The notes under the pieces are model-generated. The model made no database searches. It had not been told where the DNA came from and was given only the letters and a program-made list of their open reading frames with translations. Source: an uncultured Phycisphaerales bacterium (GTDB lineage Bacteria; Planctomycetota; Phycisphaerae; Phycisphaerales; UBA1924). Taken from it: DNA of 64,000 nt. Location of the stretch: the NCBI GenBank assembly GCA_937995595.1, contig CALKJW010000035.1:1-64000 (forward strand), read 5' to 3'. The translations under genes were made by a program, and so were the position numbers. The number at the start of each line of letters is the position of its first letter. Within the stretch, counting starts at the first letter, position 1. Shown piece by piece: positions 1 to 64,000 of the stretch.

Positions 1-547
1 TCGGCGCGCCGGGAATGACCTCCTGCAGCGGACGCGGCGAGCGGTCGCCGAGCCAGAGCGCGTTCGGACACTCCCGCGTCGTGGCGTACATGACGCGGCG
101 CACGAGATTCTCGAACGCGTCGTTGGCGACGGCCTTGCCGCGCGGCTTGCTGCCCACGCACCACTTGGGGCCTGTGAACCGCTCCATGGCACTGAGCAGG
201 TGCTCGAAGTGATACTCGCCCTTGATCTTGACCTGCGGGTGCAGGTTCAGGATGTTCTGGATCCAGTGCGTGCCGCTCTTCCAGCACCCGGCGAGGAAGA
301 AGAACCGGTGCTCCAGACCCGTCTCGGGGTTGTGCACCGTCCAGCGGTCGGTCGTCGTCCGGTCGCAGAACGACAGCGACTCGTTGTCGATACCCATGCC
401 CGGGCGCACACCGCCGCGCGGCGTGGCGGGCTCGGCCAGAAGGCCGGGCGCGATCGCCTTCACGGCGGGGCGCAGCGTGACCTTGACCGGCGTCGGCAGC
501 ACGGCCTTGACCGTGCCGATCAGGGAACTGTTCTGGTTGTCCGGCAT
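1..547 (-). CDS. Sulfotransferase family protein (5' part, cut by window edge)
   Basis: About 182 N-terminal residues are present; the rest lies beyond base 1. It should transfer a sulfuryl group from PAPS to an acceptor that cannot be told from sequence. The family 5'-phosphosulfate-binding loop is visible as FFFLAGCWKSGTHWIQNIL (about residues 79-97), which places GxxKSGTxW after a poorly conserved N-terminal stretch of roughly 75 residues. The downstream LHPQVKIKGEYHF segment also fits the family. The ATG at 547 follows AGGAG with good spacing. It is last in a minus-strand run after groES, but 159 nt separate them, so it may have its own promoter. Family assignment is firm; substrate (glycan, lipid or protein) is unknown. 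Confidence 0.85.
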   Translation of the reverse strand, partial: MPDNQNSSLIGTVKAVLPTPVKVTLRPAVKAIAPGLLAEPATPRGGVRPGMGIDNESLSFCDRTTTDRWTVHNPETGLEHRFFFLAGCWKSGTHWIQNILNLHPQVKIKGEYHFEHLLSAMERFTGPKWCVGSKPRGKAVANDAFENLVRRVMYATTRECPNALWLGDRSPRPLQEVIPGAP

Positions 548-706
548 GACTTCTCCTGATGCCGTCACGCCGCGGGGCGCAGCGCGATCCGACGGCCTCA
601 GCCTAGGACTTTCGGCCCGGCGCGACAACCGCACGGACACTCTGACCGCGCCGGCGCGGGCCGCGCCGCATGGCTTGTCCGCCGGTCAGCCGCGCGCCCC
701 GAGCGC

Positions 707-997
707 TCAGCCCTCGACGACGCCGAGCAGTTCGCTCTCGCGCAGGATCAGGAGCTTGTCGCCCTTGAGTTCGACCTCGGTGCCGGCGTACTTGCCGTAG
801 AACACCGTGTCGCCCTTGCGGACGGACATCTCGGCGCGCTTGCCGTTCTCCAGCCGCTTGCCGGGGCCGGTGGCGACGACCTGGCCGCGGACAGGCTTCT
901 CCTTGGACGTCTCGGGGAGATAGATGCCGGAGGCCGTCTTGGTCTCGGGCTCGGCGGGCTTGACAAGGACTCGATCTTCAAGGGGCTTGATGGCCAT
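707..997 (-). CDS. groS: Co-chaperonin GroES
   Basis: This 96-residue protein caps the GroEL cavity in the cytoplasm. It opens with MAIKPLEDRVLVKPAE, has the mobile loop around residues 23-38 (GIYLPETSKEKPVRG) that contacts GroEL, and carries the dome and strand segments GDTVFYGKYAGTEVELKG and LLILRESELLGVV. Length is normal for the family. A GGAGAG Shine-Dalgarno precedes the ATG. It lies downstream of groEL on the same strand with a small ORF between, the reverse of the usual groES-groEL order. I see no CIRCE inverted repeat upstream. Confidence 0.97.
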   Translation of the reverse strand: MAIKPLEDRVLVKPAEPETKTASGIYLPETSKEKPVRGQVVATGPGKRLENGKRAEMSVRKGDTVFYGKYAGTEVELKGDKLLILRESELLGVVEG

Positions 998-1071
998 GGG
1001 TTCAACTCTCCGTGATGCAATAAACCTAAGGGCGGCACGACCCTGTTTTGGAGCGCGCCGCGATGCTTGTG

Positions 1072-1284
1072 TTACACCTTCGGCCGGCGCGCCACCGGCG
1101 CCTTGCCGCCGCCCGCGGGCTGGTGACCGACGGTCGGTTTCCCCCCTGCCGCCGCGGCCTTGCCGCCAGGCTTGCGGTCGCCGGGCTTTGCCGGGGCGCT
1201 CGCGCCAAGCTTGAGAGGCGATGCGCCGCCGAGGTTCGTCGCTCCCGCGCCGCTGCGTCCCATCAGGTCACTTGCTCTGGCCAA
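1072..1284 (-). CDS. Small Gly/Lys/Pro-rich protein between groEL and groES
   Basis: This is a 70-residue frame with a TTG start supported by an AGGAG seven bases upstream. It begins 32 nt after the groEL stop, so it is probably on the groEL transcript. The product is basic and of low complexity: an N-terminal part rich in Gly, Ala and Leu is followed by repeats of the type KPGDRKPGGKAAAAGGKP, ending in APVARRPKV. It has no signal peptide, membrane segment or recognisable domain. It may be a real small basic protein, perhaps disordered, or a spurious frame in GC-rich DNA; the good ribosome-binding site and spacing are the main support. Confidence 0.45.
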   Translation of the reverse strand: MARASDLMGRSGAGATNLGGASPLKLGASAPAKPGDRKPGGKAAAAGGKPTVGHQPAGGGKAPVARRPKV

Positions 1285-1316
1285 GACGAGGCTCCTGTTT
1301 GTTGATGGTCGCCGGC

Positions 1317-3041
1317 TCAGAACCCCATCCCGCCCATGCCGCCGCCGCCATGGCCGTGGCCGTGCGCGTGGTCGTGGTCGTCATTGTCCTTGGGCTTCTC
1401 GGTGATGATGCAGTCCGCGGCGAGCAGCACCGTCGCCACGCTCGCGGCGTTCTGGATCGCGCACCGATCGACCTTGGCCGGGGTCAGCACGCCCTGCTTG
1501 AGCAGGTCGCCGTACTCGAGCGTCAGCGCGTTGAAGCCGAACGCCCCCTTGCCCTCGGCCACCTTCGCGACAACAACCGTGCCCTTCTCGCCCGCGTTGT
1601 CGGCGATGGTCTGCAGGGGCAGGGCCAGAGCGCGGTGCACAACGTCGAGCCCGGCCGCGAAGTCGTAGCGAGCCTGGCCGACGTCGTCGGCGGTCTTGTC
1701 GTCGCCCTTGTCGCCGGGCTTGCCGTAGACGGCGCGGTATTCCTTCATCGCGGCGATGGCGTCGCGGGCGCGGATGAACGACACGCCGCCGCCGGGCACG
1801 ACGCCCTCGGCGACCGCGGCGCGGGTCGCGTGCAGCGCGTCCTCGAACCGCGCCTTCTTCTCCTTGAGTTCGGCCTCGGACGCCGCGCCGACGTTGATCT
1901 GCGCCACGCCGCCTGCGAGCTTGGCCAGCCGCTCCTGGAGTTTCTCGCGGTCGTAGTCGCTGGTGGTGTTCTCGATCTCGCGCTTGATCTGCTCGATCCG
2001 CGCCTTGATGTCCTTGACCGCGCCCGCGCCCTCGATGATCGTGGTGTTGTCGGCGTCGACCTCGATCTTCTTGGCCATGCCCAGCTGCGCCAGTTCGACC
2101 TTGTCGAGTTCGATGCCCAGGTCCTTCATGATCGGCTGCGCGCCGGTGAGCACCGCGATGTCCTCGAGCATCGCCTTGCGCCGGTCGCCGTAGCCCGGCG
2201 CCTTCACCGCGCACACCTGCAGCGTGCCGCGCAACTTGTTGATCACGAGCGTGGAGAGCGCCTCGCCCGAAACGTCCTCGGCGATGATGAGCAGCGGCTT
2301 CTTCGCCGCCATCACCTTCTCGAGCAGCGGCACCAGTCTGGAGACGCTCTCGATCTTGTCCTCGTGGATGAGCACGAGCGCCTTCTCGAACTCGACGGTC
2401 ATCTCCTCGGTGTTGGTCACGAAGTTCGGCGAGATGTAGCCGCGGTCGAACTGCATGCCCTCGACGACGTCGACGGTCGTCTCCTGCGTCTTGCCTTCCT
2501 CGATGGTGATCACGCCGTCGGCGCCCACCTTGGTGAACGCGTCGGCGATGATCTTGCCGACCGCCGGGTCGTTGTTCGCCGAGATCGTCGCGATGTTCTG
2601 GATATCCCCACTCTTGGGGGACCGATCCACCGGCTTGCTCAGTTTCTTGATCTCGCCGACCGCGACCTCCACGCCCTTCTTCATGCCGCGGATCAGCGCG
2701 TTGGCGTCAACGCCCGCCGCGATGTGGCGCAGGCCCTCGCGGAAGAGGGCCTCGGCGAGCACCGTGGCCGTGGTGGTTCCGTCGCCGGCCTCGTCGCTGG
2801 TCTTGCTGGCGGCTTCCTTCACCAGCCGCGTGCCCATGTTCTGGGCCTTGTTCCGCAGTTCGATCTCCTCCGCGACCGAGACGCCGTCCTTGGTCACCGT
2901 CGGGCCGCCCCACGACTTGTCGAGGATGGCGTTGCGTCCGCGGGGGCCGAGCGTGCTCTTGACCGCGCGGGCAAGTTTCTCGACGCCCGCAAGAAGGGCC
3001 TGACGTGCTTCGATGTCGAACGTGAGTTCCTTGACGGCCAT
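1317..3041 (-). CDS. groL: Chaperonin GroEL
   Basis: This 574-residue ATP-dependent chaperonin subunit starts [19 protein letters not shown]; the frame stays open far upstream but homology starts at this ATG, preceded by GGAGAAG. Equatorial-domain motifs are present: [15 protein letters not shown] near residue 35 and [14 protein letters not shown] near residue 85, then the apical domain, [10 protein letters not shown] near residue 410 and the second equatorial half. Two oddities: a charged insertion of about 18 residues ([17 protein letters not shown]) after the GGG segment, and a histidine/aspartate-rich linker ([14 protein letters not shown]) before the normal GGMGGMGF tail. It leads a minus-strand group with the small ORF and groES. 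Confidence 0.98.
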
Positions 3042-3271
3042 GGATCGCTTCTCCGGATCGGTTGCTCGGGAATTGGTCGGTGATTCGCCGGCTCGGGACG
3101 CGGCGGTATCGTGCCGGTTGGACTGGCAAGCGCAGTGCCACCGCGTGAGCGGGGTCACGCCGGCCGAAGTCCGGCTGTCGCGGCACCTGAGCCGCCGCGG
3201 CGGCGTCGCCGCGCCTGTCAGTGGGCAGACGCACGAACCGGCCCCTGCCGGAATGGCAGAGCGCGACCTGC

Positions 3272-3277
3272 TACGAT
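3272..3277 (+). promoter_or_regulatory. Candidate -10 hexamer TACGAT, leaderless nuoA
   Basis: TACGAT ends 7 nt before the nuoA ATG at 3285 and no Shine-Dalgarno is present, so transcription would begin at or next to the start codon. There is no clear -35 hexamer at 17 bp. The same arrangement recurs at other genes in this window. Confidence 0.4.
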
Positions 3278-3284
3278 GGGCCCC

Positions 3285-3692
3285 ATGATGGACCACGCGC
3301 TCACGCCTGCCGCCACGGACGTCGGCTCGTACCTGCCCGTACTGCTGCTGGTCGGCGGGGCGGTCGTGTTCGGCATCATGAACGTCGCGTTGTCGGTGTT
3401 GATCGGCCCTCGCCGCGACGGCGCGGTCAAGAGCATGACCTACGAATCGGGCATGAACCCGGTGGGCACGGCCCGCAAGCGGTTCAACGTCCGGTTCTAC
3501 CTGATCGCGATGGTCTTCCTGGTGTTCGACATCGAGATCATCTTCCTCTACCCGTGGGCGACGACGTTCGCCAACATCGACCAGACCAGCCCGGACGGGC
3601 TGGTGTGGCTCGGGCGCATCCTGTTCTTCATGCTCACGACGGTCGTGGCCTACGTGTACGGCCTGCGCAAGGGCGTGTTCCGCTTCGACTGA
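3285..3692 (+). CDS. nuoA: NADH-quinone oxidoreductase subunit A
   Basis: This 135-residue membrane subunit belongs to respiratory complex I, in the arm joining the peripheral and membrane domains. Three hydrophobic segments are visible (about residues 14-38, 72-96 and 108-128). The family hallmark is present: [20 protein letters not shown] followed by [22 protein letters not shown]. The gene starts at the doubled ATG at 3285/3288; a longer frame exists upstream but is not conserved. nuoB does not follow: the next gene is an EAL protein, and nuoC is 33 kb away, so complex I genes are dispersed here. Confidence 0.96.
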
Positions 3693-3724
3693 CGCGCGGT
3701 TATCGGCGTCAGAACACACCGCGG

Positions 3725-3752
3725 CAAAGCGACGCAGGGGAAAGGCCGATAG
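3725..3752 (+). promoter_or_regulatory. Possible sigma-28-like promoter before the EAL gene
   Basis: CAAAG is followed 15 nt later by GCCGATAG at 3745-3752, close to the flagellar sigma factor FliA pattern (TAAA, 15 nt, GCCGATAA). An AGGCC-GATAG-GGCCT inverted repeat overlaps the second element. The leader to the preferred ATG at 3816 would be about 55 nt. The similarity is by eye only. Confidence 0.3.
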
Positions 3753-3815
3753 GGCCTAGAAGCGACGGACGTCGCGACGGTTGTGCCGTTGCGCCCGTCC
3801 GTCGCGTGTCGTCCG

Positions 3816-5612
3816 ATGGCCAAGACGCCCAACAACACGAAGGCGACTCGCAGGCGATTGCTCGACCTCATCGCGTCGCGCGCGGTCGCGGTCGCGTTTC
3901 AGCCCATCCTCGATCTCAACGACGGAATGATCGTCGCCTACGAGGCGCTCACGCGCATCGTTCCCGAGAGCGGCTTTGACAACCCCGGCGCGCTCTTCGC
4001 CGCCGCGGCCGAGCACGGCCTGCTGTGGGAACTCGAAGCCGTGACGCGCGCCGCGGCGATCGAGGCCGCGGCGTCGTGGCCCTCCGACACGCGCCTGTTC
4101 CTCAACACCACGCCGTCGGTGTTCGCCGACCCGCGGTTCCCCGACGCGCTCCGCTCGGCGGTGCAGGGTGCTCGCGGGCTTTCGCCCGACCGCGTCGTGC
4201 TCGAGATCACCGAGCTCTCCGACGAGCAGGACTTCCCCGGTCTGGCCGAGCAGGTGCGCCGGCTGCGCGGCCTCGGCTTCGACGCGGCGATCGACGACGC
4301 GGGCGCCGGCGCCAGCGGCCTGAACCGCATCATGATCATCCGGCCGGCGTGGATCAAACTCGACCGCGCGTTCGTCCGCGGGATCGACTCGGACCACTAC
4401 AAGCAGAACATGGTCCGGTTCTTCGCGCACTTCGCACGACTCAGCGGCGTGAGCGTCATCGCCGAGGGGATCGAACGCAGAGAGGAACTGGCGACGGTCA
4501 TCGGTCTGGGGCTGCGCTACGCGCAGGGGTATTACCTCGGAAAGCCCGGCGCGCGCGAGCAGACCACCGACCCGCGCTTCGTCTCCGCGGTGCGCGGACG
4601 CTGGGCGGAGGTCGACGCGGAGGTCGCGCCCTCCGGCGAATCGGCCACGCTCGTGCGCCTCTGCCGCCCGGTGCTGACCGTCGAACCGGGCACGACCGTC
4701 GCCGACGCCGCGGCGGTCCTTCGCGCGGACCAGACGCTCTGCGGCGCGGTGGTGCGGGACGGGCGGCGCGTCGGCGGCTGGGCGTCGAGGCAGTCGATCC
4801 TTGACCGCGCGACCGACAGGGGCGGCGAGCGGGTCGCGGACGCTCTGAGCGAGGCGGTCTGCCACCTGCCCCCGGGCGCGAGCATCGCCGAGGCGCTGGA
4901 ACTGGCGTGCATCATGGACGAGGAGGCCGTGTGCGACCCGCTGATCGTCGCGAGCGGCGCGGCGGTGATCGGCGTTGTGCGCGTCCGGGACCTGGTCCGC
5001 GCGGCTACGCGCGAGGGACGCCTCGGGCAGTCGTGGCGCGCCCCGGTCACCGGGCTGCCGGCACGCATCCGCGCCGACCAGCACGTCGCCGAGTTGATCC
5101 GCGCCGCCCGGGCGCAGGACCAGCGGCCCGCCGACGCGCACGCCGACGCCGCGTTCATCGACATCCGCGCGTTCGCCAGTTACAACGCGGCCTTCGGGTA
5201 CGAACTCGGCGACCGGCTGATCCGCTCTTTGTCGGACCTGATCCACGCCGTCATCGCGGGGCCGACCGGCGCGTTCGTGGCGCACCTGGGAGAGGATCGG
5301 TTCCTGATCACGTGCGCGCCGGGGCGGCTCGAACGCCAACTGGCAGCGCTCGTTGACACGTTCGACCGGCAGGCGACCCTGCTCCCCGGCGGCGTGAGCG
5401 GGGGCGGCCCGCCCTGCCCGCGGATGTCCCTGCGCGTGCTGTTCCTGCCGGGAGTGTTCGCGCGGATCTCGCAGCCCAGGGACCTCTACCGGCGCGAGCA
5501 GCAGTTGCGCGCAGCCAGCGAGTCGCGGTCGCACCGGCCCTTTGCCCACGGCGCGCCGGGATCGTCGATCATCACCGATTGGCGACGCCACGAACTGCGC
5601 CGCGCGGGGTGA
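3816..5612 (+). CDS. EAL-CBS-GGDEF-like cyclic di-GMP signalling protein
   Basis: This is a 598-residue cytoplasmic protein, probably a c-di-GMP phosphodiesterase. The EAL domain (about residues 10-245) has E43-A-L45, NTTP, EITE, IDDAGAG, IKLDRAFVRGI, AEGIE and a QGYYLGKP end, so metal and substrate ligands appear intact. A CBS pair follows (about 288-396) and may bind an adenine nucleotide. The C-terminal third looks like a GGDEF fold (DIRAFASYNAAFGYELGDRL), but its signature is LGEDRF at 491-496, so it should not make c-di-GMP and may be regulatory. A GTG at 3783 is a possible earlier start; the ATG at 3816 is preferred. There is no membrane segment. Confidence 0.9.
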   Translation: MAKTPNNTKATRRRLLDLIASRAVAVAFQPILDLNDGMIVAYEALTRIVPESGFDNPGALFAAAAEHGLLWELEAVTRAAAIEAAASWPSDTRLFLNTTPSVFADPRFPDALRSAVQGARGLSPDRVVLEITELSDEQDFPGLAEQVRRLRGLGFDAAIDDAGAGASGLNRIMIIRPAWIKLDRAFVRGIDSDHYKQNMVRFFAHFARLSGVSVIAEGIERREELATVIGLGLRYAQGYYLGKPGAREQTTDPRFVSAVRGRWAEVDAEVAPSGESATLVRLCRPVLTVEPGTTVADAAAVLRADQTLCGAVVRDGRRVGGWASRQSILDRATDRGGERVADALSEAVCHLPPGASIAEALELACIMDEEAVCDPLIVASGAAVIGVVRVRDLVRAATREGRLGQSWRAPVTGLPARIRADQHVAELIRAARAQDQRPADAHADAAFIDIRAFASYNAAFGYELGDRLIRSLSDLIHAVIAGPTGAFVAHLGEDRFLITCAPGRLERQLAALVDTFDRQATLLPGGVSGGGPPCPRMSLRVLFLPGVFARISQPRDLYRREQQLRAASESRSHRPFAHGAPGSSIITDWRRHELRRAG

Positions 5613-5622
5613 GCGGCGACGA

Positions 5623-6390
5623 TCAGGGCGCGGGGAGTTTCCACAACCAGTTCGCCGGCACGGCCTCGGCCCGGGGACGGGGCTCGGTCCGCGCCGAACC
5701 GTCGTACACGCCGATGTTGACGAGGCCCCCGCCACGGCCCCCGTGGAACGCGCCGATTCGCAACTGCACGTGCGGGTTCTGGCGGAAGTCGATGACGCTG
5801 GCGGTGCGTGTCGGCGGCGGGACGTTCGGATCGCTCGGCGGCGCGTCGATCGCGGAATCGAGCAGCGCGACGGTGCGCGAAGGGAGTTGCACTCGGTCGT
5901 AGTCGACGTGGGCGCGCCGGTTGTCGGCGGCCTCGTCGAAACTCCGCGGGTCCGGCACGCCCTGCGGATCGGTCCACCCCGCCTGCCCGGTTGCGTTCAT
6001 CGCGTAGGTCCGGGTCATCGCCTCGGGGTACGCCCTGTCCACCGTCGGGCACACCAGCACCGACGCGTTGGAGTACACGTCGGCCGTGCCCGACCACTGC
6101 CGCCCCGCGGCGGACTGCACGACAAAGGCCCAGTTCGGCGAATCGCCCCACGGCTGGCCGAGCGCCGGCCCGACGCCGCGGTTGTCGTCGGCGTAGGACC
6201 GGCACACTACGAAGATCTGCCGCTGGTTGGAGAGGCACACCACCGACCGCCCGGCCTCTCGCGCCCCGGCCAGCGCGGGCAGCAGCAGCGCGACCAGCAC
6301 CGCGATCACCGCGATGACCACCAGCAGTTCGATCAGCGTGAATCCCGCTGCGAACCGGGGCACTGCTCGATCTTCGGGCGTACGGTTCAT
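5623..6390 (-). CDS. Type II secretion/pilus-type pseudopilin
   Basis: This 255-residue protein has a short leader ending in Gly, then [20 protein letters not shown], the class III signal cut by a prepilin peptidase between G and F with Glu at +5. The remaining periplasmic domain ends with an H-x9-DG-like element ([17 protein letters not shown]), typical of the large pseudopilin families of planctomycetes. It is convergent with the EAL gene (11 nt apart) and divergent from the hydrolase operon. It probably acts in a type II secretion or pilus-like fibre, but no secretion genes are nearby, so its machine is unknown. Confidence 0.88.
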
Positions 6391-6471
6391 GGCGTCCGGC
6401 GGCCGCGCGGGCCGCATCCGTTCCGACGTGTCGATGGTATCCGCTCCGGCCGGGCGCAGGAGAAAGTCGCG

Positions 6472-8010
6472 ATGACCACACTCCGGAGTTGGGCCGCCGT
6501 GCTGTTCGCCGTCGCGCTCGCGGCCGCGGTGCACGCGGCGCCCGCGCGGGCCCAGCCCGCCGGCGCGACCGACGTGCAGCACTGGGCCGGCGAGTTCGAG
6601 ACGCGCCAGTCGTTCCGCCCCCGGCTGTTCCTCGCGGCGACGTTCTGGCGCGAAGGGCAGGCGTGGCGCGGCGTGCTCAACATCCCGCCCGACGTGGGCA
6701 TCACGGGCGTGTGGGGCGTGGACCTGCTGCACGTCGAGGTCGGGCCCGACCGGATCGAGTTCTTCCAGGCCAACCCCAACCCCGATGCGCCGCCGAACCT
6801 CTACTCCGTGCAGCGTCACGGGCGCGACGCCGACACGGGCGAGGGCTCGGTGTCGCTGGCGGGCGGCGCGCCGCTGAAACTCCGCATGTGGCGCATCAGC
6901 GCGGACGAGGCCCGCGACGTCATGCCCCGCCGCCCGCAGACGCCCCGCCCCCCTCTGCCGTATCAGTCGCGCGACATCATGGTGCCGAACACGCGCGACG
7001 GCGAGACCGTCCGCGTTCGCGGCGTGCTCGCCATCCCGCCCGGCGAGGGGCCGTTCCCCACCGCGGTGCTCCTGCCCGCGACGGGTCGCCGCGACGCCGA
7101 CCACACCGAGAGCGGCCACAAGCCCATGGCGGTGATCGCCGACCGCCTGGCCCGCGCGGGGATCGCGTCGATGCGGCTGGAAGGCCGCCATCCCCGCGAC
7201 CCGTTCATCGACGTGCGGACGCAGGTCTCGCCCTCGCAACTGGCGGCCGAGGCCGCGGAGGCGGTCGCGTGGCTCGTGCAGCAGCCGTGGATCGACCCCG
7301 CCCGGCTCGCGCTCGTCGGGCTCAACGAGGGCTGCACGGTCGGCGCGATCGCGTCGCGGCTGCTGAGCCCCCCGGCGCAGGTCCGGGCGGCGGTGTTCCT
7401 CGGGCCGCAGGGCATGTCGGGGCTGGAGCAGATCCGCGCCGAGTTCGGCGCGTCGATGCGGCGCGAGGGCGAGAGCCCCGCGTTCATCGATCAGCGCTCG
7501 CGCACCTTCATGAAGGCGTACGAACTGCTCGCGGCCGACGCGCCCGAATCGGAAGTCGTCGAGGCGTTCTTCGAGGAGATCACGGCCAACCACCTGTCGC
7601 GCCGCCAGCAGCTGGGCGAGTGGCAGCCGGAGCAGCGGAGGCAACTGGCCGCGCGCCAGTTCGAGGTCGTGCACACCCCGGCGTTCGTGGAGATGCTGCG
7701 GACAGACCCGGCGGCGGCGTTCGTCGCCGTTCCCTGCCCCGTGCTGGCGGTGCTGGGCGGTCTGGATGATCGCTTCCCGCTGTCCGTGAACCGGCCCGCG
7801 GTCGAGCGGGCGTTCGAACGCCGCGCCGCGCCGTCGCGCCTCGTGGTGTACGACAACCTCAACCACCGAATGCAACCGGCGCAGACCGGCGCCCCCGACG
7901 AGATGGAACAGATCGAGACGACCATCGACGGGCGCGTGCTGTCGGACATGGTCAACTTCCTGCGCGAACACCTTGGCGTGCCGGCCTCGAAGGCCGGGGA
8001 GGGCCGATGA
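6472..8010 (+). CDS. Secreted alpha/beta-hydrolase-like protein lacking the nucleophile Ser
   Basis: This is a 512-residue protein with a signal peptide (residues 1-28, cleavage after AARAQ-like sequence) and an AGGAG nine bases before the ATG. The C-terminal two thirds have the alpha/beta-hydrolase layout: a [19 protein letters not shown] block, the nucleophile elbow near residue 281, a putative acid in LGGLDDRFP near 428 and a histidine in NLNHRMQP near 464. At the elbow the expected GxSxG reads GLNEG, so the Ser is Asn; the usual DDRG-type motif reads RLEGRHPRD. It may be a pseudoenzyme, binding protein or atypical hydrolase. The next gene overlaps it by 4 nt. Confidence 0.82.
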
Positions 8011-9212
8011 CGACCTGCATGCTTCTGGCCGCGACGCTCGGCGCGCTGCTCGCGCAGCCCCCGGCCGGCGCCCCGGCGACCGCTCCGGGCCTGCGCGCGG
8101 GGGAGGAAGTGGCGCAGTTCGAGGTCCGCGCGGGCTACGCGGTGTCGGTCGCCGTCGAGAGCCTCCCGGGCGCGCGGATGCTGGAGATCGACCCGCGCGG
8201 CACGCTGTACGTCTCGCGCCCCGCGCGCGGCGACGTGATCGCGCTGCGCGACGAGAACGGCGACGGCGTGTACGAGCGGCGCGAGGTCTTCCTGAGCGGC
8301 CGTCCGTCCGTGCACGCGCTGTGCTTTCATGACGGCGCGCTGTGGTTCGCGACCTCGGGCTCCGTCGGCCGGGCGCGCGACACCGACGGCGACCTGCGCG
8401 CCGACGAGATCGTCGACGTGCTCGCCCCGGGAACGCTGCCCAGCGGCGGCGGGCACTGGTACCGGTCGCTGCTGGTGACGCGCGACGGCCTGTACACCTC
8501 CATCGGCGACAGCGGGAACATCTCCGACCAGTCCGACACCGAGCGTCAGAAGATCTGGGCCTACGCGCTGGACGGCTCGGAGAAGCGGCTGTTCGCCTCC
8601 GGCATCCGCAACACCGAGAAACTGCGGCTGCGCCCGGGCACCGACGAGGTCTGGGGCGTCGACCACGGCAGCGACTGGTTCGGCGCGGTCTTCGGCGAGC
8701 GCCAGGGGCGGCAGGCGATCACCGACCTCAACCCTCCCGACGAGCTGAACCACTACGTCGAGGGCGGGTTCTACGGTCACCCCTTCCTCGTGGGCGACCG
8801 CGTGCCGCGCCCCGAGTTCCGCGACCGGACCGACCTGCCCGAACTCGCGGCACGGACGATCGCGCCGGCGTGGTCGATCGGCGCGCACTGGGCCGCCAAC
8901 GCGTTCTGCTTCATCGAAGAGCCGCGGAAGCCCGGCCCGGGCGCGATGCCCGCCGACCACCGCGGCGACGTGTTCGTCGCCTGCCGCGGGTCGTGGAACA
9001 GCACCAAGGCGGTCGGCTACTGCGTCGCCCGGATTCTCTTCGACGACGGCAGGCCCTACGGCCTCTTGAAGATCGTCTCGACGCTCGACCCGCGCACGGG
9101 CGAGGTGCACGCGCGCCCGGTGGACTGCGTGCAGGACGTGGACGGCTCGGTGCTGTTCTCTTCCGACCAGCCGGGACGGGTGTACCGGATTCGCTTCACG
9201 GGTGGGCGATGA
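8007..9212 (+). CDS. PQQ-type glucose/sorbosone dehydrogenase beta-propeller
   Basis: This 401-residue protein has an N-terminal signal peptide (about residues 1-17) and a six-bladed propeller of the glucose/sorbosone dehydrogenase family. Recognisable parts are an RGTLYVSRP blade strand, [14 protein letters not shown], the [20 protein letters not shown] loop typical of the family, and a closing blade ending [13 protein letters not shown]. Such enzymes oxidise sugars or similar polyols with PQQ in the periplasm. Its start overlaps the previous stop by 4 nt, and the following cytochrome gene overlaps it by 4 nt, pointing to translational coupling and an electron-transfer partner. Exact substrate and cofactor are not shown by the sequence. 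Confidence 0.88.
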
Positions 9213-9853
9213 CGCGCGCGCCGGGACAACCGCTCCGTGTTTCGGCGGCTCTCTGTGCGCTGCTCGCCGCCCTCGCCGCGGGCTGCGACTGCCGGGAGTG
9301 CGCTCCGCCGGTCACGGCGCAAGCGGGGTCCGCGCCGGCGTGGGCTGATGCGCCGGCGGTGCCGCCCGTGGCGTTCTTCGAACGCGCATGCGCCAACTGC
9401 CACGGGCCCGGGGGCATGTTCTACGGCGAGGGGTTCGCCGCGATGAGCGACGACGCCGAACTGGCGCGCGTCGTGCACGAGATGGTCATCGGCCCGGCGC
9501 GGACCACGCTCGACGACGCGAGCACGGCCGCGCTGGTGGCCTATCACCGGCACCTGCGCGAGTCGGTGCGCCGGCCGTTTGTCGTGCTGACACGCATCGA
9601 CGGCGGCCGAGTCGAGGGCGAGGTGTCCGGCGGGGCGCGCGTGGTGGTCGTCGCCGACGGACGCGAGGTCGAAGCGACCGTCGTGGATCACGCGTGGTCC
9701 GTCGTGCTCACCGGCCCGCCGCGCGCGTCGCTGGTGGTCCGCGCACGGGCCGATGGCGAGCCAACCGACGAGACCGAACTGGACCTCGGCAGGGCCGCGT
9801 GGACGCACGACGCGCCGCCAGAGTCGTCCGTGTCAAGCAAAGGCGGTGCATAG
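9209..9853 (+). CDS. c-type cytochrome lipoprotein
   Basis: This 214-residue protein has a lipoprotein-type signal (LLAALAAGC) and then one haem-binding motif, CANCH, at about residues 61-65, with possible distal Met residues in GGMFYGEGFAAM. A C-terminal beta-rich part (about 120-200) has no family I recognise. It probably accepts electrons from the dehydrogenase encoded just upstream, whose stop overlaps its start by 4 nt. Haem attachment outside the cytoplasmic membrane is expected from the CxxCH motif and the export signal. Confidence 0.87.
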   Translation: MTRAPGQPLRVSAALCALLAALAAGCDCRECAPPVTAQAGSAPAWADAPAVPPVAFFERACANCHGPGGMFYGEGFAAMSDDAELARVVHEMVIGPARTTLDDASTAALVAYHRHLRESVRRPFVVLTRIDGGRVEGEVSGGARVVVVADGREVEATVVDHAWSVVLTGPPRASLVVRARADGEPTDETELDLGRAAWTHDAPPESSVSSKGGA

Positions 9854-9882
9854 ACTTCGCGGCTTCGAACTCTCTTCGGCAT

Positions 9883-11073
9883 ATGAGCGAACAACGAATA
9901 ACACCGATGCGCGGCGCGTGGCGGGTGGCCACGGCGGCGGGCATCGGCATCTACGTGCACTGGACGTTCCTGCTCCTGCCGGCGGTGGTCGCCGCGCAGG
10001 CGCTGCTGGCGTCCAACGCGGACCCGTCGGCGCGCGTGCGGGCCGCGGCGTACAACGTCTCGATCGTCCTCGCGGTGTTCGTGTGCGTCGTGCTGCACGA
10101 ACTGGGGCACGCGCTGATGGCGCGGCGGTTCGGCGTGCGGACGCGGGACATCGTGCTGCTGCCCATCGGCGGCGTGGCGAGGCTGGAACGCATCCCGCGC
10201 AACCCGGTGCAGGAACTCTGGATCGCGCTGGCGGGGCCGGCGGTCAACGTCGTGATCGCCGCGGCGCTGACGGCGGGCCTGCTGGCGGCGGGCCTGGCGC
10301 GCGGGAACCCGCTGCACCACTTCGGCCTGCACGGGGGCGTCGGGTTCGTCGCAACGCTCGCGGCGATCAACGTCGCGCTGGTGCTGTTCAACATGATCCC
10401 CGCGTTCCCGATGGACGGCGGCCGCGTGCTGCGGTCGCTCTTGGCGATGGCGATGCCCTACGACCGGGCGACCGGGATCGCCGCGCGCGTCGGCCAGTTG
10501 GCCGCGCTGGGCTTCGTGCTGCTGGCGATCGTGACCATGAACCCGTTCATGCTGCTGATCGCGGCGATGGTGTTCTTCGGCGCCGGCGCGGAGGCGTCGC
10601 ACTCGCAGACGCTCGGACGTCTGGCCGGGGTCACGGCGCGGGACGCGATGATGACGGACTTCACGACCGTGAGCGCCGACGAGCCGCTCGGACGTGCGGC
10701 GGACCTGCTGCTGGCCGGGTCGCAGAGCGACTTCCCCGTGGTCGGGCCCGACGGCGCGTACGCGGGGATGCTGTCGCGCGAGGCGCTGCTGGGCGCGATC
10801 GCCTCGCGCGGTCCCGAAGCGCCCGTCGCGGCGGCGGCCAACGCGCACGCGCCGACGTTCGAAGAATCGCACCCCGCCGCCGAGGCGCTGGAACGGATGC
10901 AGGCCGCGTCGGTCGGGGCGGCCGCGGTGCTCCGCGCCGGGCGCGTCGTGGGCGTCGTGTCGATGGAGAACCTCGCGGACCTGCTGGAACTCAGCGCGGC
11001 GATGAACGCGGCGCGAGCAGCACGGAGTGACCGTGCATCGGCAGTTCGCACGCAAGGCCCAGTTCGGCCCTGA
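9883..11073 (+). CDS. Site-2 protease family (M50) metalloprotease with CBS pair
   Basis: This is a 396-residue polytopic membrane protein. Zinc-binding HELGH is at about 73-77 in a hydrophobic segment, and the second metal site appears in NMIPAFPMDGGRV at about 169-181, both diagnostic of intramembrane site-2 proteases. A CBS pair covers about residues 255-375, the architecture of the SpoIVFB-like/Rip3-type subgroup, which cut membrane-bound regulators or precursors. The ATG at 9883 follows the end of the cytochrome gene by 29 nt; no clear Shine-Dalgarno is present. Its 3' end overlaps the convergent nuclease gene by 83 nt. The substrate is unknown. Confidence 0.92.
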   Translation: MSEQRITPMRGAWRVATAAGIGIYVHWTFLLLPAVVAAQALLASNADPSARVRAAAYNVSIVLAVFVCVVLHELGHALMARRFGVRTRDIVLLPIGGVARLERIPRNPVQELWIALAGPAVNVVIAAALTAGLLAAGLARGNPLHHFGLHGGVGFVATLAAINVALVLFNMIPAFPMDGGRVLRSLLAMAMPYDRATGIAARVGQLAALGFVLLAIVTMNPFMLLIAAMVFFGAGAEASHSQTLGRLAGVTARDAMMTDFTTVSADEPLGRAADLLLAGSQSDFPVVGPDGAYAGMLSREALLGAIASRGPEAPVAAAANAHAPTFEESHPAAEALERMQAASVGAAAVLRAGRVVGVVSMENLADLLELSAAMNAARAARSDRASAVRTQGPVRP

Positions 11074-12412
11074 GCCTCGCCGCGAGTTTCTCGCGCTGCG
11101 GCTGCTCGCCGTGGGTGAGGAACACGCGCGGCTTCGCGTGCGCGACGGGCCGCACCCAGTCCACCAGTTCGCTCTGGCCGGCGTGGGCCGAGAAGCCGTT
11201 GACGGTGTGGACGGAGGCGCGGACAGGCACTTCCTCCCCGTGAACGCGCACGACCTTCTCTCCGTTGACGAGCCTGCGCCCGAGCGTTCCCTCGGCCTGG
11301 TAGCCGACAAAAACGACGCGCGTCGCGGGGTTGGCCAGCGAGTGGCGGAGGTGGTGCACGATGCGGCCGCCGGTGCACATGCCCGCGCCCGCGATGATGA
11401 CCGTCCCGCCCAGCACGTTGTTGAGTTTCTGCGACTGCTGGGGCGTCTGCGCGTACTGAAGACCGGGAAAGTCCAGCGGGTCGTAGCCTTGGGCCCGGAG
11501 TCTGCACGTCTCGGCGTCGAACAGGTGCGGGTAGCGCTTGTAGAGTTCGCTGACCTCGATCGCCATCGGGCTGTCGATGTGCACGCTCAACGCCTTGATC
11601 CGGCCGGCCCGCAACTGCTCTCCGAAGTGGTAGATCAGGTCCTGCGTGCGCCCGACGGCGAACGCGGGGATGAGCACCTTGCCGTCCTCGGCGCGCGACC
11701 GCTCCAGCAGTTCGACCAGTTCCTCGACCGTCGCCGCGCGCCCGCGGTGGTCGCGGTCGCCGTAGGTCGATTCGAGCACGAGCACGTCGGCCTCGTGCGG
11801 GGGCGTGGGGTCGCGCAGCAGGGGCGAGCCCGGCACGCCGACGTCGGCGGAGAACACGACGACCATCTCGCGCGCGTCCGGCGTGTCGCGCACGCGCATC
11901 TCGATCGACGCCGAGCCGAGGATGTGCCCCGCGTCGAACAGGCGGACGTCCACGCCGGGAGCGATGGTCTTGCGTTCCCCGTATCGCACGGTCCGGAACA
12001 GCGCGAACACGCGCTCGGTGTCGCGCACGGTGTACAGCGGCTCGATGATGGGCCGGTCCTGCGAGGCGCGGTAGCGGTTCTCGCGCTCCGCGTCGGCCTC
12101 CTGGATGGAGGCCGAGTCCCGGAGGATGATCTGCGCCAGACTGAACGTCGCGGGCGTCGAGAAGATCGGGCCCGCGTACCCGCACTGGGTCAGCAGCGGC
12201 AGTCGGCCGCAGTGGTCGAGGTGCGCGTGCGAGAGGACGACCGCGTCGAGCGCGTGCGCATCGATCGCGGGCATCTCGCGGTTGCGCTCTTCCGAGTCGC
12301 GCCCGCCCTGGAACATGCCGAAGTCGACCAGCACGCGGGCCTGCCGGGTCTGCAGCAGGTAGCACGACCCCGTGACCTCCCCCGCCGCGCCGTGAAACGA
12401 AAGGTGGACCAT
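10991..12412 (-). CDS. MBL-fold beta-CASP RNA exonuclease/endonuclease family protein
   Basis: This is a 473-residue cytoplasmic protein. The metallo-beta-lactamase core starts at residue 1 (LSFHGAAGEVTGSCYLL) and holds HAHLDH at about 61-66, FDAGHILGS and SADVG. The beta-CASP domain follows (VLIPAFAVGRTQDLIYHF, IDSPMA), and the RMMBL end has VIIAGAGMCTGGRI, FSAHAGQSEL and FLTHGE. This is the set seen in CPSF73-like and bacterial YsaS-type RNA-processing nucleases. The ATG at 12412 fits the conserved N-terminus. Divergent from the next gene; overlaps the site-2 protease gene tail-to-tail by 83 nt. Confidence 0.93.
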   Translation of the reverse strand: MVHLSFHGAAGEVTGSCYLLQTRQARVLVDFGMFQGGRDSEERNREMPAIDAHALDAVVLSHAHLDHCGRLPLLTQCGYAGPIFSTPATFSLAQIILRDSASIQEADAERENRYRASQDRPIIEPLYTVRDTERVFALFRTVRYGERKTIAPGVDVRLFDAGHILGSASIEMRVRDTPDAREMVVVFSADVGVPGSPLLRDPTPPHEADVLVLESTYGDRDHRGRAATVEELVELLERSRAEDGKVLIPAFAVGRTQDLIYHFGEQLRAGRIKALSVHIDSPMAIEVSELYKRYPHLFDAETCRLRAQGYDPLDFPGLQYAQTPQQSQKLNNVLGGTVIIAGAGMCTGGRIVHHLRHSLANPATRVVFVGYQAEGTLGRRLVNGEKVVRVHGEEVPVRASVHTVNGFSAHAGQSELVDWVRPVAHAKPRVFLTHGEQPQREKLAARLRAELGLACELPMHGHSVLLAPRSSPR

Positions 12413-12557
12413 CGTCGGCCTCCGGCGGCGCCCGAACGCGATTGCCCGCGATCGGCGGGATGCTCGACGCCGACCGCAGTGTATCGGGACCGTGAACCGA
12501 TGCTCGCAACGGGGCGTACTCTTTCCGGTGCACGCGGCACCCGGCTTGCTACGGTCC

Positions 12558-13589
12558 ATGACGATGCGAAACGCCCGCCCAGGAAGCCGGACGCTCAACC
12601 CCGCGGTCGCTTCGGACCGACTCAACGGGGCGATGGCGGCGCACCCTCTGCCCCCGACAGTCGAACGCCTCCGCCGCGCCGCGCTCGCCGCGCGGTCGGG
12701 GCTCCGCCGCTACCCGCGGCACCTCCTGGAGTCGCTCACAAGGACCGGCGCGGCCCACGCGGAGACGCCGTGCGGGTGCGGAACCGACCTCTGCCAGTTC
12801 GGCAGCGGCGGCATCGACGCCGTCTGGCTCGGGCACGCCACGATGCTGCTGAGCCTCCGGCCGCCGGGCGGGCGAACACTGACCGTCCTGACCGACCCGG
12901 TGTTCTCGGACCGTATCGGCGTGAAGGTGGGCCGGGTGACCTTCGGCCTGCGCCGCCTGATCGCGCCCGCGCTGGACGTGCACCAACTGCCGCGGATCGA
13001 CCTCGTGCTGCTCTCGCACGCGCACTTTGACCACCTCGACCGGCCGTCCCTGCGTCGGCTCGCGGCGGGTCCGGCGCGCGGCGCGACGGTCATCACGGCG
13101 GAGCGCACCAGCAGGCTTGTGCCAGCGGGGTTCCGGCGCGTCGTCGAACTGCCCTGGAATCGCTCCGTCGAGTTCGCGGGGCTGCGCTTCGACGCCGTCC
13201 GCCCGGCGCACTGGGGCGCGCGCGCGGCGTTCGACCGTCGTCGCGGCTTCAACTCCTACGTCATCGACGCGGGCACGCGGCGCGTGCTGTTCGCGGGCGA
13301 CACCGCCGCGACCGACGCGTTCGAACGCGTCGGACCGGTGGACCTGTCGATCTTCGGCGTCGGCGCGTACGAGCCGTGGGAGCACGCGCACGCGACGCCC
13401 GAGCAGGTGTGGCGGATGTTCTCGCACCTGCGCGGCAACGGCGGCGTGCTGATGCCGATGCACCACTCGACCTTCGACCTCGGCGAGGAGCGGCCCGGCG
13501 AACCGCTGGCGCGGCTCGAGGCCGCGGCGGGGCTCTCGTGGGGCGCGGTCGTGGGGCGCGGGATGGGCGAGGTCGTCTCGATCGCGTGA
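12558..13589 (+). CDS. NAPE-PLD-like MBL-fold hydrolase
   Basis: This is a 343-residue zinc hydrolase of the COG2220 type. The family features are GIDAVWLGHATMLLSL, TDPVFSDR, SHAHFDHLD at about residues 152-160, VLFAGDTAATDAF and GVGAYEPWEHAHATPEQ with MPMHHSTFDL near the end. Relatives include N-acyl phosphatidylethanolamine phospholipase D, but bacterial members vary in substrate. Two ATGs are possible, 12558 and 12564; a TACGGT hexamer at 12550-12555 would favour 12564 as a leaderless start. Divergent from the beta-CASP gene. Confidence 0.88.
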   Translation: MTMRNARPGSRTLNPAVASDRLNGAMAAHPLPPTVERLRRAALAARSGLRRYPRHLLESLTRTGAAHAETPCGCGTDLCQFGSGGIDAVWLGHATMLLSLRPPGGRTLTVLTDPVFSDRIGVKVGRVTFGLRRLIAPALDVHQLPRIDLVLLSHAHFDHLDRPSLRRLAAGPARGATVITAERTSRLVPAGFRRVVELPWNRSVEFAGLRFDAVRPAHWGARAAFDRRRGFNSYVIDAGTRRVLFAGDTAATDAFERVGPVDLSIFGVGAYEPWEHAHATPEQVWRMFSHLRGNGGVLMPMHHSTFDLGEERPGEPLARLEAAAGLSWGAVVGRGMGEVVSIA

Positions 13590-13598
13590 GTCGCGCTG

Positions 13599-15200
13599 CT
13601 ACGCCGCGGCGAACCGCTGCCGCGCCGCGGGCGCGGGCAGGCCGAGTTCCGCGGTGAGCATGCGCGCGCCGATCTGCGCCGAGAGGAAGATGACCGGCAG
13701 GCCCGAACCGGGGTGCGTGCCCCCGCCGACGAACCACACACCGTCGAGGCCATCCAGCCGGTGCGCGACCCGCCGGTGCAGCATCTGCATGAGGTTGTGC
13801 GCGAGGTTGAACGTCGCGCCGAAGTTGATCGCGCCCATGCCGTCGGCGCCGTCGCGCCAGTCCTGCGGCGTGATCGCCTTCTCGACGACGATGCGGCGTT
13901 CGATGTCCGCGACGCCGAAACGCCGCTCCAACTGATCGAGCACGGTCGCGCGGACGCGCGCCGACCCGGCGCGCCAGTCGATCGCCCCGACCTTCGTGTT
14001 CGGCGTCGGCATCAGCACGTAGAGCGACGAGCACCCGCGCGGCGCGAGCGTCGGGTCCAGCGGCGCGGGGTTGCAGACGTACACGCTCGGGTCCGCGCTG
14101 AGCGTCCCGTTGCTCGTGATGTCTTCGAGGTTGCGGCGGTAGTCCGAGGAGATGTAGATCGTGTGGTGCGGCAGGTCCGCCGCGCCCTCGATGCCGAGGT
14201 ACAGCATGTAGGTGCTGCACGAGTAGCGGCGCGAGTCGATGTGCGCATCGGTCGCCCCGCCGAGCCCCGAGCCGTACCGCGTGCGGACCGATTCGGGGAC
14301 AAACCGCTTGAGCGCGGCCGACGCGTCGGCGTTCACCACCACGTGGGCGTGCCGCTCGACCGTGCCGTCGGCCAGCCGCACGCCGGTCGCGCGCGGGCCG
14401 TCGAACTCGATCCCCGCGACCGGCGCGTTGAAGCGGAACTCGACGCCCATCCCGCGGCAGACGTCCGCCATGGCGCGCATCAGGGCGTTGCACCCGCCGC
14501 GCGGGTGCCAGACGCCGTACTCGTACTCGATGAACGGCAGGATCGAGAAGATGCTCGGGCATTCCAGCGGGCTCATGCCCAGGTACTTGCTCTGGAACGA
14601 CACGGCCATCCGCACGAACGGGTTGCGGAAGTAGGTCGAAAGCAGCCCGTCGACCGACAGGTGCGGCGAGAGGTGCGGCAGGAACTTCGGCGACGCCGCG
14701 CCGAGCACGTCGCCCACGCCGCGCATGGGCGAGCGGAGGATCGGCTCCATCAGCCGCAGTTTCACGCGCGTGTCGCGGATGAACCGCTCGAAGTTCGCCC
14801 CGTCGTGCGGGTCGATCGCGCCGATGCGCCGGGCCATCTCCGCCACGTCCTGCGTGGTGTCAATGCGCAGCGGCCCGTCCCGCCCGTCAACCCCTCGCCC
14901 CATGATCAGCCGGTACATCGGGTCCAGGCGCGTCAGGTGCGCGTGATCGGTCAGCCGCCGTCCCGCCGCGGCGAAGATCTCCTCGAGCACGTAGGGCATC
15001 AGGAAGAACGTCGGCCCCCGGTCAAAGGCGAACGTGCCGCGCGGCGAGCCGAGCATGATGCGGCTGGTCCGCCCCCCAACCGCCGACATCGACTCGTACA
15101 CCCGCACCCGCGCGCCCGCCGCGGCGAGCAACATCGCGCTGGCCAGCCCGCCCGGCCCGGCCCCGACAATCCCGACCACGTGATCCTTTGTGTTGGCCAT
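13599..15200 (-). CDS. CrtI/CrtN-family carotenoid oxidoreductase (1)
   Basis: This 533-residue flavoprotein begins with a Rossmann FAD motif (VGIVGAGPGGLASAMLL, about 9-25) and ends with the carotenoid-desaturase FAD signature GVWFVGGGTHPGSGLPV. RTSRIML and FDRGPTFFLMPYV near the start are also typical. It should desaturate or oxidise a polyene chain using bound FAD at the membrane. It is divergent from the aldehyde dehydrogenase operon that holds a second paralogue. By analogy with C30 pathways the pair would act as CrtN- and CrtP-like enzymes, but I cannot tell which is which. Confidence 0.92.
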   Translation of the reverse strand: MANTKDHVVGIVGAGPGGLASAMLLAAAGARVRVYESMSAVGGRTSRIMLGSPRGTFAFDRGPTFFLMPYVLEEIFAAAGRRLTDHAHLTRLDPMYRLIMGRGVDGRDGPLRIDTTQDVAEMARRIGAIDPHDGANFERFIRDTRVKLRLMEPILRSPMRGVGDVLGAASPKFLPHLSPHLSVDGLLSTYFRNPFVRMAVSFQSKYLGMSPLECPSIFSILPFIEYEYGVWHPRGGCNALMRAMADVCRGMGVEFRFNAPVAGIEFDGPRATGVRLADGTVERHAHVVVNADASAALKRFVPESVRTRYGSGLGGATDAHIDSRRYSCSTYMLYLGIEGAADLPHHTIYISSDYRRNLEDITSNGTLSADPSVYVCNPAPLDPTLAPRGCSSLYVLMPTPNTKVGAIDWRAGSARVRATVLDQLERRFGVADIERRIVVEKAITPQDWRDGADGMGAINFGATFNLAHNLMQMLHRRVAHRLDGLDGVWFVGGGTHPGSGLPVIFLSAQIGARMLTAELGLPAPAARQRFAAA

Positions 15201-15380
15201 GTGCGCCTCGTTGCGTGCCGACCCGATCGCCGCTCCCGGCCATGCGCGGCAGAACACGGCCGGCGTGAATCCCAGACGCCTTGGGTATCGAAACAACCAC
15301 CACAAACGGATTCAGAAGGGTCCCGGTGTTCGCGATTCCGGCGGCCCCTGCCCTCACCCCCGTACCACCGTCGCCACCCA

Positions 15381-16871
15381 ATGACCGCACTGCTCAATCG
15401 CCCAGCGCCTCTGCTCGCAGAACACCCGACGAAGCGCGACAACCGCTTCGGCGCCGTCGCGGACGACCTGCGCCCACCGCGGGCCGCCGAGGCAGGCGAG
15501 TGGGGAAGCCTGCCGATCGGGCGGCGACTGGAGTGGGTGCGGCGGTTCCGTGCGGCGCTGGTCTCGAACGCGGAACGTCTGGTCGAGTTGATGGGCCGAG
15601 AGGCCCACAAGCCGCGATGGGAGGCGTTCGCCGCGGACGTGCTGCCCCTGCTTGCCGCCTGCAGGTGGACGGAGCGCAACGCGGGGCGTGTCCTCTCTTC
15701 GCAGCGTGTGCGCAAGGGCGCGTGGTGGTCGATCGGTCAGTCGCACCGCGTTGAGCGCGTGCCGCTGGGGCGCGTCGGGATCATCGCGACGTGGAACTAC
15801 CCGCTGCAGTTGCTGGGCGTGCAGATGCTGCACGCGCTCGCGGCGGGCAACACGGTGGTCGTCAAGCCGTCGGAGCGAACGCCCCGCACACAGGCCCTGT
15901 TGCTCGACCTTGCACGCGACGCCGGACTGCCCGAGGGCACGATCGACGTTCTTCCCGCGACGCGCGAGGCCGGCGCGGCGATGCTCGCCGACGAACCGAT
16001 GGACCACCTTGTGTTCACCGGCTCGACCGCGGTCGGTCGGCGGATCGCCGAAGCCGCCGCGCGAAGGCTCCTGCCGACGACGCTCGAACTCTCCGGGCGT
16101 GACACGGCCTTCGTGCTGGCCGACGCCGACGTCGCCATGGCCGCGCAAGCGATCTGGAACGCCGCGACCATGAACGCCGGGCAGACGTGCATGGCCCCGC
16201 GCCGGGCGCTCGTGGATGCGCGGGTCTATCCGCGCTTCCTCGACGCGCTCGCGCCGCTCGCGGCGGGAGCCAAGGCCCGACGGTTGATCGACGAGCACGC
16301 CGCGACGGCGTGCTTCGATGCGGCACGGGACGCGGTCGATGCAGGCGGGCGGAGCCTGTCGGGCGTGCTCGAACCGCCGCGCGGCGACGCGCTCGTGCCG
16401 CTGGCCATCGCCGACTGCCCCGAGGACGGCCCGCTGTTCCGCGGCGAGCACTTCGGGCCGGCGTTGGCGGTCGCACCCTTCTCGACACTCGACCACGCGG
16501 CCCACCTGCACCGTCTGGGCGCGGGCGATCAGCAACTGGCCGCTTCGGTCTTCACGCGCCCCGCGCGCGTGCCGGCAGAGCTTGCCGGCGCGCTGTCGTG
16601 CGGCGTCGTGACCATCAACGACTGTGTCGTGCCCACCGCCGACCCGTGCGCGAGCATCGGCGGCGCGGGGGCCAGCGGCTGGGGGGTTTCGCGCGGCCAA
16701 GCGGGCCTGCTGGCGATGACGCGGGCGCGACACGTCGCAACCACGTCGCGCCGCCTTCGTCTCCCCATCGACACCCCGATCGGTTCGGTCGCGTCGCGCC
16801 TGATGCGCGCGAGCCTGTGGACCTATGGAGCGGGCCGCGCTTCGCGCACCGCCACGGAATCGAACTCATGA
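15381..16871 (+). CDS. NAD(P)-dependent aldehyde dehydrogenase of the carotenoid cluster
   Basis: This is a 496-residue ALDH-superfamily enzyme. Visible are the cofactor-site segment GIIATWNYPLQLL, KPSERTP, FTGSTAVGRRI, the catalytic base in ELSGRD (Glu near 236) and the nucleophile in NAGQTCMAP (Cys near 268). In C30 carotenoid pathways such an enzyme oxidises the terminal carotenal to a carotenoic acid, and that is the likely role given its position between two CrtN-type genes. It leads a run of five genes with 4-28 nt overlaps. No Shine-Dalgarno is obvious before the ATG. Confidence 0.92.
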   Translation: MTALLNRPAPLLAEHPTKRDNRFGAVADDLRPPRAAEAGEWGSLPIGRRLEWVRRFRAALVSNAERLVELMGREAHKPRWEAFAADVLPLLAACRWTERNAGRVLSSQRVRKGAWWSIGQSHRVERVPLGRVGIIATWNYPLQLLGVQMLHALAAGNTVVVKPSERTPRTQALLLDLARDAGLPEGTIDVLPATREAGAAMLADEPMDHLVFTGSTAVGRRIAEAAARRLLPTTLELSGRDTAFVLADADVAMAAQAIWNAATMNAGQTCMAPRRALVDARVYPRFLDALAPLAAGAKARRLIDEHAATACFDAARDAVDAGGRSLSGVLEPPRGDALVPLAIADCPEDGPLFRGEHFGPALAVAPFSTLDHAAHLHRLGAGDQQLAASVFTRPARVPAELAGALSCGVVTINDCVVPTADPCASIGGAGASGWGVSRGQAGLLAMTRARHVATTSRRLRLPIDTPIGSVASRLMRASLWTYGAGRASRTATESNS

Positions 16872-18511
16872 CCACAACCTCCGCAACGTACGACGTCGCC
16901 GTGATCGGCGGCGGCCTGGCCGGGCTTGCCGCGGCCGTCGAGTGCTCGTCGCGCGGCCTGCGGGTCGCGCTGGTCGAGGCCAACGCGCACCTGGGCGGCA
17001 AGATGAACGTGCTGCGCGTGCCCTTCGCGGGCGACGCCCGCGCGCCGGCGGGCGCGTTCACCTTCGACATGGGCCCGACGATCATCACCCTCCCGCAGGT
17101 GCTGCGCGGCATCATCGAGCGCAGCGGCCGGCGAACCGAGGAGCTGATCAACCTGGTGGACCTCGACCCGCAGTGGCGGTGCTTCTACGAGGACGGCGTG
17201 CGGATCGACCTGCGGAAGAACGTCGCGCAGATGGCCGCCGCCCTCGACGCGCAGTTCCCCTCGCACAAGCCCGGCGCGGGCTACGCGAGGTTCATCGAGT
17301 TCTCGCGCCGGATGTACCGCCTGAGCGAGCGGGTGTTCTTCTACAGGGACATCGGCGGCATCGGCGACATGATGCGCTCGACCCCGCCACGCGACCCGGC
17401 GCTGCTGCGCGAGGTCATGGCGATGCGCATGCACAGCACGATGGCCGGCACGGCGCACGCGATGATCAACGAGCCGCACGTGCGCCAGCTGGTCGAGCAC
17501 TTCCAGCAGTACGTCGGGTCCAGCCCGTTCCTCGCGCCCGCGATTCTCTCGCTCATCGCCGCGGCGCAGACCGACCACGGGTGCTGGTACCCGCGCGGCG
17601 GGACGCGCACGGTCGCGCGGGCTTTGGAACGCATCGCCCGCGAGCAGGGCGTCGTGTTCTACACCGGCACGCGCGTGTCGCGCATCCTGAACGACGGCGA
17701 ACGCGCAGGCGGCCTGGAACTGGCCGACGGCCGAGTCGTCGGCGCGGCGCACGTGATCTCCAACTGCGACGTGCAGCGCACCTGCCACGACCTGCTCGAC
17801 ACGCCGCGCGCAGCGGCGCGGGCGGCCTCGATCGCCAAGTCGTACACCCCCGCCTGCTCGGGCGTGGTGCTGTACCTCGGCCTGACGCGGCAGTACCCGC
17901 ATCTGGCGCACCACGACTTCCTGTTCTCCGCCGATTCGCAGCGCGAGTTCGACGACATCTACAACCGCGGCGTGCCCGCCGAGGACCCTACGCTCTATCT
18001 CGCCGTGCCGAGTCGGACCGAGGACGAGGGCGTGCAGGCGCCGCCGGGGTGCGAGGCGCTGTACGTGCTGGTCCACACGCCGTACCTGCGGGCCGGGCAC
18101 GACTGGCGCAACGCCGACGGTGCACCTGGCCCGCTTCTGCGGCGTTACCGCGGGGTGATTCTCTCCAAACTGCGGCGCTTCGGCATGGAGGACCTCGACG
18201 ATCACATCGCCGTCGAGCGGCACCTGACGCCGACCGACATCGACCGCATGTACAACGCCGAAGGCGGCGCGATCTACGGCCTGGCGTCGCACGGCCGACT
18301 GTCGGGCGGCTTCAAGCCGCGCAACCGCAGCCTGGTGCTGAAGAACCTGTACCTCGCCGGCGGCTCGGCCAACCCCGGCCCCGGCGTGCCGATGGTGCTG
18401 ATGAGCGGCGTGACCGCGGCGAACGCGCTGTTCGAGGACGCGGGCGTCGGGCCCGCATCGCCGCGGACGCGAAGGGAGGCCGCGTGGCGCGAACCGGCGA
18501 TGGCCAGTTGA
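16868..18511 (+). CDS. CrtI/CrtN-family carotenoid oxidoreductase (2)
   Basis: This is a 547-residue FAD enzyme with AVIGGGLAGLAAAVE at residues 10-24, GGKMNV, FDMGPTIITLPQV and the C-terminal NLYLAGGSANPGPGVPMVLM motif. It is clearly homologous to the gene at 13599-15200 but diverged, as expected for the desaturase/oxygenase pair (CrtN and CrtP type). Its ATG overlaps the aldehyde dehydrogenase stop by 4 nt. The order desaturase-like enzyme plus ALDH, acyltransferase and glycosyltransferase matches pathways that end in glycosylated and acylated carotenoic acids. Confidence 0.93.
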   Translation: MTTTSATYDVAVIGGGLAGLAAAVECSSRGLRVALVEANAHLGGKMNVLRVPFAGDARAPAGAFTFDMGPTIITLPQVLRGIIERSGRRTEELINLVDLDPQWRCFYEDGVRIDLRKNVAQMAAALDAQFPSHKPGAGYARFIEFSRRMYRLSERVFFYRDIGGIGDMMRSTPPRDPALLREVMAMRMHSTMAGTAHAMINEPHVRQLVEHFQQYVGSSPFLAPAILSLIAAAQTDHGCWYPRGGTRTVARALERIAREQGVVFYTGTRVSRILNDGERAGGLELADGRVVGAAHVISNCDVQRTCHDLLDTPRAAARAASIAKSYTPACSGVVLYLGLTRQYPHLAHHDFLFSADSQREFDDIYNRGVPAEDPTLYLAVPSRTEDEGVQAPPGCEALYVLVHTPYLRAGHDWRNADGAPGPLLRRYRGVILSKLRRFGMEDLDDHIAVERHLTPTDIDRMYNAEGGAIYGLASHGRLSGGFKPRNRSLVLKNLYLAGGSANPGPGVPMVLMSGVTAANALFEDAGVGPASPRTRREAAWREPAMAS

Positions 18512-19305
18512 TCCGCGCGACGCCGCGGCCGGGCTTTGCGCGCGTGTTCGCGTGGTACACGCGTCGCCTGCTGCGGTCGCGGTTCCACCGCGTCCGCGCC
18601 ACGGCCGGGACGCGCCAACTGCTGCACGCGCTGGACGCGGACCCGCGCCCGCTGGTCATCTGCTGCACGCACGCGTCGTGGTGGGACCCGCTGGTGGGGC
18701 TGGTCCTGCAGCGCGACCTGCTGCCGTCCCGCGCGGCGTTCTCGCCGATGGACGCGGCGCAGTTGCGACGGTTCGCGTTCTTCCGCAAGGTCGGGCTGTT
18801 CGGCATCGACCCCGACGACCCGGCGAGTCTGGCCGCGATGACGGACTACGTCGCGGACCTCGCGGGCGCGCACGAGCGGTTCACGCTCGCGCTCACGCCG
18901 CAGGGACGGTTCGCCGACCCGCGGGAGCGCGTCCGCGTCCGGCCCGGCGCGGCGGCGGTCGCGGCCCGCCTGCGCGGCGCGCGCGTGCTGTGCGTCGCGG
19001 TCGAGTACGCCTTCTGGCAGGACCAGAAGCCGGAGGTCTTCGTGCACGCGGCCGAGGCGCTCGCGGACGCGCCCAGCACCGCGGCGTGGCACCGGGCCAT
19101 CGGCGCGGGCCTGCAGGCCGCGGCGGACGAACTGGCCGCGCGCGTGATCGCGCGCGACCCGGGTGCCTTTGACATCCTGCTCGGCGCGGGCGCGGGCCGC
19201 GCGACGGCGGCGAACCCGCTGCACGGGCTTTGGCTCGCGCTGCGCGGGCGCTCGGGCGAGATCGCGGCACGGCGCGAGCCCACCAGCGCGGGGGCGCGGG
19301 CATGA
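18484..19305 (+). CDS. PlsC-like acyltransferase (carotenoid tailoring)
   Basis: This 273-residue protein has the acyltransferase H-x4-D motif in CTHASWWDPLVGL (about residues 61-73), a FFRKVGLFGIDPDD segment and a second block TLALTPQGRFADP in the place of the family EGTR motif. It should acylate a hydroxyl, likely the sugar of a glycosyl carotenoate, as CrtO does in staphyloxanthin synthesis. The GTG at 18484 overlaps the previous gene by 28 nt; a TTG at 18508 would overlap by 4 nt and is a good alternative. A GT gene follows with a 4-nt overlap. Confidence 0.86.
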   Translation: MARTGDGQLIRATPRPGFARVFAWYTRRLLRSRFHRVRATAGTRQLLHALDADPRPLVICCTHASWWDPLVGLVLQRDLLPSRAAFSPMDAAQLRRFAFFRKVGLFGIDPDDPASLAAMTDYVADLAGAHERFTLALTPQGRFADPRERVRVRPGAAAVAARLRGARVLCVAVEYAFWQDQKPEVFVHAAEALADAPSTAAWHRAIGAGLQAAADELAARVIARDPGAFDILLGAGAGRATAANPLHGLWLALRGRSGEIAARREPTSAGARA

Positions 19306-20492
19306 TCGTGATCGTCCTGCTCTGGCTCGGGTTGAGCATCGCCGCGGGCGCGCTGGCGATGACGATCTGGAACCTTTCGCTGTACCGCCGCGCGAGCGTC
19401 GGTGCGCCCGCTCGCAGCGAAACGGTGACGGTCTGCGTCCCCGCGCGCAACGAGGAACGCAACCTCGAAGCGTGCGTGCGCGCCGCGCTGGCGCAGGACC
19501 ACGCCGCGGTGAGCGTGCTGGTGTACGACGACGGCAGCACGGACGACACCCCGGCGGTCCTCGCAAAACTGTGCCGCGAGGGCGCACGCGTCGAGGCATG
19601 CCCCGTGCGCCCGCACCCGCCGGGGTGGGTCGGAAAACAGTTCGCCTGCGACCAGATGGGCCGGCACGCCCGCGCCGACTGGCTGCTGTTCATCGACGCG
19701 GACGTGCGCCTCGCGCCCGACTGCGTCCGACGCACGCTCGACGCCGCGCACGCGCTCCGCGCCGACCTGCTCTCGACCTTCCCGCGGCAGGTCACCGGCA
19801 CGATGGCCGAGCGGCTGCTGGTGCCGATGATCCACTTCATCCTGTTCTCGTACCTGCCGTTTGTGCGGATGCGCCGCACCACCGACCCCGCGGCGTCCGC
19901 CGCGTGCGGGCAGTTCGTACTGGCGCGGCGCGAGGCGTACCTTGCGGCGGGCGGGCACGGGGCGGTGCGCGACTCGATGCACGACGGCGTGAAACTGCCG
20001 CGGGTGTTCCGGCGCGCGGGCTTCCGCACCGACCTGTTCGACGGGACGGATCTGGCGTGGTGCCGGATGTACGAAGGTCTGCGGGCGGCGTGGCGCGGCT
20101 TTGCCAAGAACGCTTACGAGGGCCTCGGCTCGCCCGCGCTGCTGCTGTTCCTCACCGCGCTGCACCTGCTCGGGCACGTGCTGCCGTGGGGCGTGCTGGC
20201 GTGGGCGGCGCTGGCCGCGATCGCGCCCGGACAGATCGCCGTGCCGGCAACGATGGCCGTTGCGCTCGCGGCCGTCGCGGCGCCGGTGCACGTCGTGCAG
20301 CGCGCCGTGCTGGCGCGCCGGTTCTCGCAGGGCGTGCTGCCCGTCGCGCTGCACCCCGTCGGCGTGCTGATGATGACCGGCGTGCAGTGGTACAGTCTCT
20401 GGCTGCACGTCCGCGGCCGTCGCGCGTGGCGCGGCCGGGCCGCACCGGCGGTGCACTCGCCGCTGGCGCCGTCGGAGGTCGCACGGTCATGA
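19302..20492 (+). CDS. Membrane family-2 glycosyltransferase (CrtQ-like)
   Basis: This is a 396-residue protein. One N-terminal membrane helix (about 1-22) is followed by a GT-A domain: VTVCVPARNEERNLEAC, VYDDGSTDDTP near 73-83, a DADVR nucleotide-sugar/metal site near 132 and GQFVLARREAYLAAGG. Three hydrophobic segments lie near the C-terminus (about 280-370). The layout resembles CrtQ, which glucosylates the carotenoic acid carboxyl in C30 carotenoid routes; HpnB-like transferases are the alternative. Its start overlaps the acyltransferase stop by 4 nt. Confidence 0.9.
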   Translation: MIVIVLLWLGLSIAAGALAMTIWNLSLYRRASVGAPARSETVTVCVPARNEERNLEACVRAALAQDHAAVSVLVYDDGSTDDTPAVLAKLCREGARVEACPVRPHPPGWVGKQFACDQMGRHARADWLLFIDADVRLAPDCVRRTLDAAHALRADLLSTFPRQVTGTMAERLLVPMIHFILFSYLPFVRMRRTTDPAASAACGQFVLARREAYLAAGGHGAVRDSMHDGVKLPRVFRRAGFRTDLFDGTDLAWCRMYEGLRAAWRGFAKNAYEGLGSPALLLFLTALHLLGHVLPWGVLAWAALAAIAPGQIAVPATMAVALAAVAAPVHVVQRAVLARRFSQGVLPVALHPVGVLMMTGVQWYSLWLHVRGRRAWRGRAAPAVHSPLAPSEVARS

Positions 20493-20989
20493 GCGCACCC
20501 GGCAACCGCCCGAGGCCCGTCGGCGTCGGCGACTTCGCCCCCGACTTTACGCTGCCCGACCAGCACGGGCGGACCGTGCGCTTCAGCGACCTGCGCACGC
20601 GGAACGGCCACGCGGGGCCCGCGGTCCTGTTCTTCTACCCAAAGAACTTCACGCCCGCCTGCACGCGCGAGGCGTGCGTGTTCCGCGACGAGTACGAACG
20701 GTTCACCGACGCCGGTGCGTCGGTCGTCGGCGTCAGCGGCGACGACCCGGCGTCGCACGCCAAGTTCGCCGCGGCGCACCGCCTCCCGTTCACGCTGCTT
20801 TCCGACGCCGACGGCGCGGTGCGCCGGCTCTACGGCGTGCCGGCGTCACTGGTGCTCTTCCCAGGCCGAGTGACCTACGTCCTCGACGCCGCGGGCGTGG
20901 TGGCGATGGTCTTCAACTCGCAGTTCAGGCCGGCCGAGCACGTCCGGCGCGCGATCGACACGCTGCGCGGGATCCGCGCAAAGGCGTGA
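20489..20989 (+). CDS. bcp: Peroxiredoxin, BCP/PrxQ type
   Basis: This 166-residue cytoplasmic thiol peroxidase has the peroxidatic site FTPACTREAC, where the first Cys is the peroxidatic residue and the Cys five residues later is the resolving one, as in PrxQ/BCP. GDFAPDFTLPDQHG at the N-terminus and FPGRVTYVLDAAG near the end complete the fold. The ATG overlaps the glycosyltransferase stop by 4 nt, so it is co-translated with the carotenoid genes; a joint role in oxidative stress defence is a reasonable inference. Confidence 0.93.
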   Translation: MSAPGNRPRPVGVGDFAPDFTLPDQHGRTVRFSDLRTRNGHAGPAVLFFYPKNFTPACTREACVFRDEYERFTDAGASVVGVSGDDPASHAKFAAAHRLPFTLLSDADGAVRRLYGVPASLVLFPGRVTYVLDAAGVVAMVFNSQFRPAEHVRRAIDTLRGIRAKA

Positions 20990-21005
20990 CCGTCCGGTCG
21001 CGTGC

Positions 21006-21308
21006 TCACCAGTCGCGGCAGCGGTAGTCGGCCCACGTGTTGCCGCGGTGGTGGCGTTCCTGCCGGTCGTTCTGGTCGCCGATGATCCCGCCGCCGAGCG
21101 CGCCGCCGACGGCCCCCACCGCCGCGCCCGTGCCCGCCGCGCCAAAGAAACTGCCGATCACCGCTCCCGCGCCCGCGCCGAGCGCAGCGCCCGACAGCGT
21201 GCCCTCCGCGGCGTTGTTGCACCCGCCCGCCGCGCCCGCGAGCAGCACGAGCGACGCGATCGCGGCGGTGCGGCCGAGCAAACGACGGTTTGAGTTGTTG
21301 CTGGTCAT
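21006..21308 (-). CDS. Glycine-zipper lipoprotein
   Basis: This 100-residue protein has a lipoprotein signal ending LLAGAAGGC and then long Gly/Ala runs (GAALGAGAGAVIGSFFGAAG, GAVGGALGGGIIGDQ) in the GxxxG rhythm of glycine-zipper proteins. It ends with a polar His/Arg-rich tail. It probably sits at the outer membrane or periplasmic face; related proteins are small envelope proteins of poorly defined role. GGAGGG precedes the ATG by about 7 nt. An AT-rich palindrome lies just upstream. Confidence 0.8.
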   Translation of the reverse strand: MTSNNSNRRLLGRTAAIASLVLLAGAAGGCNNAAEGTLSGAALGAGAGAVIGSFFGAAGTGAAVGAVGGALGGGIIGDQNDRQERHHRGNTWADYRCRDW

Positions 21309-21324
21309 GGCAGAGCCCTCCGTA

Positions 21325-21342
21325 TGTTTGTATACACTAACA
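21325..21342 (-). promoter_or_regulatory. Palindromic operator-like site over a TATACA -10
   Basis: TGTTTGTATACACTAACA is an 18-nt palindrome with two mismatched pairs, in a very AT-rich patch. Read on the minus strand it contains TATACA at 21334-21329, about 20 nt before the lipoprotein start at 21308. Overlap of an inverted repeat with a -10 element is what a repressor operator would look like; the regulator is unknown. Confidence 0.4.
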
Positions 21343-21390
21343 CATCGGGCCGTGGTTGCACAAAATCAAGGCCAAATCTCCGGGCTATCC

Positions 21391-22092
21391 CTAGTTCCAG
21401 TGGCAGCCCTTGGGGCTCTCGACCCGCCTCTGCGGCTCGGCCCGCCGCAGCAACTGGGCCAGGCCCGCCAGTTCCCGCGACAGGAGCCGGGCGCGGCTCT
21501 CCGGGTCGGGCTCGGCCAGCAGGCGGTAGCGGGATTCGAGTTCGTCGACGAACGAGATGGTGACCATCTCCAGCACCGCCGCGGCGGGCAGGTCCGGTTC
21601 GCGGAGGTGCTCCGCCAACGCCGCCGCGTGGCGGAAGTCGCACAGGGGCTTGCTCTCCAGCGCGTCGGCGAAGGTCTCGCGGAAGTGCGCCAGCGACCGG
21701 TCGTCGGCGGCCTCTTCGATGGGCTCCAGCATGGCCTCGCGGTACAGCCGGTTTTCCTTCGCGGGCAACTCGAAGGCGATCCGCGCGCGGCACAGGCCCT
21801 GCAGGATGATGATCGAGCGGCCCTCGGCCTCGTGCACCTCCTGCACGATCTGCCCGACGCAGACCGCGGGGCGCAGCGGCGGCCGCCCGTGGTACTCGCG
21901 CTTCCAGCGGTCGCCGGCGAAGGTCGCCATGGCAAGCAGTTTGTCGCCGGCCATCGCGTCGTCGACCATCTGCCGGTAACGAGGCTCGAACACCCGCAGC
22001 GGCGCGACCGCGTGCGGGAAGAGCACGACCTGGTGCAGCGGGAACAGCGGCACCGGGCAGTTCAGTTTTCGCGCCAGTTGCTCGCGGTCCAT
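21391..22092 (-). CDS. LON substrate-binding domain protein
   Basis: This is a 233-residue protein with the PUA-like LON N-terminal domain: CPVPLFPLHQVVLFPHAVAP, LRVFEPRYRQMVDDAM, RPAVCVGQIVQEVHEAEGRS and IILQGLCRARI. It lacks the AAA+ and protease parts of Lon, as do many stand-alone members whose role may be in protein quality control. The ATG at 22092 matches the family start. The YhaM-like gene ends 27 nt upstream on the same strand, so the two are probably co-transcribed. Confidence 0.88.
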   Translation of the reverse strand: MDREQLARKLNCPVPLFPLHQVVLFPHAVAPLRVFEPRYRQMVDDAMAGDKLLAMATFAGDRWKREYHGRPPLRPAVCVGQIVQEVHEAEGRSIIILQGLCRARIAFELPAKENRLYREAMLEPIEEAADDRSLAHFRETFADALESKPLCDFRHAAALAEHLREPDLPAAAVLEMVTISFVDELESRYRLLAEPDPESRARLLSRELAGLAQLLRRAEPQRRVESPKGCHWN

Positions 22093-22118
22093 CGTCGATC
22101 CTCCCTGATCGATCGGTC

Positions 22119-23153
22119 TCAATCCGCCAGCGGGTCCGGGCGGAACAGACGGGTGTCCAGCGCCCACTGCTTCTCGGTGAAGTTGCCGTTCAGCGCGGCG
22201 CCGGTCTGGTCGGACGAATCAGCCGCGGCAAGGTCCGGGCGCGCCGCGGCCAGCGCGATGAACACCTTGGCGTCGAGGTTGTCGAGCATCGAGACCAGCA
22301 TGGCCTCGGGCGTCATCGGCACCTTGGCCGCGCCGAACTCCGGCACGCCGTGGTGCGACAAGATGATGTGCTGCAGGACGAGCACGAGGTTCCGCGGCAG
22401 GCGATGGCCGGTGGCGCGCATGACCTGCTGGGCCTTGTCGTGCAGCATGATCGCTCCGTCGACGATGTGGCCGATGAGTTCGCCGCGGTCGCTGTAGCCG
22501 AAGGTGCGGTCGTAGACCAGTTCGCGCGTCTTGCCCAGGTCGTGCAGGAACAGGCCCAGCAGCACGACGTCGCGGCTGATCTTGGGGTACAGCGGGCAGA
22601 CCGCGTCGGCCAGCCGCAGCAGGCTGAGCGTGTGCTCGAGCAGGCCGCCGAGGTAGGCGTGGTGCATGCTCTTGGCGGCCGGCGCGCGGCGGAAGGCCTC
22701 CATCAACTGCTCGTCGGCGAGGTATACGCCGGCCAGCGCGCGGGCCGCGGGGTGCGCCAGCGTGCCGAGCAGGTCGGTGAGTTCCTTGAACATCTCCTGC
22801 GGGTCGCGCGCCGAGCAGGGGATCAGTTCGCGGAGCATCTCGGGCGTCGGCTCGACGGGCTCGATGTTCTGGATGATGACCTGCAGTTCGCCCTGGTAGG
22901 GCTGGGTCTCGCCCTCGAGCCAGACAAAGCCGTCCGTCGGCAGACGCTTGAACAGCACGGGGTCGATCGACCACATCCGCGCCGGGAGTTGGCCCGTCTT
23001 GTCGCTGATCAGGCACTTGAGGAACGGCTTGTCCTGCTTGGTGCGGCCGAGCTGCGCGTTGCTGATGGCGAACGTGCCGTCGATGCGCTCCGAGGGCGCG
23101 AACTGGCTGATCGTCCGGCGCGGCAGGGGACGGGACTCGGCGGCTGTCGGCAT
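22119..23153 (-). CDS. yhaM: YhaM-like 3'-5' exoribonuclease (OB fold plus HD domain)
   Basis: This is a 344-residue protein. Residues about 15-105 form an OB-type nucleic-acid-binding domain (FLKCLISDKTGQLPARMWS), and residues about 160-320 form an HD metal-dependent phosphodiesterase domain with HHAYLGGLLEHT, LFLHDLGKTREL, GHIVDGA and ILSHHG. This order is that of YhaM/Cbf1, which trims RNA and possibly DNA from the 3' end. The ATG at 23153 is divergent from rlmE with 84 nt between. The LON-domain gene follows. Confidence 0.92.
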   Translation of the reverse strand: MPTAAESRPLPRRTISQFAPSERIDGTFAISNAQLGRTKQDKPFLKCLISDKTGQLPARMWSIDPVLFKRLPTDGFVWLEGETQPYQGELQVIIQNIEPVEPTPEMLRELIPCSARDPQEMFKELTDLLGTLAHPAARALAGVYLADEQLMEAFRRAPAAKSMHHAYLGGLLEHTLSLLRLADAVCPLYPKISRDVVLLGLFLHDLGKTRELVYDRTFGYSDRGELIGHIVDGAIMLHDKAQQVMRATGHRLPRNLVLVLQHIILSHHGVPEFGAAKVPMTPEAMLVSMLDNLDAKVFIALAAARPDLAAADSSDQTGAALNGNFTEKQWALDTRLFRPDPLAD

Positions 23154-23224
23154 CGAAACTCCTTCGCGGCGTTGGAACGCGCGATTGTAGGTGCTCGCCC
23201 CGGGGCGCGCCGACGCGCGGGAAC

Positions 23225-23230
23225 TACCAT
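23225..23230 (+). promoter_or_regulatory. Candidate -10 hexamer TACCAT, leaderless rlmE
   Basis: TACCAT ends 7 nt before the rlmE ATG at 23238 and no Shine-Dalgarno is present. No convincing -35 hexamer is seen at 17 bp. Confidence 0.4.
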
Positions 23231-23237
23231 TGTCCCC

Positions 23238-23894
23238 ATGGCCGAGGCCCGCAAACTGCACGACCGGTTCTTCAAGCAGGCCAAGGCCGAGGGGTACGCC
23301 GCGCGGTCGGCGTATAAACTCAAGGAGATCAACCGGCGCCGGCAGGTGCTGCGTCGCGGCGGCCGCGTGCTCGACTTGGGGTGCGCGCCGGGTTCGTGGC
23401 TGCAGGTCGCGGCCGAGTGCGTCGGCCCCAAGGGCCTGGTCGTCGGCATCGACCTCAAGCCCGTGACGATCGACCTGCCCGCCAACGCACGCGCGGTCGT
23501 CGGCGACGCGTTCGAGGTCGACGCCGCCGCGCTGCTCGCGCTGGCCGGAGACAAGGCCGAGCGGTTCGACGTCGTGCTGTCGGACATGGCGCCCAGCACC
23601 GAGGGCGGCGGCGGCGGGACGGTCGACCACTTCCGATCGGTCGCGCTGTGCCGGCGCGTGCTGGACCTTTGCCCGTCGGTGCTGCGCGCGGGCGGGCACG
23701 TGGTGATGAAGGTGTTCGAGGGCGAGGAGTACCCGCGCCTGCTGCGCCAGACCCAGCGGCTGTTCGCCGACGTCAAGGGCCTCAAGCCCGAGGCCAGCCG
23801 CGACGCCTCGCGCGAGATGTTCATCATCGGCAAGGACTTCCGCGCGACGGCCGCGCCGACGCCCGCCGCGCCGACGCGAAAGGACGGGGCGTGA
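23238..23894 (+). CDS. rlmE: 23S rRNA 2'-O-ribose methyltransferase RlmE (FtsJ)
   Basis: This 218-residue SAM-dependent enzyme should methylate U2552 of 23S rRNA in the A loop. It has YAARSAYKLKEI (catalytic Lys near 30), the SAM site VLDLGCAPGSWLQVA, VLSDMAPS (Asp near 115), VVMKVFEGEE (Lys near 158) and SREMFIIGK (Glu near 193), giving the K-D-K-E tetrad. An Ala/Pro-rich tail of about 18 residues is extra. The following VWA gene overlaps its stop by 4 nt. Confidence 0.96.
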   Translation: MAEARKLHDRFFKQAKAEGYAARSAYKLKEINRRRQVLRRGGRVLDLGCAPGSWLQVAAECVGPKGLVVGIDLKPVTIDLPANARAVVGDAFEVDAAALLALAGDKAERFDVVLSDMAPSTEGGGGGTVDHFRSVALCRRVLDLCPSVLRAGGHVVMKVFEGEEYPRLLRQTQRLFADVKGLKPEASRDASREMFIIGKDFRATAAPTPAAPTRKDGA

Positions 23895-26053
23895 CGTTCC
23901 TCGCGCCCGCGGCGGGGATTCTCGGCGCTGCGCTGGCTGTGCCCGCGCTGCTGCTGCTCTACTGCCTGAAACTGCGGCGCAGGCCCCTGCGGGTCAGTTC
24001 GGTGCTGCTGTGGGAGCAGGCGGCGCGCGACCTGCAGGTGAACGTCCCGCTGCGGATGCTCCGCTGGTCGTGGTCGCTGCTGCTGCAACTGCTCGCGCTG
24101 GCGTGCCTGCTGGTCGCGCTGGCGCGACCGGCGGTCCCCGGCGCCGCGCCCGCGGGCTCGCGCATCATCATCGTCGTCGACTGCTCCGCCTCGATGAACG
24201 CGGCCGACGGGGGGACCGGCCCCACCGGGACGCCTCGCACGCGGCTGGACGTGGCGCGCGAGCGCGCGATCGAACTCGTCGACGCGCTCGGTCGCGGCGG
24301 GTCGTCGCGCGCCCGCGCGATGGTCGTCGCGCTCGACGCGTCGCCCCGCGCGCTCACACGCTTCACCACCAACCTCGGCGAGTTGCGCGACGCCGTCCGC
24401 GCCATCGCACCCACCGACCAGCCCGACGACCTGGCCGCGGCCATGCGGCTGCTCGACGCCATCGCCGCCGAGGCCGACGGCGAGGAGACCGACGACCCGC
24501 CGGTGGCGTACATCGTCAGCGACGGCGGGCACGCGGCCCTGTCACCGCAGGAGCGGCGCGGCGTGCCGGCGCGCCACGTCTACGCCGGGCCCGCGCGCGC
24601 CGAGACCGACGACCCTCGCACCGACAACCTCGGCATTGTCGCCGTCAGCGCGCAGCGCGACCCCGACGACCCCGCGCTGGTCCGCGTCTTTGCACGCATC
24701 CAGAACGCCGGCCCGCGCGAGGTGAGCGTCGCCGCGCGGTGCACGCTCGACGGTCGCGTGCCCGAGGGCGGGGTCCGCGCGGTCGCCGTCCCCGCGGCGA
24801 CGATCGCTCGCGACGGTCAGATCGAGCCCGGCGAGGCCGGCGCGCTGTTCGCCATCCGCCAGTCAAACCCCGGCGCGGAGCGGGTCGTGGTGGTGAGCGT
24901 CAACCGCGAGGACCTGCTCGCCGCCGACGACGCCGCGGCGCTCGTGCTGCCGCCGGTGTGGCGGCCGCGCATGCTGCTCGTCGCGCCCGACGCCGACGCC
25001 GGCCCGCGCCCGGACGTGTTCCTGCTGCAGGCGGTCGAGGCGACCGAGCCCGCCGCGGTCCGCGTGCTGGGCGCGGCGGCGTTTGAGAGCGCCACCGCGG
25101 CCGCGCTCACCGCCGGCGCCGATGCTCGCATGACACCGTGGCGCGGCTACGACCTGGTGATCCTCGACCGGGTCGCGCCCGCGCGCTGGCCCGATGCGCC
25201 GACGCTGAGTTTCGGCGTCGGCCTGCCTGACGAGGGCGTCGAACTCATCGGGCCGGGAGCCGACGGGCCGGTCGTCGCGCGGGTCGTGGCCTGGCAGCGC
25301 AACCACCCCGCGCTGCGGTACGTCTCGCTCGACACGCTGATCGTCGCGCCCGGCGCCGCGCTGCGGCCCCCCGCCGAGTCACGCGTCGATGCCCTCGGCC
25401 GCGCATCACGGATCACCGAACTGGTCGACGGCACGCTCGGCCCCCTGCTGCTCGAGATCGAGCACGGGGCCGACGCCGCGGGGCGGTCCGGGCGGGTGCT
25501 GCGCCGGATCGCCGCGGCGTTCCCGCTGGCCCGCAGCAACTGGGGCCCGGATGTCTCGTTCCCGGTGTTTGTCGCCAACGCGGTCGAGCGGCTGACCGAG
25601 TCGTCGGGCCCGGCGCGGCTGGCGTGGAGCATCGACACGACGGCGCGGCTGCCGGTCGTCGCGCCCGCCGGCGCCCGCGTTGTGACCGCACGCACGGGGG
25701 CCGAGGGCGTCGAGCGATCGTTCGCCGTCTCGGCGGCCGCGTCAGGCGAATCGGCGGGGCTCGCCGGGCCGTTCGATCGCGTCGGTATCTGGCGGCTCTC
25801 GACGGCGGTGACGGGCGCGGTCGAGCCCGAGATCGTGGCCGTGAACCTCGCCAGCGCCCGCGAGAGTCTGCTTGTCGCCCGGCCGCGGGGCGCGCTCGGC
25901 CCGGCCGGTCCGGCCGCCGGCCGCGGCGAGGGCGCGGGGGACGGCCCGGCGCCGCGCGAAGGGGTGCGGGAAGTCTGGCACTGGTTCGTCCTCGCCGCGC
26001 TGGGCCTGATGAGCATCGAGTGGTTCGTGTACGCTTGGCGGATGCGGGCCTAG
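23891..26053 (+). CDS. BatA-type membrane protein with VWA domain
   Basis: This is a 720-residue membrane protein. Two N-terminal hydrophobic segments (about 5-25 and 55-80) flank the LKLRRRPLRVSSVLLWEQ sequence typical of BatA/aerotolerance N-terminal domains. A von Willebrand A domain follows with an intact MIDAS start DCSASM near residue 98, then a long periplasmic part and a last membrane helix (WHWFVLAALGLMSIEWFVYA). Such proteins in planctomycetes accompany MoxR ATPases, but none is in this window. The GTG start overlaps the rlmE stop by 4 nt. Confidence 0.88.
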   Translation: MTFLAPAAGILGAALAVPALLLLYCLKLRRRPLRVSSVLLWEQAARDLQVNVPLRMLRWSWSLLLQLLALACLLVALARPAVPGAAPAGSRIIIVVDCSASMNAADGGTGPTGTPRTRLDVARERAIELVDALGRGGSSRARAMVVALDASPRALTRFTTNLGELRDAVRAIAPTDQPDDLAAAMRLLDAIAAEADGEETDDPPVAYIVSDGGHAALSPQERRGVPARHVYAGPARAETDDPRTDNLGIVAVSAQRDPDDPALVRVFARIQNAGPREVSVAARCTLDGRVPEGGVRAVAVPAATIARDGQIEPGEAGALFAIRQSNPGAERVVVVSVNREDLLAADDAAALVLPPVWRPRMLLVAPDADAGPRPDVFLLQAVEATEPAAVRVLGAAAFESATAAALTAGADARMTPWRGYDLVILDRVAPARWPDAPTLSFGVGLPDEGVELIGPGADGPVVARVVAWQRNHPALRYVSLDTLIVAPGAALRPPAESRVDALGRASRITELVDGTLGPLLLEIEHGADAAGRSGRVLRRIAAAFPLARSNWGPDVSFPVFVANAVERLTESSGPARLAWSIDTTARLPVVAPAGARVVTARTGAEGVERSFAVSAAASGESAGLAGPFDRVGIWRLSTAVTGAVEPEIVAVNLASARESLLVARPRGALGPAGPAAGRGEGAGDGPAPREGVREVWHWFVLAALGLMSIEWFVYAWRMRA

Positions 26054-26127
26054 GCCGCGCGGCCCACCGCCCGCCTCGCGCAGTCGCAGTGTTCGGTTGT
26101 CCCCTCCCACGCACACGGAATCCCGAC

Positions 26128-27066
26128 ATGAAGTTCGATCGTTTCGGTCTGAGTCTCGCCGCCGCCGCGACCTGCGCGGCGGGTGCGCACGCCCAGAGCG
26201 CGCCCGCCTCGCACGCCGAGCCCGTGATCACCGCCGAGGCTGCCCGCGAGCGTCCGGAGGTTCGGTTCGAGGTCAAGCCGCGGGTCTCGCACGCCTTCCG
26301 GTCCGACTTCGACGACGCGGGCGCGGACGTGAGCGTCACGCGCGCGGGCGTCGCCGCGGGCTGGTCGATCGCCGTGAACCCGCGGCTCCGGCTGGGGATG
26401 AGCGCGGACTTCGAGTCCTCGTGGTACGACTTCGGCAAATCGGCCACGCTGCCCGGCGGGGGCGAACCGCTGGACAGCGCGGCCAGCATCCGCTTCGGCC
26501 CGAGCATCTTCTACGCGATCGACGAGCGTTGGTCGGTGTTCGCCGGGGCGGGCCCGGAGTTCTCGGGCGCGTACGGAGCGGACGTCGGCGATTCGTTCAC
26601 CTTCGGCGGGTACGTGGGCGCTCGGTACGCCTTCAGCGAGAGGTTCGCGCTGAGTTTCGGCCTGCAGGGCCGGACGCGTCTGGAAGAAGACGCACGCCTG
26701 CTCCCCCTGCTGGGCATCGAGTGGCAGATCACCGACGACGTGCGCCTGTCGACCGAGGGCCCCGGCCTGCGGCTGACGGTCCGGCTCGACGACGCATGGT
26801 CGTTCAACATCGGCGCGGCGTGGGAACTGCGCGAGTACCGGCTCGAGGACGACGCGCCGATCCCCGAGGGCGTGCTGCGCGACTCGCGCTTCGTCGTCGG
26901 CGCGGGGTTCGACTTCACGCCATCCCCGTGGGTGACGCTCTCGCTGTTCGGCGGCGTGGTCGCGTGGCAGGAGTACCGCTTCGAAGACCGCGACGGCAAC
27001 GAACGGTTCGAGGACAACACCGACCCCACGGGTTTCATCGGCTTCTCCGCCGCGTTCCGATTCTGA
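26128..27066 (+). CDS. Outer-membrane beta-barrel protein
   Basis: This is a 312-residue protein with a signal peptide (residues 1-22, cleavage after AHA-Q). The mature part alternates short amphipathic strands with turns (GWSIAVNPRLRLGMSADFES, SIRFGPSIFYAIDERWSVFA, RFVVGAGFDFTPSPWVTLSL) and ends in FSAAFRF, where the terminal Phe is the Bam recognition residue of outer-membrane barrels. It resembles barrel families of unknown function common in planctomycetes. It is separated by 74 nt from the VWA gene and followed 8 nt later by an MBL gene. Confidence 0.82.
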   Translation: MKFDRFGLSLAAAATCAAGAHAQSAPASHAEPVITAEAARERPEVRFEVKPRVSHAFRSDFDDAGADVSVTRAGVAAGWSIAVNPRLRLGMSADFESSWYDFGKSATLPGGGEPLDSAASIRFGPSIFYAIDERWSVFAGAGPEFSGAYGADVGDSFTFGGYVGARYAFSERFALSFGLQGRTRLEEDARLLPLLGIEWQITDDVRLSTEGPGLRLTVRLDDAWSFNIGAAWELREYRLEDDAPIPEGVLRDSRFVVGAGFDFTPSPWVTLSLFGGVVAWQEYRFEDRDGNERFEDNTDPTGFIGFSAAFRF

Positions 27067-27074
27067 GGCCGACG

Positions 27075-28109
27075 ATGAGCCAGCACGAACCGCACTCGCT
27101 CCCGCCCTCGCGCTACACGTTCACGCTGCTGCGCGCGGGCCGGTTCAAACTCGACGGCGGCTCGATGTTCGGGCTGATCCCGCGGACGGTGTGGTCGCGA
27201 CAGGTGCCGGCCGACGACCTAGGCCGGATCGCGGTGCAGCACAACTGCCTGCTGCTGGAGCGCGTCGAGGACGGGGTGGACCGCCCCGCGGGCACGCCGC
27301 GGCGCGTGCTGATCGAGGTCGGCACGGGCGACAAACTCGACGCGAAGATGCGCGACGTGTTCGAACTCGAGGACCGGACCGTGCTGACCGCCCTGTCCGA
27401 GGTCGGCGTGAGGCCGGAGTCCATCGACGCGACGGTCGTCTCACACCTGCACTTCGATCACGCCGGCGCGCTCACGCGCCTGTGCCGCGAGGGCGAAACG
27501 CCCGACTGGACCGGCGACGACGGCGGGGGCGGCTCGACGGCCCGCGGCGGGTGCAAGGTCAGTTTCCCCAACGCGCGCGTGTACGTGCAGCAGCGCGAGT
27601 GGCGCGACGCGCTGGCCAACCGCTCGGTGATGACGCGCACCTACTACCGCGACCACCTGCTCCCGATCGGGAAGCAGTTGCGCCTGGTGGACTCGCCGCG
27701 ACCGTTCGCACCCGGCTACACGCCCGATCGAGACGAACTGCCCCCCGCGCCGGTCGATCTCCGCGAGACCGAACTCTGGCCCGGCGCGGGCGTGTGGGTG
27801 TTCAACGTGCCGGGGCACACCTGGGGGCAGCAGGCGGTGCGCTTTCTGGAGCCCGACGCGCCGCGCGGCAGGGGGCGGACCATCGTCTTCACGCCCGACG
27901 TCATGCCGACCGCCGCGCATCTGGGCGCGGCCTACTCGCTGGCGTACGACGTGGAGCCGTACACGTCGATGGTCTCGCGCCGATGGCTGCTGACCGAGGC
28001 CGCGGAGCGGAGTTGGGTCCTGTGCCTGGATCACGAGCCGGGCGAGCCGCTGTTCCGGGTGCGGGCCAATGCAAAGGGATGGTTCGACCTTGTGCCCGAA
28101 ACGGCGTGA
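27075..28109 (+). CDS. MBL-fold metallo-hydrolase
   Basis: This 344-residue zinc hydrolase has the lactonase/glyoxalase-like order: NCLLLERVE, VLIEVGTGDKLD, VVSHLHFDHAGAL (metal site near residues 123-135), an insertion with a Gly-rich loop, VFNVPGHTWGQQAVRF and FTPDVMPTAAHLG. It most resembles the quorum-quenching lactonase type of MBL family, but substrate assignment is not possible from sequence. It starts 8 nt after the barrel-protein stop and is probably in that operon. Confidence 0.88.
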   Translation: MSQHEPHSLPPSRYTFTLLRAGRFKLDGGSMFGLIPRTVWSRQVPADDLGRIAVQHNCLLLERVEDGVDRPAGTPRRVLIEVGTGDKLDAKMRDVFELEDRTVLTALSEVGVRPESIDATVVSHLHFDHAGALTRLCREGETPDWTGDDGGGGSTARGGCKVSFPNARVYVQQREWRDALANRSVMTRTYYRDHLLPIGKQLRLVDSPRPFAPGYTPDRDELPPAPVDLRETELWPGAGVWVFNVPGHTWGQQAVRFLEPDAPRGRGRTIVFTPDVMPTAAHLGAAYSLAYDVEPYTSMVSRRWLLTEAAERSWVLCLDHEPGEPLFRVRANAKGWFDLVPETA

Positions 28110-28148
28110 CCGCTTGAGCGGGGAAACAGGGCGGTCGCGGCGGTCGGA

Positions 28149-28154
28149 TATGAT
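28149..28154 (+). promoter_or_regulatory. Candidate -10 hexamer TATGAT before the hotdog gene
   Basis: TATGAT lies 33 nt before the GTG at 28188; the leader carries AGGAG at 28172-28176. No -35 hexamer is evident at 17 bp. Confidence 0.35.
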
Positions 28155-28187
28155 CAACCCGGACCAACCGGCAGGAGCAGGCGAACG

Positions 28188-28949
28188 GTGACACCGGCCA
28201 CAGCGCCCAACCCGAGCGAAGCGGCCGCCCGCGAGAGCGAGGCGGTGGACGCCGCCGCGCCCGGCTCGCCCGCCGCGGACGCGCCGGCGACGGAATCGAC
28301 CGCGAACGGGACGGGCAAGACCGCCGACGCGCTCGCCGCGCGCCCGGTGGCCAACCCGACGGCCAAGGCCCGCAAGAAGAAGACCGTCTTCGACCGGATC
28401 GAGGCGTTTCTGTCGCGCCTGTCCACCCGCAACAACTTCTGGCACCGCGTGTGCAGTTTGATCTGGCTCCCGTTCGCGTTCCGCAGCGGGATCAAGATGA
28501 AGCGGGTGGACGGCAACACGTTCCAGGCGGTGCTGCCGTTCCGTCGCTTCAACCGCAACTGGTACAACGCGATGGCGGGCGCCGCGCTGCTGGGCAACTC
28601 CGAGATCGCCGGAGGGATGTACGTCTTCGGCGTCTGCGGGGGCGACTACACGGTGGTGTGCAAGGAACTGACGTACCGGTTCCTGCGGCCGTGCTTCGGG
28701 CCCGCGCTGTACCGCATCACGCCGCGCGAGGACATCCAGTCGCACCTTGCCCACAAGGGCGAGTTCAACATCACGGTGGACCTCGACATCGTGCAGATGA
28801 TCGGCAAGCCGGGCAAACTCGGCAGCACACCGGAGCGCGAGCGGCGCGTGGGCCGGTGCAGCGCGACCTTCCACGTCACGCCCAAGGCCCACCACAAGAA
28901 CAAGGCCGAGCGCAAGGCCGAGGCGCGTGCCGAGCCAGGGCCGGAGTGA
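28188..28949 (+). CDS. DUF4442-like hotdog-fold protein
   Basis: This is a 253-residue protein. The first 65 residues are a low-complexity Ala/Pro/Glu/Thr-rich region, followed by a domain resembling the DUF4442 acyl-CoA-thioesterase-like hotdog family: FRRFNRNWYNAMAGAALLGN, GMYVFGVCGGDYTVVCKEL and a last part ending CSATFHVTPKAHHKNKAE. Members of the hotdog fold usually bind acyl thioesters, but no catalytic residue can be assigned. The start is GTG with AGGAG eleven bases upstream. A membrane-protein gene begins 15 nt after it. Confidence 0.75.
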   Translation: MTPATAPNPSEAAARESEAVDAAAPGSPAADAPATESTANGTGKTADALAARPVANPTAKARKKKTVFDRIEAFLSRLSTRNNFWHRVCSLIWLPFAFRSGIKMKRVDGNTFQAVLPFRRFNRNWYNAMAGAALLGNSEIAGGMYVFGVCGGDYTVVCKELTYRFLRPCFGPALYRITPREDIQSHLAHKGEFNITVDLDIVQMIGKPGKLGSTPERERRVGRCSATFHVTPKAHHKNKAERKAEARAEPGPE

Positions 28950-28952
28950 CGA

Positions 28953-28958
28953 TACACT
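28953..28958 (+). promoter_or_regulatory. Candidate -10 hexamer TACACT, leaderless start at 28965
   Basis: TACACT ends 6 nt before the GTG at 28965 and overlaps the region just after the previous stop codon. No Shine-Dalgarno is present. Confidence 0.35.
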
Positions 28959-28964
28959 CGCGGC

Positions 28965-30137
28965 GTGAACGGGCAGGTCCACTTCATCGACGGCGCGGGC
29001 GACGCGGCAAAGCCGCGCGCGGCCGCCGACGTGCTCGCGTGGGCCGCGTACCTGGCATGCTCGTGGACGTGGTGCATCGGCATGTTCCTGCCGGTCCTGC
29101 TGGTGCGCGACTACGGCGTCTGGGGCTGGGTCGTGTTCGCGGTGCCGAACGTGCTCGGCGCGGCCGCGATGGGCTGGGTGCTGCGCGACGGCGCGAGCCA
29201 GCGGATCGTCGCGCGGCACGGCGCGGCGGTCGAGTGGTTCCGCCTGGTGACGGTGGTGTTCCAGTTGTGGTTCCTGCTGGTGTTCCTCGCGGGCCCGGTC
29301 GTCTCGGGCGGCGGGGCCGTCGCGCCGGTCGCCGCGCGCTTCGCGCTGGTCGCGGCGATGATCGCGGGCCTGCTGCTGGCGCTCGACGTGCGGTTGGGCG
29401 TGCTCGCGTGGACCGGTTCGGTCGCGTGCGCCGTGATGGCCGCGCTCCGCGGCGGGCTGGCGTGGCCCGACTGGGCGGGCGCGGCGCCGGCCGACCTGCT
29501 GTGGCTCGCGCCGGTGTGCGCGTTCGGCTTTGCGCTCTGCCCCTATCTTGATCCGACGTTCCACCGCGCGAGGCAGGCGCTGCGCAGCGCAGAGGCCCGC
29601 GCGGCATTCACGATCGGGTTCGGTGCGCTGTTCCCGGCGATGATCGTCTTCACGCTCGGCTACGCGCGGTGGGCGAGCGGGTTCGCCTCGGGCGCGGGCG
29701 GGCTTGCGAACGCCGCGGCGCTGTTCGTCGCGCTGCACGTCGCGGTGCAACTGGTCTACACCTGCGCCGTGCACGCCCGGGCGACGCCGGGGCGCGGCCC
29801 GTGGCCCGCCGCGCGGATCGCGTTCGCGATGCTGATCGCCGGGGCTGTCGCGCTGGCGACGCGCTTTGTGCCGCAGGTCGCCGGGCTCGACGGGCGCGAG
29901 GTCGTGTACCGCCTGTTCATGACGTTCTACGGGCTGGTGTTCCCGGCGTACGTGTGGCTGATGGTGATCCCGCGCGGCGCCGCGAGCGACCGTCTCGCCG
30001 GGCGCGTCCTGTGGCTGGCGGTGGGTCTTGCCGCGCCGTTCTACTGGATGGGGTTCATCGAGCACGCCGAACTCTGGCTGGCGCCGGGGCTGGGGATCGT
30101 GCTTGCCGCGCGCCTGCTCGTGCGGGCGCGGGGCTGA
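28965..30137 (+). CDS. Polytopic membrane protein of unknown function
   Basis: This is a 390-residue protein with about 10-11 hydrophobic segments, starting near residue 24 (VLAWAAYLACSWTWCIGMFLP). A polar loop, CPYLDPTFHRARQALRSAEA (about residues 190-209), sits mid-protein and is the most conserved-looking part. The many Trp, Tyr and His residues inside membrane segments would suit a transporter or membrane enzyme. I do not recognise the family. The start is GTG with no Shine-Dalgarno. Confidence 0.75.
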   Translation: MNGQVHFIDGAGDAAKPRAAADVLAWAAYLACSWTWCIGMFLPVLLVRDYGVWGWVVFAVPNVLGAAAMGWVLRDGASQRIVARHGAAVEWFRLVTVVFQLWFLLVFLAGPVVSGGGAVAPVAARFALVAAMIAGLLLALDVRLGVLAWTGSVACAVMAALRGGLAWPDWAGAAPADLLWLAPVCAFGFALCPYLDPTFHRARQALRSAEARAAFTIGFGALFPAMIVFTLGYARWASGFASGAGGLANAAALFVALHVAVQLVYTCAVHARATPGRGPWPAARIAFAMLIAGAVALATRFVPQVAGLDGREVVYRLFMTFYGLVFPAYVWLMVIPRGAASDRLAGRVLWLAVGLAAPFYWMGFIEHAELWLAPGLGIVLAARLLVRARG

Positions 30138-30151
30138 CCCCGCCGGCCGTG

Positions 30152-31255
30152 TCACGCGCCGAGCCGCGCCAGGACCTGCCGCGCGGTGTCGCGGACCACG
30201 GCGTCCTCGCTGTCGTCCGCCGCGAGTTGTGCGATGCGCTGGCGGAGCGCGGCGGCGCGATCCCCCCCACCGCCGTTCGCGAGCGCGTTCCCCGCCGCGA
30301 TCAGCGCGTTGCGCTTGATCATCGCCAGCGTGGCGCGCTTGGCGGCCGAACCCGCGAGCACGCGCGTGCGGTCGGCGTCGGTCCAGCCCAGCACCTCGAG
30401 CAGCGGGAGCGCAGCGCGGGAGGAGTGGGGCGAGGGCGACACGGGCGGGACGCCCGTGCCACGGTTGAACGGGCACACGTCCTGGCACACGTCGCAGCCG
30501 ATGAGCCTGTCGCCGATCCCTTCGTGCAGCGATTCGTCGATCGACCCGTGCTGCTCGATCGTCAGGTACGACACGCACCGGCGCGCATCCACCGAGTACG
30601 GCGTGATCGCGCCCGTCGGGCAGGCGTCGATGCACCGCGTGCACGTGCCGCAGTGGTCGGCGATCGGCGCGGCGTCGGGCTCGGGCGCGAGTTCCAGCGT
30701 CGTCGCGATGCCGCCGAGCACGAACCAACTGCCGCGCTGCGGGTGGATCAGCAGCGTGTGCTTGCCGATCCAGCCGAGCCCCGCGCGGGCGGCCTGCTCG
30801 CGCTCCAGCACCGGGCCCGTGTCGGCAAAGAGCCGGAACTCGGCGCAGCGCGCGGCGGGCATCGCGCGCAGCGCATCGGCCAGTCGCCCGAGCCGGCGTC
30901 GCATGACGGCGTGGTAGTCCTCGCCGCGCGCGTAGCGGGCGATCACGCCCAGCGGCCCGCGTGCGCCGCCGTGCTCGGGTTCCGCCGCGTCGCCGGGCGC
31001 ACCGTACGCATCGGCCACGATCACGACGGCCCGCGCGCCCGGGAGCAGCCGGCGCACGTCCAGGCGCTGTTCGAGGTACTCCCCCATCCACTCCATCGTG
31101 CCGTGCTTGCCCGCCGCGAGCCACGCGCGGACCGCGTCGCCCCACGCGCTGGGCTCGGCGCGGGCGATACCCGCGGCGGCAAAGCCCAGACCGAGGCACG
31201 CACGCACGACCTCGCGGCCGAGTTCGACGGGATGAGCAGGCGGAGCGTCGGACAC
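30152..31255 (-). CDS. queG: Epoxyqueuosine reductase QueG
   Basis: This 367-residue cytoplasmic enzyme reduces epoxyqueuosine to queuosine in tRNA, using cobalamin and two [4Fe-4S] clusters. DUF1730 N-terminal parts are present (GTMEWMGEYLEQR), then LGWIGKHTLLIHP, the cluster motifs CGTCTRCIDACP and CDVCQDVCPFN, and C-terminal HEAT-like helices. Between the second cluster and the helices lies GTGVPPVSPSP, coded by a palindromic repeat (30440-30458), an in-frame insertion. The start is GTG. No other queuosine gene is nearby. Confidence 0.94.
   Translation of the reverse strand: MSDAPPAHPVELGREVVRACLGLGFAAAGIARAEPSAWGDAVRAWLAAGKHGTMEWMGEYLEQRLDVRRLLPGARAVVIVADAYGAPGDAAEPEHGGARGPLGVIARYARGEDYHAVMRRRLGRLADALRAMPAARCAEFRLFADTGPVLEREQAARAGLGWIGKHTLLIHPQRGSWFVLGGIATTLELAPEPDAAPIADHCGTCTRCIDACPTGAITPYSVDARRCVSYLTIEQHGSIDESLHEGIGDRLIGCDVCQDVCPFNRGTGVPPVSPSPHSSRAALPLLEVLGWTDADRTRVLAGSAAKRATLAMIKRNALIAAGNALANGGGGDRAAALRQRIAQLAADDSEDAVVRDTARQVLARLGA
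30440..30458. repeat. Palindromic repeat inside queG (codes GTGVPPV)
   Basis: CACGGGCG-GGA-CGCCCGTG is a perfect 8-bp inverted repeat with a 3-nt loop. On the queG strand it reads GTGVPPV. The same palindrome is widely dispersed in planctomycete and verrucomicrobial genomes (established knowledge); only this copy was noticed in the window. Confidence 0.75.
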
Positions 31256-31342
31256 GCGGGATCGTTGGCGCGCGGCGTGCGATGCGACCGGCGCCGGGCC
31301 GGACCGCGCCCGCGCCTTCGCTCGCGCTCAGGTGAAACAAGT

Positions 31343-31360
31343 CCCGGCGACGGCGCCGGG
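31343..31360 (-). terminator. Hairpin downstream of the recombinase gene
   Basis: On the minus strand CCCGGCG-CCGT-CGCCGGG forms a 7-bp stem with 4-nt loop, followed by ACTTGTTTC. It lies 48 nt beyond the recombinase stop and before queG, so it may end that transcript. The T-tract is weak. Confidence 0.45.
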
Positions 31361-31407
31361 CCCTGACGCGAAGGCTTCGGTTCCGACATCCCACATCCGA
31401 CCGCCGA

Positions 31408-32445
31408 TCAGGCCGACTCGGCCCGCGGGTGCGCCTTGTTGTAGGCGTCGTGCAGTCGGTGTGTGGTGAGGTGGGTGTAGATCTGCGTGGTCGAGAGCGA
31501 CTGGTGGCCCAGCAGTTCCTGCACGCTGCGCAGGTCCGCGCCGTTGTCGAGCAGGTGCGTGGCGAACGAGTGCCGCAGCGTGTGCGGGGAGATGTCGGGA
31601 TCGAGCCCGGCCTGCACGAGGTACTTGTCGAGTTTGCGGCGGACCGAGCGCGAACTGAGCCGCTGGCCGTGCTTGTTGATGAACAGCGGGCGGGCGCGGT
31701 TCTCGTCCTTCCACCACTGCGCGTAGCGCGGGTCGGCGCGGACGAGTTGCGCGTAGCGGGCCACCGCGCTCAGCGCGTGCGTGCCCAGCGGGACCATCCG
31801 CTCCTTCTTGCCCTTGCCGCGGACCCTGAGCGCCTCGCCGCTCTCGTCGAGGTCCTCGACGTTGAGCCCGACCAGTTCGCTCACGCGGATGCCGGTGGAG
31901 TAGAGCACCTCGAGCATCGCGCGGTCGCGCATGCCCAGCACGTCCTTGTCGCTGGGGGTCGCCAGCAGCTTCTCGATCTGCTCGACGCTGATGGCCTTGG
32001 GCAGGCGCTTGCCCTGCCGCGGCGTGCGGATCGCCGTCATCGGGTTGGTCCGCGTGATGCCGCGCCGGTTCGCCCACTTGTAGAACGATCGGAGCGTCGC
32101 GATCTTGCGCGCCATGGTCGCGGCGGAGTAGTCCTTGCCGCCCAGGTGCTCGAGGAACTCGCGGATCGTGTCGGGCGTCGCGTTGATGACCATCCTGGTG
32201 ATGGTGTTGGGCGTGATCGTCGCCGCGACCGGCGTCTCGGCGTGCCCGCCGGGCGTGCCCTGGTCGCTGGCGATGTTCCAGGCCTGGAGTTCGGCGGCGT
32301 CGTTGGGCTCGAGGCCGGCCTCGTCGGCGATGAACTCGGTGTATTGGCGCAGGTCCGCGCCGTAGCAGCGAGCGGTGTAGTGCGAGAAGTGCCGCTCGTT
32401 GGTCAGATAGTCCGTGAAGCCGGCGATGATGGGAAGCGTGTTCAT
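31408..32445 (-). CDS. Tyrosine recombinase, XerC/XerD family
   Basis: This is a 345-residue DNA recombinase. All active-site residues are visible: R187 (STGIRVSEL), K211 (RGKGKKERMVPL), H288 and R291 (HTLRHSFATHLL), H314 (LGHQSLSTTQ) and Tyr323 (QIYTHL). Xer proteins are about 300 residues long; the extra length is an insertion in the N-terminal core-binding domain at about residues 44-88. It could be the chromosome-dimer resolvase, but no dif-like site was seen. The gene is in line with a small ORF and two lipoprotein genes upstream rather than with integrative-element genes. Confidence 0.93.
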   Translation of the reverse strand: MNTLPIIAGFTDYLTNERHFSHYTARCYGADLRQYTEFIADEAGLEPNDAAELQAWNIASDQGTPGGHAETPVAATITPNTITRMVINATPDTIREFLEHLGGKDYSAATMARKIATLRSFYKWANRRGITRTNPMTAIRTPRQGKRLPKAISVEQIEKLLATPSDKDVLGMRDRAMLEVLYSTGIRVSELVGLNVEDLDESGEALRVRGKGKKERMVPLGTHALSAVARYAQLVRADPRYAQWWKDENRARPLFINKHGQRLSSRSVRRKLDKYLVQAGLDPDISPHTLRHSFATHLLDNGADLRSVQELLGHQSLSTTQIYTHLTTHRLHDAYNKAHPRAESA

Positions 32446-32550
32446 GGTCCTGCACTCCGGTGCGTGGTCGCCGGCGGTCGGGCTCCGGCGGGTGGTCGAG
32501 GCGTTGACGGATCGGGCGGCGGGCGTCCGTGCCCGCGCCGCGTCGTGGGT

Positions 32551-32868
32551 TCAGGGCGTGGGCCCGGGCCGGGTCGGCCTTGCCGGGCCCGCCGGCGAGG
32601 TGTCGATGCGCTGCAGCCCCGGGCGCAGGCGCTTGGAGAGTTGGTGGCTGACCAGCGCGGCGTCGAACCAGTCGAACGGCGCATCGGGGTCGGCGGCCAG
32701 TTCGCTCAGACGGCGCAGCAGCGCGGGCTCGTCGCCCGCGTCGCAGCGGAACGTCCAGCGGTGCGCGCCCTTGGTGAGCGTGACCGGCTCGCGCGCGGCG
32801 GGCGCGGGCGGCGGGCCCGGCTGCGGCGCGCGGCGCTCGGGGCGTTGGCTCGGCTGGTCTTCGATCAT
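32551..32868 (-). CDS. Small hypothetical protein upstream of the recombinase
   Basis: This is a 105-residue protein with no signal or membrane segment. A Pro/Arg-rich start (about 1-32) and a Pro-rich end (TSPAGPARPTRPGPTP) enclose a folded-looking core, VTLTKGAHRWTFRCDAGDE followed by a helical stretch with APFDWFDAALVSHQLSKRL. I do not recognise the family. The ATG at 32868 has GGAGAG seven bases upstream, which supports it over the in-frame ATG 21 nt earlier. The next gene on the strand, the recombinase, starts 105 nt later. Confidence 0.65.
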   Translation of the reverse strand: MIEDQPSQRPERRAPQPGPPPAPAAREPVTLTKGAHRWTFRCDAGDEPALLRRLSELAADPDAPFDWFDAALVSHQLSKRLRPGLQRIDTSPAGPARPTRPGPTP

Positions 32869-32922
32869 CCGGTTCTCTCCGCGCCGCACGGCTCGCGCCG
32901 CGCGGAGAGACCCGCGCGTCGC

Positions 32923-33696
32923 CTAGCGTGCGGCCTGCTGGGCCGCGACCGGTTGCGCGAGCCGGAGACGCTCCTGCTCGATCAGCCGGCCCACGGCCTC
33001 GTGGGCCGCGAACTCGACGTACAGACTCATGCTCGCGAGCATGCCGCGCCAGCCCAGCGCCGAGCCGGGCTCGTGCCTGCCCGCGGCGTAGCGCTGCAGG
33101 GCCAGTTGCACCTCGTGGTTGGCGCCGTCGAAGTGCTCGCTGATCGCGGCGACCGGCCGGTCGGCAAACTGCGACCGCACCGGGGTGTCGCGGTCGGAGT
33201 AGGCCGTCTGGAGTTTCATGGGGTCGGCGATGGTCCGGGCCCGCCCGTCGCGGGCGAAGACAGCCAGGGCCAGGCCGAGTTTGGGCGGGTCGTAGGGGTC
33301 GTAGGCGGTGACGCTGCCGACCAGCAGCGCATCGGCACCGAGCGCGCCGGCCAGCGCCCGCGCCTCGGCCGGCGTGCGGACGGCGGGAAGGCCCAGGGCC
33401 CGCATCGCCGCGAGCGTGCGGTTCAGCGGCAGGCAGGCGATGCCCCGCGTCTCGTCGAGTTTGGCGACGAGGGCGTCGGCCACGAGGTTCGTGTCGACGA
33501 CCGACACGCCCGACTCGTTGGCCAGCGGCGCAACGGCCCAGAGCGCATCGCCCTGCGACGTGTCGTAGGGCGCGACGTGCACCTGCGGCGGCACGCGCGC
33601 GTCCCTGTCCGCGGCGCACCCCGACACCAGGGCGATCAGCAGCGCGAGCGCAGCGCCCGCGCGGCATGTTCCGAGCATGGTCTGTACGGTTGTCAT
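32923..33696 (-). CDS. CsgG/FlgO-like envelope lipoprotein
   Basis: This is a 257-residue lipoprotein with a signal ending LIALVSGC. The mature part has the CsgG/FlgO/TolB-N-type alpha/beta core: DALWAVAPLANESGVSVVDT, then VADALVAKLDE, and GADALLVGSVTAYDPYDPPK, where a gene-product-level 'assess and sum' fold is typical of outer-membrane assembly lipoproteins. The C-terminal half is helical. It is probably anchored in the outer membrane. It is followed 54 nt later by the small hypothetical gene and preceded by a TolB-like lipoprotein, a possible envelope operon. Confidence 0.75.
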   Translation of the reverse strand: MTTVQTMLGTCRAGAALALLIALVSGCAADRDARVPPQVHVAPYDTSQGDALWAVAPLANESGVSVVDTNLVADALVAKLDETRGIACLPLNRTLAAMRALGLPAVRTPAEARALAGALGADALLVGSVTAYDPYDPPKLGLALAVFARDGRARTIADPMKLQTAYSDRDTPVRSQFADRPVAAISEHFDGANHEVQLALQRYAAGRHEPGSALGWRGMLASMSLYVEFAAHEAVGRLIEQERLRLAQPVAAQQAAR

Positions 33697-33787
33697 GGCG
33701 TCCTGCCGTTGGCACGGGGTCTCCGCCCCGTGCGGTTGTGTGCGAATCGCCGCCGCGGTCCTTTCGGCCGCGGCGGGCGCGAGGGAG

Positions 33788-35119
33788 TCAGCGGTGCGAT
33801 TCGGGCGAGGCGTGATCGGCTGGCGTCGTGGCCACGCCGCGGTTGTTGTCGTGCGCGGGCTGGTGACCGGTCGCGGCGAGGATCGCCTTGTCGGTCCCGA
33901 CCGACCAGATGTTGCTCACGCCGGTGCGGTCGGAGACGAAGAAGATCCGTCCCGCGTTGCCCCAGGCGGGCATCAGGTTCATGAACTTGCCGCCGGTCAG
34001 CGCCACCTTGCCCGTGCCGTCGACGCCGACGATCCACAGGTCGCTGGCGGGCGTGCCCGAGGGGGTCGTCGCGCCGTCCGCGTCGCGGAAGTTGACCGAG
34101 GCGAAGACGATGCGCTGACCGTCGGGGCTCCACGAGGCGTTGATCAGCGCGCTGTCGCGGCTGGAGACGATCTCCGTCGGGCTGCTCGTGTCGCCGGGGC
34201 GGTAGTCCACCGTCCAGAGGCTGAAGGCGCGGTCGCCGCGCTCGCGGCTGCGTTGGAAGAGGATCTTGTCGCGACCGTCGGCGCCCGTGCCCGCGACGGG
34301 GCACCACTCGGGGAACAGGCCGTAGCCGATGAACTCGGTCGTTGAGCCGCCGGTGGTGTCGGTCACCCAGAGTTCCCAGCGGCCGCTGACCTCGCCGAGC
34401 CGGCAGAAGACCAGTCTGCTGCCGTCGGGCGACCACGAGGGGTGCAGTTCGTCGGACGGGTCGCTGGTCACCTGCACGGCCTGGCCGCCCGCGGCGGACA
34501 TCAGGTAGATGTCCCAGTTGCCGTTGCGGTCGCTGGCGAAGGCGATGCGGCGGCCGTCGGGCGAGAAGGCCGGCATCACGTCGTGACCGGGGTCGGCCGT
34601 CAACTGCGTGATGGTGCGGCCGTCGATCTGCTTGAGGTAGATGTCCGCGGTCTCGCGGTGCTGCGTGCTGGCGAACGCGATCCAGCGCCCGTCGCGCGAG
34701 ACGCACGGGTCGAAGTCCGCGCCGTGCGCGGCCTGCGTCACGTGCGTCAGGCCTTCCATCACCTCGGCCAGCGGCGTCGGGCTCTCAGGCGCGGCGTTGA
34801 GCACCGGGTGCGACGCGACGGCGTGCGGCGCGGCGACCGTTGACGGCCTGCCGCGGCGGGTCTCCCAGTTGGCCTCGGCCGCGCCCTCGAACCAGAAGGG
34901 GTTGAAGCCGGTCATGCGCTGCTTGCCCGGAGGCACGTACAGCGGCGAGCCCTTCTGGCCCGTGTTCGCCGGCGCCTGCGCCGTCTGCTGCGCGGGCGAC
35001 GGGGCGCTGGTCATCTGGCGGTTGCCGCTCGAAGCGCAACCCGCGGCGACGAGCGTCGCGACGAAGGCGGCGGACACGTTGACGGGGTTGGTCTTGCGGT
35101 CTGGCTGGCGGGTATGCAC
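33788..35119 (-). CDS. TolB-like lipoprotein with PD40 beta-propeller repeats
   Basis: This is a 443-residue lipoprotein. The GTG at 35119 is chosen because GAGGAG lies six bases upstream; the signal ends FVATLVAAGC. After a Gln/Pro-rich linker come at least four PD40-type blades: DPCVSRDGRWIAFAST, MPAFSPDGRRIAFASDRN, HPSWSPDGSRLVFCR and NASWSPDGQRIVFAS. TolB-like propellers act in the periplasm in envelope integrity or as peptidase-like binding modules. It leads a minus-strand series with the CsgG-like lipoprotein, the small protein and the recombinase. Confidence 0.85.
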   Translation of the reverse strand: MHTRQPDRKTNPVNVSAAFVATLVAAGCASSGNRQMTSAPSPAQQTAQAPANTGQKGSPLYVPPGKQRMTGFNPFWFEGAAEANWETRRGRPSTVAAPHAVASHPVLNAAPESPTPLAEVMEGLTHVTQAAHGADFDPCVSRDGRWIAFASTQHRETADIYLKQIDGRTITQLTADPGHDVMPAFSPDGRRIAFASDRNGNWDIYLMSAAGGQAVQVTSDPSDELHPSWSPDGSRLVFCRLGEVSGRWELWVTDTTGGSTTEFIGYGLFPEWCPVAGTGADGRDKILFQRSRERGDRAFSLWTVDYRPGDTSSPTEIVSSRDSALINASWSPDGQRIVFASVNFRDADGATTPSGTPASDLWIVGVDGTGKVALTGGKFMNLMPAWGNAGRIFFVSDRTGVSNIWSVGTDKAILAATGHQPAHDNNRGVATTPADHASPESHR

Positions 35120-35557
35120 GCGGTGCTCCTCGTGGTGGCGCAACGTCGCGCTCTGCAGGCCTCCGGCCCGCGTGGCGCGCTCCGTCCCGATTCCACGATT
35201 GAGCCGACCTCCGGTCGCCTCAACCTCGACCTGCCCACCCTGCCCTACGCCCGTCCGCTCCGTGGCGGGCGGTGCGTTTATCGGACGCCTCCCCCGCCGG
35301 CCTTGAAGTGGGCCGTCGGTTTGGAGGGATCGCCCGGGTCACAGGGTCGGCCCGGTCCGGAGAACTCATCGACCGGCCGAGAACCCGACATAACCGCGAG
35401 CAGACGCCTTTGTGCCGTTATCGGAGAATGCGGGCCGCGGCGCGGCCGGCGCGCACCGCCGGCGCCGGCGGGGCTGCCACGTCCCGCCGACGCCGCGGTG
35501 CTGCGAGAGAAGGAGGACCGGTTCAGGCCCGCGGACGCGGGCCCGGGAGTCAGCGCT
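35120..35557. other. Intergenic region without a gene
   Basis: No coding frame with a plausible start or family was seen in 438 nt. It holds the region upstream of the TolB-like gene, including TCCGATAA on the minus strand at 35285-35278 with CAAGG 15 nt before it, reminiscent of the motif before the EAL gene. TTATCGGA occurs again at 35418-35425. A terminator hairpin lies at 35526-35543. No tRNA, SRP RNA, RNase P or tmRNA signature was found by eye. Confidence 0.5.
35526..35543 (-). terminator. Hairpin after the 93-residue gene
   Basis: On the minus strand GGCCCGCG-TC-CGCGGGCC is a perfect 8-bp inverted repeat, 15 nt beyond the stop of the small gene, followed by TGAACC and a pyrimidine-rich stretch. 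It probably ends that transcript. Confidence 0.5.
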
Positions 35558-35839
35558 TCAGGCCGAGGCCTCGCTGCACTCGATCGCGCGGCCGCCCTCG
35601 GGCCGCACCCAGCGCGCCGCACGCCCGCGCGGCTGCTGCGAGGCGTTCAGGTGGCGGAGGTACTGCTCCAGGTCGCGCGTCCCGAATCGTTCGAGGAACG
35701 CCGCGGTCGCCGTGGGGTTGATGGTGATGATCTGGCTCATCAGCCGCGGGCGGGCGGGGTCCTCGATCGGAAGCGACTTCCGCTCAGGCTTGGACTCGAC
35801 AAGGCCGAACAGCCGCGGGATCAACGGGAGCGTGGACAT
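35558..35839 (-). CDS. Small hypothetical protein (93 residues)
   Basis: This protein starts MSTLPLIPRLFGLVESKPER and contains KSLPIEDPARPRLMSQI and NPTATAAFLERFGTRDLEQY, which read like a folded helical domain followed by a charged tail. It has no signal peptide or membrane segment and no family I recognise. The hairpin terminator just after the stop supports it as a real gene. It lies divergent from the gene at 35941. Confidence 0.6.
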   Translation of the reverse strand: MSTLPLIPRLFGLVESKPERKSLPIEDPARPRLMSQIITINPTATAAFLERFGTRDLEQYLRHLNASQQPRGRAARWVRPEGGRAIECSEASA

Positions 35840-35940
35840 GTGCGCATCCTTGCTTGCGCCCAGCCGGCTCCGCCCGCCTTGGCGAGCAGTGGGTATCGGA
35901 GGCGCTCGGTCGAGCGCGTGAAGGTGTAACCTTGGCGGAC

Positions 35941-36513
35941 GTGACCGATCCGCCTCCACCCCACCACCCGCCGTCCCCCGCCGCCGCGCCGCGCCTCGAC
36001 GTGCGCGATGACTCGCTGCTCGCCGCGCCCGTGTCACCGCCGCGACCGGGCACGCTGGTCGTGCTCTGGTCCGGCTCGCTGGCCGATGCCGACGCGCCCG
36101 ACCCGCGCAACTGGACCGCCGCGGCGTGGGACACGCTGGACGCGGCGGTGAATCGCTGGGTCGCGGCGGGTCTGGCCGGGTCGCTGCTCGTGCGCACGCA
36201 CGCGCGGCACATCGTGTCGGACATCCCGTCGGCGGTGCGGTTCGCGCACCGGTGGCGGGAGACCGGCCCGCGCCTGCTGTGGGATCCGGCGTCGATGCTC
36301 GAAGACTCGATGGCGGCCCCGGCCCACGCCGCGACGCACCTCGAACGGCTCATCGACGCGCTGTCGCACCCGGACCTCGCGCTCGGCGTCGCCGCGGTCG
36401 CACTGGACGATGTGCGCGGCCCGTGGGCCGCTGCGCCGATCGACGCCGCGCGGGCGCGCTGCGCCGAGCTGGGCGTGCCGGTGGTCGGCCTGCCGCGGCC
36501 GAACCCCGCGTAG
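35941..36513 (+). CDS. Hypothetical protein, possible TIM-barrel relative
   Basis: This is a 190-residue protein with a Pro-rich first 20 residues. The core has strand/helix alternation, GTLVVLWSGSLADADAP, GLAGSLLVRTHARHIVSDIP, GPRLLWDPASMLEDSMA and ALGVAAVALDDVRGP, that resembles part of a xylose-isomerase-like TIM barrel, but it is too short for a full one and no metal ligands can be assigned. The start is GTG with weak ribosome-binding context; a TTG 9 nt earlier is an alternative. nuoC follows 58 nt later. Confidence 0.6.
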   Translation: MTDPPPPHHPPSPAAAPRLDVRDDSLLAAPVSPPRPGTLVVLWSGSLADADAPDPRNWTAAAWDTLDAAVNRWVAAGLAGSLLVRTHARHIVSDIPSAVRFAHRWRETGPRLLWDPASMLEDSMAAPAHAATHLERLIDALSHPDLALGVAAVALDDVRGPWAAAPIDAARARCAELGVPVVGLPRPNPA

Positions 36514-36537
36514 CCCCCGGCGCACGCCTTCGCACCC

Positions 36538-36543
36538 TACACT
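36538..36543 (+). promoter_or_regulatory. Candidate -10 hexamer TACACT upstream of nuoC
   Basis: TACACT lies 28 nt before the GTG of nuoC; AAGGA in the leader acts as ribosome-binding site. No -35 hexamer is evident. Confidence 0.3.
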
Positions 36544-36571
36544 CCCGGCCGCTGCCAACAAGGAACCCGCC

Positions 36572-37135
36572 GTGCCCGCAGACACCAAGCCCACGCTCGA
36601 CCACCCGGTCTTCAAGATCGTCAAGGACCAGTTCCCCGGCAAGCGCTTCCGCGGCACGGAATACCGCGGCCAGAGCACGCTGATCGTCGATCCGGCCGAT
36701 GCGCACGAGGTGCTCGCGTTCCTGCGCGACGACGCCTCGTGCCGCTACAACTTCCTGTCCGACCTCTTCGGCATCGACTACCTGAACTACCCCAGCAGGA
36801 CCATCGGCCGCTTCGCCGTGGTGTACAACCTCGTGTCGCACCAGCGCGACGACCGGCTGTTCGTCAAGGTCTTCCTCGACCCGTCGCTGCCGACCGACGG
36901 CACCGCCGACGACCCCGCGCTGTACCTCGACAGCGTGGTCGATCTGTGGCCGGGCGCCGAGTGGCCCGAGCGCGAAGTCTTCGACATGTTCGGCATCCGC
37001 TTCCGCAACCACCCGGACCTGCGCCGCATCCTCACGTGGGAGTCGTACCCCGCGCACCCGCTGCGGAAGGACTACCCCCTGCGCGGGCGCGGCGAGCGCG
37101 AGCAGTACCGCATCGTCGACCGCACGTCGGCGTGA
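36572..37135 (+). CDS. nuoC: NADH-quinone oxidoreductase subunit C (30 kDa)
   Basis: This 187-residue hydrophilic subunit belongs to the peripheral arm of complex I. The family signature is clear: EREVFDMFGIRFRNHPDLRR followed by TWESYPAHPLRKDYPLRG. The N-terminal half has YNFLSDLFGIDYLNYP and FAVVYNLVSHQRDDRLFVKV. The GTG at 36572 follows AAGGA by 6 nt. As with nuoA, no other nuo gene is adjacent: a hypothetical gene precedes it and an Lpt-like gene converges from the other side, so complex I genes are scattered. Confidence 0.95.
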   Translation: MPADTKPTLDHPVFKIVKDQFPGKRFRGTEYRGQSTLIVDPADAHEVLAFLRDDASCRYNFLSDLFGIDYLNYPSRTIGRFAVVYNLVSHQRDDRLFVKVFLDPSLPTDGTADDPALYLDSVVDLWPGAEWPEREVFDMFGIRFRNHPDLRRILTWESYPAHPLRKDYPLRGRGEREQYRIVDRTSA

Positions 37136-37235
37136 CGGGGAGTCGGCCGTCGGGATTCACCGCAGGATACGCGGCGATCGCCGACGACGCGGGCGGAACG
37201 GGGAGTCGATGCCGTTCCCCGAAGCCCTTTCAGGT

Positions 37236-37275
37236 TTCCTGTATCTCTGCGTTCCCTGCGCCTCTGCGGTGAACG
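37236..37275. repeat. CTCTGCG-type dispersed repeat
   Basis: The stretch contains three near-identical units, TCTCTGCG, TTCCCTGCG and CCTCTGCG, then GGTGAACG. Read on the other strand it is the TTCACCGCAGAGGCGCAG-type element found between genes in many unrelated environmental bacteria. It lies in the 215-nt gap between two convergent genes and is lower in GC than its surroundings. Confidence 0.6.
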
Positions 37276-37350
37276 TCGCTTGAGCGTCCACCGCGGCACG
37301 AGTCTGGTCGAGAAGTCGCGCGAGATCGGAACCCCGAACTCCACGGGTGC

Positions 37351-40300
37351 TCACCGCGGCGCGATGATCGTCGCCGGTTCGAGGATCTCGACCTGATCGC
37401 GCAGCAGGTCCCACCGCAGTTTGCGCGCCGTGAACGGCGAGGCCCGCCGATCGTCGAACAGCGTGACCGTCCCGCCCGGCGCGGCCTGAGCGACCAGCAC
37501 CCCGGCGCGCACTTCGTACCGCACGTCCTCGCCGACCAGCCGCTGCGGCCCGGACTCGGCGTAGACCGCGCCGCGCGCGTGGGCGTCGACCAGCCGCGAG
37601 CCGCCGCCCGCCAGGTCGACCGTCGCGGTCAGGCGGTCGGCAGTCATCCGCGCGACCGGCCCGTCGCCGACGGGCTTGTGCACGACCTCGACCTCGCGCT
37701 CCAGTTCCAGCACGCCCGTGCCGCGCGTGAACAGCATCGACTGCCCCCAACGGAAACTCGACGTGCCCCGCGGCGACGAGAGCGAGTCGCCCGAGGGCGC
37801 GGCCGACGGCTCGCGCTGGTCGTAGACGATCGCGCGTCCACCCGTCGGCGCGGAGAACGTGCCCCGCTCGTCGTCGGCCGTCAGCGCGTCCGATTCGATG
37901 TACGTGATGGTTTCCAGGATCCGGCCCGCGCCGGCCGCCGCGCCGGCCGGTCTGTAGCGCCGGCTCTCGATCTTCGCCGGCGGCGCGTCGCCCGAGGCTG
38001 GGTCTTCAAGGTCGCCGTACACGGTCGCTCGCAGCACCCGCAGGCCCTCGACGCTCGCGCCCGGCGCGCCCGAGGGCTCCGCCGCGGCGGTCTCGCCCGC
38101 GTCGGGCCCGGCAAACTCGATCCGCACGCGCTGCCCGCGCACAAGGTCCGCCGCCAGTGGCTCGTCACGCGTCACGACCGTGTCGCCCGCGCAGTCCAGC
38201 GTCCGGGCCGCGTCGTCGAAGAACATCGAGCGCGTCCACGTCGCGGCGATGCGCGTCTCGCCCCCGCCGGGCGCGGGCTGCACGTGGTCGAACCGCCCCG
38301 GCTCCAGCACCGCCATGGTGCCCTTGAGGCCGTCGAAGTCGACCGAGGTTGATGTGATGACCGACTCGCCCCGCGCCACCTCGACCCGACGGCCGGTCAG
38401 CGTGGCCGTCTGCCGCTGCGCGTGGCCCCGGATGCGCTCGGCCGCGGCCCGGACGCCGTCGGCCCGCCGGAAGCGCACGGGCGTCTGGTCCTCACCGCCG
38501 CTCGCGGCGGCGCGGGCCTCGAAATCGGTCACGACGATGTCGCCCCGCTCGTCGCGCGACAGGTGCGCCTCGAGCACCGGTGCGAACACCGCCGCGTCGC
38601 GTCGCCCGGCCGCGGCGTCGCCCCGGGCGAGCAGGTACACCGGGTCGGCCTCGCCCGCCCGCACCGTCGATGGCTCGAACCGCACGTCGAGCGCTTCGGC
38701 GTGCAGCACGCCCTCGCCCAAGTCGGGCCCGACCAGCGCAATGTCCACCCCCGGCGGACGCGACCAGCCCTCGGCCAGCGCCTCGACGTCGCCCGTCACC
38801 CGCAGGTGGCTCAGGAGCATCGGGTTCTTGCCGTGCTCGACGAACTCGACGCGGATCGTGTCGCCCCCGAGCGACGAACGCTCGTCCATCGCGACCGCGC
38901 GGCCGTTGAACTCCGCCCACTCCAGCGCGTCGCGGATCTGACCGTCCGTCACGCGGAACTTAAAGTCCGCGCCGCTCTGCCAGAACACGCGGCGCGACAC
39001 CCACGCGTGCGCGCCGCCCCGGTCGCCCGCGAGAAACGCCGGCAGGCCGTCGTCGCCGGGGGCCATGGCGACGATGCGCCAGCGCTCGGCGATGGTCGCC
39101 AACTGTCCCTCGCCGGGGATCGTCGCCTCGCCGGTCGATAGGTCCACGCGCACGCTCGGGCCGACGAGACACCCCGACTCGGGCGCGGCCAGCCAGACGC
39201 GCTGCCCGCCGCCGTGCATCGTCAGCACGCGCCGGGTCGCGAGGTACTCCAGTTCCGCGCACCCGCCGCGCGCCTGGATCTCGGCGTCGAGCAGGCTCAC
39301 GCGCTCCGCGCCGCCCGGCGCGGCCGCGGTGAACCGCAGCGCGAGGTGGTTGCCCTCGGCCAGTTCGGGCGGCGTCTGCCCGGCGATCGGGCGCGCCGTC
39401 AGCGTGCCGGTCCAGGTCAGTTCAAGGTCCGCGGGGCCGGGCGCAAACAGCCGCGGCGGCCAGTCGCGCGATGCGAGCGCCAGCGCGGGCACCACCGCGG
39501 CCAGCGGCCACTCACCCGCGCCCGCGTGCCCGGGCGCCGGCGGGCGCAGCGCGACCTCTGCCGCGGGTTCGCCCGCCGCGGCGGTCGCGCCGCCGAACGC
39601 GCCTTCCGGCAGTTTGTTGTCGAGCGTGCGCAGCCACACGAGCAGCGCGTCCGCGGTCAGCAGGCGCCGCTTCTGCGACACCCGGACGTCGCCGCTGAAC
39701 ACCGCGCGGTACAGGTCTTCCTTGACTCGGCGCGCGGTCCGCGTCGCGCTCGGCGGCGGTGCATCACTCGGTTGTGCCGGCTCGTCGTCGGTCGCGGTCA
39801 GGGAGTTGCGGGCGACGGTCGGCCCCGCCGGCTTGGTGCGCGCCGCGCGCGGTCCTGTCTCGCCGGTCGCGCCACCGGGCGCATCCTGCTGCGCCACCGA
39901 CTCCCACCCCTCGTCGCGCCGACGGTCCTCCTCGCGCTGCTCGACGTGGTAGCGGATCAGCCCGTCGCGCGCGACGTTGAGATACTCGATGCGTTCCAGC
40001 GCCTGGTTGCCGCGGACGATCAGGCCCGTGCCCTCGAAGCGCACGATCGGCGACTCGATCTCGAAGGGGTCGTCGGTGGCGAACTCCAGCAGCAGCGTGT
40101 CGAAGCGCACCGCGTTGGTTCGCGCCACCAGCGCCGGCGCGTCCGACATCGCGTCGCGCGGGCGGCCCGCGTCGGCGGCGCTCCGCGGCGGGAAGAGCAG
40201 GATGACGACGCGCCCCTCGAACACGCCCGACTCGATCTGCTGGGCCGAGGCCTGCCCCTTCAGGCGGCCGCCGTCGGCCCGGACGAACAGGGCCCGCCCG

Positions 40301-40641
40301 TCGTCGAGGTAGATCCACGCGCGCGGCTCGGTCAACTCGTACGCGCCGGGCCCGACGGGGTTCATCCGGCGGTACAGCACCTCGGCCTGCAGGCGTCCGG
40401 GGTCGTCCTTGCGGGTGAACTGCCAACGGCCGTCGCGCCCGGGGACGATCGCGCCGTCGGCGGGAGCGTCGGGCACCGGTGCGGCGTTGATGTCCGTCAC
40501 GTCGCCCAACGGCGCGGGGCGCGGCGGCGGGGGCCGGTAGGTGAGCGCCACCAGCAGCACGCCCCCCGCCAGCACCAGCGCCACCGCGCCGGCGATCAAC
40601 AAACCGGCGGAACGGGTGCTGGCAAACCGCGGGGCAGGCAT
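37351..40641 (-). CDS. Giant LptC/LptA-like lipopolysaccharide export protein
   Basis: This is a 1,096-residue protein with one N-terminal membrane anchor (about residues 12-33) and a long periplasmic part made of beta-rich repeats. Near the start, RWQFTRKDDPGRLQAEVLYR and DGRALFVRADGGRLKGQA resemble LptC; later stretches such as ARMTADRLTATVDLAGGGSR, RLVGEDVRYEVRAGVL and APGGTVTLFDDRRASPFTAR resemble OstA/LptA repeats. It is much longer than LptC or LptA (each about 180-200), suggesting a fused bridge for LPS transport to the outer membrane. No other lpt genes are in the window; convergent with nuoC. Confidence 0.75.
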   Translation of the reverse strand: MPAPRFASTRSAGLLIAGAVALVLAGGVLLVALTYRPPPPRPAPLGDVTDINAAPVPDAPADGAIVPGRDGRWQFTRKDDPGRLQAEVLYRRMNPVGPGAYELTEPRAWIYLDDGRALFVRADGGRLKGQASAQQIESGVFEGRVVILLFPPRSAADAGRPRDAMSDAPALVARTNAVRFDTLLLEFATDDPFEIESPIVRFEGTGLIVRGNQALERIEYLNVARDGLIRYHVEQREEDRRRDEGWESVAQQDAPGGATGETGPRAARTKPAGPTVARNSLTATDDEPAQPSDAPPPSATRTARRVKEDLYRAVFSGDVRVSQKRRLLTADALLVWLRTLDNKLPEGAFGGATAAAGEPAAEVALRPPAPGHAGAGEWPLAAVVPALALASRDWPPRLFAPGPADLELTWTGTLTARPIAGQTPPELAEGNHLALRFTAAAPGGAERVSLLDAEIQARGGCAELEYLATRRVLTMHGGGQRVWLAAPESGCLVGPSVRVDLSTGEATIPGEGQLATIAERWRIVAMAPGDDGLPAFLAGDRGGAHAWVSRRVFWQSGADFKFRVTDGQIRDALEWAEFNGRAVAMDERSSLGGDTIRVEFVEHGKNPMLLSHLRVTGDVEALAEGWSRPPGVDIALVGPDLGEGVLHAEALDVRFEPSTVRAGEADPVYLLARGDAAAGRRDAAVFAPVLEAHLSRDERGDIVVTDFEARAAASGGEDQTPVRFRRADGVRAAAERIRGHAQRQTATLTGRRVEVARGESVITSTSVDFDGLKGTMAVLEPGRFDHVQPAPGGGETRIAATWTRSMFFDDAARTLDCAGDTVVTRDEPLAADLVRGQRVRIEFAGPDAGETAAAEPSGAPGASVEGLRVLRATVYGDLEDPASGDAPPAKIESRRYRPAGAAAGAGRILETITYIESDALTADDERGTFSAPTGGRAIVYDQREPSAAPSGDSLSSPRGTSSFRWGQSMLFTRGTGVLELEREVEVVHKPVGDGPVARMTADRLTATVDLAGGGSRLVDAHARGAVYAESGPQRLVGEDVRYEVRAGVLVAQAAPGGTVTLFDDRRASPFTARKLRWDLLRDQVEILEPATIIAPR

Positions 40642-40718
40642 GGGCGGATGGTACGGCCCGACCGCCCGCGCGGTTAAACTCCCGGCCCGACCGGGAACAC
40701 GGGGCCGCGAGACACAAC

Positions 40719-41612
40719 GTGCTGCATGGGCTGCTCATCGGGTTCGGCATCGGCGTGCTGGTCGCGGCGTGGGCCGCGTGGCTGCTGCTGCGCCGGCACC
40801 TGCGCCGCCTGCGCGCGGCCGAACGCCGCGCCCGGACCGCCGAACGCATGGCCGAGATCGGCGCCATGACCAGCGGTCTGGCCCACGAGATCAAGAACCC
40901 GCTCTCGACCATCGGGCTCAACGCCCAACTCCTGCTGGAGTCGGTCGGCGAACTGCCCATCGACGAGAGCGAGCGCTCGCGCCTGGTCAACCGGCTGGGC
41001 GCGCTGCGGCGCGAGACCGACCGACTGGCCGGGATCCTGCAGGACTTCCTGCAGTACGCCGGGCAGGTGCGCCCGGACGTGCGCCCGACGGACCTCAACG
41101 CCGCGGTGCAGGAACTGGCCGACTTCTTCATGCCCGAGGCGGAGCGCAACGGCGTGCGTCTGAGCGTCGCGGGCGATGCCGGCCGCGCCGACGCGACCGC
41201 GCGCATCGACGCCAAACTCATCAAGCAGGCGCTCCTGAACCTGATGCTCAACGCGACGCAGGCGATGGCCGCGGCGGGCGCGAAGGACCCGTCGCGCCCG
41301 CGCGAACTCATGCTCCGCACCGAGACCCGGCGCGAGGCCGACGGGCATCGCTCCGTCGTCGTGCACGTGACCGACACCGGGCCGGGCATCGCCCCCGAGA
41401 CGCTGGCACGCATCTTCGACCCCTACTTCACGACGCGCGCGGGCGGTTCGGGCCTGGGGTTGCCGGCGGCGCGCAGGCTTGTCGAAGCCCACGGCGGGCG
41501 GATCGACGTCTGGTCGGAAGTCGGCAAGGGGTCGGACTTCGCCGTCGTGCTGCCGGTCGACGGCCCGGCGACCAACGCCGAGGCCGGGGCCGGCACCAAC
41601 GGGCACGGCTGA
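40719..41612 (+). CDS. Membrane-anchored sensor histidine kinase (orphan)
   Basis: This is a 297-residue protein. One N-terminal membrane helix (about 4-24), no obvious periplasmic sensor domain, then an H-box with His56 in LAHEIKNPLSTIGLNAQLLL, an N-box in NLMLNATQAM, and G-boxes VTDTGPGIAPE and GSGLGLPAARRL. It belongs to the NtrB-like HisKA/HATPase group. No response regulator is adjacent, so its partner is elsewhere, possibly the sigma-54 regulator at 51 kb. The GTG start follows a TAAACT hexamer by 38 nt. Confidence 0.92.
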   Translation: MLHGLLIGFGIGVLVAAWAAWLLLRRHLRRLRAAERRARTAERMAEIGAMTSGLAHEIKNPLSTIGLNAQLLLESVGELPIDESERSRLVNRLGALRRETDRLAGILQDFLQYAGQVRPDVRPTDLNAAVQELADFFMPEAERNGVRLSVAGDAGRADATARIDAKLIKQALLNLMLNATQAMAAAGAKDPSRPRELMLRTETRREADGHRSVVVHVTDTGPGIAPETLARIFDPYFTTRAGGSGLGLPAARRLVEAHGGRIDVWSEVGKGSDFAVVLPVDGPATNAEAGAGTNGHG

Positions 41613-41867
41613 TCATTCCGCGGCGTTGGCGGCGACCGCGCGACCCGTGTGCGATCGGGACCGGCGCACGCCGAGCCGGGTCGGCTCTTCCGGCACGCGC
41701 AGGGCGACGCTCGAATCGCCGGGAAGCGGGGTGTGCGAGGCCGGTGCGCCCGCGAACAGCGGCCGATCGGCCGCGCATCCGGCCAAGACCGCGACCGCGC
41801 CGCACCCCAACCACGCGGCCGCTGCCAGCCGAACAAGTCGCTCGAACGCATGACGGGTTGCTGCCAT
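41613..41867 (-). CDS. Small putative lipoprotein
   Basis: This is an 84-residue frame with a hydrophobic N-terminus and lipobox-like VAVLAGC (residues about 26-32), followed by a short polar part (SHTPLPGDSSVALRVPEEPT). Its stop is immediately adjacent to that of the sensor kinase on the other strand. No conserved domain is visible and no strong Shine-Dalgarno was found, so it may be spurious. Confidence 0.45.
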   Translation of the reverse strand: MAATRHAFERLVRLAAAAWLGCGAVAVLAGCAADRPLFAGAPASHTPLPGDSSVALRVPEEPTRLGVRRSRSHTGRAVAANAAE

Positions 41868-42019
41868 GAACGTGCCGCGCACGCACCGTGCGGCACGGTT
41901 CGGAGATCGGCGTTTGCCCGCCGTGGCGTGGATTGAAGGTTCCCACGCGAGGAACAGAGCCCCGTTCCAAGGGGTGTGTGCCGGTCCTGCCGGTCGCGCG
42001 GCGCGTTCGCGGACGTTGG

Positions 42020-42048
42020 TTGAGCAGGCCGCGGCCCGGCCTTACCAT
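42020..42048 (+). promoter_or_regulatory. Promoter: TTGAGC, 17 bp, TACCAT (leaderless)
   Basis: TTGAGC at 42020-42025 and TACCAT at 42043-42048 are 17 bp apart, as for a housekeeping sigma promoter. The -10 ends 8 nt before the ATG at 42057, so the transcript would start at or just before the start codon. No Shine-Dalgarno is present. Confidence 0.55.
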
Positions 42049-42056
42049 CGCTGGCC

Positions 42057-42923
42057 ATGCTCAAGCCCACGTTCAGCACCGTCGCCTGCCCGGAACTCTC
42101 GCTGCGCGCCGTCGCCGAACTGGCCGAGCGGCACGGGTTCGAGGGCGTGGAACTCCGCACCTTCGGCGACGACTCGAAGCGCATGGCCTGCGACCCCGCG
42201 CTGACCGCCGAGGACAAGACGCGCACCCTCTTTGCCTCGCGGGGCGTCGAGATTCTGTCGCTGGCGACCTCGTGCCGGTTCGACGCGACCGTCTTCCCGC
42301 CGTTCATCGGTCACCTCGTCTGCGACACCGAGCGCAGCGTGCGCGAGGCCAAGCACGCGGTGGACCTCGCCGTGCGGATCGAGTGCCCGTTTGTGCGGGT
42401 CTTCGCGTTCGAGATCGCGCCGCGCGAGAAGCCCGCCGCGGCGACGGCGCGGATCGTCGACCGCCTGCGGAAGGTGTGCGACCACGCCGACAAGACCGGG
42501 GCGCGGATCGTGCTGGAAAACGGCGGGTCGTTCGAGACCGCGGTGCAGGTGCGCGACCTGATCGAGCGCGTGAACCACCCGCTGCTGGGCGCGTGCTACG
42601 CGCTGGCGACGGGATGGGCCGCGGGCGACACGGCGCAGGCCGCGGTCGCCGCCCTCGGCTCGCGACTGTGGGTCGCGCGGATCAAGGACCTGGAGAACGG
42701 CGCGCCGGTGCGACTCGGAACCGGCGAAGTCCCCTGCCGCGAGTTCGTCGAGACGCTCGCCCGCGCCGGGTTCGACGGGCCGGTGGTCTACGAGTGGGAC
42801 CGCGCGTGGATGCCGGATCTGGCGCCGGCGGACGAAGCGCTGGCGGGCGTGGCCGCCAAGATCGTCGAGTGGGCCGCGCCCGCCTCGAAGCTCGCCGCCG
42901 GGCCGCTACACTCGACCCCATGA
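42057..42923 (+). CDS. Xylose isomerase-like TIM-barrel protein
   Basis: This is a 288-residue cytoplasmic protein of the AP-endonuclease-2/sugar phosphate isomerase/epimerase superfamily. The barrel strands and metal-site candidates are visible: FEGVELRTFGDDSK, FVRVFAFEIAPRE, RIVLENGGSFETA (Glu), LLGACYALATGWAAGD, WVARIKDLENG and PVVYEWDRAW (Glu). The usual metal His is not obvious. The substrate is unknown. Its stop overlaps the agmatinase-family start by 4 nt. Confidence 0.85.
   Translation: MLKPTFSTVACPELSLRAVAELAERHGFEGVELRTFGDDSKRMACDPALTAEDKTRTLFASRGVEILSLATSCRFDATVFPPFIGHLVCDTERSVREAKHAVDLAVRIECPFVRVFAFEIAPREKPAAATARIVDRLRKVCDHADKTGARIVLENGGSFETAVQVRDLIERVNHPLLGACYALATGWAAGDTAQAAVAALGSRLWVARIKDLENGAPVRLGTGEVPCREFVETLARAGFDGPVVYEWDRAWMPDLAPADEALAGVAAKIVEWAAPASKLAAGPLHSTP
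42907..42912 (+). promoter_or_regulatory. Candidate -10 hexamer TACACT inside the 3' end of the TIM-barrel gene
   Basis: TACACT ends 7 nt before the ATG at 42920, the same spacing as at other leaderless candidates. The gene can also be served by read-through from upstream, since it overlaps the previous stop. Confidence 0.3.
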
Positions 42924-43966
42924 CCTTCGACCCAGACGCGGCGGCGCAGCCCGGTTCGGGCATCTTCGGCCTGCCCTTCACGCGCGAGCAGTCGCGCATC
43001 GTCGTCATCCCCGTCCCGTTCGACGCGACGACCTCGTACGGCGGGGGCACGTCTGCCGGCCCGCGCGCGGTCTTCGACGCGTCGGCGCAGGTCGATCTGC
43101 ACGACCACCAGTTCGGCGCGGTCTACGAGCACGGGATCTTCATGGAGCCCGTCCCGCGCGACGTCGCGGCCCTGTCGGCCGCGGCACGACGGCTCGCCAA
43201 GCCGATCATCTCGCGCGGCGGGGCGACCGCGCGCGACCGCGCCGCGGTCGCGAAGGTCAACGACGCGTGCTTCCGCGTCGCCGAGCACACCTACGACCGC
43301 GCCCGCGCCGCGCTGGACGAGGGCCGAATCCCCGGCCTGCTCGGCGGCGACCACTCGACGCCCTTTGGCGCGATCTGGGCCGCGGCGGACCACGTGGCGC
43401 AGATCAGAGGCAACAAGGGGCTGGGGATCCTGCAGGTCGATGCGCACATGGACCTGCGCGACGCGTACGAGGGCTTCGCGTGGTCGCACGCCTCGATCAT
43501 GCACAACGTGCTGTGGCTGCTGCCGCGCGTCACGCGGCTGGTGCAGGTGGGCATCCGCGACTACGGCGCGGGCGAACTGGCCGCGTCGCGCGCCGCCGGG
43601 GGCCGGGTCTTCACGCACTTTGACCACGACTGGGCCCGGCGGCTCGACGCGGGCGCGAAGTTTGAAGCGCTGTGCAGGGACGCCATCAGGCCCCTGCCGC
43701 CGCACGTGTGGGTGAGTTTCGACATCGACGGGCTCGACCCCGCGCTGTGCCCGCACACGGGCACGCCGGTGCCGGGCGGGCTCTCGTTTGCACGCGCGTG
43801 CGTGCTGCTGGAGTTGCTGGCACGTTCGGGGCGCACCATCGTCGGCTTTGACCTCAACGAGGTCTGCCCCGGCCCGAGCAGGAGCGAGCCGGAGTGGGAC
43901 GCCAACGTCGGCGCCCGCGTGCTCTACAAACTCTGCGGCGCGGCGGCGGTCTCGCGGCGGACCTGA
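42920..43966 (+). CDS. Agmatinase/arginase-family ureohydrolase
   Basis: This is a 348-residue binuclear manganese enzyme. Metal ligands are in LLGGDHSTPFG, ILQVDAHMDLRDAYEG and SFDIDGLDPALCPHTGTPVP, the standard ureohydrolase set. The YGGGTSAGPRAVFDAS segment fits agmatinase or formiminoglutamase-type relatives. The likely reaction removes urea from a guanidino compound such as agmatine (polyamine synthesis). It is coupled to the TIM-barrel gene by a 4-nt overlap and overlaps the convergent HEAT-repeat gene by 43 nt. Confidence 0.92.
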   Translation: MTFDPDAAAQPGSGIFGLPFTREQSRIVVIPVPFDATTSYGGGTSAGPRAVFDASAQVDLHDHQFGAVYEHGIFMEPVPRDVAALSAAARRLAKPIISRGGATARDRAAVAKVNDACFRVAEHTYDRARAALDEGRIPGLLGGDHSTPFGAIWAAADHVAQIRGNKGLGILQVDAHMDLRDAYEGFAWSHASIMHNVLWLLPRVTRLVQVGIRDYGAGELAASRAAGGRVFTHFDHDWARRLDAGAKFEALCRDAIRPLPPHVWVSFDIDGLDPALCPHTGTPVPGGLSFARACVLLELLARSGRTIVGFDLNEVCPGPSRSEPEWDANVGARVLYKLCGAAAVSRRT

Positions 43967-45537
43967 ACGGTGCCTCGCACCGTCGGCCGGACGGGCGGCA
44001 TCGCGCTCATCGCCGCCGCGGCGCGCCCGCGGACGGCCTGGTACCGATCCGACTCGGCCAGCAGCGCGAGCGCGGCCCACAGCCGCGCGTCGGGCCGCAA
44101 CACGCCCGAGCCGACCAGCCGCGACGCGGCCCACACCGCCGCGATCCGGTGCATCGCCAATGGGTCGCCGAGCATGCGCAGGAGCGCGGCCCGCGCAGCC
44201 TCCGGCTCGATCCGCCCCAGCAGCACGATCGCCGTCGCGCGGACGCGGTGCCGCTGGTCGTCGAGCACGCGCGCGACGTCGCTGCGCACGGCGTGCCACG
44301 CGCCGGCCCGAACGGCGCGGCGCGCCAGAGACTCCATCGCGGAGGAGACGATCCGCGGATCGGCGTGACCGAGCAGCGACCGCAGCGCGTCCACGCTCGC
44401 GCCGTCGTCGGCGTCGCGCAGCGCGACCGTCGCCGCCGCGGCGGCGCGCTCGCCGCCGGGCCGGCGCGCGGCGCGCAGGGCCAGTTCGAGCAGCGCGGGC
44501 GCAAGGTCCCGTGCCGCGCCGGCGCGCTGCGCCCACAACGCCGCGCGCCACGCTTCGGCCGGATCGTCGCCGCGCAGGCGCCGCCGCGCTTCTTCGATCA
44601 GCCCGCCCGGCTGGGCGCGCAGCATCCGCCGCGCGAGCACGCGCGACGCGGCGGACTCGCCCCACGGGTCGTTCGCACGGGCCGCCGGGCGCGGGCACGG
44701 CACAGACCGAACGGCATCGCCACACGCCGCCGCGCGAACAGGGTGCAGCAGCACGTGCCGCGGGACCCGGCGCGAGGCGTCAGACCCGGCGGCCCGGACG
44801 CGCGTGCGCGCCGCCGCGCTCCACGGCGGCGTGGTCAGATGGCCGACCGCCAGTCCGACGCGATCATCGGGCAGCCTTCGGATCACGCCGCGCGCTGCGA
44901 AGTGCACCGGGTGCGACGCGTCCGCCATGATCGCGTGCAGCGCATCGGTCGCGGCGTGCCGGAGGACGGGCTCGGCCCACGTCCGCACCAGCAGTTCGGC
45001 GACCTCGCGCCGTCGGTGGCGGTCGATCGCGTCGGCCGCGGCGGCCAGCGCGGCGCACGCGCGCGGCCAGGCCGCGCTCGTCTGCCGCGGGGGTTGCAGG
45101 ACCGCTGCGAGCGCGCCGATCGCCGCGTCGCTCACCGCACGCTCTTGGTCCGATAGCAGCGCGGGCACGATGCGGTCGAACTCCGTGCCCGGCAACTCCA
45201 CCGAGGCCGCCGCGGCCGCCGCGCGATGCTCGAAACGCTCCGACTCGGCCGCCGCCAAGACCGCCTCATGCCAGCCTGTGCTGCTCATGTCGGCGCATGC
45301 CCGGCGAACTTCCGCGGGCAGCGCGGGCCAGACCTGAACGATCAGCGCGCGAACTTCCGGCTCTTCCACCGCCGAAGGGAAGTGCTCGATCAATCCGACG
45401 GATTCGGCACTGCCCAAGCCGCGGTCGACGGCTTCGAGTGCGTCCCGGACGGCACGGACTGCATGCCGTCGCCGGGAAAGGCTCGACGCGACCGTCCGGT
45501 AAACTTTCTGCCCGATTGTGGGCGTAGGATTGGCCAA
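43924..45537 (-). CDS. HEAT-repeat protein
   Basis: This is a 537-residue Ala/Arg-rich protein made of helix pairs. HEAT-like repeats include HADPRIVSSAMESLARRA, DQRHRVRATAIVLLGRI and MHRIAAVWAASRLVG, and earlier LSDQERAVSDAAIGALAAVL. It has no signal or membrane segment, so it probably serves as a cytoplasmic scaffold. The start appears to be TTG at 45537; the upstream GGAAAG is a weak ribosome-binding site, so the true start is uncertain. Overlaps the agmatinase-family gene tail-to-tail by 43 nt. Confidence 0.78.
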   Translation of the reverse strand: MANPTPTIGQKVYRTVASSLSRRRHAVRAVRDALEAVDRGLGSAESVGLIEHFPSAVEEPEVRALIVQVWPALPAEVRRACADMSSTGWHEAVLAAAESERFEHRAAAAAASVELPGTEFDRIVPALLSDQERAVSDAAIGALAAVLQPPRQTSAAWPRACAALAAAADAIDRHRRREVAELLVRTWAEPVLRHAATDALHAIMADASHPVHFAARGVIRRLPDDRVGLAVGHLTTPPWSAAARTRVRAAGSDASRRVPRHVLLHPVRAAACGDAVRSVPCPRPAARANDPWGESAASRVLARRMLRAQPGGLIEEARRRLRGDDPAEAWRAALWAQRAGAARDLAPALLELALRAARRPGGERAAAAATVALRDADDGASVDALRSLLGHADPRIVSSAMESLARRAVRAGAWHAVRSDVARVLDDQRHRVRATAIVLLGRIEPEAARAALLRMLGDPLAMHRIAAVWAASRLVGSGVLRPDARLWAALALLAESDRYQAVRGRAAAAMSAMPPVRPTVRGTVQVRRETAAAPQSL

Positions 45538-45614
45538 CTTTCCGATACCCTTCCTTGACCAGTTTCACGACACCGTCAAACGAACCGAGGAACCACTACC
45601 CATTGTGGGTGGCA

Positions 45615-45644
45615 TTGAAAATGATCGAACAGGTTGTGTAAAGT
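45615..45644 (+). promoter_or_regulatory. Promoter: TTGAAA, 18 bp, TAAAGT
   Basis: TTGAAA at 45615-45620 and TAAAGT at 45639-45644 lie in an AT-rich stretch (by the standards of this genome) upstream of the gene at 45807. The leader would be about 155 nt and contains the inverted repeat at 45710-45730. Confidence 0.45.
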
Positions 45645-45709
45645 TCTGGCGATTTTCCTCTTGCGGTCCGGGAACATTCCTGAAACAATGCCTCACGAGT
45701 CAACTGTCC

Positions 45710-45730
45710 TTGTTCACGAAACGGGAACAA
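45710..45730. promoter_or_regulatory. Inverted repeat TTGTTC-N9-GAACAA
   Basis: This is a perfect 6-bp inverted repeat with 9-nt spacer in the leader of the gene at 45807. It could be a protein-binding site or a small RNA hairpin. No known operator is matched with confidence. Confidence 0.35.
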
Positions 45731-45806
45731 TGGCCGCAACGGCCTCCCGGCTCAGAGGAACCATGGCCCCGGACAGAACATCGGTGCAGGCGCAGGGAAT
45801 CCACGA

Positions 45807-46445
45807 ATGAACCTTCCGACCAAGCCGAACGGCCTCCAGACCTTTCAGATTTACCTGTACCGCAAGGCTTTGCACCCGGAACTCTTCCCGCTCAAGGGGC
45901 GCCGCTCGCTGGTGCACGGGGCATACGAGATCGAGGCGTGGATCATGCCCGGCGCGCACCTGATGCGCTTCCAGCACGGGAAACTCTGCGCCTGCGAACT
46001 GCTCACCGATCAGGAAGGCTCGCTGCCAATGGACGGCGCGGTCACGGGCTTCCAGTGCGCCGGCGAGCACGAGTTCGAGCACGTCTTCGAGACCGAGCGC
46101 GTCAAGTACATCACGTCGGTGCAGACCGAGCAACTGACCGACAACCTCTTCCAGGCGACCTACGAGGAAATGGTGCAGTTCGCCCAGGAAACCGGCGCGC
46201 TGGTGCACCAGTGGGCGGACGGCCCGGTTGTCTCGGCCAACAGGCGCAGCAACGGCCACGCCGCGCACAACGGGTTCCACGCCAACGGGCACGCCGGGGC
46301 AAACGGGGCGTCGGTCGGCGGGGGGCGGAACCTCTCCCTGCTGGACGTCCAGCGGCTGACCAAGGAAGTCCACGCCCAGTCGTACCACCTCATCGCCCGC
46401 GGCGGGCTGGTGATCCGGACGCAGACGATCTTCGAGCACGCCTGA
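45807..46445 (+). CDS. Conserved hypothetical protein, DUF2617-like
   Basis: This is a 212-residue cytoplasmic protein. It starts FQIYLYRKALHPELFPLKGR after 12 residues, contains YEIEAWIMPGAHLMRFQHGK and FETERVKYITSVQTEQL, and ends SYHLIARGGLVIRTQTIFEH. This order of blocks resembles planctomycete members of DUF2617, a family without known function. An Asn/Gly/His-rich spacer (NGHAAHNGFHANGHAGANG, about 149-167) divides it and looks disordered. AGGG lies before the ATG. The assignment to DUF2617 is from memory of the pattern. Confidence 0.7.
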   Translation: MNLPTKPNGLQTFQIYLYRKALHPELFPLKGRRSLVHGAYEIEAWIMPGAHLMRFQHGKLCACELLTDQEGSLPMDGAVTGFQCAGEHEFEHVFETERVKYITSVQTEQLTDNLFQATYEEMVQFAQETGALVHQWADGPVVSANRRSNGHAAHNGFHANGHAGANGASVGGGRNLSLLDVQRLTKEVHAQSYHLIARGGLVIRTQTIFEHA

Positions 46446-46451
46446 GTGATC

Positions 46452-46479
46452 TTGACGCCGCGGTTCGACGATCTAGGCT
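46452..46479 (+). promoter_or_regulatory. Promoter: TTGACG, 16 bp, TAGGCT upstream of ileS
   Basis: TTGACG at 46452-46457 and TAGGCT at 46474-46479 form a good -35/-10 pair. The -10 ends 8 nt before an ATG at 46488 that opens a 16-codon frame. The ileS start is 247 nt further on. Confidence 0.45.
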
Positions 46480-46487
46480 TGATCACC

Positions 46488-46538
46488 ATGACCCGCGTTC
46501 GCGCCATTCCGGCGATTCGAATGACCGGGCCCCGCTGA
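46488..46538 (+). CDS. Possible leader peptide of ileS
   Basis: This is a short frame of 16 codons, MTRVRAIPAIRMTGPR, placed just after a promoter-like pair and before ileS. It holds two isoleucine codons, both ATT, which is rare here because nearly all Ile codons in the window are ATC. This would suit an attenuation leader sensing isoleucyl-tRNA, but no clear terminator/antiterminator pair was found, and a chance frame of this size is quite possible. Confidence 0.25.
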   Translation: MTRVRAIPAIRMTGPR

Positions 46539-46734
46539 GGCTTGGCGCGCGGTCATCTGGCCACACCATCCAGACGACGAGCGGGCGCCGGGCCCTCGGC
46601 CGGGGCTTGCCGCGTGCGCACGGCCTTCGCCTGCGCCGCCGCCCGTCGATGACGGTCGGCCTGTTCCCGTACCATCCGCACCGCATTTCCACGCTGCGAC
46701 GGACGCGCCGTGTGCAGCCAAGGACTCGAAGAAC

Positions 46735-49700
46735 ATGAGCACGTCTCCAACCACGCCGCCCAGCGCCAACACCGGCGAGACGCCCGCGGCGGGCGACGCC
46801 GGCGGCAAGCACAAGTACCCCGTAAACCTGCCCAGGACCGCCTTCCCGATGAAGGCGAACCTGGTCCAGAACGAGCCGGCGAGCCTGAAGCGCTGGAGCG
46901 GCCTGGCGGCGGGCAGGGGGCTCTACGAGTCGCTGCTCGCCGCGCGGGCCGACGCGGCGGCGTTCGTCTTTCACGACGGCCCGCCGTACGCCAACGGCAA
47001 CATCCACATGGGGCACCTGATGAACAAGTGCCTCAAGGACTTCGTGGTGCGCACGAAGATGATGGCGGGGAGGAAGTGCGCCTTTGTGCCGGGGTGGGAC
47101 TGCCACGGCCTGCCCATCGAGCACAAGGTGATGACCGACCTGATCGAGGGCGGCAAATACGACAAGATCGCCGCGCTGCCCGACGACCAGCGCAAGATGG
47201 CGGTGCGGCGCGAGTGCCGCAGGTACGCCGAGAAGTTCGTGAAACTCCAGGGCGAGCAGATGCAGCGTCTGCTCACGCTCGGCGACTACGCGCGCCCGTA
47301 CCTGACGATGGACCCGGCCTACGAGGGCGCGGTGCTGGAGGTGCTGGCCGACCTGGTCGAGCAGGGGCTGGTGTACCGCGCGCTCAAGCCCGTGCACTGG
47401 TCGATCGCCAACGAGACCGCGCTGGCCGAGGCGGAACTGGAGTACGAGGACCGGGAGGACCTGTCGGTCTACGTGGACTTCGAGGCCGCGGACGCGGACG
47501 CCGTGTACGACGCGTTCGGGCTGGCCACGCAGTTGGAGGGTGAGAACGACGAAGACGAAGAGCCCCCCGCCGGCGCGGGGAGCGGGGAACACCGCCCGCG
47601 GCCCGCGCAGCGTCCCTCGTTCATGATCTGGACGACCACGCCGTGGACGCTGCCCGCCAACGTCGGCATCGCCGTGAATCCCAAACACGAGTACGCGCTG
47701 GTGCGCGTCGACGGCAACGTGACCGTCATCGCGGCCGCGCTGGTCGGGAAGGTGACCGGCGCGGCCAAGGCGGAGGACGTCCGCGTCTTGGCGACGACGA
47801 CCGGCGCAAGGTTGCTCGGGCTTCGCTACCGGCACCCGTTCGTGAACAACCCGCCTGCGTGCGGCCTCGGGCGCGTGTGCGACCCGGCCAAGTTGTGGTC
47901 CGTCGTCGCGGCCGACTACGTCACGCTCGAGGACGGCACGGGCATCGTGCACACCGCGCCCGGGCACGGCGCGGAGGACTTCGCCACCGGCCTGCGCGAG
48001 CACCTGCCCATCTACTGCCCCGTGCAGAGCGACGGCACGTACGACGCCACCGCGCCCGAATGGCTCCGCGGCGTGAGCGTGTGGGACGCCAACAGGAAGG
48101 TGACCGAGTGGCTGCGCAACTCCGGCCACCTGTTCTACGACCACACCTTCACGCACTCCTACCCGCACGACTGGCGCAGCAAGACCCCGACCATCTTCCG
48201 CTGCACCGAGCAGTGGTTCATCAGCGTGGACGGCCTGCCCGAGGCCGCGCGCGGCCGCGCCGGTGCGCCCGAAGGGCGGAACCTGCGCCGCATGGCGCTG
48301 GCCGCGGTGGATGCCGGCGCGGGCTCCACGCCCGGAACCGCCGTGCCACCCGAAGGCGTGAAGTTCGTGCCCGAGTGGGGCCGCAACCGCCTCCGCGGCA
48401 TGCTGGAATCTCGCCCCGACTGGTGCATCTCGCGCCAGCGCGCGTGGGGCCTGCCGATCCCCGCGTTCACCACGCCCGACGGCGCGACCTTCATGACCGC
48501 CGCGAGCGTGCGCGCGGTGGCGAAGGTCGTGCGCGAGAAGGGCTCGGACGCGTGGTTCACCCTGCCGCCGGAGGAACTGCTCAAGTACTACGACGCGGCA
48601 GGCGACAACGACCCGCTCGCCAGACTCGTGCAGGGCGCGGGCGCGGCGGGCAGACTGCGAAAGGGCAACGACATCCTCGACGTGTGGTTCGAGTCCGGCA
48701 CCTCGTGGAACGCCGTGCTGCGCGAGCGCAACCTCGGTTACCCGGCGGACCTGTACCTCGAAGGCTCCGACCAGCACCGCGGCTGGTTCCAGAGTTCGCT
48801 CCTGCCCGCGCTGGGCGCGACCGGACGGCCGCCGTTCCGCGCGCTGCTCACACACGGCTTCATGGTCGACAAGAACGGCCGCAAGATGAGCAAGTCGCTC
48901 GGCAACGACATCAAGGTCGAGGACCTGCTCAGGGACCACGGCGCGGACGTCTGCCGCTGGTGGGTGTCGTCGCTGGCCTACGAGCACGACGTGAAGGTCG
49001 ACATGGAGTTCTTCGCGCTCGCGGGCGAGAGTTACCGCAAGGTGCGGAACACGCTCCGGTTCATGCTGAGCAACCTCGACGACTACGAACCGGGCGCCGG
49101 CGCGACGCCCGGCGCCACGACCCTCGAAGCGTGGGCGCTCGGCGAGTTCGACGCGCTCTCGGCGCGCGTGCAGGCCGCGTACGACGACTACGACTACCGC
49201 GCAGCGCACCTCGCCCTCTACGACTTCTGCAGCCGGACGCTCAGCGCGACCTACCTCGCGGCGGTGAAGGACCGGCTGTACTGCGACCGGCCCGACTCGG
49301 CGCGACGCAGGCAGACACAGGCCGCGCTGTGGACGATGACCGACGGGCTGTGCCGCCTGCTGGCCCCCCTGCTGCCGCACACCGCCGACGAGGCGTGGCG
49401 CGCCCTGCACAAGGCCGCGCCCGGCGACGACCGGAGCGTGCACCTGCTGACCTTCGCCCCGCCGACCGGCGCACGGCCCGACGAGCACTGGAAGCGCGCG
49501 ATGGACGCGATCGCCGCGGCGGGCAAAGCGCTCGAAGACGCCAAGGCGCAGAGCGGCATCCAGAACCCGCTCGACGCAGGCGTGCACCTGCCCGACACGT
49601 CGGGCGTGCTCACGCGGTTCGACGCGACGGACCTGGCGGACCTGCTCGGCGTGAGCAAGGTGTGGATCGACAGCGCGGCGGAGTCGGCACGCGTCGAGGA

Positions 49701-49821
49701 CCTGCGCGCCCGCGGCTGGGAGGCCTGCGCACGATCGTGGAAGCGCGACGGCACGGTGAAGCGGCGCGCCGACGGCGGCATGCTGTCGGACCGCGACGCC
49801 GCGGCGGTGGGTTTGGCGTAG
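46735..49821 (+). CDS. ileS: Isoleucyl-tRNA synthetase
   Basis: This is a 1,028-residue class I synthetase. The HIGH motif is GNIHMGHLMNK, KMSKS is in RKMSKSLGND, and the editing domain has WTTTPWTLPAN and GTGIVHTAPGHGAEDF. DWCISRQRAWGLPIP and a tRNA-binding helical domain follow. Two oddities: an acidic/Pro-rich insertion of about 28 residues before the WTTTPWT block, and a C-terminal zinc ribbon reduced to ACARSWKRDGTVKRRADGG with only one of the four Cys left. The ATG at 46735 gives an extra N-terminal stretch of about 25 residues. Confidence 0.97.
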   Translation: MSTSPTTPPSANTGETPAAGDAGGKHKYPVNLPRTAFPMKANLVQNEPASLKRWSGLAAGRGLYESLLAARADAAAFVFHDGPPYANGNIHMGHLMNKCLKDFVVRTKMMAGRKCAFVPGWDCHGLPIEHKVMTDLIEGGKYDKIAALPDDQRKMAVRRECRRYAEKFVKLQGEQMQRLLTLGDYARPYLTMDPAYEGAVLEVLADLVEQGLVYRALKPVHWSIANETALAEAELEYEDREDLSVYVDFEAADADAVYDAFGLATQLEGENDEDEEPPAGAGSGEHRPRPAQRPSFMIWTTTPWTLPANVGIAVNPKHEYALVRVDGNVTVIAAALVGKVTGAAKAEDVRVLATTTGARLLGLRYRHPFVNNPPACGLGRVCDPAKLWSVVAADYVTLEDGTGIVHTAPGHGAEDFATGLREHLPIYCPVQSDGTYDATAPEWLRGVSVWDANRKVTEWLRNSGHLFYDHTFTHSYPHDWRSKTPTIFRCTEQWFISVDGLPEAARGRAGAPEGRNLRRMALAAVDAGAGSTPGTAVPPEGVKFVPEWGRNRLRGMLESRPDWCISRQRAWGLPIPAFTTPDGATFMTAASVRAVAKVVREKGSDAWFTLPPEELLKYYDAAGDNDPLARLVQGAGAAGRLRKGNDILDVWFESGTSWNAVLRERNLGYPADLYLEGSDQHRGWFQSSLLPALGATGRPPFRALLTHGFMVDKNGRKMSKSLGNDIKVEDLLRDHGADVCRWWVSSLAYEHDVKVDMEFFALAGESYRKVRNTLRFMLSNLDDYEPGAGATPGATTLEAWALGEFDALSARVQAAYDDYDYRAAHLALYDFCSRTLSATYLAAVKDRLYCDRPDSARRRQTQAALWTMTDGLCRLLAPLLPHTADEAWRALHKAAPGDDRSVHLLTFAPPTGARPDEHWKRAMDAIAAAGKALEDAKAQSGIQNPLDAGVHLPDTSGVLTRFDATDLADLLGVSKVWIDSAAESARVEDLRARGWEACARSWKRDGTVKRRADGGMLSDRDAAAVGLA

Positions 49822-49956
49822 CCCGGCCTTCGCCGCGGCGTGGCGACGCACCCGCGACGTTGCCCCGGTGCGACACGCGCCTGGGAAGCCGTCCGGATAA
49901 CCGAGCGCCGATGTCGCGTGGAATCAACATCCGGCCTTCAGCGGCCACCCCGGCCC

Positions 49957-49964
49957 GCCGATAG
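49957..49964 (+). promoter_or_regulatory. GCCGATAG motif before the soluble sensor kinase
   Basis: This is identical to the element before the EAL gene (3745-3752), lying 9 nt before the kinase ATG at 49974. No TAAA-like -35 is found at the usual distance. Confidence 0.25.
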
Positions 49965-49973
49965 CCGTGGGCG

Positions 49974-50882
49974 ATGTCGATCCCGCCGGACCCCTCCTCG
50001 CCGCAGCCCCCCCCGCCGGGAGACCGTCGCCCGCGCGGCCGCAAGCCGGGCCGCGGCGGGAAGAACGACCCGCCGCTGCGCCGCACGATCGTGCGGCCCG
50101 CCGGGCTGGCCGTCGATCCGATCGACAGCGCCTTCGTCACCGACCGGCTGACGACGCTCACGCACGAACTGGCCAACCTGCTCGACGGCTCGATGCGCTG
50201 CCTGACGCTGGCGCAGCGCAGCGTCGGCCGCTCGGTCGAATCGGGAACCGCGCCGACGGCCCAGGAACTGGCCCGCCACCTCGAGACCGTGCAGGCCGCG
50301 ATGCGGCAGATGTCCGAACTGGTCAAGTGCGCCATGCAGGGCGTGCCGCTCTCGCACGCGCACGCCTCGCCCGACGGCGCGGGCGGCCTGGCCGAGGCCA
50401 TCCGGCACGCGGTCGAGGTGATGATGCCGCTGGCCGACGAGCGCGGCATCCGGCTGAGCGTGAACGTGCCGCAGGAACTGATCGACGTCGCGGCGGGGCC
50501 CGTCTTCGCCGTGGTCACCAACGCGCTGCGCAACTCGATCGAGGCGATCGAGCGCACCGGGCGGGCCGACGGCGCGATCGACGTGACCGCGCGCGCCGAG
50601 CCGGGACGCTCCGGCCGCTGCGTCATACTGGAAATCGCCGACGACGGCGAAGGCCCGCCCGACCTGCCCATCCGCGGCGGCGACAGCGTCTTCCGACTCG
50701 GTTACACGACCAAGCCCGGCGGCAGCGGCGTGGGCCTGGCCGTCAGCCGCGAACTGGTGCAGGAACTCGGCGGCACGATCCAACTGATGCGTCGCGAGGC
50801 CGACCCCGCGACAGCGCGAACCGGCGCGCTGCTCCGCGTCACGTTCCCGCTCCCGCGGCGCATCGACGGCCCGGTGCTGTGA
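49974..50882 (+). CDS. Soluble sensor histidine kinase
   Basis: This is a 302-residue protein without membrane segments; the first 35 residues are Pro/Arg-rich. His64 lies in the H-box LTHELANLLDGSMR, followed by a dimerisation helix pair, an N-box in VVTNALRNSIEAIE, and G-boxes EIADDGEGPPD and GGSGVGLAVSRELV. It resembles the NtrB/AtoS kinases. The sigma-54 regulator gene begins 268 nt later on the same strand and is the likely partner. What it senses is not visible in the sequence. Confidence 0.92.
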   Translation: MSIPPDPSSPQPPPPGDRRPRGRKPGRGGKNDPPLRRTIVRPAGLAVDPIDSAFVTDRLTTLTHELANLLDGSMRCLTLAQRSVGRSVESGTAPTAQELARHLETVQAAMRQMSELVKCAMQGVPLSHAHASPDGAGGLAEAIRHAVEVMMPLADERGIRLSVNVPQELIDVAAGPVFAVVTNALRNSIEAIERTGRADGAIDVTARAEPGRSGRCVILEIADDGEGPPDLPIRGGDSVFRLGYTTKPGGSGVGLAVSRELVQELGGTIQLMRREADPATARTGALLRVTFPLPRRIDGPVL

Positions 50883-51150
50883 AGGAGGGACCACGAGCGG
50901 ACAGAGCACGGCGGGAACCCAGCCCCGGCCCAGCAAGGCGATCAACGGCGACGCTCGGCGCCCAGCGCCGCCATCTCACGCGTGGCCTTGCCCCGGGAAC
51001 CCAACGGCCCGCTGGTCCGAGAGACCCCCGTGTCCCTCGCCGTGCTCTGCCTGCACGCGGTCCCCGCGAACCAACTGCGGACGTTTGACCAATGCGTAAC
51101 CGGACACTCCCAACCCGCTCGGCCACGGCGAACGACCGCGAGGTGCGCCC

Positions 51151-52683
51151 GTGAGCGCTCCTCGGCCCGCCAAAGCCGACGCCGCGCGCCCGGGGGCGAC
51201 GCCGCGCCCGCGCGTCCTGATCGTCGACGACGACCCGATCACCGCCGAGTCGCTGGCCGACTACCTGAGCGAAGAGGGCTACGACACCGCCACGGCGTTC
51301 AACGGGAGCGAGGCGGCGGGCGTGCTCGCCGCGGCCGAGCGGCCCGCGGGCGCGGGGGAGCCGGCCCGGCCGTTCGCGCTGGTCATCTGCGACGTCTCGA
51401 TGCCGGTGATGGGCGGTGTTGAACTTCTCAAGCGCGTGGTGAAGGAGCACCCGGCGACGATGGTGCTGATGCTGACCGGGTACGGATCGATCGAGGCCGC
51501 GGTCGAGGCGGTGCGCCTGGGCGCGGTGGACTACCTGACCAAGCCGGTCGTCGAGGGCGAACTGAAGGTCGCGCTGCAGCGGGCGCTGCGCCAGCAGGCG
51601 CTGGCGGCCGAGAACCGCGCGCTCAAGAGCCGGCTCGAGGAACGCTGCGGGCTGGACCGCATCGTCGGCTCCGACCCGCGGATGCTGAAGATCTACGACC
51701 TCATCCGCGCCGTCGCGCCCAGCAAGACCACCGTGCTGATGACCGGCGAGAGCGGCACCGGCAAGAGCATGATCGCCCAGTCGATCCACCACCTCAGCCC
51801 GCGGAAGGACAGGCCGTTCGTGCAACTCTCGTGCGGGTCGATCCCCGAGACGCTGCTGGAGAGCGAACTGTTCGGGCACGTCAAGGGCGCGTTCACCGGC
51901 GCGTACGCCGACAAGGTCGGGCGCTTCCTCGCGGCCGACGGGGGCACCATCTTCCTCGACGAGATCAACTCCGCCTCGCCGGCGATGCAACTCAAACTGC
52001 TCCGCGTCCTGCAGGAGCGGCGCTTCGAGCCCGTCGGGTCGACCCAGACCGTCGAGGTCGACGTGCGCGTCGTGCTGGCGACCAACAAGCCGCTGGAGGA
52101 CCTCGTCGCACGCGGCGAGTTCCGCCAGGACCTGTACTATCGCATCAACGTCGTCACCATCGAACTCCCCCCGCTGCGCGAGCGCGTCAGCGACATCCCC
52201 CTGCTGGCGGCGCACTTCCTGCAGCAGCAGGGCGCGGCGGTGGGCCGGGCGTTCACCGGCTTTGCGCCCGACGCGCTCGACGCGCTGCGCAGGTACCCCT
52301 TCCCCGGCAACGTGCGCGAACTGGAGAACATCGTCGAGCGCGCCGCCGTGCTGTCGCGCTCGCCGACGATCTCCGCGGCGGACCTGCCCGAGCACGTGGT
52401 GGACGGGACGCGCGCCGGTGGTCGCGGGCCGGGCGCGCTGCGCCTGGTGGGCGGCGACGGCGCGCCCATCTCGGGCCAGACCGACCAACAGGCCGCCTGG
52501 TCGCCGCGACCGCTGGAGGACGCGCTGCGCGAGCCCGAGCGATTGATCATCCTGCGCGCCCTGCGGGCCAACAACTGGAACCGCCAGAAGACCGCCGACG
52601 ACCTGAAGATCAACCGCACGACCCTCTACAAGAAGATGAAACTGCTGGGCATCGAGGGCCACGAGGAGCGGCTGGCTGGGTAG
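51151..52683 (+). CDS. Sigma-54-dependent NtrC-family response regulator
   Basis: This is a 510-residue regulator. The receiver domain (about 21-150) has the acidic pocket IVDDDP and phosphoacceptor in VICDVSMPVMGG near residue 80. The AAA+ domain has GESGTGKS (about 199-206), the sigma-54 contact loop GAFTGA near 247, FLDEINSAS and YPFPGNVRELENI. A Fis-type helix-turn-helix ends the protein (NWNRQKTADDLKINRTTLYK). It would activate sigma-54 promoters when phosphorylated, presumably by the kinase just upstream. The start is GTG. Confidence 0.95.
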   Translation: MSAPRPAKADAARPGATPRPRVLIVDDDPITAESLADYLSEEGYDTATAFNGSEAAGVLAAAERPAGAGEPARPFALVICDVSMPVMGGVELLKRVVKEHPATMVLMLTGYGSIEAAVEAVRLGAVDYLTKPVVEGELKVALQRALRQQALAAENRALKSRLEERCGLDRIVGSDPRMLKIYDLIRAVAPSKTTVLMTGESGTGKSMIAQSIHHLSPRKDRPFVQLSCGSIPETLLESELFGHVKGAFTGAYADKVGRFLAADGGTIFLDEINSASPAMQLKLLRVLQERRFEPVGSTQTVEVDVRVVLATNKPLEDLVARGEFRQDLYYRINVVTIELPPLRERVSDIPLLAAHFLQQQGAAVGRAFTGFAPDALDALRRYPFPGNVRELENIVERAAVLSRSPTISAADLPEHVVDGTRAGGRGPGALRLVGGDGAPISGQTDQQAAWSPRPLEDALREPERLIILRALRANNWNRQKTADDLKINRTTLYKKMKLLGIEGHEERLAG

Positions 52684-52732
52684 CAGCGGGATCGAACATC
52701 CGCGCTCGAGCAAGCGCATACGCTCCCGGAAC

Positions 52733-53301
52733 ATGGATGCCGCGAACAGACCCGCCGATGCGCCTCTGCCACAGGGCCGACCGTCGGCCACGCCCGTCGG
52801 TGAATCGGCTCACGCCTCGGGTGCCGTGGCCCTTTGGCTCGTAGGGACATCCGGCTTGCTCGCCGCGTGCTGGGGCATCTTCGTCGCCCTCGACCGGATC
52901 GACAACAACCCCGAGAACTTGACGCTCCACCACACGCGCCTGTCCGCGCTGGCCTTCGTGTGCGATGTCGTCGCCCCTCTGCGTGTGCAGCGTGCTGGCA
53001 GTCGCGCTCCAAGTCGATCCGTCGCGCTGCCCGCTTGGCCGTGCTCGCCGTTGCCGCGATGTGCCTCCTGTGGTATGCACCGATGGTCTTCGGCGTGCAC
53101 CGCTCCCTGCTCGCGCTGCTGGGTCTGGTCGCCGCGGCGCGGCTCGCGCTCGCCCCACTGCTGACCTTGCGCCAGATGCCGCCTGTGCGAACTTCATGGT
53201 GGCGGATGCTCGTCCTCCTCTTGGGCGCGTTCGCGCTGGTGGCGGGCGTGCTGCTCTCCGTGAAACTGCATTTTCTTGGATGGGCGTTCGCGATCGATTG
53301 A
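52733..53301 (+). pseudogene. Frameshifted polytopic membrane protein gene
   Basis: The first frame from ATG 52733 codes a polar start and two hydrophobic segments (VALWLVGTSGLLAACWGIFV and LSALAFVCDVVAPL) and then turns nonsensical. The -1 frame picks up with membrane-like LAVLAVAAMCLLWYAPMVF, SLLALLGLVAAARLALAPLL and WWRMLVLLLGAFALVAGVLL, ending at 53301. The join lies near 52978-52990. A single-base loss (real or a sequencing error) explains this. The intact product would have about five membrane helices and about 189 residues; the family is not recognised. Confidence 0.6.
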
Positions 53302-53349
53302 CGGCGGGCTCGATTCCGGCGCGGGATCGTTGCCCTCGATTCCACATGC

Positions 53350-53378
53350 TTGCCTCAATCCAAACATTTACCTATCAT
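53350..53378 (+). promoter_or_regulatory. Promoter: TTGCCT, 17 bp, TATCAT (leaderless)
   Basis: TTGCCT at 53350-53355 and TATCAT at 53373-53378, 17 bp apart, in AT-rich DNA. The -10 ends 7 nt before the ATG at 53386, so the mRNA would begin at or near the start codon. Confidence 0.6.
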
Positions 53379-53385
53379 CTGGGCC

Positions 53386-54552
53386 ATGAGCGCATCGGAA
53401 GCGGAGTTTGCCGACCACCTGTCCATCGGCCATGCTCGCGGCCGTGGGGCCGGCCTCAATCCCGGCAACCGCTTTGAGACCGTTCGACTGCACGTGCTGG
53501 GCGAGCACCTCGAGGAGCAACTGCGCGATCACCCGTGCGGGCAGCAGGTCCGCACGCAGGTGTTCGCGGACGACTCGCGCACAGTTCTTAACCGCGTCGA
53601 CAGCCCGGACCTGAACTTCAACTGGACCGTGAACCCCTACCGCGGCTGCGAGCACGGGTGCATCTACTGCTACGCGCGGCCGGGGCACGAGTACCTCGCG
53701 CTCTCGTCGGGCCTCGACTTCGAGACGCGCATCTTCGCCAAGCCCGACGCGCCGCGCCTGCTGCGCGAGGCCCTCGCCCGGCCCGACTGGCAGGGCGAGC
53801 CGATCGTCTTCTCCGGCGTGACCGACTGCTACCAGCCGATCGAAGCGCGGCTCGCGGTCACGCGCGCGTGCCTCGAGGTGTGCGCCGAGTTTGCCCAGCC
53901 CGTGTCGATCGTCACCAAGAACAAACTGGTGCTGCGCGACCTCGACCTGCTCGAGCGACTCGCCGCGCACAACGCCGCGAGCGTCGCCGTCAGCATCACG
54001 ACGCTCGACAACGCGCTGGCGTCGAAGATGGAGCCGCGTGCCAGCGCGCCGCGCGAGCGGCTGGAGACCATCCGCCAACTCGCCGCGGCGGGCGTTCCCG
54101 CGCACGTGATGGTCGCGCCGGTCATCCCGGCGCTCAACGAGCCGGAGATGGCGGCGATCCTGACCGCCGCGGCGGAGGCGGGCGCGCGCGACGCGGGCTA
54201 CATCCTGCTGCGCCTGCCGCACCAGATCAAGGCGCTGTTCGAGGAATGGCTCTCGCGGCACTATCCGGACCGCGCCGCGCGCGTGCTGAACACGCTGCGC
54301 GACATGCACGGCGGGGACCTCTACAACGCCGACTTCTTCCACCGCCAGCGCGGCGCGGGCCCGCGCGCCGAGCAGATCGGCGCGGCGTTCAGACTCTTCA
54401 AGCGTCGCGCCGGGCTGGGGCGCGACGCGGCGAGCGGGCCCGATGGCTCGCGCGACGGCGGCTGGGCGCGGCTTTCCAGCGCCGAGTTCCTGCGGCGCAA
54501 GTCGCTGAACATCGCGCGGCACGGGCGCGGGCAACTGGGCCTGTTCGGCTGA
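53386..54552 (+). CDS. PA0069-family radical SAM protein
   Basis: This is a 388-residue protein of the radical SAM/spore-photolyase-like family. The [4Fe-4S] motif is in YRGCEHGCIYCYARP (Cys 88, 92 and 95), following NFNWTVNPYRG, typical of PA0069-type proteins. The barrel strands include PIVFSGVTDCYQPIEA, PVSIVTKNKLVLRD, VAVSITTLD and MVAPVIPALN. Its substrate is not known in the family. A longer frame extends to 53350, but that ATG region is the promoter; the ATG at 53386 gives the expected start. Confidence 0.9.
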   Translation: MSASEAEFADHLSIGHARGRGAGLNPGNRFETVRLHVLGEHLEEQLRDHPCGQQVRTQVFADDSRTVLNRVDSPDLNFNWTVNPYRGCEHGCIYCYARPGHEYLALSSGLDFETRIFAKPDAPRLLREALARPDWQGEPIVFSGVTDCYQPIEARLAVTRACLEVCAEFAQPVSIVTKNKLVLRDLDLLERLAAHNAASVAVSITTLDNALASKMEPRASAPRERLETIRQLAAAGVPAHVMVAPVIPALNEPEMAAILTAAAEAGARDAGYILLRLPHQIKALFEEWLSRHYPDRAARVLNTLRDMHGGDLYNADFFHRQRGAGPRAEQIGAAFRLFKRRAGLGRDAASGPDGSRDGGWARLSSAEFLRRKSLNIARHGRGQLGLFG

Positions 54553-54580
54553 TGCCCGTTGGACCCAACGCGCCGCCGCG

Positions 54581-56866
54581 TCACTCGCGCTTGATGCGCC
54601 CCGCGACAAGGTCCGCCGCGGCGTCGAGCAGTTCGTCGCGCCCCGCCGCGATGCCCTCGACGGTGCGCTGCACCGGCACGTTGGGCACGACGCCTTTGCC
54701 GTGGTGCTCGCTCCCGTCGTGCTTGCGCACCTTCATGCCCGTGAAACCGACCGTGTAACCGCCGGGAAGCGTGAACGAGTTGACGTTCCCGTTGGTGCCC
54801 GCGGTCGCCTCGCCCACGATGTCGGCGAGCCTGAAGGCCTCGACGATGCCCATGTAGGTCTCGGCGTAACTGATCGCCCGCCCGTCGATGACGAACGCCG
54901 CGTTGCGGGTCCACCGCGGCTGCGCCGGCGGCACGGGCCAGCCGCCGTCGGCGAAGGCCATCTGCTCGCGGTCCGGGCGCGGCACAAAGGGCACGCACCA
55001 GTGCGCGCTGCGCAGCGGTCGGTCGGCCAAGTGCGCCAGCACGATCGTGCCGAGCCTGCCGGGGTAGCCGCGCAGGTCGAACACCAGACCCTGCGCCGCC
55101 GCGAGTTGGCCCATGCTCGCGTTGATGTCGTCGTCGGTCACGCGGTCGATGTCGACGTACCACACGCCGGGCCGGAGTTCGCAGATCCTCTCCGGCCGCG
55201 GCTCGACGGGGCGCGCGTGCATCGGCGCATACAGGACCGCCTTCTCGCGCTCGGTCCCATCGGGGCGACGGAGGCGCAGCACGACGCGCCGGCCCGGCTC
55301 GCCGCGGGCCAGTTCCGATGCGACGCGAAAGCGGCGGTGCTGCGGGGTCGCCGCGCTGACGCGTGCCGCGGCGGCCGCGGCCAGTTCGGCCACCGGGCGC
55401 CCGTCGATCGCGATCACCTCGTCGCCGCGTGCGACGTCGCTTCCCGCGCTCCCCGCGGCGGTCACGATCAGCCGCTCGCCGACAAACGCCCACGCCAGCG
55501 TCAACGCACCAAAGCGGCCATCGCGCGTGAACCCCACGAACCCGTGCCCGTCCTCGAGCCTGGCGACGAGTTTTTCGAGCGTCTGGTGAAAGTCCGCCGC
55601 GTCGCGGTCCGCCGCGGCTTCGCGGAGCGCATCGGGCAGCGCCGCCTCCCAGTCGGTCCGCACCACGTCGAAGTACGGGTAGAAGTGCTGGAAGATGTTC
55701 CACGCGATGATCACGCCGATCAGACGCGTCGCACGGTCGTCGCCGCTGGGGCGCACCAGCGTTGCATCGTCCGGAGGCGGCACGCTCACGACCGCGCGCG
55801 GCAGCGTGCCCCGCTGGTCGCGGTGCACCGCCAGCGGCACGCGGCACCACACGCCGGGCGCGATCTCGCGATCCGTGCACGCGCCGATCGGCGCGACGTG
55901 CTCGGGCGTCGCCGCCGCGGCGTCCCACGTCAGGCGCTTGCTCTGGTACACCGGGTGGTCGGCCGTGAGACCAACGCCGTAGTGAAACCACGCCGTGCAC
56001 CCGCTCGCCTGCGCGCCATCATCGTCGACGCTCGGCGGCGAGCACTCACCGTCGATCACCCCCGCGCGCACGACAACCGAAGGCGCGACCGGCGCACTCG
56101 CCGCGGACAGCGCGGCGGCGAGTTCTTCTGCGTTCCGCGCGGCCTCCACCGGCCCGAGCGCATCGCGCAACCACTGGTCCCAATCGCACGCCGCGGCCTC
56201 GTCGGACGGGTGAAAGTACCGCGCGTATCCGTACAGCCGCGCCAACGCGACGAGGTTGTCCGCCCCGCGGTCGGTCAGCGGCCGCGCGGGCTCGCCCGCG
56301 GCACGCGCCTCGCCGACGACCTCGAATGTCACGTCGTCGATCCAGAGCGTCGCGCCAAAGGCCATGAACCCCACGGCGATGCTCGCGGCGTCCGCGTCGA
56401 TGTCGGCGACGATCTTGTACGGCTTCCACTGCGCTTCGGTCGCGGGCCGGTCGCTCATGTTGTCGAAGAAGCCGCTTTCGCCGCCCGCGCGGTCGACGCG
56501 GAGCCACATCTGGCCGCGCCCGCTCCCCGGCGGGCCGTCGGCCCGTACGCGCAGGCGCGCCGTCATCACCACGCGCTTGCCGCGGAACGGCGCCGCGTCG
56601 AACTGCTGCATCAGGTTGCCGAACTCACCGCCCATCGCTCCGCTGTCGCCGCCGCGGCGCGCCAGCGCGACGCACCGGCCTTCGCGCCCCGCGACGTTGC
56701 GGCGCACCAGTGCGCTCCACCCGGCCGAAGCACTCGGGCCGGGCACGAACCAGCCGGCCGGCGCAACGCCCGCATCGTCGCCCTCGAAGTCGAGGTTCGA
56801 GGGGCCGTCGGCGCGGGCCGCGACCGACGCGAGGACCAACAGAACCGTGGCGAGCAGGTACGGCAT
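54581..56866 (-). CDS. S41-family (C-terminal processing/tricorn-like) peptidase
   Basis: This is a 761-residue secreted protein with a signal peptide (about residues 1-19). A beta-rich N-terminal domain (about 24-185, starting NLDFEGDDAGVAPAGWFVPG) resembles carbohydrate-binding modules, then comes an S41 helical bundle, a PDZ-like segment (VARGDEVIAIDGRPV) and the S41 core with YVDIDRV, LVFDLRGYPG, the catalytic Ser near 666 in AISYAETYMG and EATAGTNGNVNSFTLPGG. It should cleave proteins or peptides in the periplasm. It is divergent from abgT. Confidence 0.88.
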   Translation of the reverse strand: MPYLLATVLLVLASVAARADGPSNLDFEGDDAGVAPAGWFVPGPSASAGWSALVRRNVAGREGRCVALARRGGDSGAMGGEFGNLMQQFDAAPFRGKRVVMTARLRVRADGPPGSGRGQMWLRVDRAGGESGFFDNMSDRPATEAQWKPYKIVADIDADAASIAVGFMAFGATLWIDDVTFEVVGEARAAGEPARPLTDRGADNLVALARLYGYARYFHPSDEAAACDWDQWLRDALGPVEAARNAEELAAALSAASAPVAPSVVVRAGVIDGECSPPSVDDDGAQASGCTAWFHYGVGLTADHPVYQSKRLTWDAAAATPEHVAPIGACTDREIAPGVWCRVPLAVHRDQRGTLPRAVVSVPPPDDATLVRPSGDDRATRLIGVIIAWNIFQHFYPYFDVVRTDWEAALPDALREAAADRDAADFHQTLEKLVARLEDGHGFVGFTRDGRFGALTLAWAFVGERLIVTAAGSAGSDVARGDEVIAIDGRPVAELAAAAAARVSAATPQHRRFRVASELARGEPGRRVVLRLRRPDGTEREKAVLYAPMHARPVEPRPERICELRPGVWYVDIDRVTDDDINASMGQLAAAQGLVFDLRGYPGRLGTIVLAHLADRPLRSAHWCVPFVPRPDREQMAFADGGWPVPPAQPRWTRNAAFVIDGRAISYAETYMGIVEAFRLADIVGEATAGTNGNVNSFTLPGGYTVGFTGMKVRKHDGSEHHGKGVVPNVPVQRTVEGIAAGRDELLDAAADLVAGRIKRE

Positions 56867-57070
56867 GGGAGGCGCTCCAGTCGGGGTGTGGTCCCCGTCC
56901 CGGCCCCGGCGACCGATGGCCGAAGCGGTGTGCCCGTCCCGCGTGCGACCGTCAATGTGTGCAAACCAACGCGGGATCCGTTAGTCTTTCCGGCCCGCGG
57001 TGCGGCGGCTTCGCTTTTTTCCGCCCTCCGCCCGCCCGCCGCCCTTTCCCGCTGTTGATCCGGAGCGCCC

Positions 57071-58741
57071 ATGAGCAGCACGCCCCGTTCGAGCCGGTTC
57101 GGTTTCCTCGACGCCATCGAGTGGGCCGGCAACAAACTGCCCGACCCGTCGATGCTGTTCGTCTGGTGCTGCCTGATCGTGATCGTCCTGTCGGCGATCG
57201 GCACGCAACTGGGCTGGAGCGTCCAGCCCGTGCGGCCCGAGGCGGTCATGCAGACCGTGACCGACCCGCAGACCGGCGCGACGCGCCGGGACTACGTCAT
57301 CGGCGCCGACGGGCGGCGCGAGGTGCGGCTGGTCGACGTCGGCGACCCGATCAGGTCGCGCAGCCTGCTGACCAGCGAGGGCATCTTCTGGATGCTCAAG
57401 ACGATGGTCCGCAACTTCGTGGACTTTCCCCCGCTGGGCGTGGTGCTGGTGACGATGCTGGGCGTGGGGCTGGCGGAGCGTGCGGGGCTGATCGGCGCGC
57501 TGCTCAAGGCCGTGATGCTCGTCGTGCCGGCGCGGTTCTTCACGCCCATGCTGGTCTTTCTGGGCATCCAGTCGTCGATGGGCGCGGACTCGGGCTACGT
57601 CGTCCTGCCCCCCATCGCCGCGCTCATGTTCAAGTCGGTCGGCCGCAGCCCCCTGGCGGGCGTCGCGGCGGTGTTCGCGGGCATCAGCGCGGGGTTCAGT
57701 TCCAACCTGCTGGTCACATCGCTGGACCCTCTGATCGGCGGCCTGACGCAGACGGGCGCGCGCGTGATCGAACCGGGCTACGAACTCAACGCCGCGTGCA
57801 ACTGGTGGTTCCTCGCGGCGTCCACGATCCTGCTCACGCTCGTGGGCTGGGCGGTGACCGACCTGTTCGTCGAGCCCCGGCTGAACAGGCGCTCGCCCGA
57901 CGACGGCGGCCCGGCGCAGGTCGGCGCCGGCGCGGCGGAGTTGCGCGCCGAGCGGCTCTCGGCCGGCGAGTCGCGCGCGCTGCTGTACGCGGTCTCGGTC
58001 CTGGGCGTCATGCTCGCCGGCGTGCTGGCGCTGGTCTTCATCGAGGGCTCGCCGATCTACGGCGACGGCATGCCCGAGAGCCGATCGCCGCGCTGGATCA
58101 TCGCGATCGTGCCGATCATCTTCTTCCTGTTCCTCGTGCCGGGGCTGGTCTACGGCGTCTCGATCGGCACGGTCCGCAGCGGGCGCGACGTCGCCAGACT
58201 CATGAGCGACGCGCTCGCCTCGACCGCGCCGGTGATCGTGCTCGCGTTCTTCGCCGGGCAGTTCATCGCGTACTTCAAGTACTCGCAACTCGACCAGTTG
58301 CTGGCCTACTCGCTGGGCAAACTGCTCGCCGAGAGCGGCCTGCCCCCCCTGCTGCTGCTGGCCGCGTTCATCGTCCTGGTGATGGTGCTCAACGTCCTGG
58401 TGTCGTCCGCGTCGGCCAAGTGGACGCTGCTCGCGCCCGTCTTCGTGCCCATCTTCATGCTCATGCAGGTCAGCCCCGAACTCACGCAGGCCGCGTACCG
58501 CATCGCCGACTCGTGCACCAACATCGTGACGCCGCTCAACGCCTACCTCGTGCTCATCCTCGCGGCGTGCCGGGCGCACGCGCCCAAGTCCGGCACCGGC
58601 ACCATCATCTCGATGATGACGCCCTACTCGCTGGCGTTCGCGGTGGTGTGGACCGCGTTCCTGCTCGGCTGGGCCGCGCTGGGCATCGACCTCGGCCCCG
58701 GCGGCGGGCTGGTCTACACGCCTCCCTCGGCCGCGAACTGA
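57071..58741 (+). CDS. abgT: AbgT-family transporter
   Basis: This is a 556-residue membrane transporter with about 11-13 hydrophobic segments. The AbgT family motifs are visible: the start FLDAIEWAGNKLPDPSMLFV, GVGLAERAGLIGALLKAVML, MGADSGYVVLPPIAALMF, GVAAVFAGISAGFSSNLLVT and NIVTPLNAYLVLIL. Characterised members import p-aminobenzoyl-glutamate or export sulfonamides using proton motive force. The first ATG is used; 12 nt earlier sequence (TTGATCCGGAGC) holds GGAG. A T-run at about 57014-57019 lies in the leader. Confidence 0.93.
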   Translation: MSSTPRSSRFGFLDAIEWAGNKLPDPSMLFVWCCLIVIVLSAIGTQLGWSVQPVRPEAVMQTVTDPQTGATRRDYVIGADGRREVRLVDVGDPIRSRSLLTSEGIFWMLKTMVRNFVDFPPLGVVLVTMLGVGLAERAGLIGALLKAVMLVVPARFFTPMLVFLGIQSSMGADSGYVVLPPIAALMFKSVGRSPLAGVAAVFAGISAGFSSNLLVTSLDPLIGGLTQTGARVIEPGYELNAACNWWFLAASTILLTLVGWAVTDLFVEPRLNRRSPDDGGPAQVGAGAAELRAERLSAGESRALLYAVSVLGVMLAGVLALVFIEGSPIYGDGMPESRSPRWIIAIVPIIFFLFLVPGLVYGVSIGTVRSGRDVARLMSDALASTAPVIVLAFFAGQFIAYFKYSQLDQLLAYSLGKLLAESGLPPLLLLAAFIVLVMVLNVLVSSASAKWTLLAPVFVPIFMLMQVSPELTQAAYRIADSCTNIVTPLNAYLVLILAACRAHAPKSGTGTIISMMTPYSLAFAVVWTAFLLGWAALGIDLGPGGGLVYTPPSAAN

Positions 58742-58750
58742 ACGCGCGGA

Positions 58751-60016
58751 TCAGCGCGATGCGCCGCCGCGCTCGGCCAGACTCGGGACCAGCAGGCCCA
58801 ACACGCTGGCCAGACACAGCACGCACGCGACCACCAGGAACGCCCGTTCCAGCCCGTACAGATCAGCCAGTCGCTGCGCGATCGGCGACCCGACGGACGC
58901 GACCGCCCACGCCCCGCCCATCATCAGCCCCGAGGCCAGGCTCGTGCGGTGCGGGATCAGCCGCTGGGCCATCGAGATCGTGAGCGGCACCACCGCGCCG
59001 TAGCCCACGCCCGCCGCCGCGCACACCACCAGCGCGGCCCAGCCGTGCGTCGAGGGCAGCGCGGCGATCATCGCGGCCCCGAGCAGCGGCGTGACGACCA
59101 GCAGCGCGCGCTCGTGCCGCACGTGGAAGAGCCACCCCAGCGCGACCCCGCCCAGCCCCATGCCCACCTGCTTGGCCGCCTGCAGCGGGCCGTTGATCTG
59201 CGAGGCCTGGATGCGCACCGCCTCGGTCAGTTCGTCGACCGGCGCGCGCCCGACCGCGATCACCTCCGACCATCGCACGATGAGTTGGATCAGGCACACG
59301 TCCGCGGCGAAGCGCAGCACGTTGCCCGCGTACAGCGCCCACACGCCGGCCCAGCGCCGGCTGCGCTCGCGCGCCGGCAGCCCGCGGTGCAGCGCGTGCG
59401 CGTCGATGGTTCGGTGCGCCACGCCGTGCGTCGCCACCGCCAGCGCGCCGACAAACACCAGACCGACCGGGATCAGGTACGCCATCGCGGCAAGGCCCGC
59501 CGCGGTCGACCCGCCCGCGCGCGCGAACCGCTCCACGTAGTGCCCCGCGGAGATGTTCCCGAGAATGCCACCGAGCATCCCCGCCAGATAGAACCACGCG
59601 ATGCCCATCGAGCGGCGCGGCCCGGCGAGGTGCCCGACCGCCGCCGCGGCGACGGGGTGGAACGCGCCGATCCCCGCGGTGCCGATGATCTGCAGCGCGA
59701 GCAGTTCCTCGAACGTGCGGACGCGGCCAACCAGCCCGATCGCCACGACCGCCGCGAGGAAGCCGAGCGTCCCGAGCCAACGCGTGTCGAAACGATCGGA
59801 GGCGATCGCGACGACCGGCTGGATGACGCCGCTGGAGACCTGCCCGATCGCCAGCAGCAGCGCGCCCTGCGCGGGGTGGAGGCCGACGTGCCCCTCCAGC
59901 ACCGAGAGCAGCGGCACGATCAGGAACGAGAAGAAATCGACCACCGTGTGCGTGGCGATCGCGGTCCACATCCGCCAGCGCGCGCCGGGGATGTGCGGAT
60001 CGGTCGGTGCGGTCAT
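58751..60016 (-). CDS. MFS transporter (fosmidomycin-resistance-like)
   Basis: This is a 421-residue protein with about 12 membrane helices in two halves separated by a cytoplasmic loop (HALHRGLPARERSRRWAG). THTVVDFFSFLIVPLLSVLE and GTAGIGAFHPVAAAAVG near the start are typical of the Fsr-like drug-efflux subgroup of the major facilitator superfamily. Substrate is unknown. It converges on abgT with 9 nt between stop codons; upstream on the same strand is cysK, 67 nt away. Confidence 0.87.
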   Translation of the reverse strand: MTAPTDPHIPGARWRMWTAIATHTVVDFFSFLIVPLLSVLEGHVGLHPAQGALLLAIGQVSSGVIQPVVAIASDRFDTRWLGTLGFLAAVVAIGLVGRVRTFEELLALQIIGTAGIGAFHPVAAAAVGHLAGPRRSMGIAWFYLAGMLGGILGNISAGHYVERFARAGGSTAAGLAAMAYLIPVGLVFVGALAVATHGVAHRTIDAHALHRGLPARERSRRWAGVWALYAGNVLRFAADVCLIQLIVRWSEVIAVGRAPVDELTEAVRIQASQINGPLQAAKQVGMGLGGVALGWLFHVRHERALLVVTPLLGAAMIAALPSTHGWAALVVCAAAGVGYGAVVPLTISMAQRLIPHRTSLASGLMMGGAWAVASVGSPIAQRLADLYGLERAFLVVACVLCLASVLGLLVPSLAERGGASR

Positions 60017-60083
60017 GGGGAACGTCCCGCGGGCCCGCGTCGCCGGCTCGGCCCGCGCGGGGACGGGAACGTAGGCCGCGTCA

Positions 60084-61064
60084 TCACGCCGCGCTCGGGT
60101 CGGCGAACAGCGGCGTCGAGAGGTACCGCTCGCCGAACGAGCACGCGAAGGTCACGATGCGCTTGCCGGCGAACTCGGGCCTGGCCGCCAGCCGCGCCGC
60201 GACGCACACGTTCGCGCCCGTGCTGATGCCGCCGAGGATGCCCTCCTGTTTCGCAAGACGCCGGCCCCAGTCGAAGGCCTCGTCGTTGCTGACCAGTTCG
60301 ATGCCGCTCAGCAGCGACGTGTCGAGGTTCCGGGGCACGAACCCCGCGCCGATGCCCTGGATCTTGTGCAGCCCCGGCTGCCCGCCGGAAATCACCGGCG
60401 ACGTGATCGGCTCGACCGCGATAGCCAGAAACGCCGGGTTCCGCGCCCGGATGTACCTCGTCACGCCGGTGATCGTCCCGCCCGTGCCGACGCCGGACAC
60501 GATCGCATCAACCCTGCCCCCGGTGTCGGCCCAGATCTCCGGCCCGGTCGTCGCCTCGTGGATCGCCGGGTTGGCGGGGTTGTCAAACTGCTGCGGCATC
60601 CACGAGCCGGGCAGTTCCTGCACCATCTCCTGCGCCCGCGACACCGCGCCGCGCATGCCCTTCTCCGCGGGCGTCAGCACCAGTTCCGCGCCCAGCTGCT
60701 TGAGCAGGGCGCGCCGCTCGAGGCTCATCGACTCCGGCATGCACAGCGTCAGGCGGTACCCCTTGACCGCGCACACGAACGCCAGCGCGATGCCCGTGTT
60801 GCCGCTGGTCGGCTCGATGATGTGCGTGCCGGGGTCGCTCACGCCCGTCGCGCCGCGCGGGCGGATGCGCCCCTCCCTCTCCGCCGCGGCGATCATCGCG
60901 TGCCCGATGCGGTCCTTCACGCTCGCCAGCGGGTTGTCGAACTCCAGTTTCAGCAGCACCTCGGCGTGACCCTTCGGGATCACGCGGTTGAGCCGCACGA
61001 GCCGCGTGTTGCCCACGCAGGCGATCATGTCGTCGTACACGCGGTTGTGGATCGATGCGCTCAT
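60084..61064 (-). CDS. cysK: Cysteine synthase A (O-acetylserine sulfhydrylase)
   Basis: This 326-residue PLP enzyme makes cysteine from O-acetylserine and sulfide. PLP Lys50 lies in NPLASVKDRIG, the substrate loop is TSGNTGIALAF, the phosphate loop GVGTGGTITGV, and the C-terminal part has GGISTGANV. The ATG at 61064 has GGAG five bases upstream; an earlier ATG at 61097 overlaps the rhodanese stop by 4 nt and would add 11 residues. The rhodanese-like gene just upstream suggests a sulfur-metabolism operon. Confidence 0.95.
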   Translation of the reverse strand: MSASIHNRVYDDMIACVGNTRLVRLNRVIPKGHAEVLLKLEFDNPLASVKDRIGHAMIAAAEREGRIRPRGATGVSDPGTHIIEPTSGNTGIALAFVCAVKGYRLTLCMPESMSLERRALLKQLGAELVLTPAEKGMRGAVSRAQEMVQELPGSWMPQQFDNPANPAIHEATTGPEIWADTGGRVDAIVSGVGTGGTITGVTRYIRARNPAFLAIAVEPITSPVISGGQPGLHKIQGIGAGFVPRNLDTSLLSGIELVSNDEAFDWGRRLAKQEGILGGISTGANVCVAARLAARPEFAGKRIVTFACSFGERYLSTPLFADPSAA

Positions 61065-61093
61065 GGGCGCTCCGCTCGTGGGTGTGCCCGTCT

Positions 61094-61537
61094 TCATTCC
61101 GCGGGCCTCGGCGACTGCTCGACCGGCAGGTTGTTGGCTCGCCACTCGTCCATGCCTCCGGCATACAGCCGCACGCCCTTGTGCCCCGCGATCATCAGCC
61201 GCTTGGCGATCGCCTTGGCCACGCCCGAGCCGGGGTTCGCGCCGTACACCACCACCGTCTTGGCCCGCGCGATGCTCGGCTCCATCTCCGTCTTCACCTC
61301 GGACACCTGCGGCAACTGCAGGTTCATCGCGCCGGGGATCCTCCCGGCGGCGAAGTCCTCCGGCGAACGCGAATCGACAAACCTCGCCGCGCGGGCCGCG
61401 TGCAGTTTGCGGGTCTCGGCCAGATCGATGGACACGATGTCGCGGTCGCTGATCTTCTGTTGGCACCCCGTCAGAACAAGCGCAACTGCCAAACATATAC
61501 CTGACAGAACCGACGGAGTGTGGCGGGCGGTGGTCAT
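61094..61537 (-). CDS. Rhodanese-like lipoprotein without the catalytic Cys
   Basis: This is a 147-residue protein with a lipoprotein signal (ICLAVALVLTGC) and one rhodanese domain: ARFVDSRSPEDFAAGRIPGA, MNLQLPQ and YAGGMDEWRANNLP near the end. The catalytic-loop position reads VVVYGANPGSGVAKA and holds no Cys, so sulfur transfer is unlikely; it may bind rather than transfer sulfur. The ATG at 61537 is preceded by a TATGCT hexamer at 61550-61545, 7 nt away on the minus strand (leaderless candidate). cysK follows. Confidence 0.85.
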   Translation of the reverse strand: MTTARHTPSVLSGICLAVALVLTGCQQKISDRDIVSIDLAETRKLHAARAARFVDSRSPEDFAAGRIPGAMNLQLPQVSEVKTEMEPSIARAKTVVVYGANPGSGVAKAIAKRLMIAGHKGVRLYAGGMDEWRANNLPVEQSPRPAE

Positions 61538-61544
61538 GGCCGCA

Positions 61545-61550
61545 AGCATA
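61545..61550 (-). promoter_or_regulatory. Candidate -10 hexamer TATGCT, leaderless rhodanese gene
   Basis: TATGCT on the minus strand ends 7 nt before the ATG at 61537. No Shine-Dalgarno and no clear -35 hexamer at 17 bp. Confidence 0.4.
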
Positions 61551-61645
61551 CCGGGTGCAGCAACATTCGGCGCGGGCGGTATCACCGTGCAGACGCGAGC
61601 CGACGGCGGACTCCACCCGACAGGCCCACGGAGGGCGCCAAGCGA

Positions 61646-62494
61646 ATGTTCCGATCATTCCTCGCTCTTCTCGCGGCGTGCCTTGCCGCCAAGCCCGCGC
61701 AGGCGGACCCGGCCCACGCCGGCGCATCTCCCAATGTCAAGGCACGCATGCTGGCGGAGACGCTGGCCTTCGCCCCCGGCAAGCGGACCCACTTGGCGTT
61801 CCACTTCGACATCGCCGAGAACTGGCACATGTACTGGCGCGGCCAGAACGACAGCGGCATGCCGCCGCAGATCGACCTGACGCTGCCCGACGGGTTCAAG
61901 GCCGCGAGCGCGCAGTGGCCCGCGCCCAAGCGCCACACGCTGCCGGGCGGCCTGCTCGACCACGTGTACGACACCACGCTCACGGTCATCGTTCCGATCG
62001 ACGTGGCGATGAGCGTGCGGGCCGGTGGAGAGGCGACGGTCTCCGCCCGCGTCGAGTGGATGGTGTGCGACGACGTCTGCGTGCTCGAGGACGCCGAGTT
62101 CGCGCTCACGCTCCCGGTGCGCGACGCCGCGCCGTCGGTCGAGATCGACCCGGCCAACGCCAAGGTCTTCGCCGAAGCGCGGGCGCGGCTGCCCAAGCCG
62201 TTGCCCAAGGACGACCCGCCGGTGAAGATCGACTGGACCGCGTCCGACGTGGTGATCGACGCGCGCGGCGCGACGCAGGTCACCTTCTACCCCGACGAGG
62301 ATGGGGTCGAAGTGCAATCGCCCATCACCAGCGCGACGGCGAAGGCGGCGCGGCTGGCATTCAAGGTCAGGCCCGCGCCGGGCAAGCGGCTGCTCGGCAT
62401 CGTCGAACTGCACCGCGAGGGCGCGGCCAGGCCCGAGACATACACTGTTGACGTTGCGCCCGGGGTTGGAGCGGAGAGAAGCAACGAACCCTGA
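61646..62494 (+). CDS. DsbD-alpha-like thiol-disulfide domain protein
   Basis: This is a 282-residue secreted protein with a signal peptide (residues 1-20). The domain resembles the N-terminal alpha domain of DsbD/ScsB: HLAFHFDIAENWHMYWRGQN, a WMVCDDVCVLEDAEF site near residues 139-153 with two Cys, and LPVRDAAP. The usual transmembrane beta domain and C-terminal thioredoxin domain are missing. It may pass reductant to, or receive it from, the redoxin encoded 87 nt later. The ATG follows GGAGGG at about 14 nt. Confidence 0.82.
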   Translation: MFRSFLALLAACLAAKPAQADPAHAGASPNVKARMLAETLAFAPGKRTHLAFHFDIAENWHMYWRGQNDSGMPPQIDLTLPDGFKAASAQWPAPKRHTLPGGLLDHVYDTTLTVIVPIDVAMSVRAGGEATVSARVEWMVCDDVCVLEDAEFALTLPVRDAAPSVEIDPANAKVFAEARARLPKPLPKDDPPVKIDWTASDVVIDARGATQVTFYPDEDGVEVQSPITSATAKAARLAFKVRPAPGKRLLGIVELHREGAARPETYTVDVAPGVGAERSNEP

Positions 62495-62581
62495 CTCGTT
62501 TGTAAACGCGACGGGACCGACCCGGCGGCACGTGGCCGCGGGGGCCTCCGGCGCGAGTGGAATCACACAGGAGATGACGAC

Positions 62582-63298
62582 ATGATGACCCGGAACCTCT
62601 TTGCGTTGATCGCCGCGGGCGGACTTCTGATCGCCGGCTCGGCGGCCTCGGCCCAGAACCACAAGCCCGACGGCGCCAAGCCCGCTCCGACCACGACGCC
62701 CGACAAACAGCACGAGAAGAAGGACGACAAGCAGCACGACAAGAAGGACGAGAAGAAGGCCGACAAGGCCGTCATCGGCGAGACCGCGCCGTCGTTCGAG
62801 CTCACCGACACCGACGGCAAGACCGTCAAACTCTCGGACTACAAGGACAAGATCGTCGTCCTGCAGTGGTTCAACCCCGAGTGCCCGCACGTCGTGAAGC
62901 ACTACGGCAAGGCCTCGACCTTCAACGACCTGCACAAGGACTTCTCGGCCAAGGGCGTGGTCTTCCTGGCGATCAACTCGGGCGCGCCCGGCAAGCAGGG
63001 CGCCGGCAAGGACCTGAACGCCAAGTACAAGAAGGACTGGAACATGCCCTACCCAATCCTTCTGGATGAGAAGGGCACCGTCGGTAAGGCCTACGGCGCG
63101 ACCACGACGCCCCACATGTTCATCATCGGCAAGGACGGCAAACTCGCCTACAAGGGCGCGATCGACAACAACAAGGCGCTGGACGCCAAGGACTACAAGA
63201 ACTACGTCCGCCAGGCGCTCGACCAGATCATCAAAGGCGAGACCGTGACCGAGCCCGAGACCCGCAGCTACGGCTGCTCCGTCAAGTACGCCAGCTGA
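62582..63298 (+). CDS. Exported redoxin (AhpC/TSA-like) with a Lys/Asp/His-rich linker
   Basis: This is a 238-residue protein with a signal peptide (about residues 1-24, cleavage at SAQ). A highly charged linker (DKQHEKKDDKQHDKKDEKKA, about 40-59) leads to a thioredoxin-like redoxin domain: IGETAPSFELTDTDGKTVKL, a single active-site Cys in NPECPHVVKHYG near residue 100, and TTTPHMFIIGKDGKLAYKG. The C-terminus GCSVKYAS holds a second conserved Cys. Function is probably thiol-dependent redox work in the periplasm. AGGAG precedes the ATG. Confidence 0.88.
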   Translation: MMTRNLFALIAAGGLLIAGSAASAQNHKPDGAKPAPTTTPDKQHEKKDDKQHDKKDEKKADKAVIGETAPSFELTDTDGKTVKLSDYKDKIVVLQWFNPECPHVVKHYGKASTFNDLHKDFSAKGVVFLAINSGAPGKQGAGKDLNAKYKKDWNMPYPILLDEKGTVGKAYGATTTPHMFIIGKDGKLAYKGAIDNNKALDAKDYKNYVRQALDQIIKGETVTEPETRSYGCSVKYAS

Positions 63299-63338
63299 CA
63301 TCCTCGGTCCGACAGGATCGACCGCGACAAAGTAAACT

Positions 63339-63372
63339 GGGCCCGGCCGGAGTCTCCCGGCCGGGCCTTCTT
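63339..63372 (+). terminator. Strong Rho-independent terminator after the redoxin gene
   Basis: GGCCCGGCCGG (63340-63350), loop AGTCTC, CCGGCCGGGCC (63357-63367), then TTCTTC: an 11-bp GC-only stem with short loop and T-rich tail, 41 nt beyond the redoxin stop. It separates this operon from purQ. Confidence 0.75.
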
Positions 63373-63383
63373 CGTGCGCCGCG

Positions 63384-63389
63384 TATCAT
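63384..63389 (+). promoter_or_regulatory. Candidate -10 hexamer TATCAT, leaderless purQ
   Basis: TATCAT ends 5 nt before the purQ ATG at 63395, directly after the terminator. No Shine-Dalgarno is present and no -35 hexamer is clear. Confidence 0.4.
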
Positions 63390-63394
63390 CGGAC

Positions 63395-64000
63395 ATGCAC
63401 ACCGCCCTCGTCGTCCGCACCGCCGGCACCAACTGCGACGCCGAACTCTGCCGCGCGTTCGAACTCGCCGGCGCGCGGCCGAGCCTCGTGCACGTCGACC
63501 GCCTCGTCGAGGAGCCGTCGCGCGTCGCCGACGCCGACCTGATCGGCTTTCCCGGCGGATTCTCTTACGGCGACGACGTCGCGTCCGGGCGCATCCTCGC
63601 CGTCAAACTCCGCGAGCGCCTCTACCCCGCGCTCCGCGACGCCGCCCGCCGCGGCGTGCCCATGATCGGCGTGTGCAACGGCTTCCAGGTGCTGGTGCAG
63701 GTGGGCCTGTTGCCCGGCCCCGCGCCGGGGACCGATTGGCCCGAAGACGCCCCGCCGAGGCAGACCGTCGCGCTGGCCCACAACGCGCAGGCGCGGTTCG
63801 TCGACCGCTGGGTCCGTGTCGCGCCCGATCCCGCCTCGCCCTGCGTGTGGACGCGCTCGATGGCCGAACTCTGGCGCACCGGCGAGCGCGACCGGAGCCT
63901 CCGCGACGACGCGCTCGTCCTGCCCGTGGCGCACGGCGAGGGCCGCTTCGTCGCCGCGAGCGAGTCCGTGCTCGCCTCGCTCCGCGCCCACCACCAGATC
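63395..64000 (+). CDS. purQ: Phosphoribosylformylglycinamidine synthase subunit PurQ (5' part, cut by window edge)
   Basis: About 202 residues are in the window. PurQ is the glutaminase subunit of FGAM synthase in purine synthesis. It starts MHTALVVRTAGTNCDAELCR, continues IGFPGGFSYGDDVASGRI and has the class I glutamine amidotransferase nucleophile in GVCNGFQVLVQVGLLPG (Cys near 95). The His/Glu part of the triad is outside the window. A strong terminator lies between it and the redoxin gene, so it is the first gene of a new unit. Confidence 0.93.
   Translation, partial: MHTALVVRTAGTNCDAELCRAFELAGARPSLVHVDRLVEEPSRVADADLIGFPGGFSYGDDVASGRILAVKLRERLYPALRDAARRGVPMIGVCNGFQVLVQVGLLPGPAPGTDWPEDAPPRQTVALAHNAQARFVDRWVRVAPDPASPCVWTRSMAELWRTGERDRSLRDDALVLPVAHGEGRFVAASESVLASLRAHHQI

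Follow-up and report, generated by a model that had tools for sequence, protein, structure and literature searches.

The closest described counterparts of the repeat studied here are the GTAG-tagged REPs, a superfamily treated by Di Nocera et al. (2013, PMC3733652), whose account covers GTAG and CGTC REPs. As characterized there, these are palindromes of 20–40 bp with a GTRG tag at one end, which are dispersed, form inverted pairs or clusters and are also found within genes, and the family described below is like them in all of these features. According to the same source, their hosts include Verrucomicrobia (O. terrae) and R. baltica, GTGG tags are the majority in GTAG-20 of O. terrae, and REPs lie inside dnaE2 and tRNA synthetases in other species. 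Intragenic REPs are already known, and the copy in queG is a further example. Our family differs from the GTAG REPs of that account in that 9 of the 22 copies in one genome are coding and an identical unit occurs in many phyla, and the two are likened by description, not by stem consensus.

RAYTs (TnpA-REP) cut and rejoin REP single strands, and our loci resemble the REPtrons surveyed by Quentin et al. (2018, PMC6006769) in having inverted GT[AG]G hairpins on both sides of a Y1 HuH gene. Unlike REPtrons as described in that survey, the bordered RAYT of one genome (G368) and those of other relatives lie in frame inside an essential enzyme. As far as the survey's account goes, unexpectedly long proteins were discarded, and how RAYTs are kept up although they do not transpose as units has yet to be explained; one possible answer is an element that is retained since its host gene cannot be lost. 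Our search of the open-licence literature found no description of RAYTs embedded in enzymes, and searching the same literature with the queG REP peptides and core DNA likewise gave no paper on them. There is also a likeness to the Rickettsia palindromic elements (named in PMC3733652), palindromic repeats that sit in frame in functional genes. The usual description of REPs places them outside genes; here a stop-free family occupies loops of essential enzymes, sometimes with a RAYT inside the host protein. The Rickettsia elements are, we assume, longer than the queG REP and unrelated to it in sequence. What is new here is the combination of coding REPs and RAYTs embedded in essential enzymes, with one unit common to several phyla.

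The REP unit in queG and its copies

The window, by which we mean the whole 64-kb stretch of DNA analysed, contains the following features.

30152–31255, minus strand: queG, tRNA epoxyqueuosine(34) reductase, 367 aa; TIGR00276 at 294.8 bits (cut-off 200), Fer4_16 and QueG_DUF1730, solved homologues 5d08 and 5d6s
30440–30462, minus strand: REP unit, tag GTGG and imperfect palindrome CACGGGCGTCCCGCCCGTG, coding for GTGVPPV in queG
31408–32445, minus strand: open reading frame next to queG, which resembles a XerC/D-type tyrosine recombinase
46735–49821, plus strand: ileS, isoleucyl-tRNA synthetase, host of a decayed REP; TIGR00392 at 770.2 bits (cut-off 621.4)
48327–48349, minus strand: decayed REP copy with 3 mismatches, in frame in ileS, coding for part of STPGTAVPP

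The preliminary description placed a mobile-type palindrome at 30440–30458 that had entered queG in frame. Reading the window directly returned the same 19 bases in the minus-strand frame of queG, but the conserved unit is four bases longer, giving 23 bp with the tag GTGG at 30462–30459 (CCAC on the plus strand) and the hairpin CACGGGCGTCCCGCCCGTG at 30458–30440. The coding strand reads GGC ACG GGC GTC CCG CCC GTG and gives GTGVPPV directly behind the second Fe-S motif, CDVCQDVCPFN. The in-frame entry is supported. The peptide follows the region of the double Fe-S cluster (Fer4_16 by Pfam, residues 201–264) and precedes the C-terminal part of QueG, presumably a helical-repeat domain, and alignment to the solved QueG 5d08 shows a gap at this segment, behind the last cluster motif. 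The identical unit is a short imperfect palindrome with an 8-bp stem, CACGGGCG/CGCCCGTG, enclosing 3 bases; the tag beside the stem is GTGG at queG and GTAG in other copies, and the GTGG-tagged unit is stop-free in all six frames.

Within the window alone the excess is slight, with three places at up to 3 mismatches against 0.38 expected, one of them being the opposite strand of the same palindrome, and 1 of 100 shuffled windows also reaching three. The genome-wide count proposed earlier gave 8 places at up to 1 mismatch, 18 places in which the 7-bp stem encloses any 5-base loop, and 22 dispersed places that differ from the tagged 23-mer by 2 mismatches at most, and we reject a chance palindrome because the reversed control was 0 under all three definitions. 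The queG copy is single and has no inverted partner in this genome, while other copies form inverted pairs of the REPIN/BIME kind (C45:32754+ with 32799−, C28:4625+ with 4657−). Because the sequences around other copies repeat this tag and contain inverted pairs, we assign the unit to the GTRG class of REPs.

At least 9 of the 22 places are in frame, in six conserved genes of the window's genome.

queG: 1 copy
asparagine synthase (asnB): 3 copies
short-chain fatty acid (SCFA) transporter: 2 copies
error-prone DNA polymerase: 1 copy, part of an inverted pair
phosphoglycerate dehydrogenase: 1 copy, before the ACT domain
mutS: 1 copy, in the C-terminal tail past the profile's end

Spacings in coding arrays are all multiples of three, being 33 + 33 in asnB, 36 in the SCFA transporter, 45 + 45 in valS of G368 and 33 in queG of G001, the sole other genome of the genus in the comparison set; other REP arrays, coding or not, have spacings of 30 to 34. 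The decayed copy in ileS is convincing as a REP because G001 carries an exact copy at the orthologous place (C1:257691–257713), three mismatches alone being weak evidence. The decayed copy is situated in the loop flanked by TEQWF and DWCISRQ, where residues 502–539 of IleRS stand in place of 8 residues of chain 8c9e_A, and the loop matches the ValRS loop that takes REPs and RAYTs in relatives.

The QueG linker among relatives

QueG was present in 60 of the 61 genomes searched, and its linker could be read at 57 of 62 loci, the other five yielding no readable linker (three of them are short contig fragments). REP peptides occupy two of the 57 readable linkers, that of the window's genome (L034) and that of its genus-mate G001 (L035). 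The queG of G001 holds two direct tandem copies 33 bp apart, coding for GATGVPPV-SDPRS-TGILPV; the second is the exact consensus GTAGCACGGGCATCCTGCCCGTG, the first has 2 mismatches, and the DNA alignment of the two queG genes shows a 30-base gap. The alignment across relatives that had been suggested therefore bears out a genus-restricted insert, as 55 of 57 linkers lack GTGVPPV-type residues, and the contrary case named with it, distant orthologues all carrying the same residues, is not what we found. At one further locus (L049) GTGVPPV occurs elsewhere, outside the linker.

These counts also decide on whether GTGVPPV is ancestral QueG sequence that is palindromic by accident in a GC-rich genome. 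The DNA is indeed GC-rich, and the three places in the window at 3 mismatches are only mildly above chance. However, we reject this reading on the 55 readable linkers without the peptide and regard it as extremely improbable, given also that the same 23 bp recur genome-wide with a control of 0 and are found unaltered in MAGs whose titles name at least eight phyla.

The linker itself is hypervariable, very short at L322 and long at L313, and its length in the window's genome is not unusual, with many REP-free relatives equally long or longer. The proposal that the repeat adds a peptide to the protein is accordingly true in that GTGVPPV is encoded, but the linker is not visibly longer than in outgroups, because its length varies freely. 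Within the genus, G001 is likewise occupied at each of the two places of the window region that carry a REP, and we infer the insertion into queG by comparison with more distant relatives.

We consider it very probable that the 23 bp are a GTRG-tagged REP that entered the linker stretch of queG in an ancestor of the genus and persisted as a stop-free, frame-keeping insert that the linker tolerates. REP hairpins are targets of a HuH tyrosine nuclease (RAYT), which recognises them as single strands, cuts them and joins them again. Under this model, one copy would have entered the part of queG coding for the flexible linker behind the second Fe-S cluster, and selection after RAYT-driven insertion would keep only stop-free, frame-keeping copies in flexible loops, so that there would now be two tandem copies in G001 and one in the window's genome. 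The queG copy may have persisted because it has no stop in six frames, the net frame is kept and the linker tolerates almost any sequence or length; a stop-free unit fits selection for frame-keeping copies. Movement of the queG copy by a RAYT, the order of gain and loss and continued function of QueG are inferred parts of this model. A REP family of this kind lets one see mobile DNA contributing new peptide to the linkers of enzymes.

Spread of the repeat and its transposases

The stem with any loop occurs at least once in 86 of 392 genomes of the phylum, and ten genomes hold at least ten stems (132, 110, 94, 25, 24, 22, 18 in the window's genome, 18, 12 and 11); the reversed control never exceeded 2 stems in any of the 392. 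Many of the single stem matches have other loops and are probably chance matches. The preliminary description had planctomycete genomes rich in such palindromes, which is correct in patches, namely these ten genomes, but not for the 306 of 392 that are without any of this REP family. This patchiness weighs against another explanation, in which the REP is retained because it has its own role in DNA or RNA, as a site for gyrase or a nucleoid protein, a terminator or an mRNA stabiliser, and overlaps queG by accident. Such roles have been proposed for REPs generally, in the account of PMC3733652, and the copies retain a near-perfect stem, yet a repeat that 306 genomes do without, and whose copies turn up in unrelated genes and in different reading frames, is highly unlikely to be held in queG in this way.

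The exact 23-mer was found in at least 112 stretches of named genome contigs, with titles of Planctomycetota, Verrucomicrobiota, Lentisphaerae, Kiritimatiellae, Acidobacteria, Armatimonadetes, Hydrogenedentota, Peregrinibacteria, one Acidimicrobiia and one Microcoleus, and among the matches listed it spans MAGs of at least eight phyla by title. Isolated odd phylum titles may be binning errors, because nearly all carriers are MAGs. An identical unit across many phyla makes horizontal spread testable. As a separate observation, two stem variants coexist in G368, GTGGCACGGGCGTCCCGCCCGTG and GTGGGACGGGCGTCCCGCCCGTC, each in many exact copies.

Matches to Y1_Tnp were present in 47 of 61 relatives, and at 4 of 26 RAYT loci the gene is bracketed by inverted REPs with their tags outward.

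L390: G001
L391: G434, Peregrinibacteria (MAG JACPYA010000027.1), RAYT 57% identical to the G001 protein
L392: G231, both REPs being the exact unit of the window
L396: G368

In G001, the second REP of queG recurs unchanged as one of the REPs flanking the RAYT, and the RAYT protein (P0001) scores above the cut-off of Pfam Y1_Tnp and just below that of NCBIfam REP_Tyr_transpos (77.5 bits, cut-off 80). The REP-associated transposase that we were led to look for thus exists in four other genomes, but none was found in the window's genome: neither of its two Y1_Tnp genes has a REP of the queG type within 1.5 kb, and it gave no match to the REP-bracketed RAYT of G001. This genome may therefore hold orphan REPs, or its RAYT may be located beyond the 96% that is assembled. 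Most RAYT-like loci are likewise without queG-type REPs (41 of 49 in one scan, 20 of 26 in another), the REP-bracketed RAYTs are weaker Y1_Tnp matches, and three crude motifs searched near the strongest matches (L064–L093) gave scattered short tag-like matches and no 7-bp stem. G156 has REPs and no Y1_Tnp match. In the 112 cross-phylum stretches, a RAYT-like match was seen only in L203, L263 and L282 and adjoins a REP only in L203, though most stretches are 8 kb or less, so absence means little.

In a further alternative, no RAYT took part, and recombination or replication slippage among the copies already present spread the repeat. In its favour, tandem direct arrays with 30–45 bp spacing are common and the window's genome lacks a REP-bracketed RAYT. 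We think this unlikely; slippage accounts for copy number at one site but not for arrival at unrelated sites, and RAYTs bracketed by the same REPs do exist, one of them within the genus. RAYT-driven insertion is the reading we carry forward.

RAYT domains embedded in enzymes

In G368 the REP-bracketed RAYT lies within an uninterrupted valyl-tRNA synthetase frame, standing in place of 13 residues (364–376) of T. thermophilus ValRS 1gax. Pfam matches on long frames gave Y1_Tnp and a host enzyme in one frame for 8 ValRS, 5 LeuRS, 3 Ham1/RdgB and 1 PurH, and the Y1_Tnp cut-off was exceeded in 16 of these 17 cases, L161 being below it (21.1 against 23 bits). Together with further ValRS loci, the carriers are as follows.

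L161, L340–L342, L346, L349–L351, L417, L425, L426: ValRS with an embedded RAYT (Y1 HuH) in one loop
L344, L345, L347, L348, L352: LeuRS with in-frame Y1_Tnp just before the editing domain
L353, L355, L358, L171: Ham1/RdgB (three genomes) and PurH (one genome) with in-frame Y1_Tnp; L353 (Ham1/RdgB) runs to the contig end, its downstream half not being visible

Five other long-frame candidates (L343, L354, L356, L357 and L359) were dropped, no conserved host protein being recognised around the match. The Pfam matches of the 17 cases include no intein or Hint family, so that an intein identity, which we considered for the embedded RAYTs, is not supported.

The ValRS segment from SDQW to DWCISRQ was readable at 48 of 52 loci, drawn from G368 and from 51 of the 61 relatives, the remaining ten being outside the comparison. 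An embedded HuH domain is present in 11 of the 48 genes, three of them (L417, L425 and L426) identified by motif only, and these segments have 251–305 residues; the other 37 have 52–133. The loop offers a series from empty, through a single REP (a lone GTGVPPV in G014) and a REP pair (G013), to REP-RAYT-REP (G368, G051 and others). The pair in G013 (L432) is a REP and its inverse back to back, coding for GTGFQPV-GLKARST, with stems AACGGGC/GCCCGTT.

The same loop holds two RAYT types with almost no mutual sequence similarity. Nine of the 11 ValRS RAYTs were grouped and fell into clusters of five and four, 19 of the 20 cross-cluster pairs giving no match in blastp at 1e-3. Seventeen embedded RAYTs underlie the grouping, with L425, L426, L171, L390–L392 and seven free RAYT loci standing outside it. 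Two clusters nearly without cross-matches mean that the ValRS loop was occupied at least twice. The five-member type is bordered by GTRG-type inverted REPs (L161, L346, L350 and L351), which are also visible by eye around the RAYT in L417, L425 and L426, and no GTRG hairpin pair was found at the borders of the four-member type. A RAYT-carrying ValRS seems to be the sole ValRS of its genome, because valS was above the cut-off once per genome among the matches listed (in G047 it is split over two contigs, and G368 was outside this search).

On balance, we favour the view that protein-coding REP and RAYT insertions form a spectrum and that the queG repeat stands at one end of it. In this view, elements of the same class that bring their RAYT along would survive in ValRS, LeuRS, RdgB and PurH by being tolerated as protein domains, comparable to inteins that do not splice, and transposase expression may rely on the host gene. 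ValRS, IleRS and QueG are natural insertion sites for testing tolerance.

Two further observations concern the ValRS loop. In the window's genome (L429, G000:C5:45600-49600) it contains a different inverted repeat, CTGGTGGGCCG...CGGCCCACCAG, and in G011 (L422) it holds a tandem peptide array (EAPARFVEAPARSAEAPT...), perhaps a repeat array of another kind.
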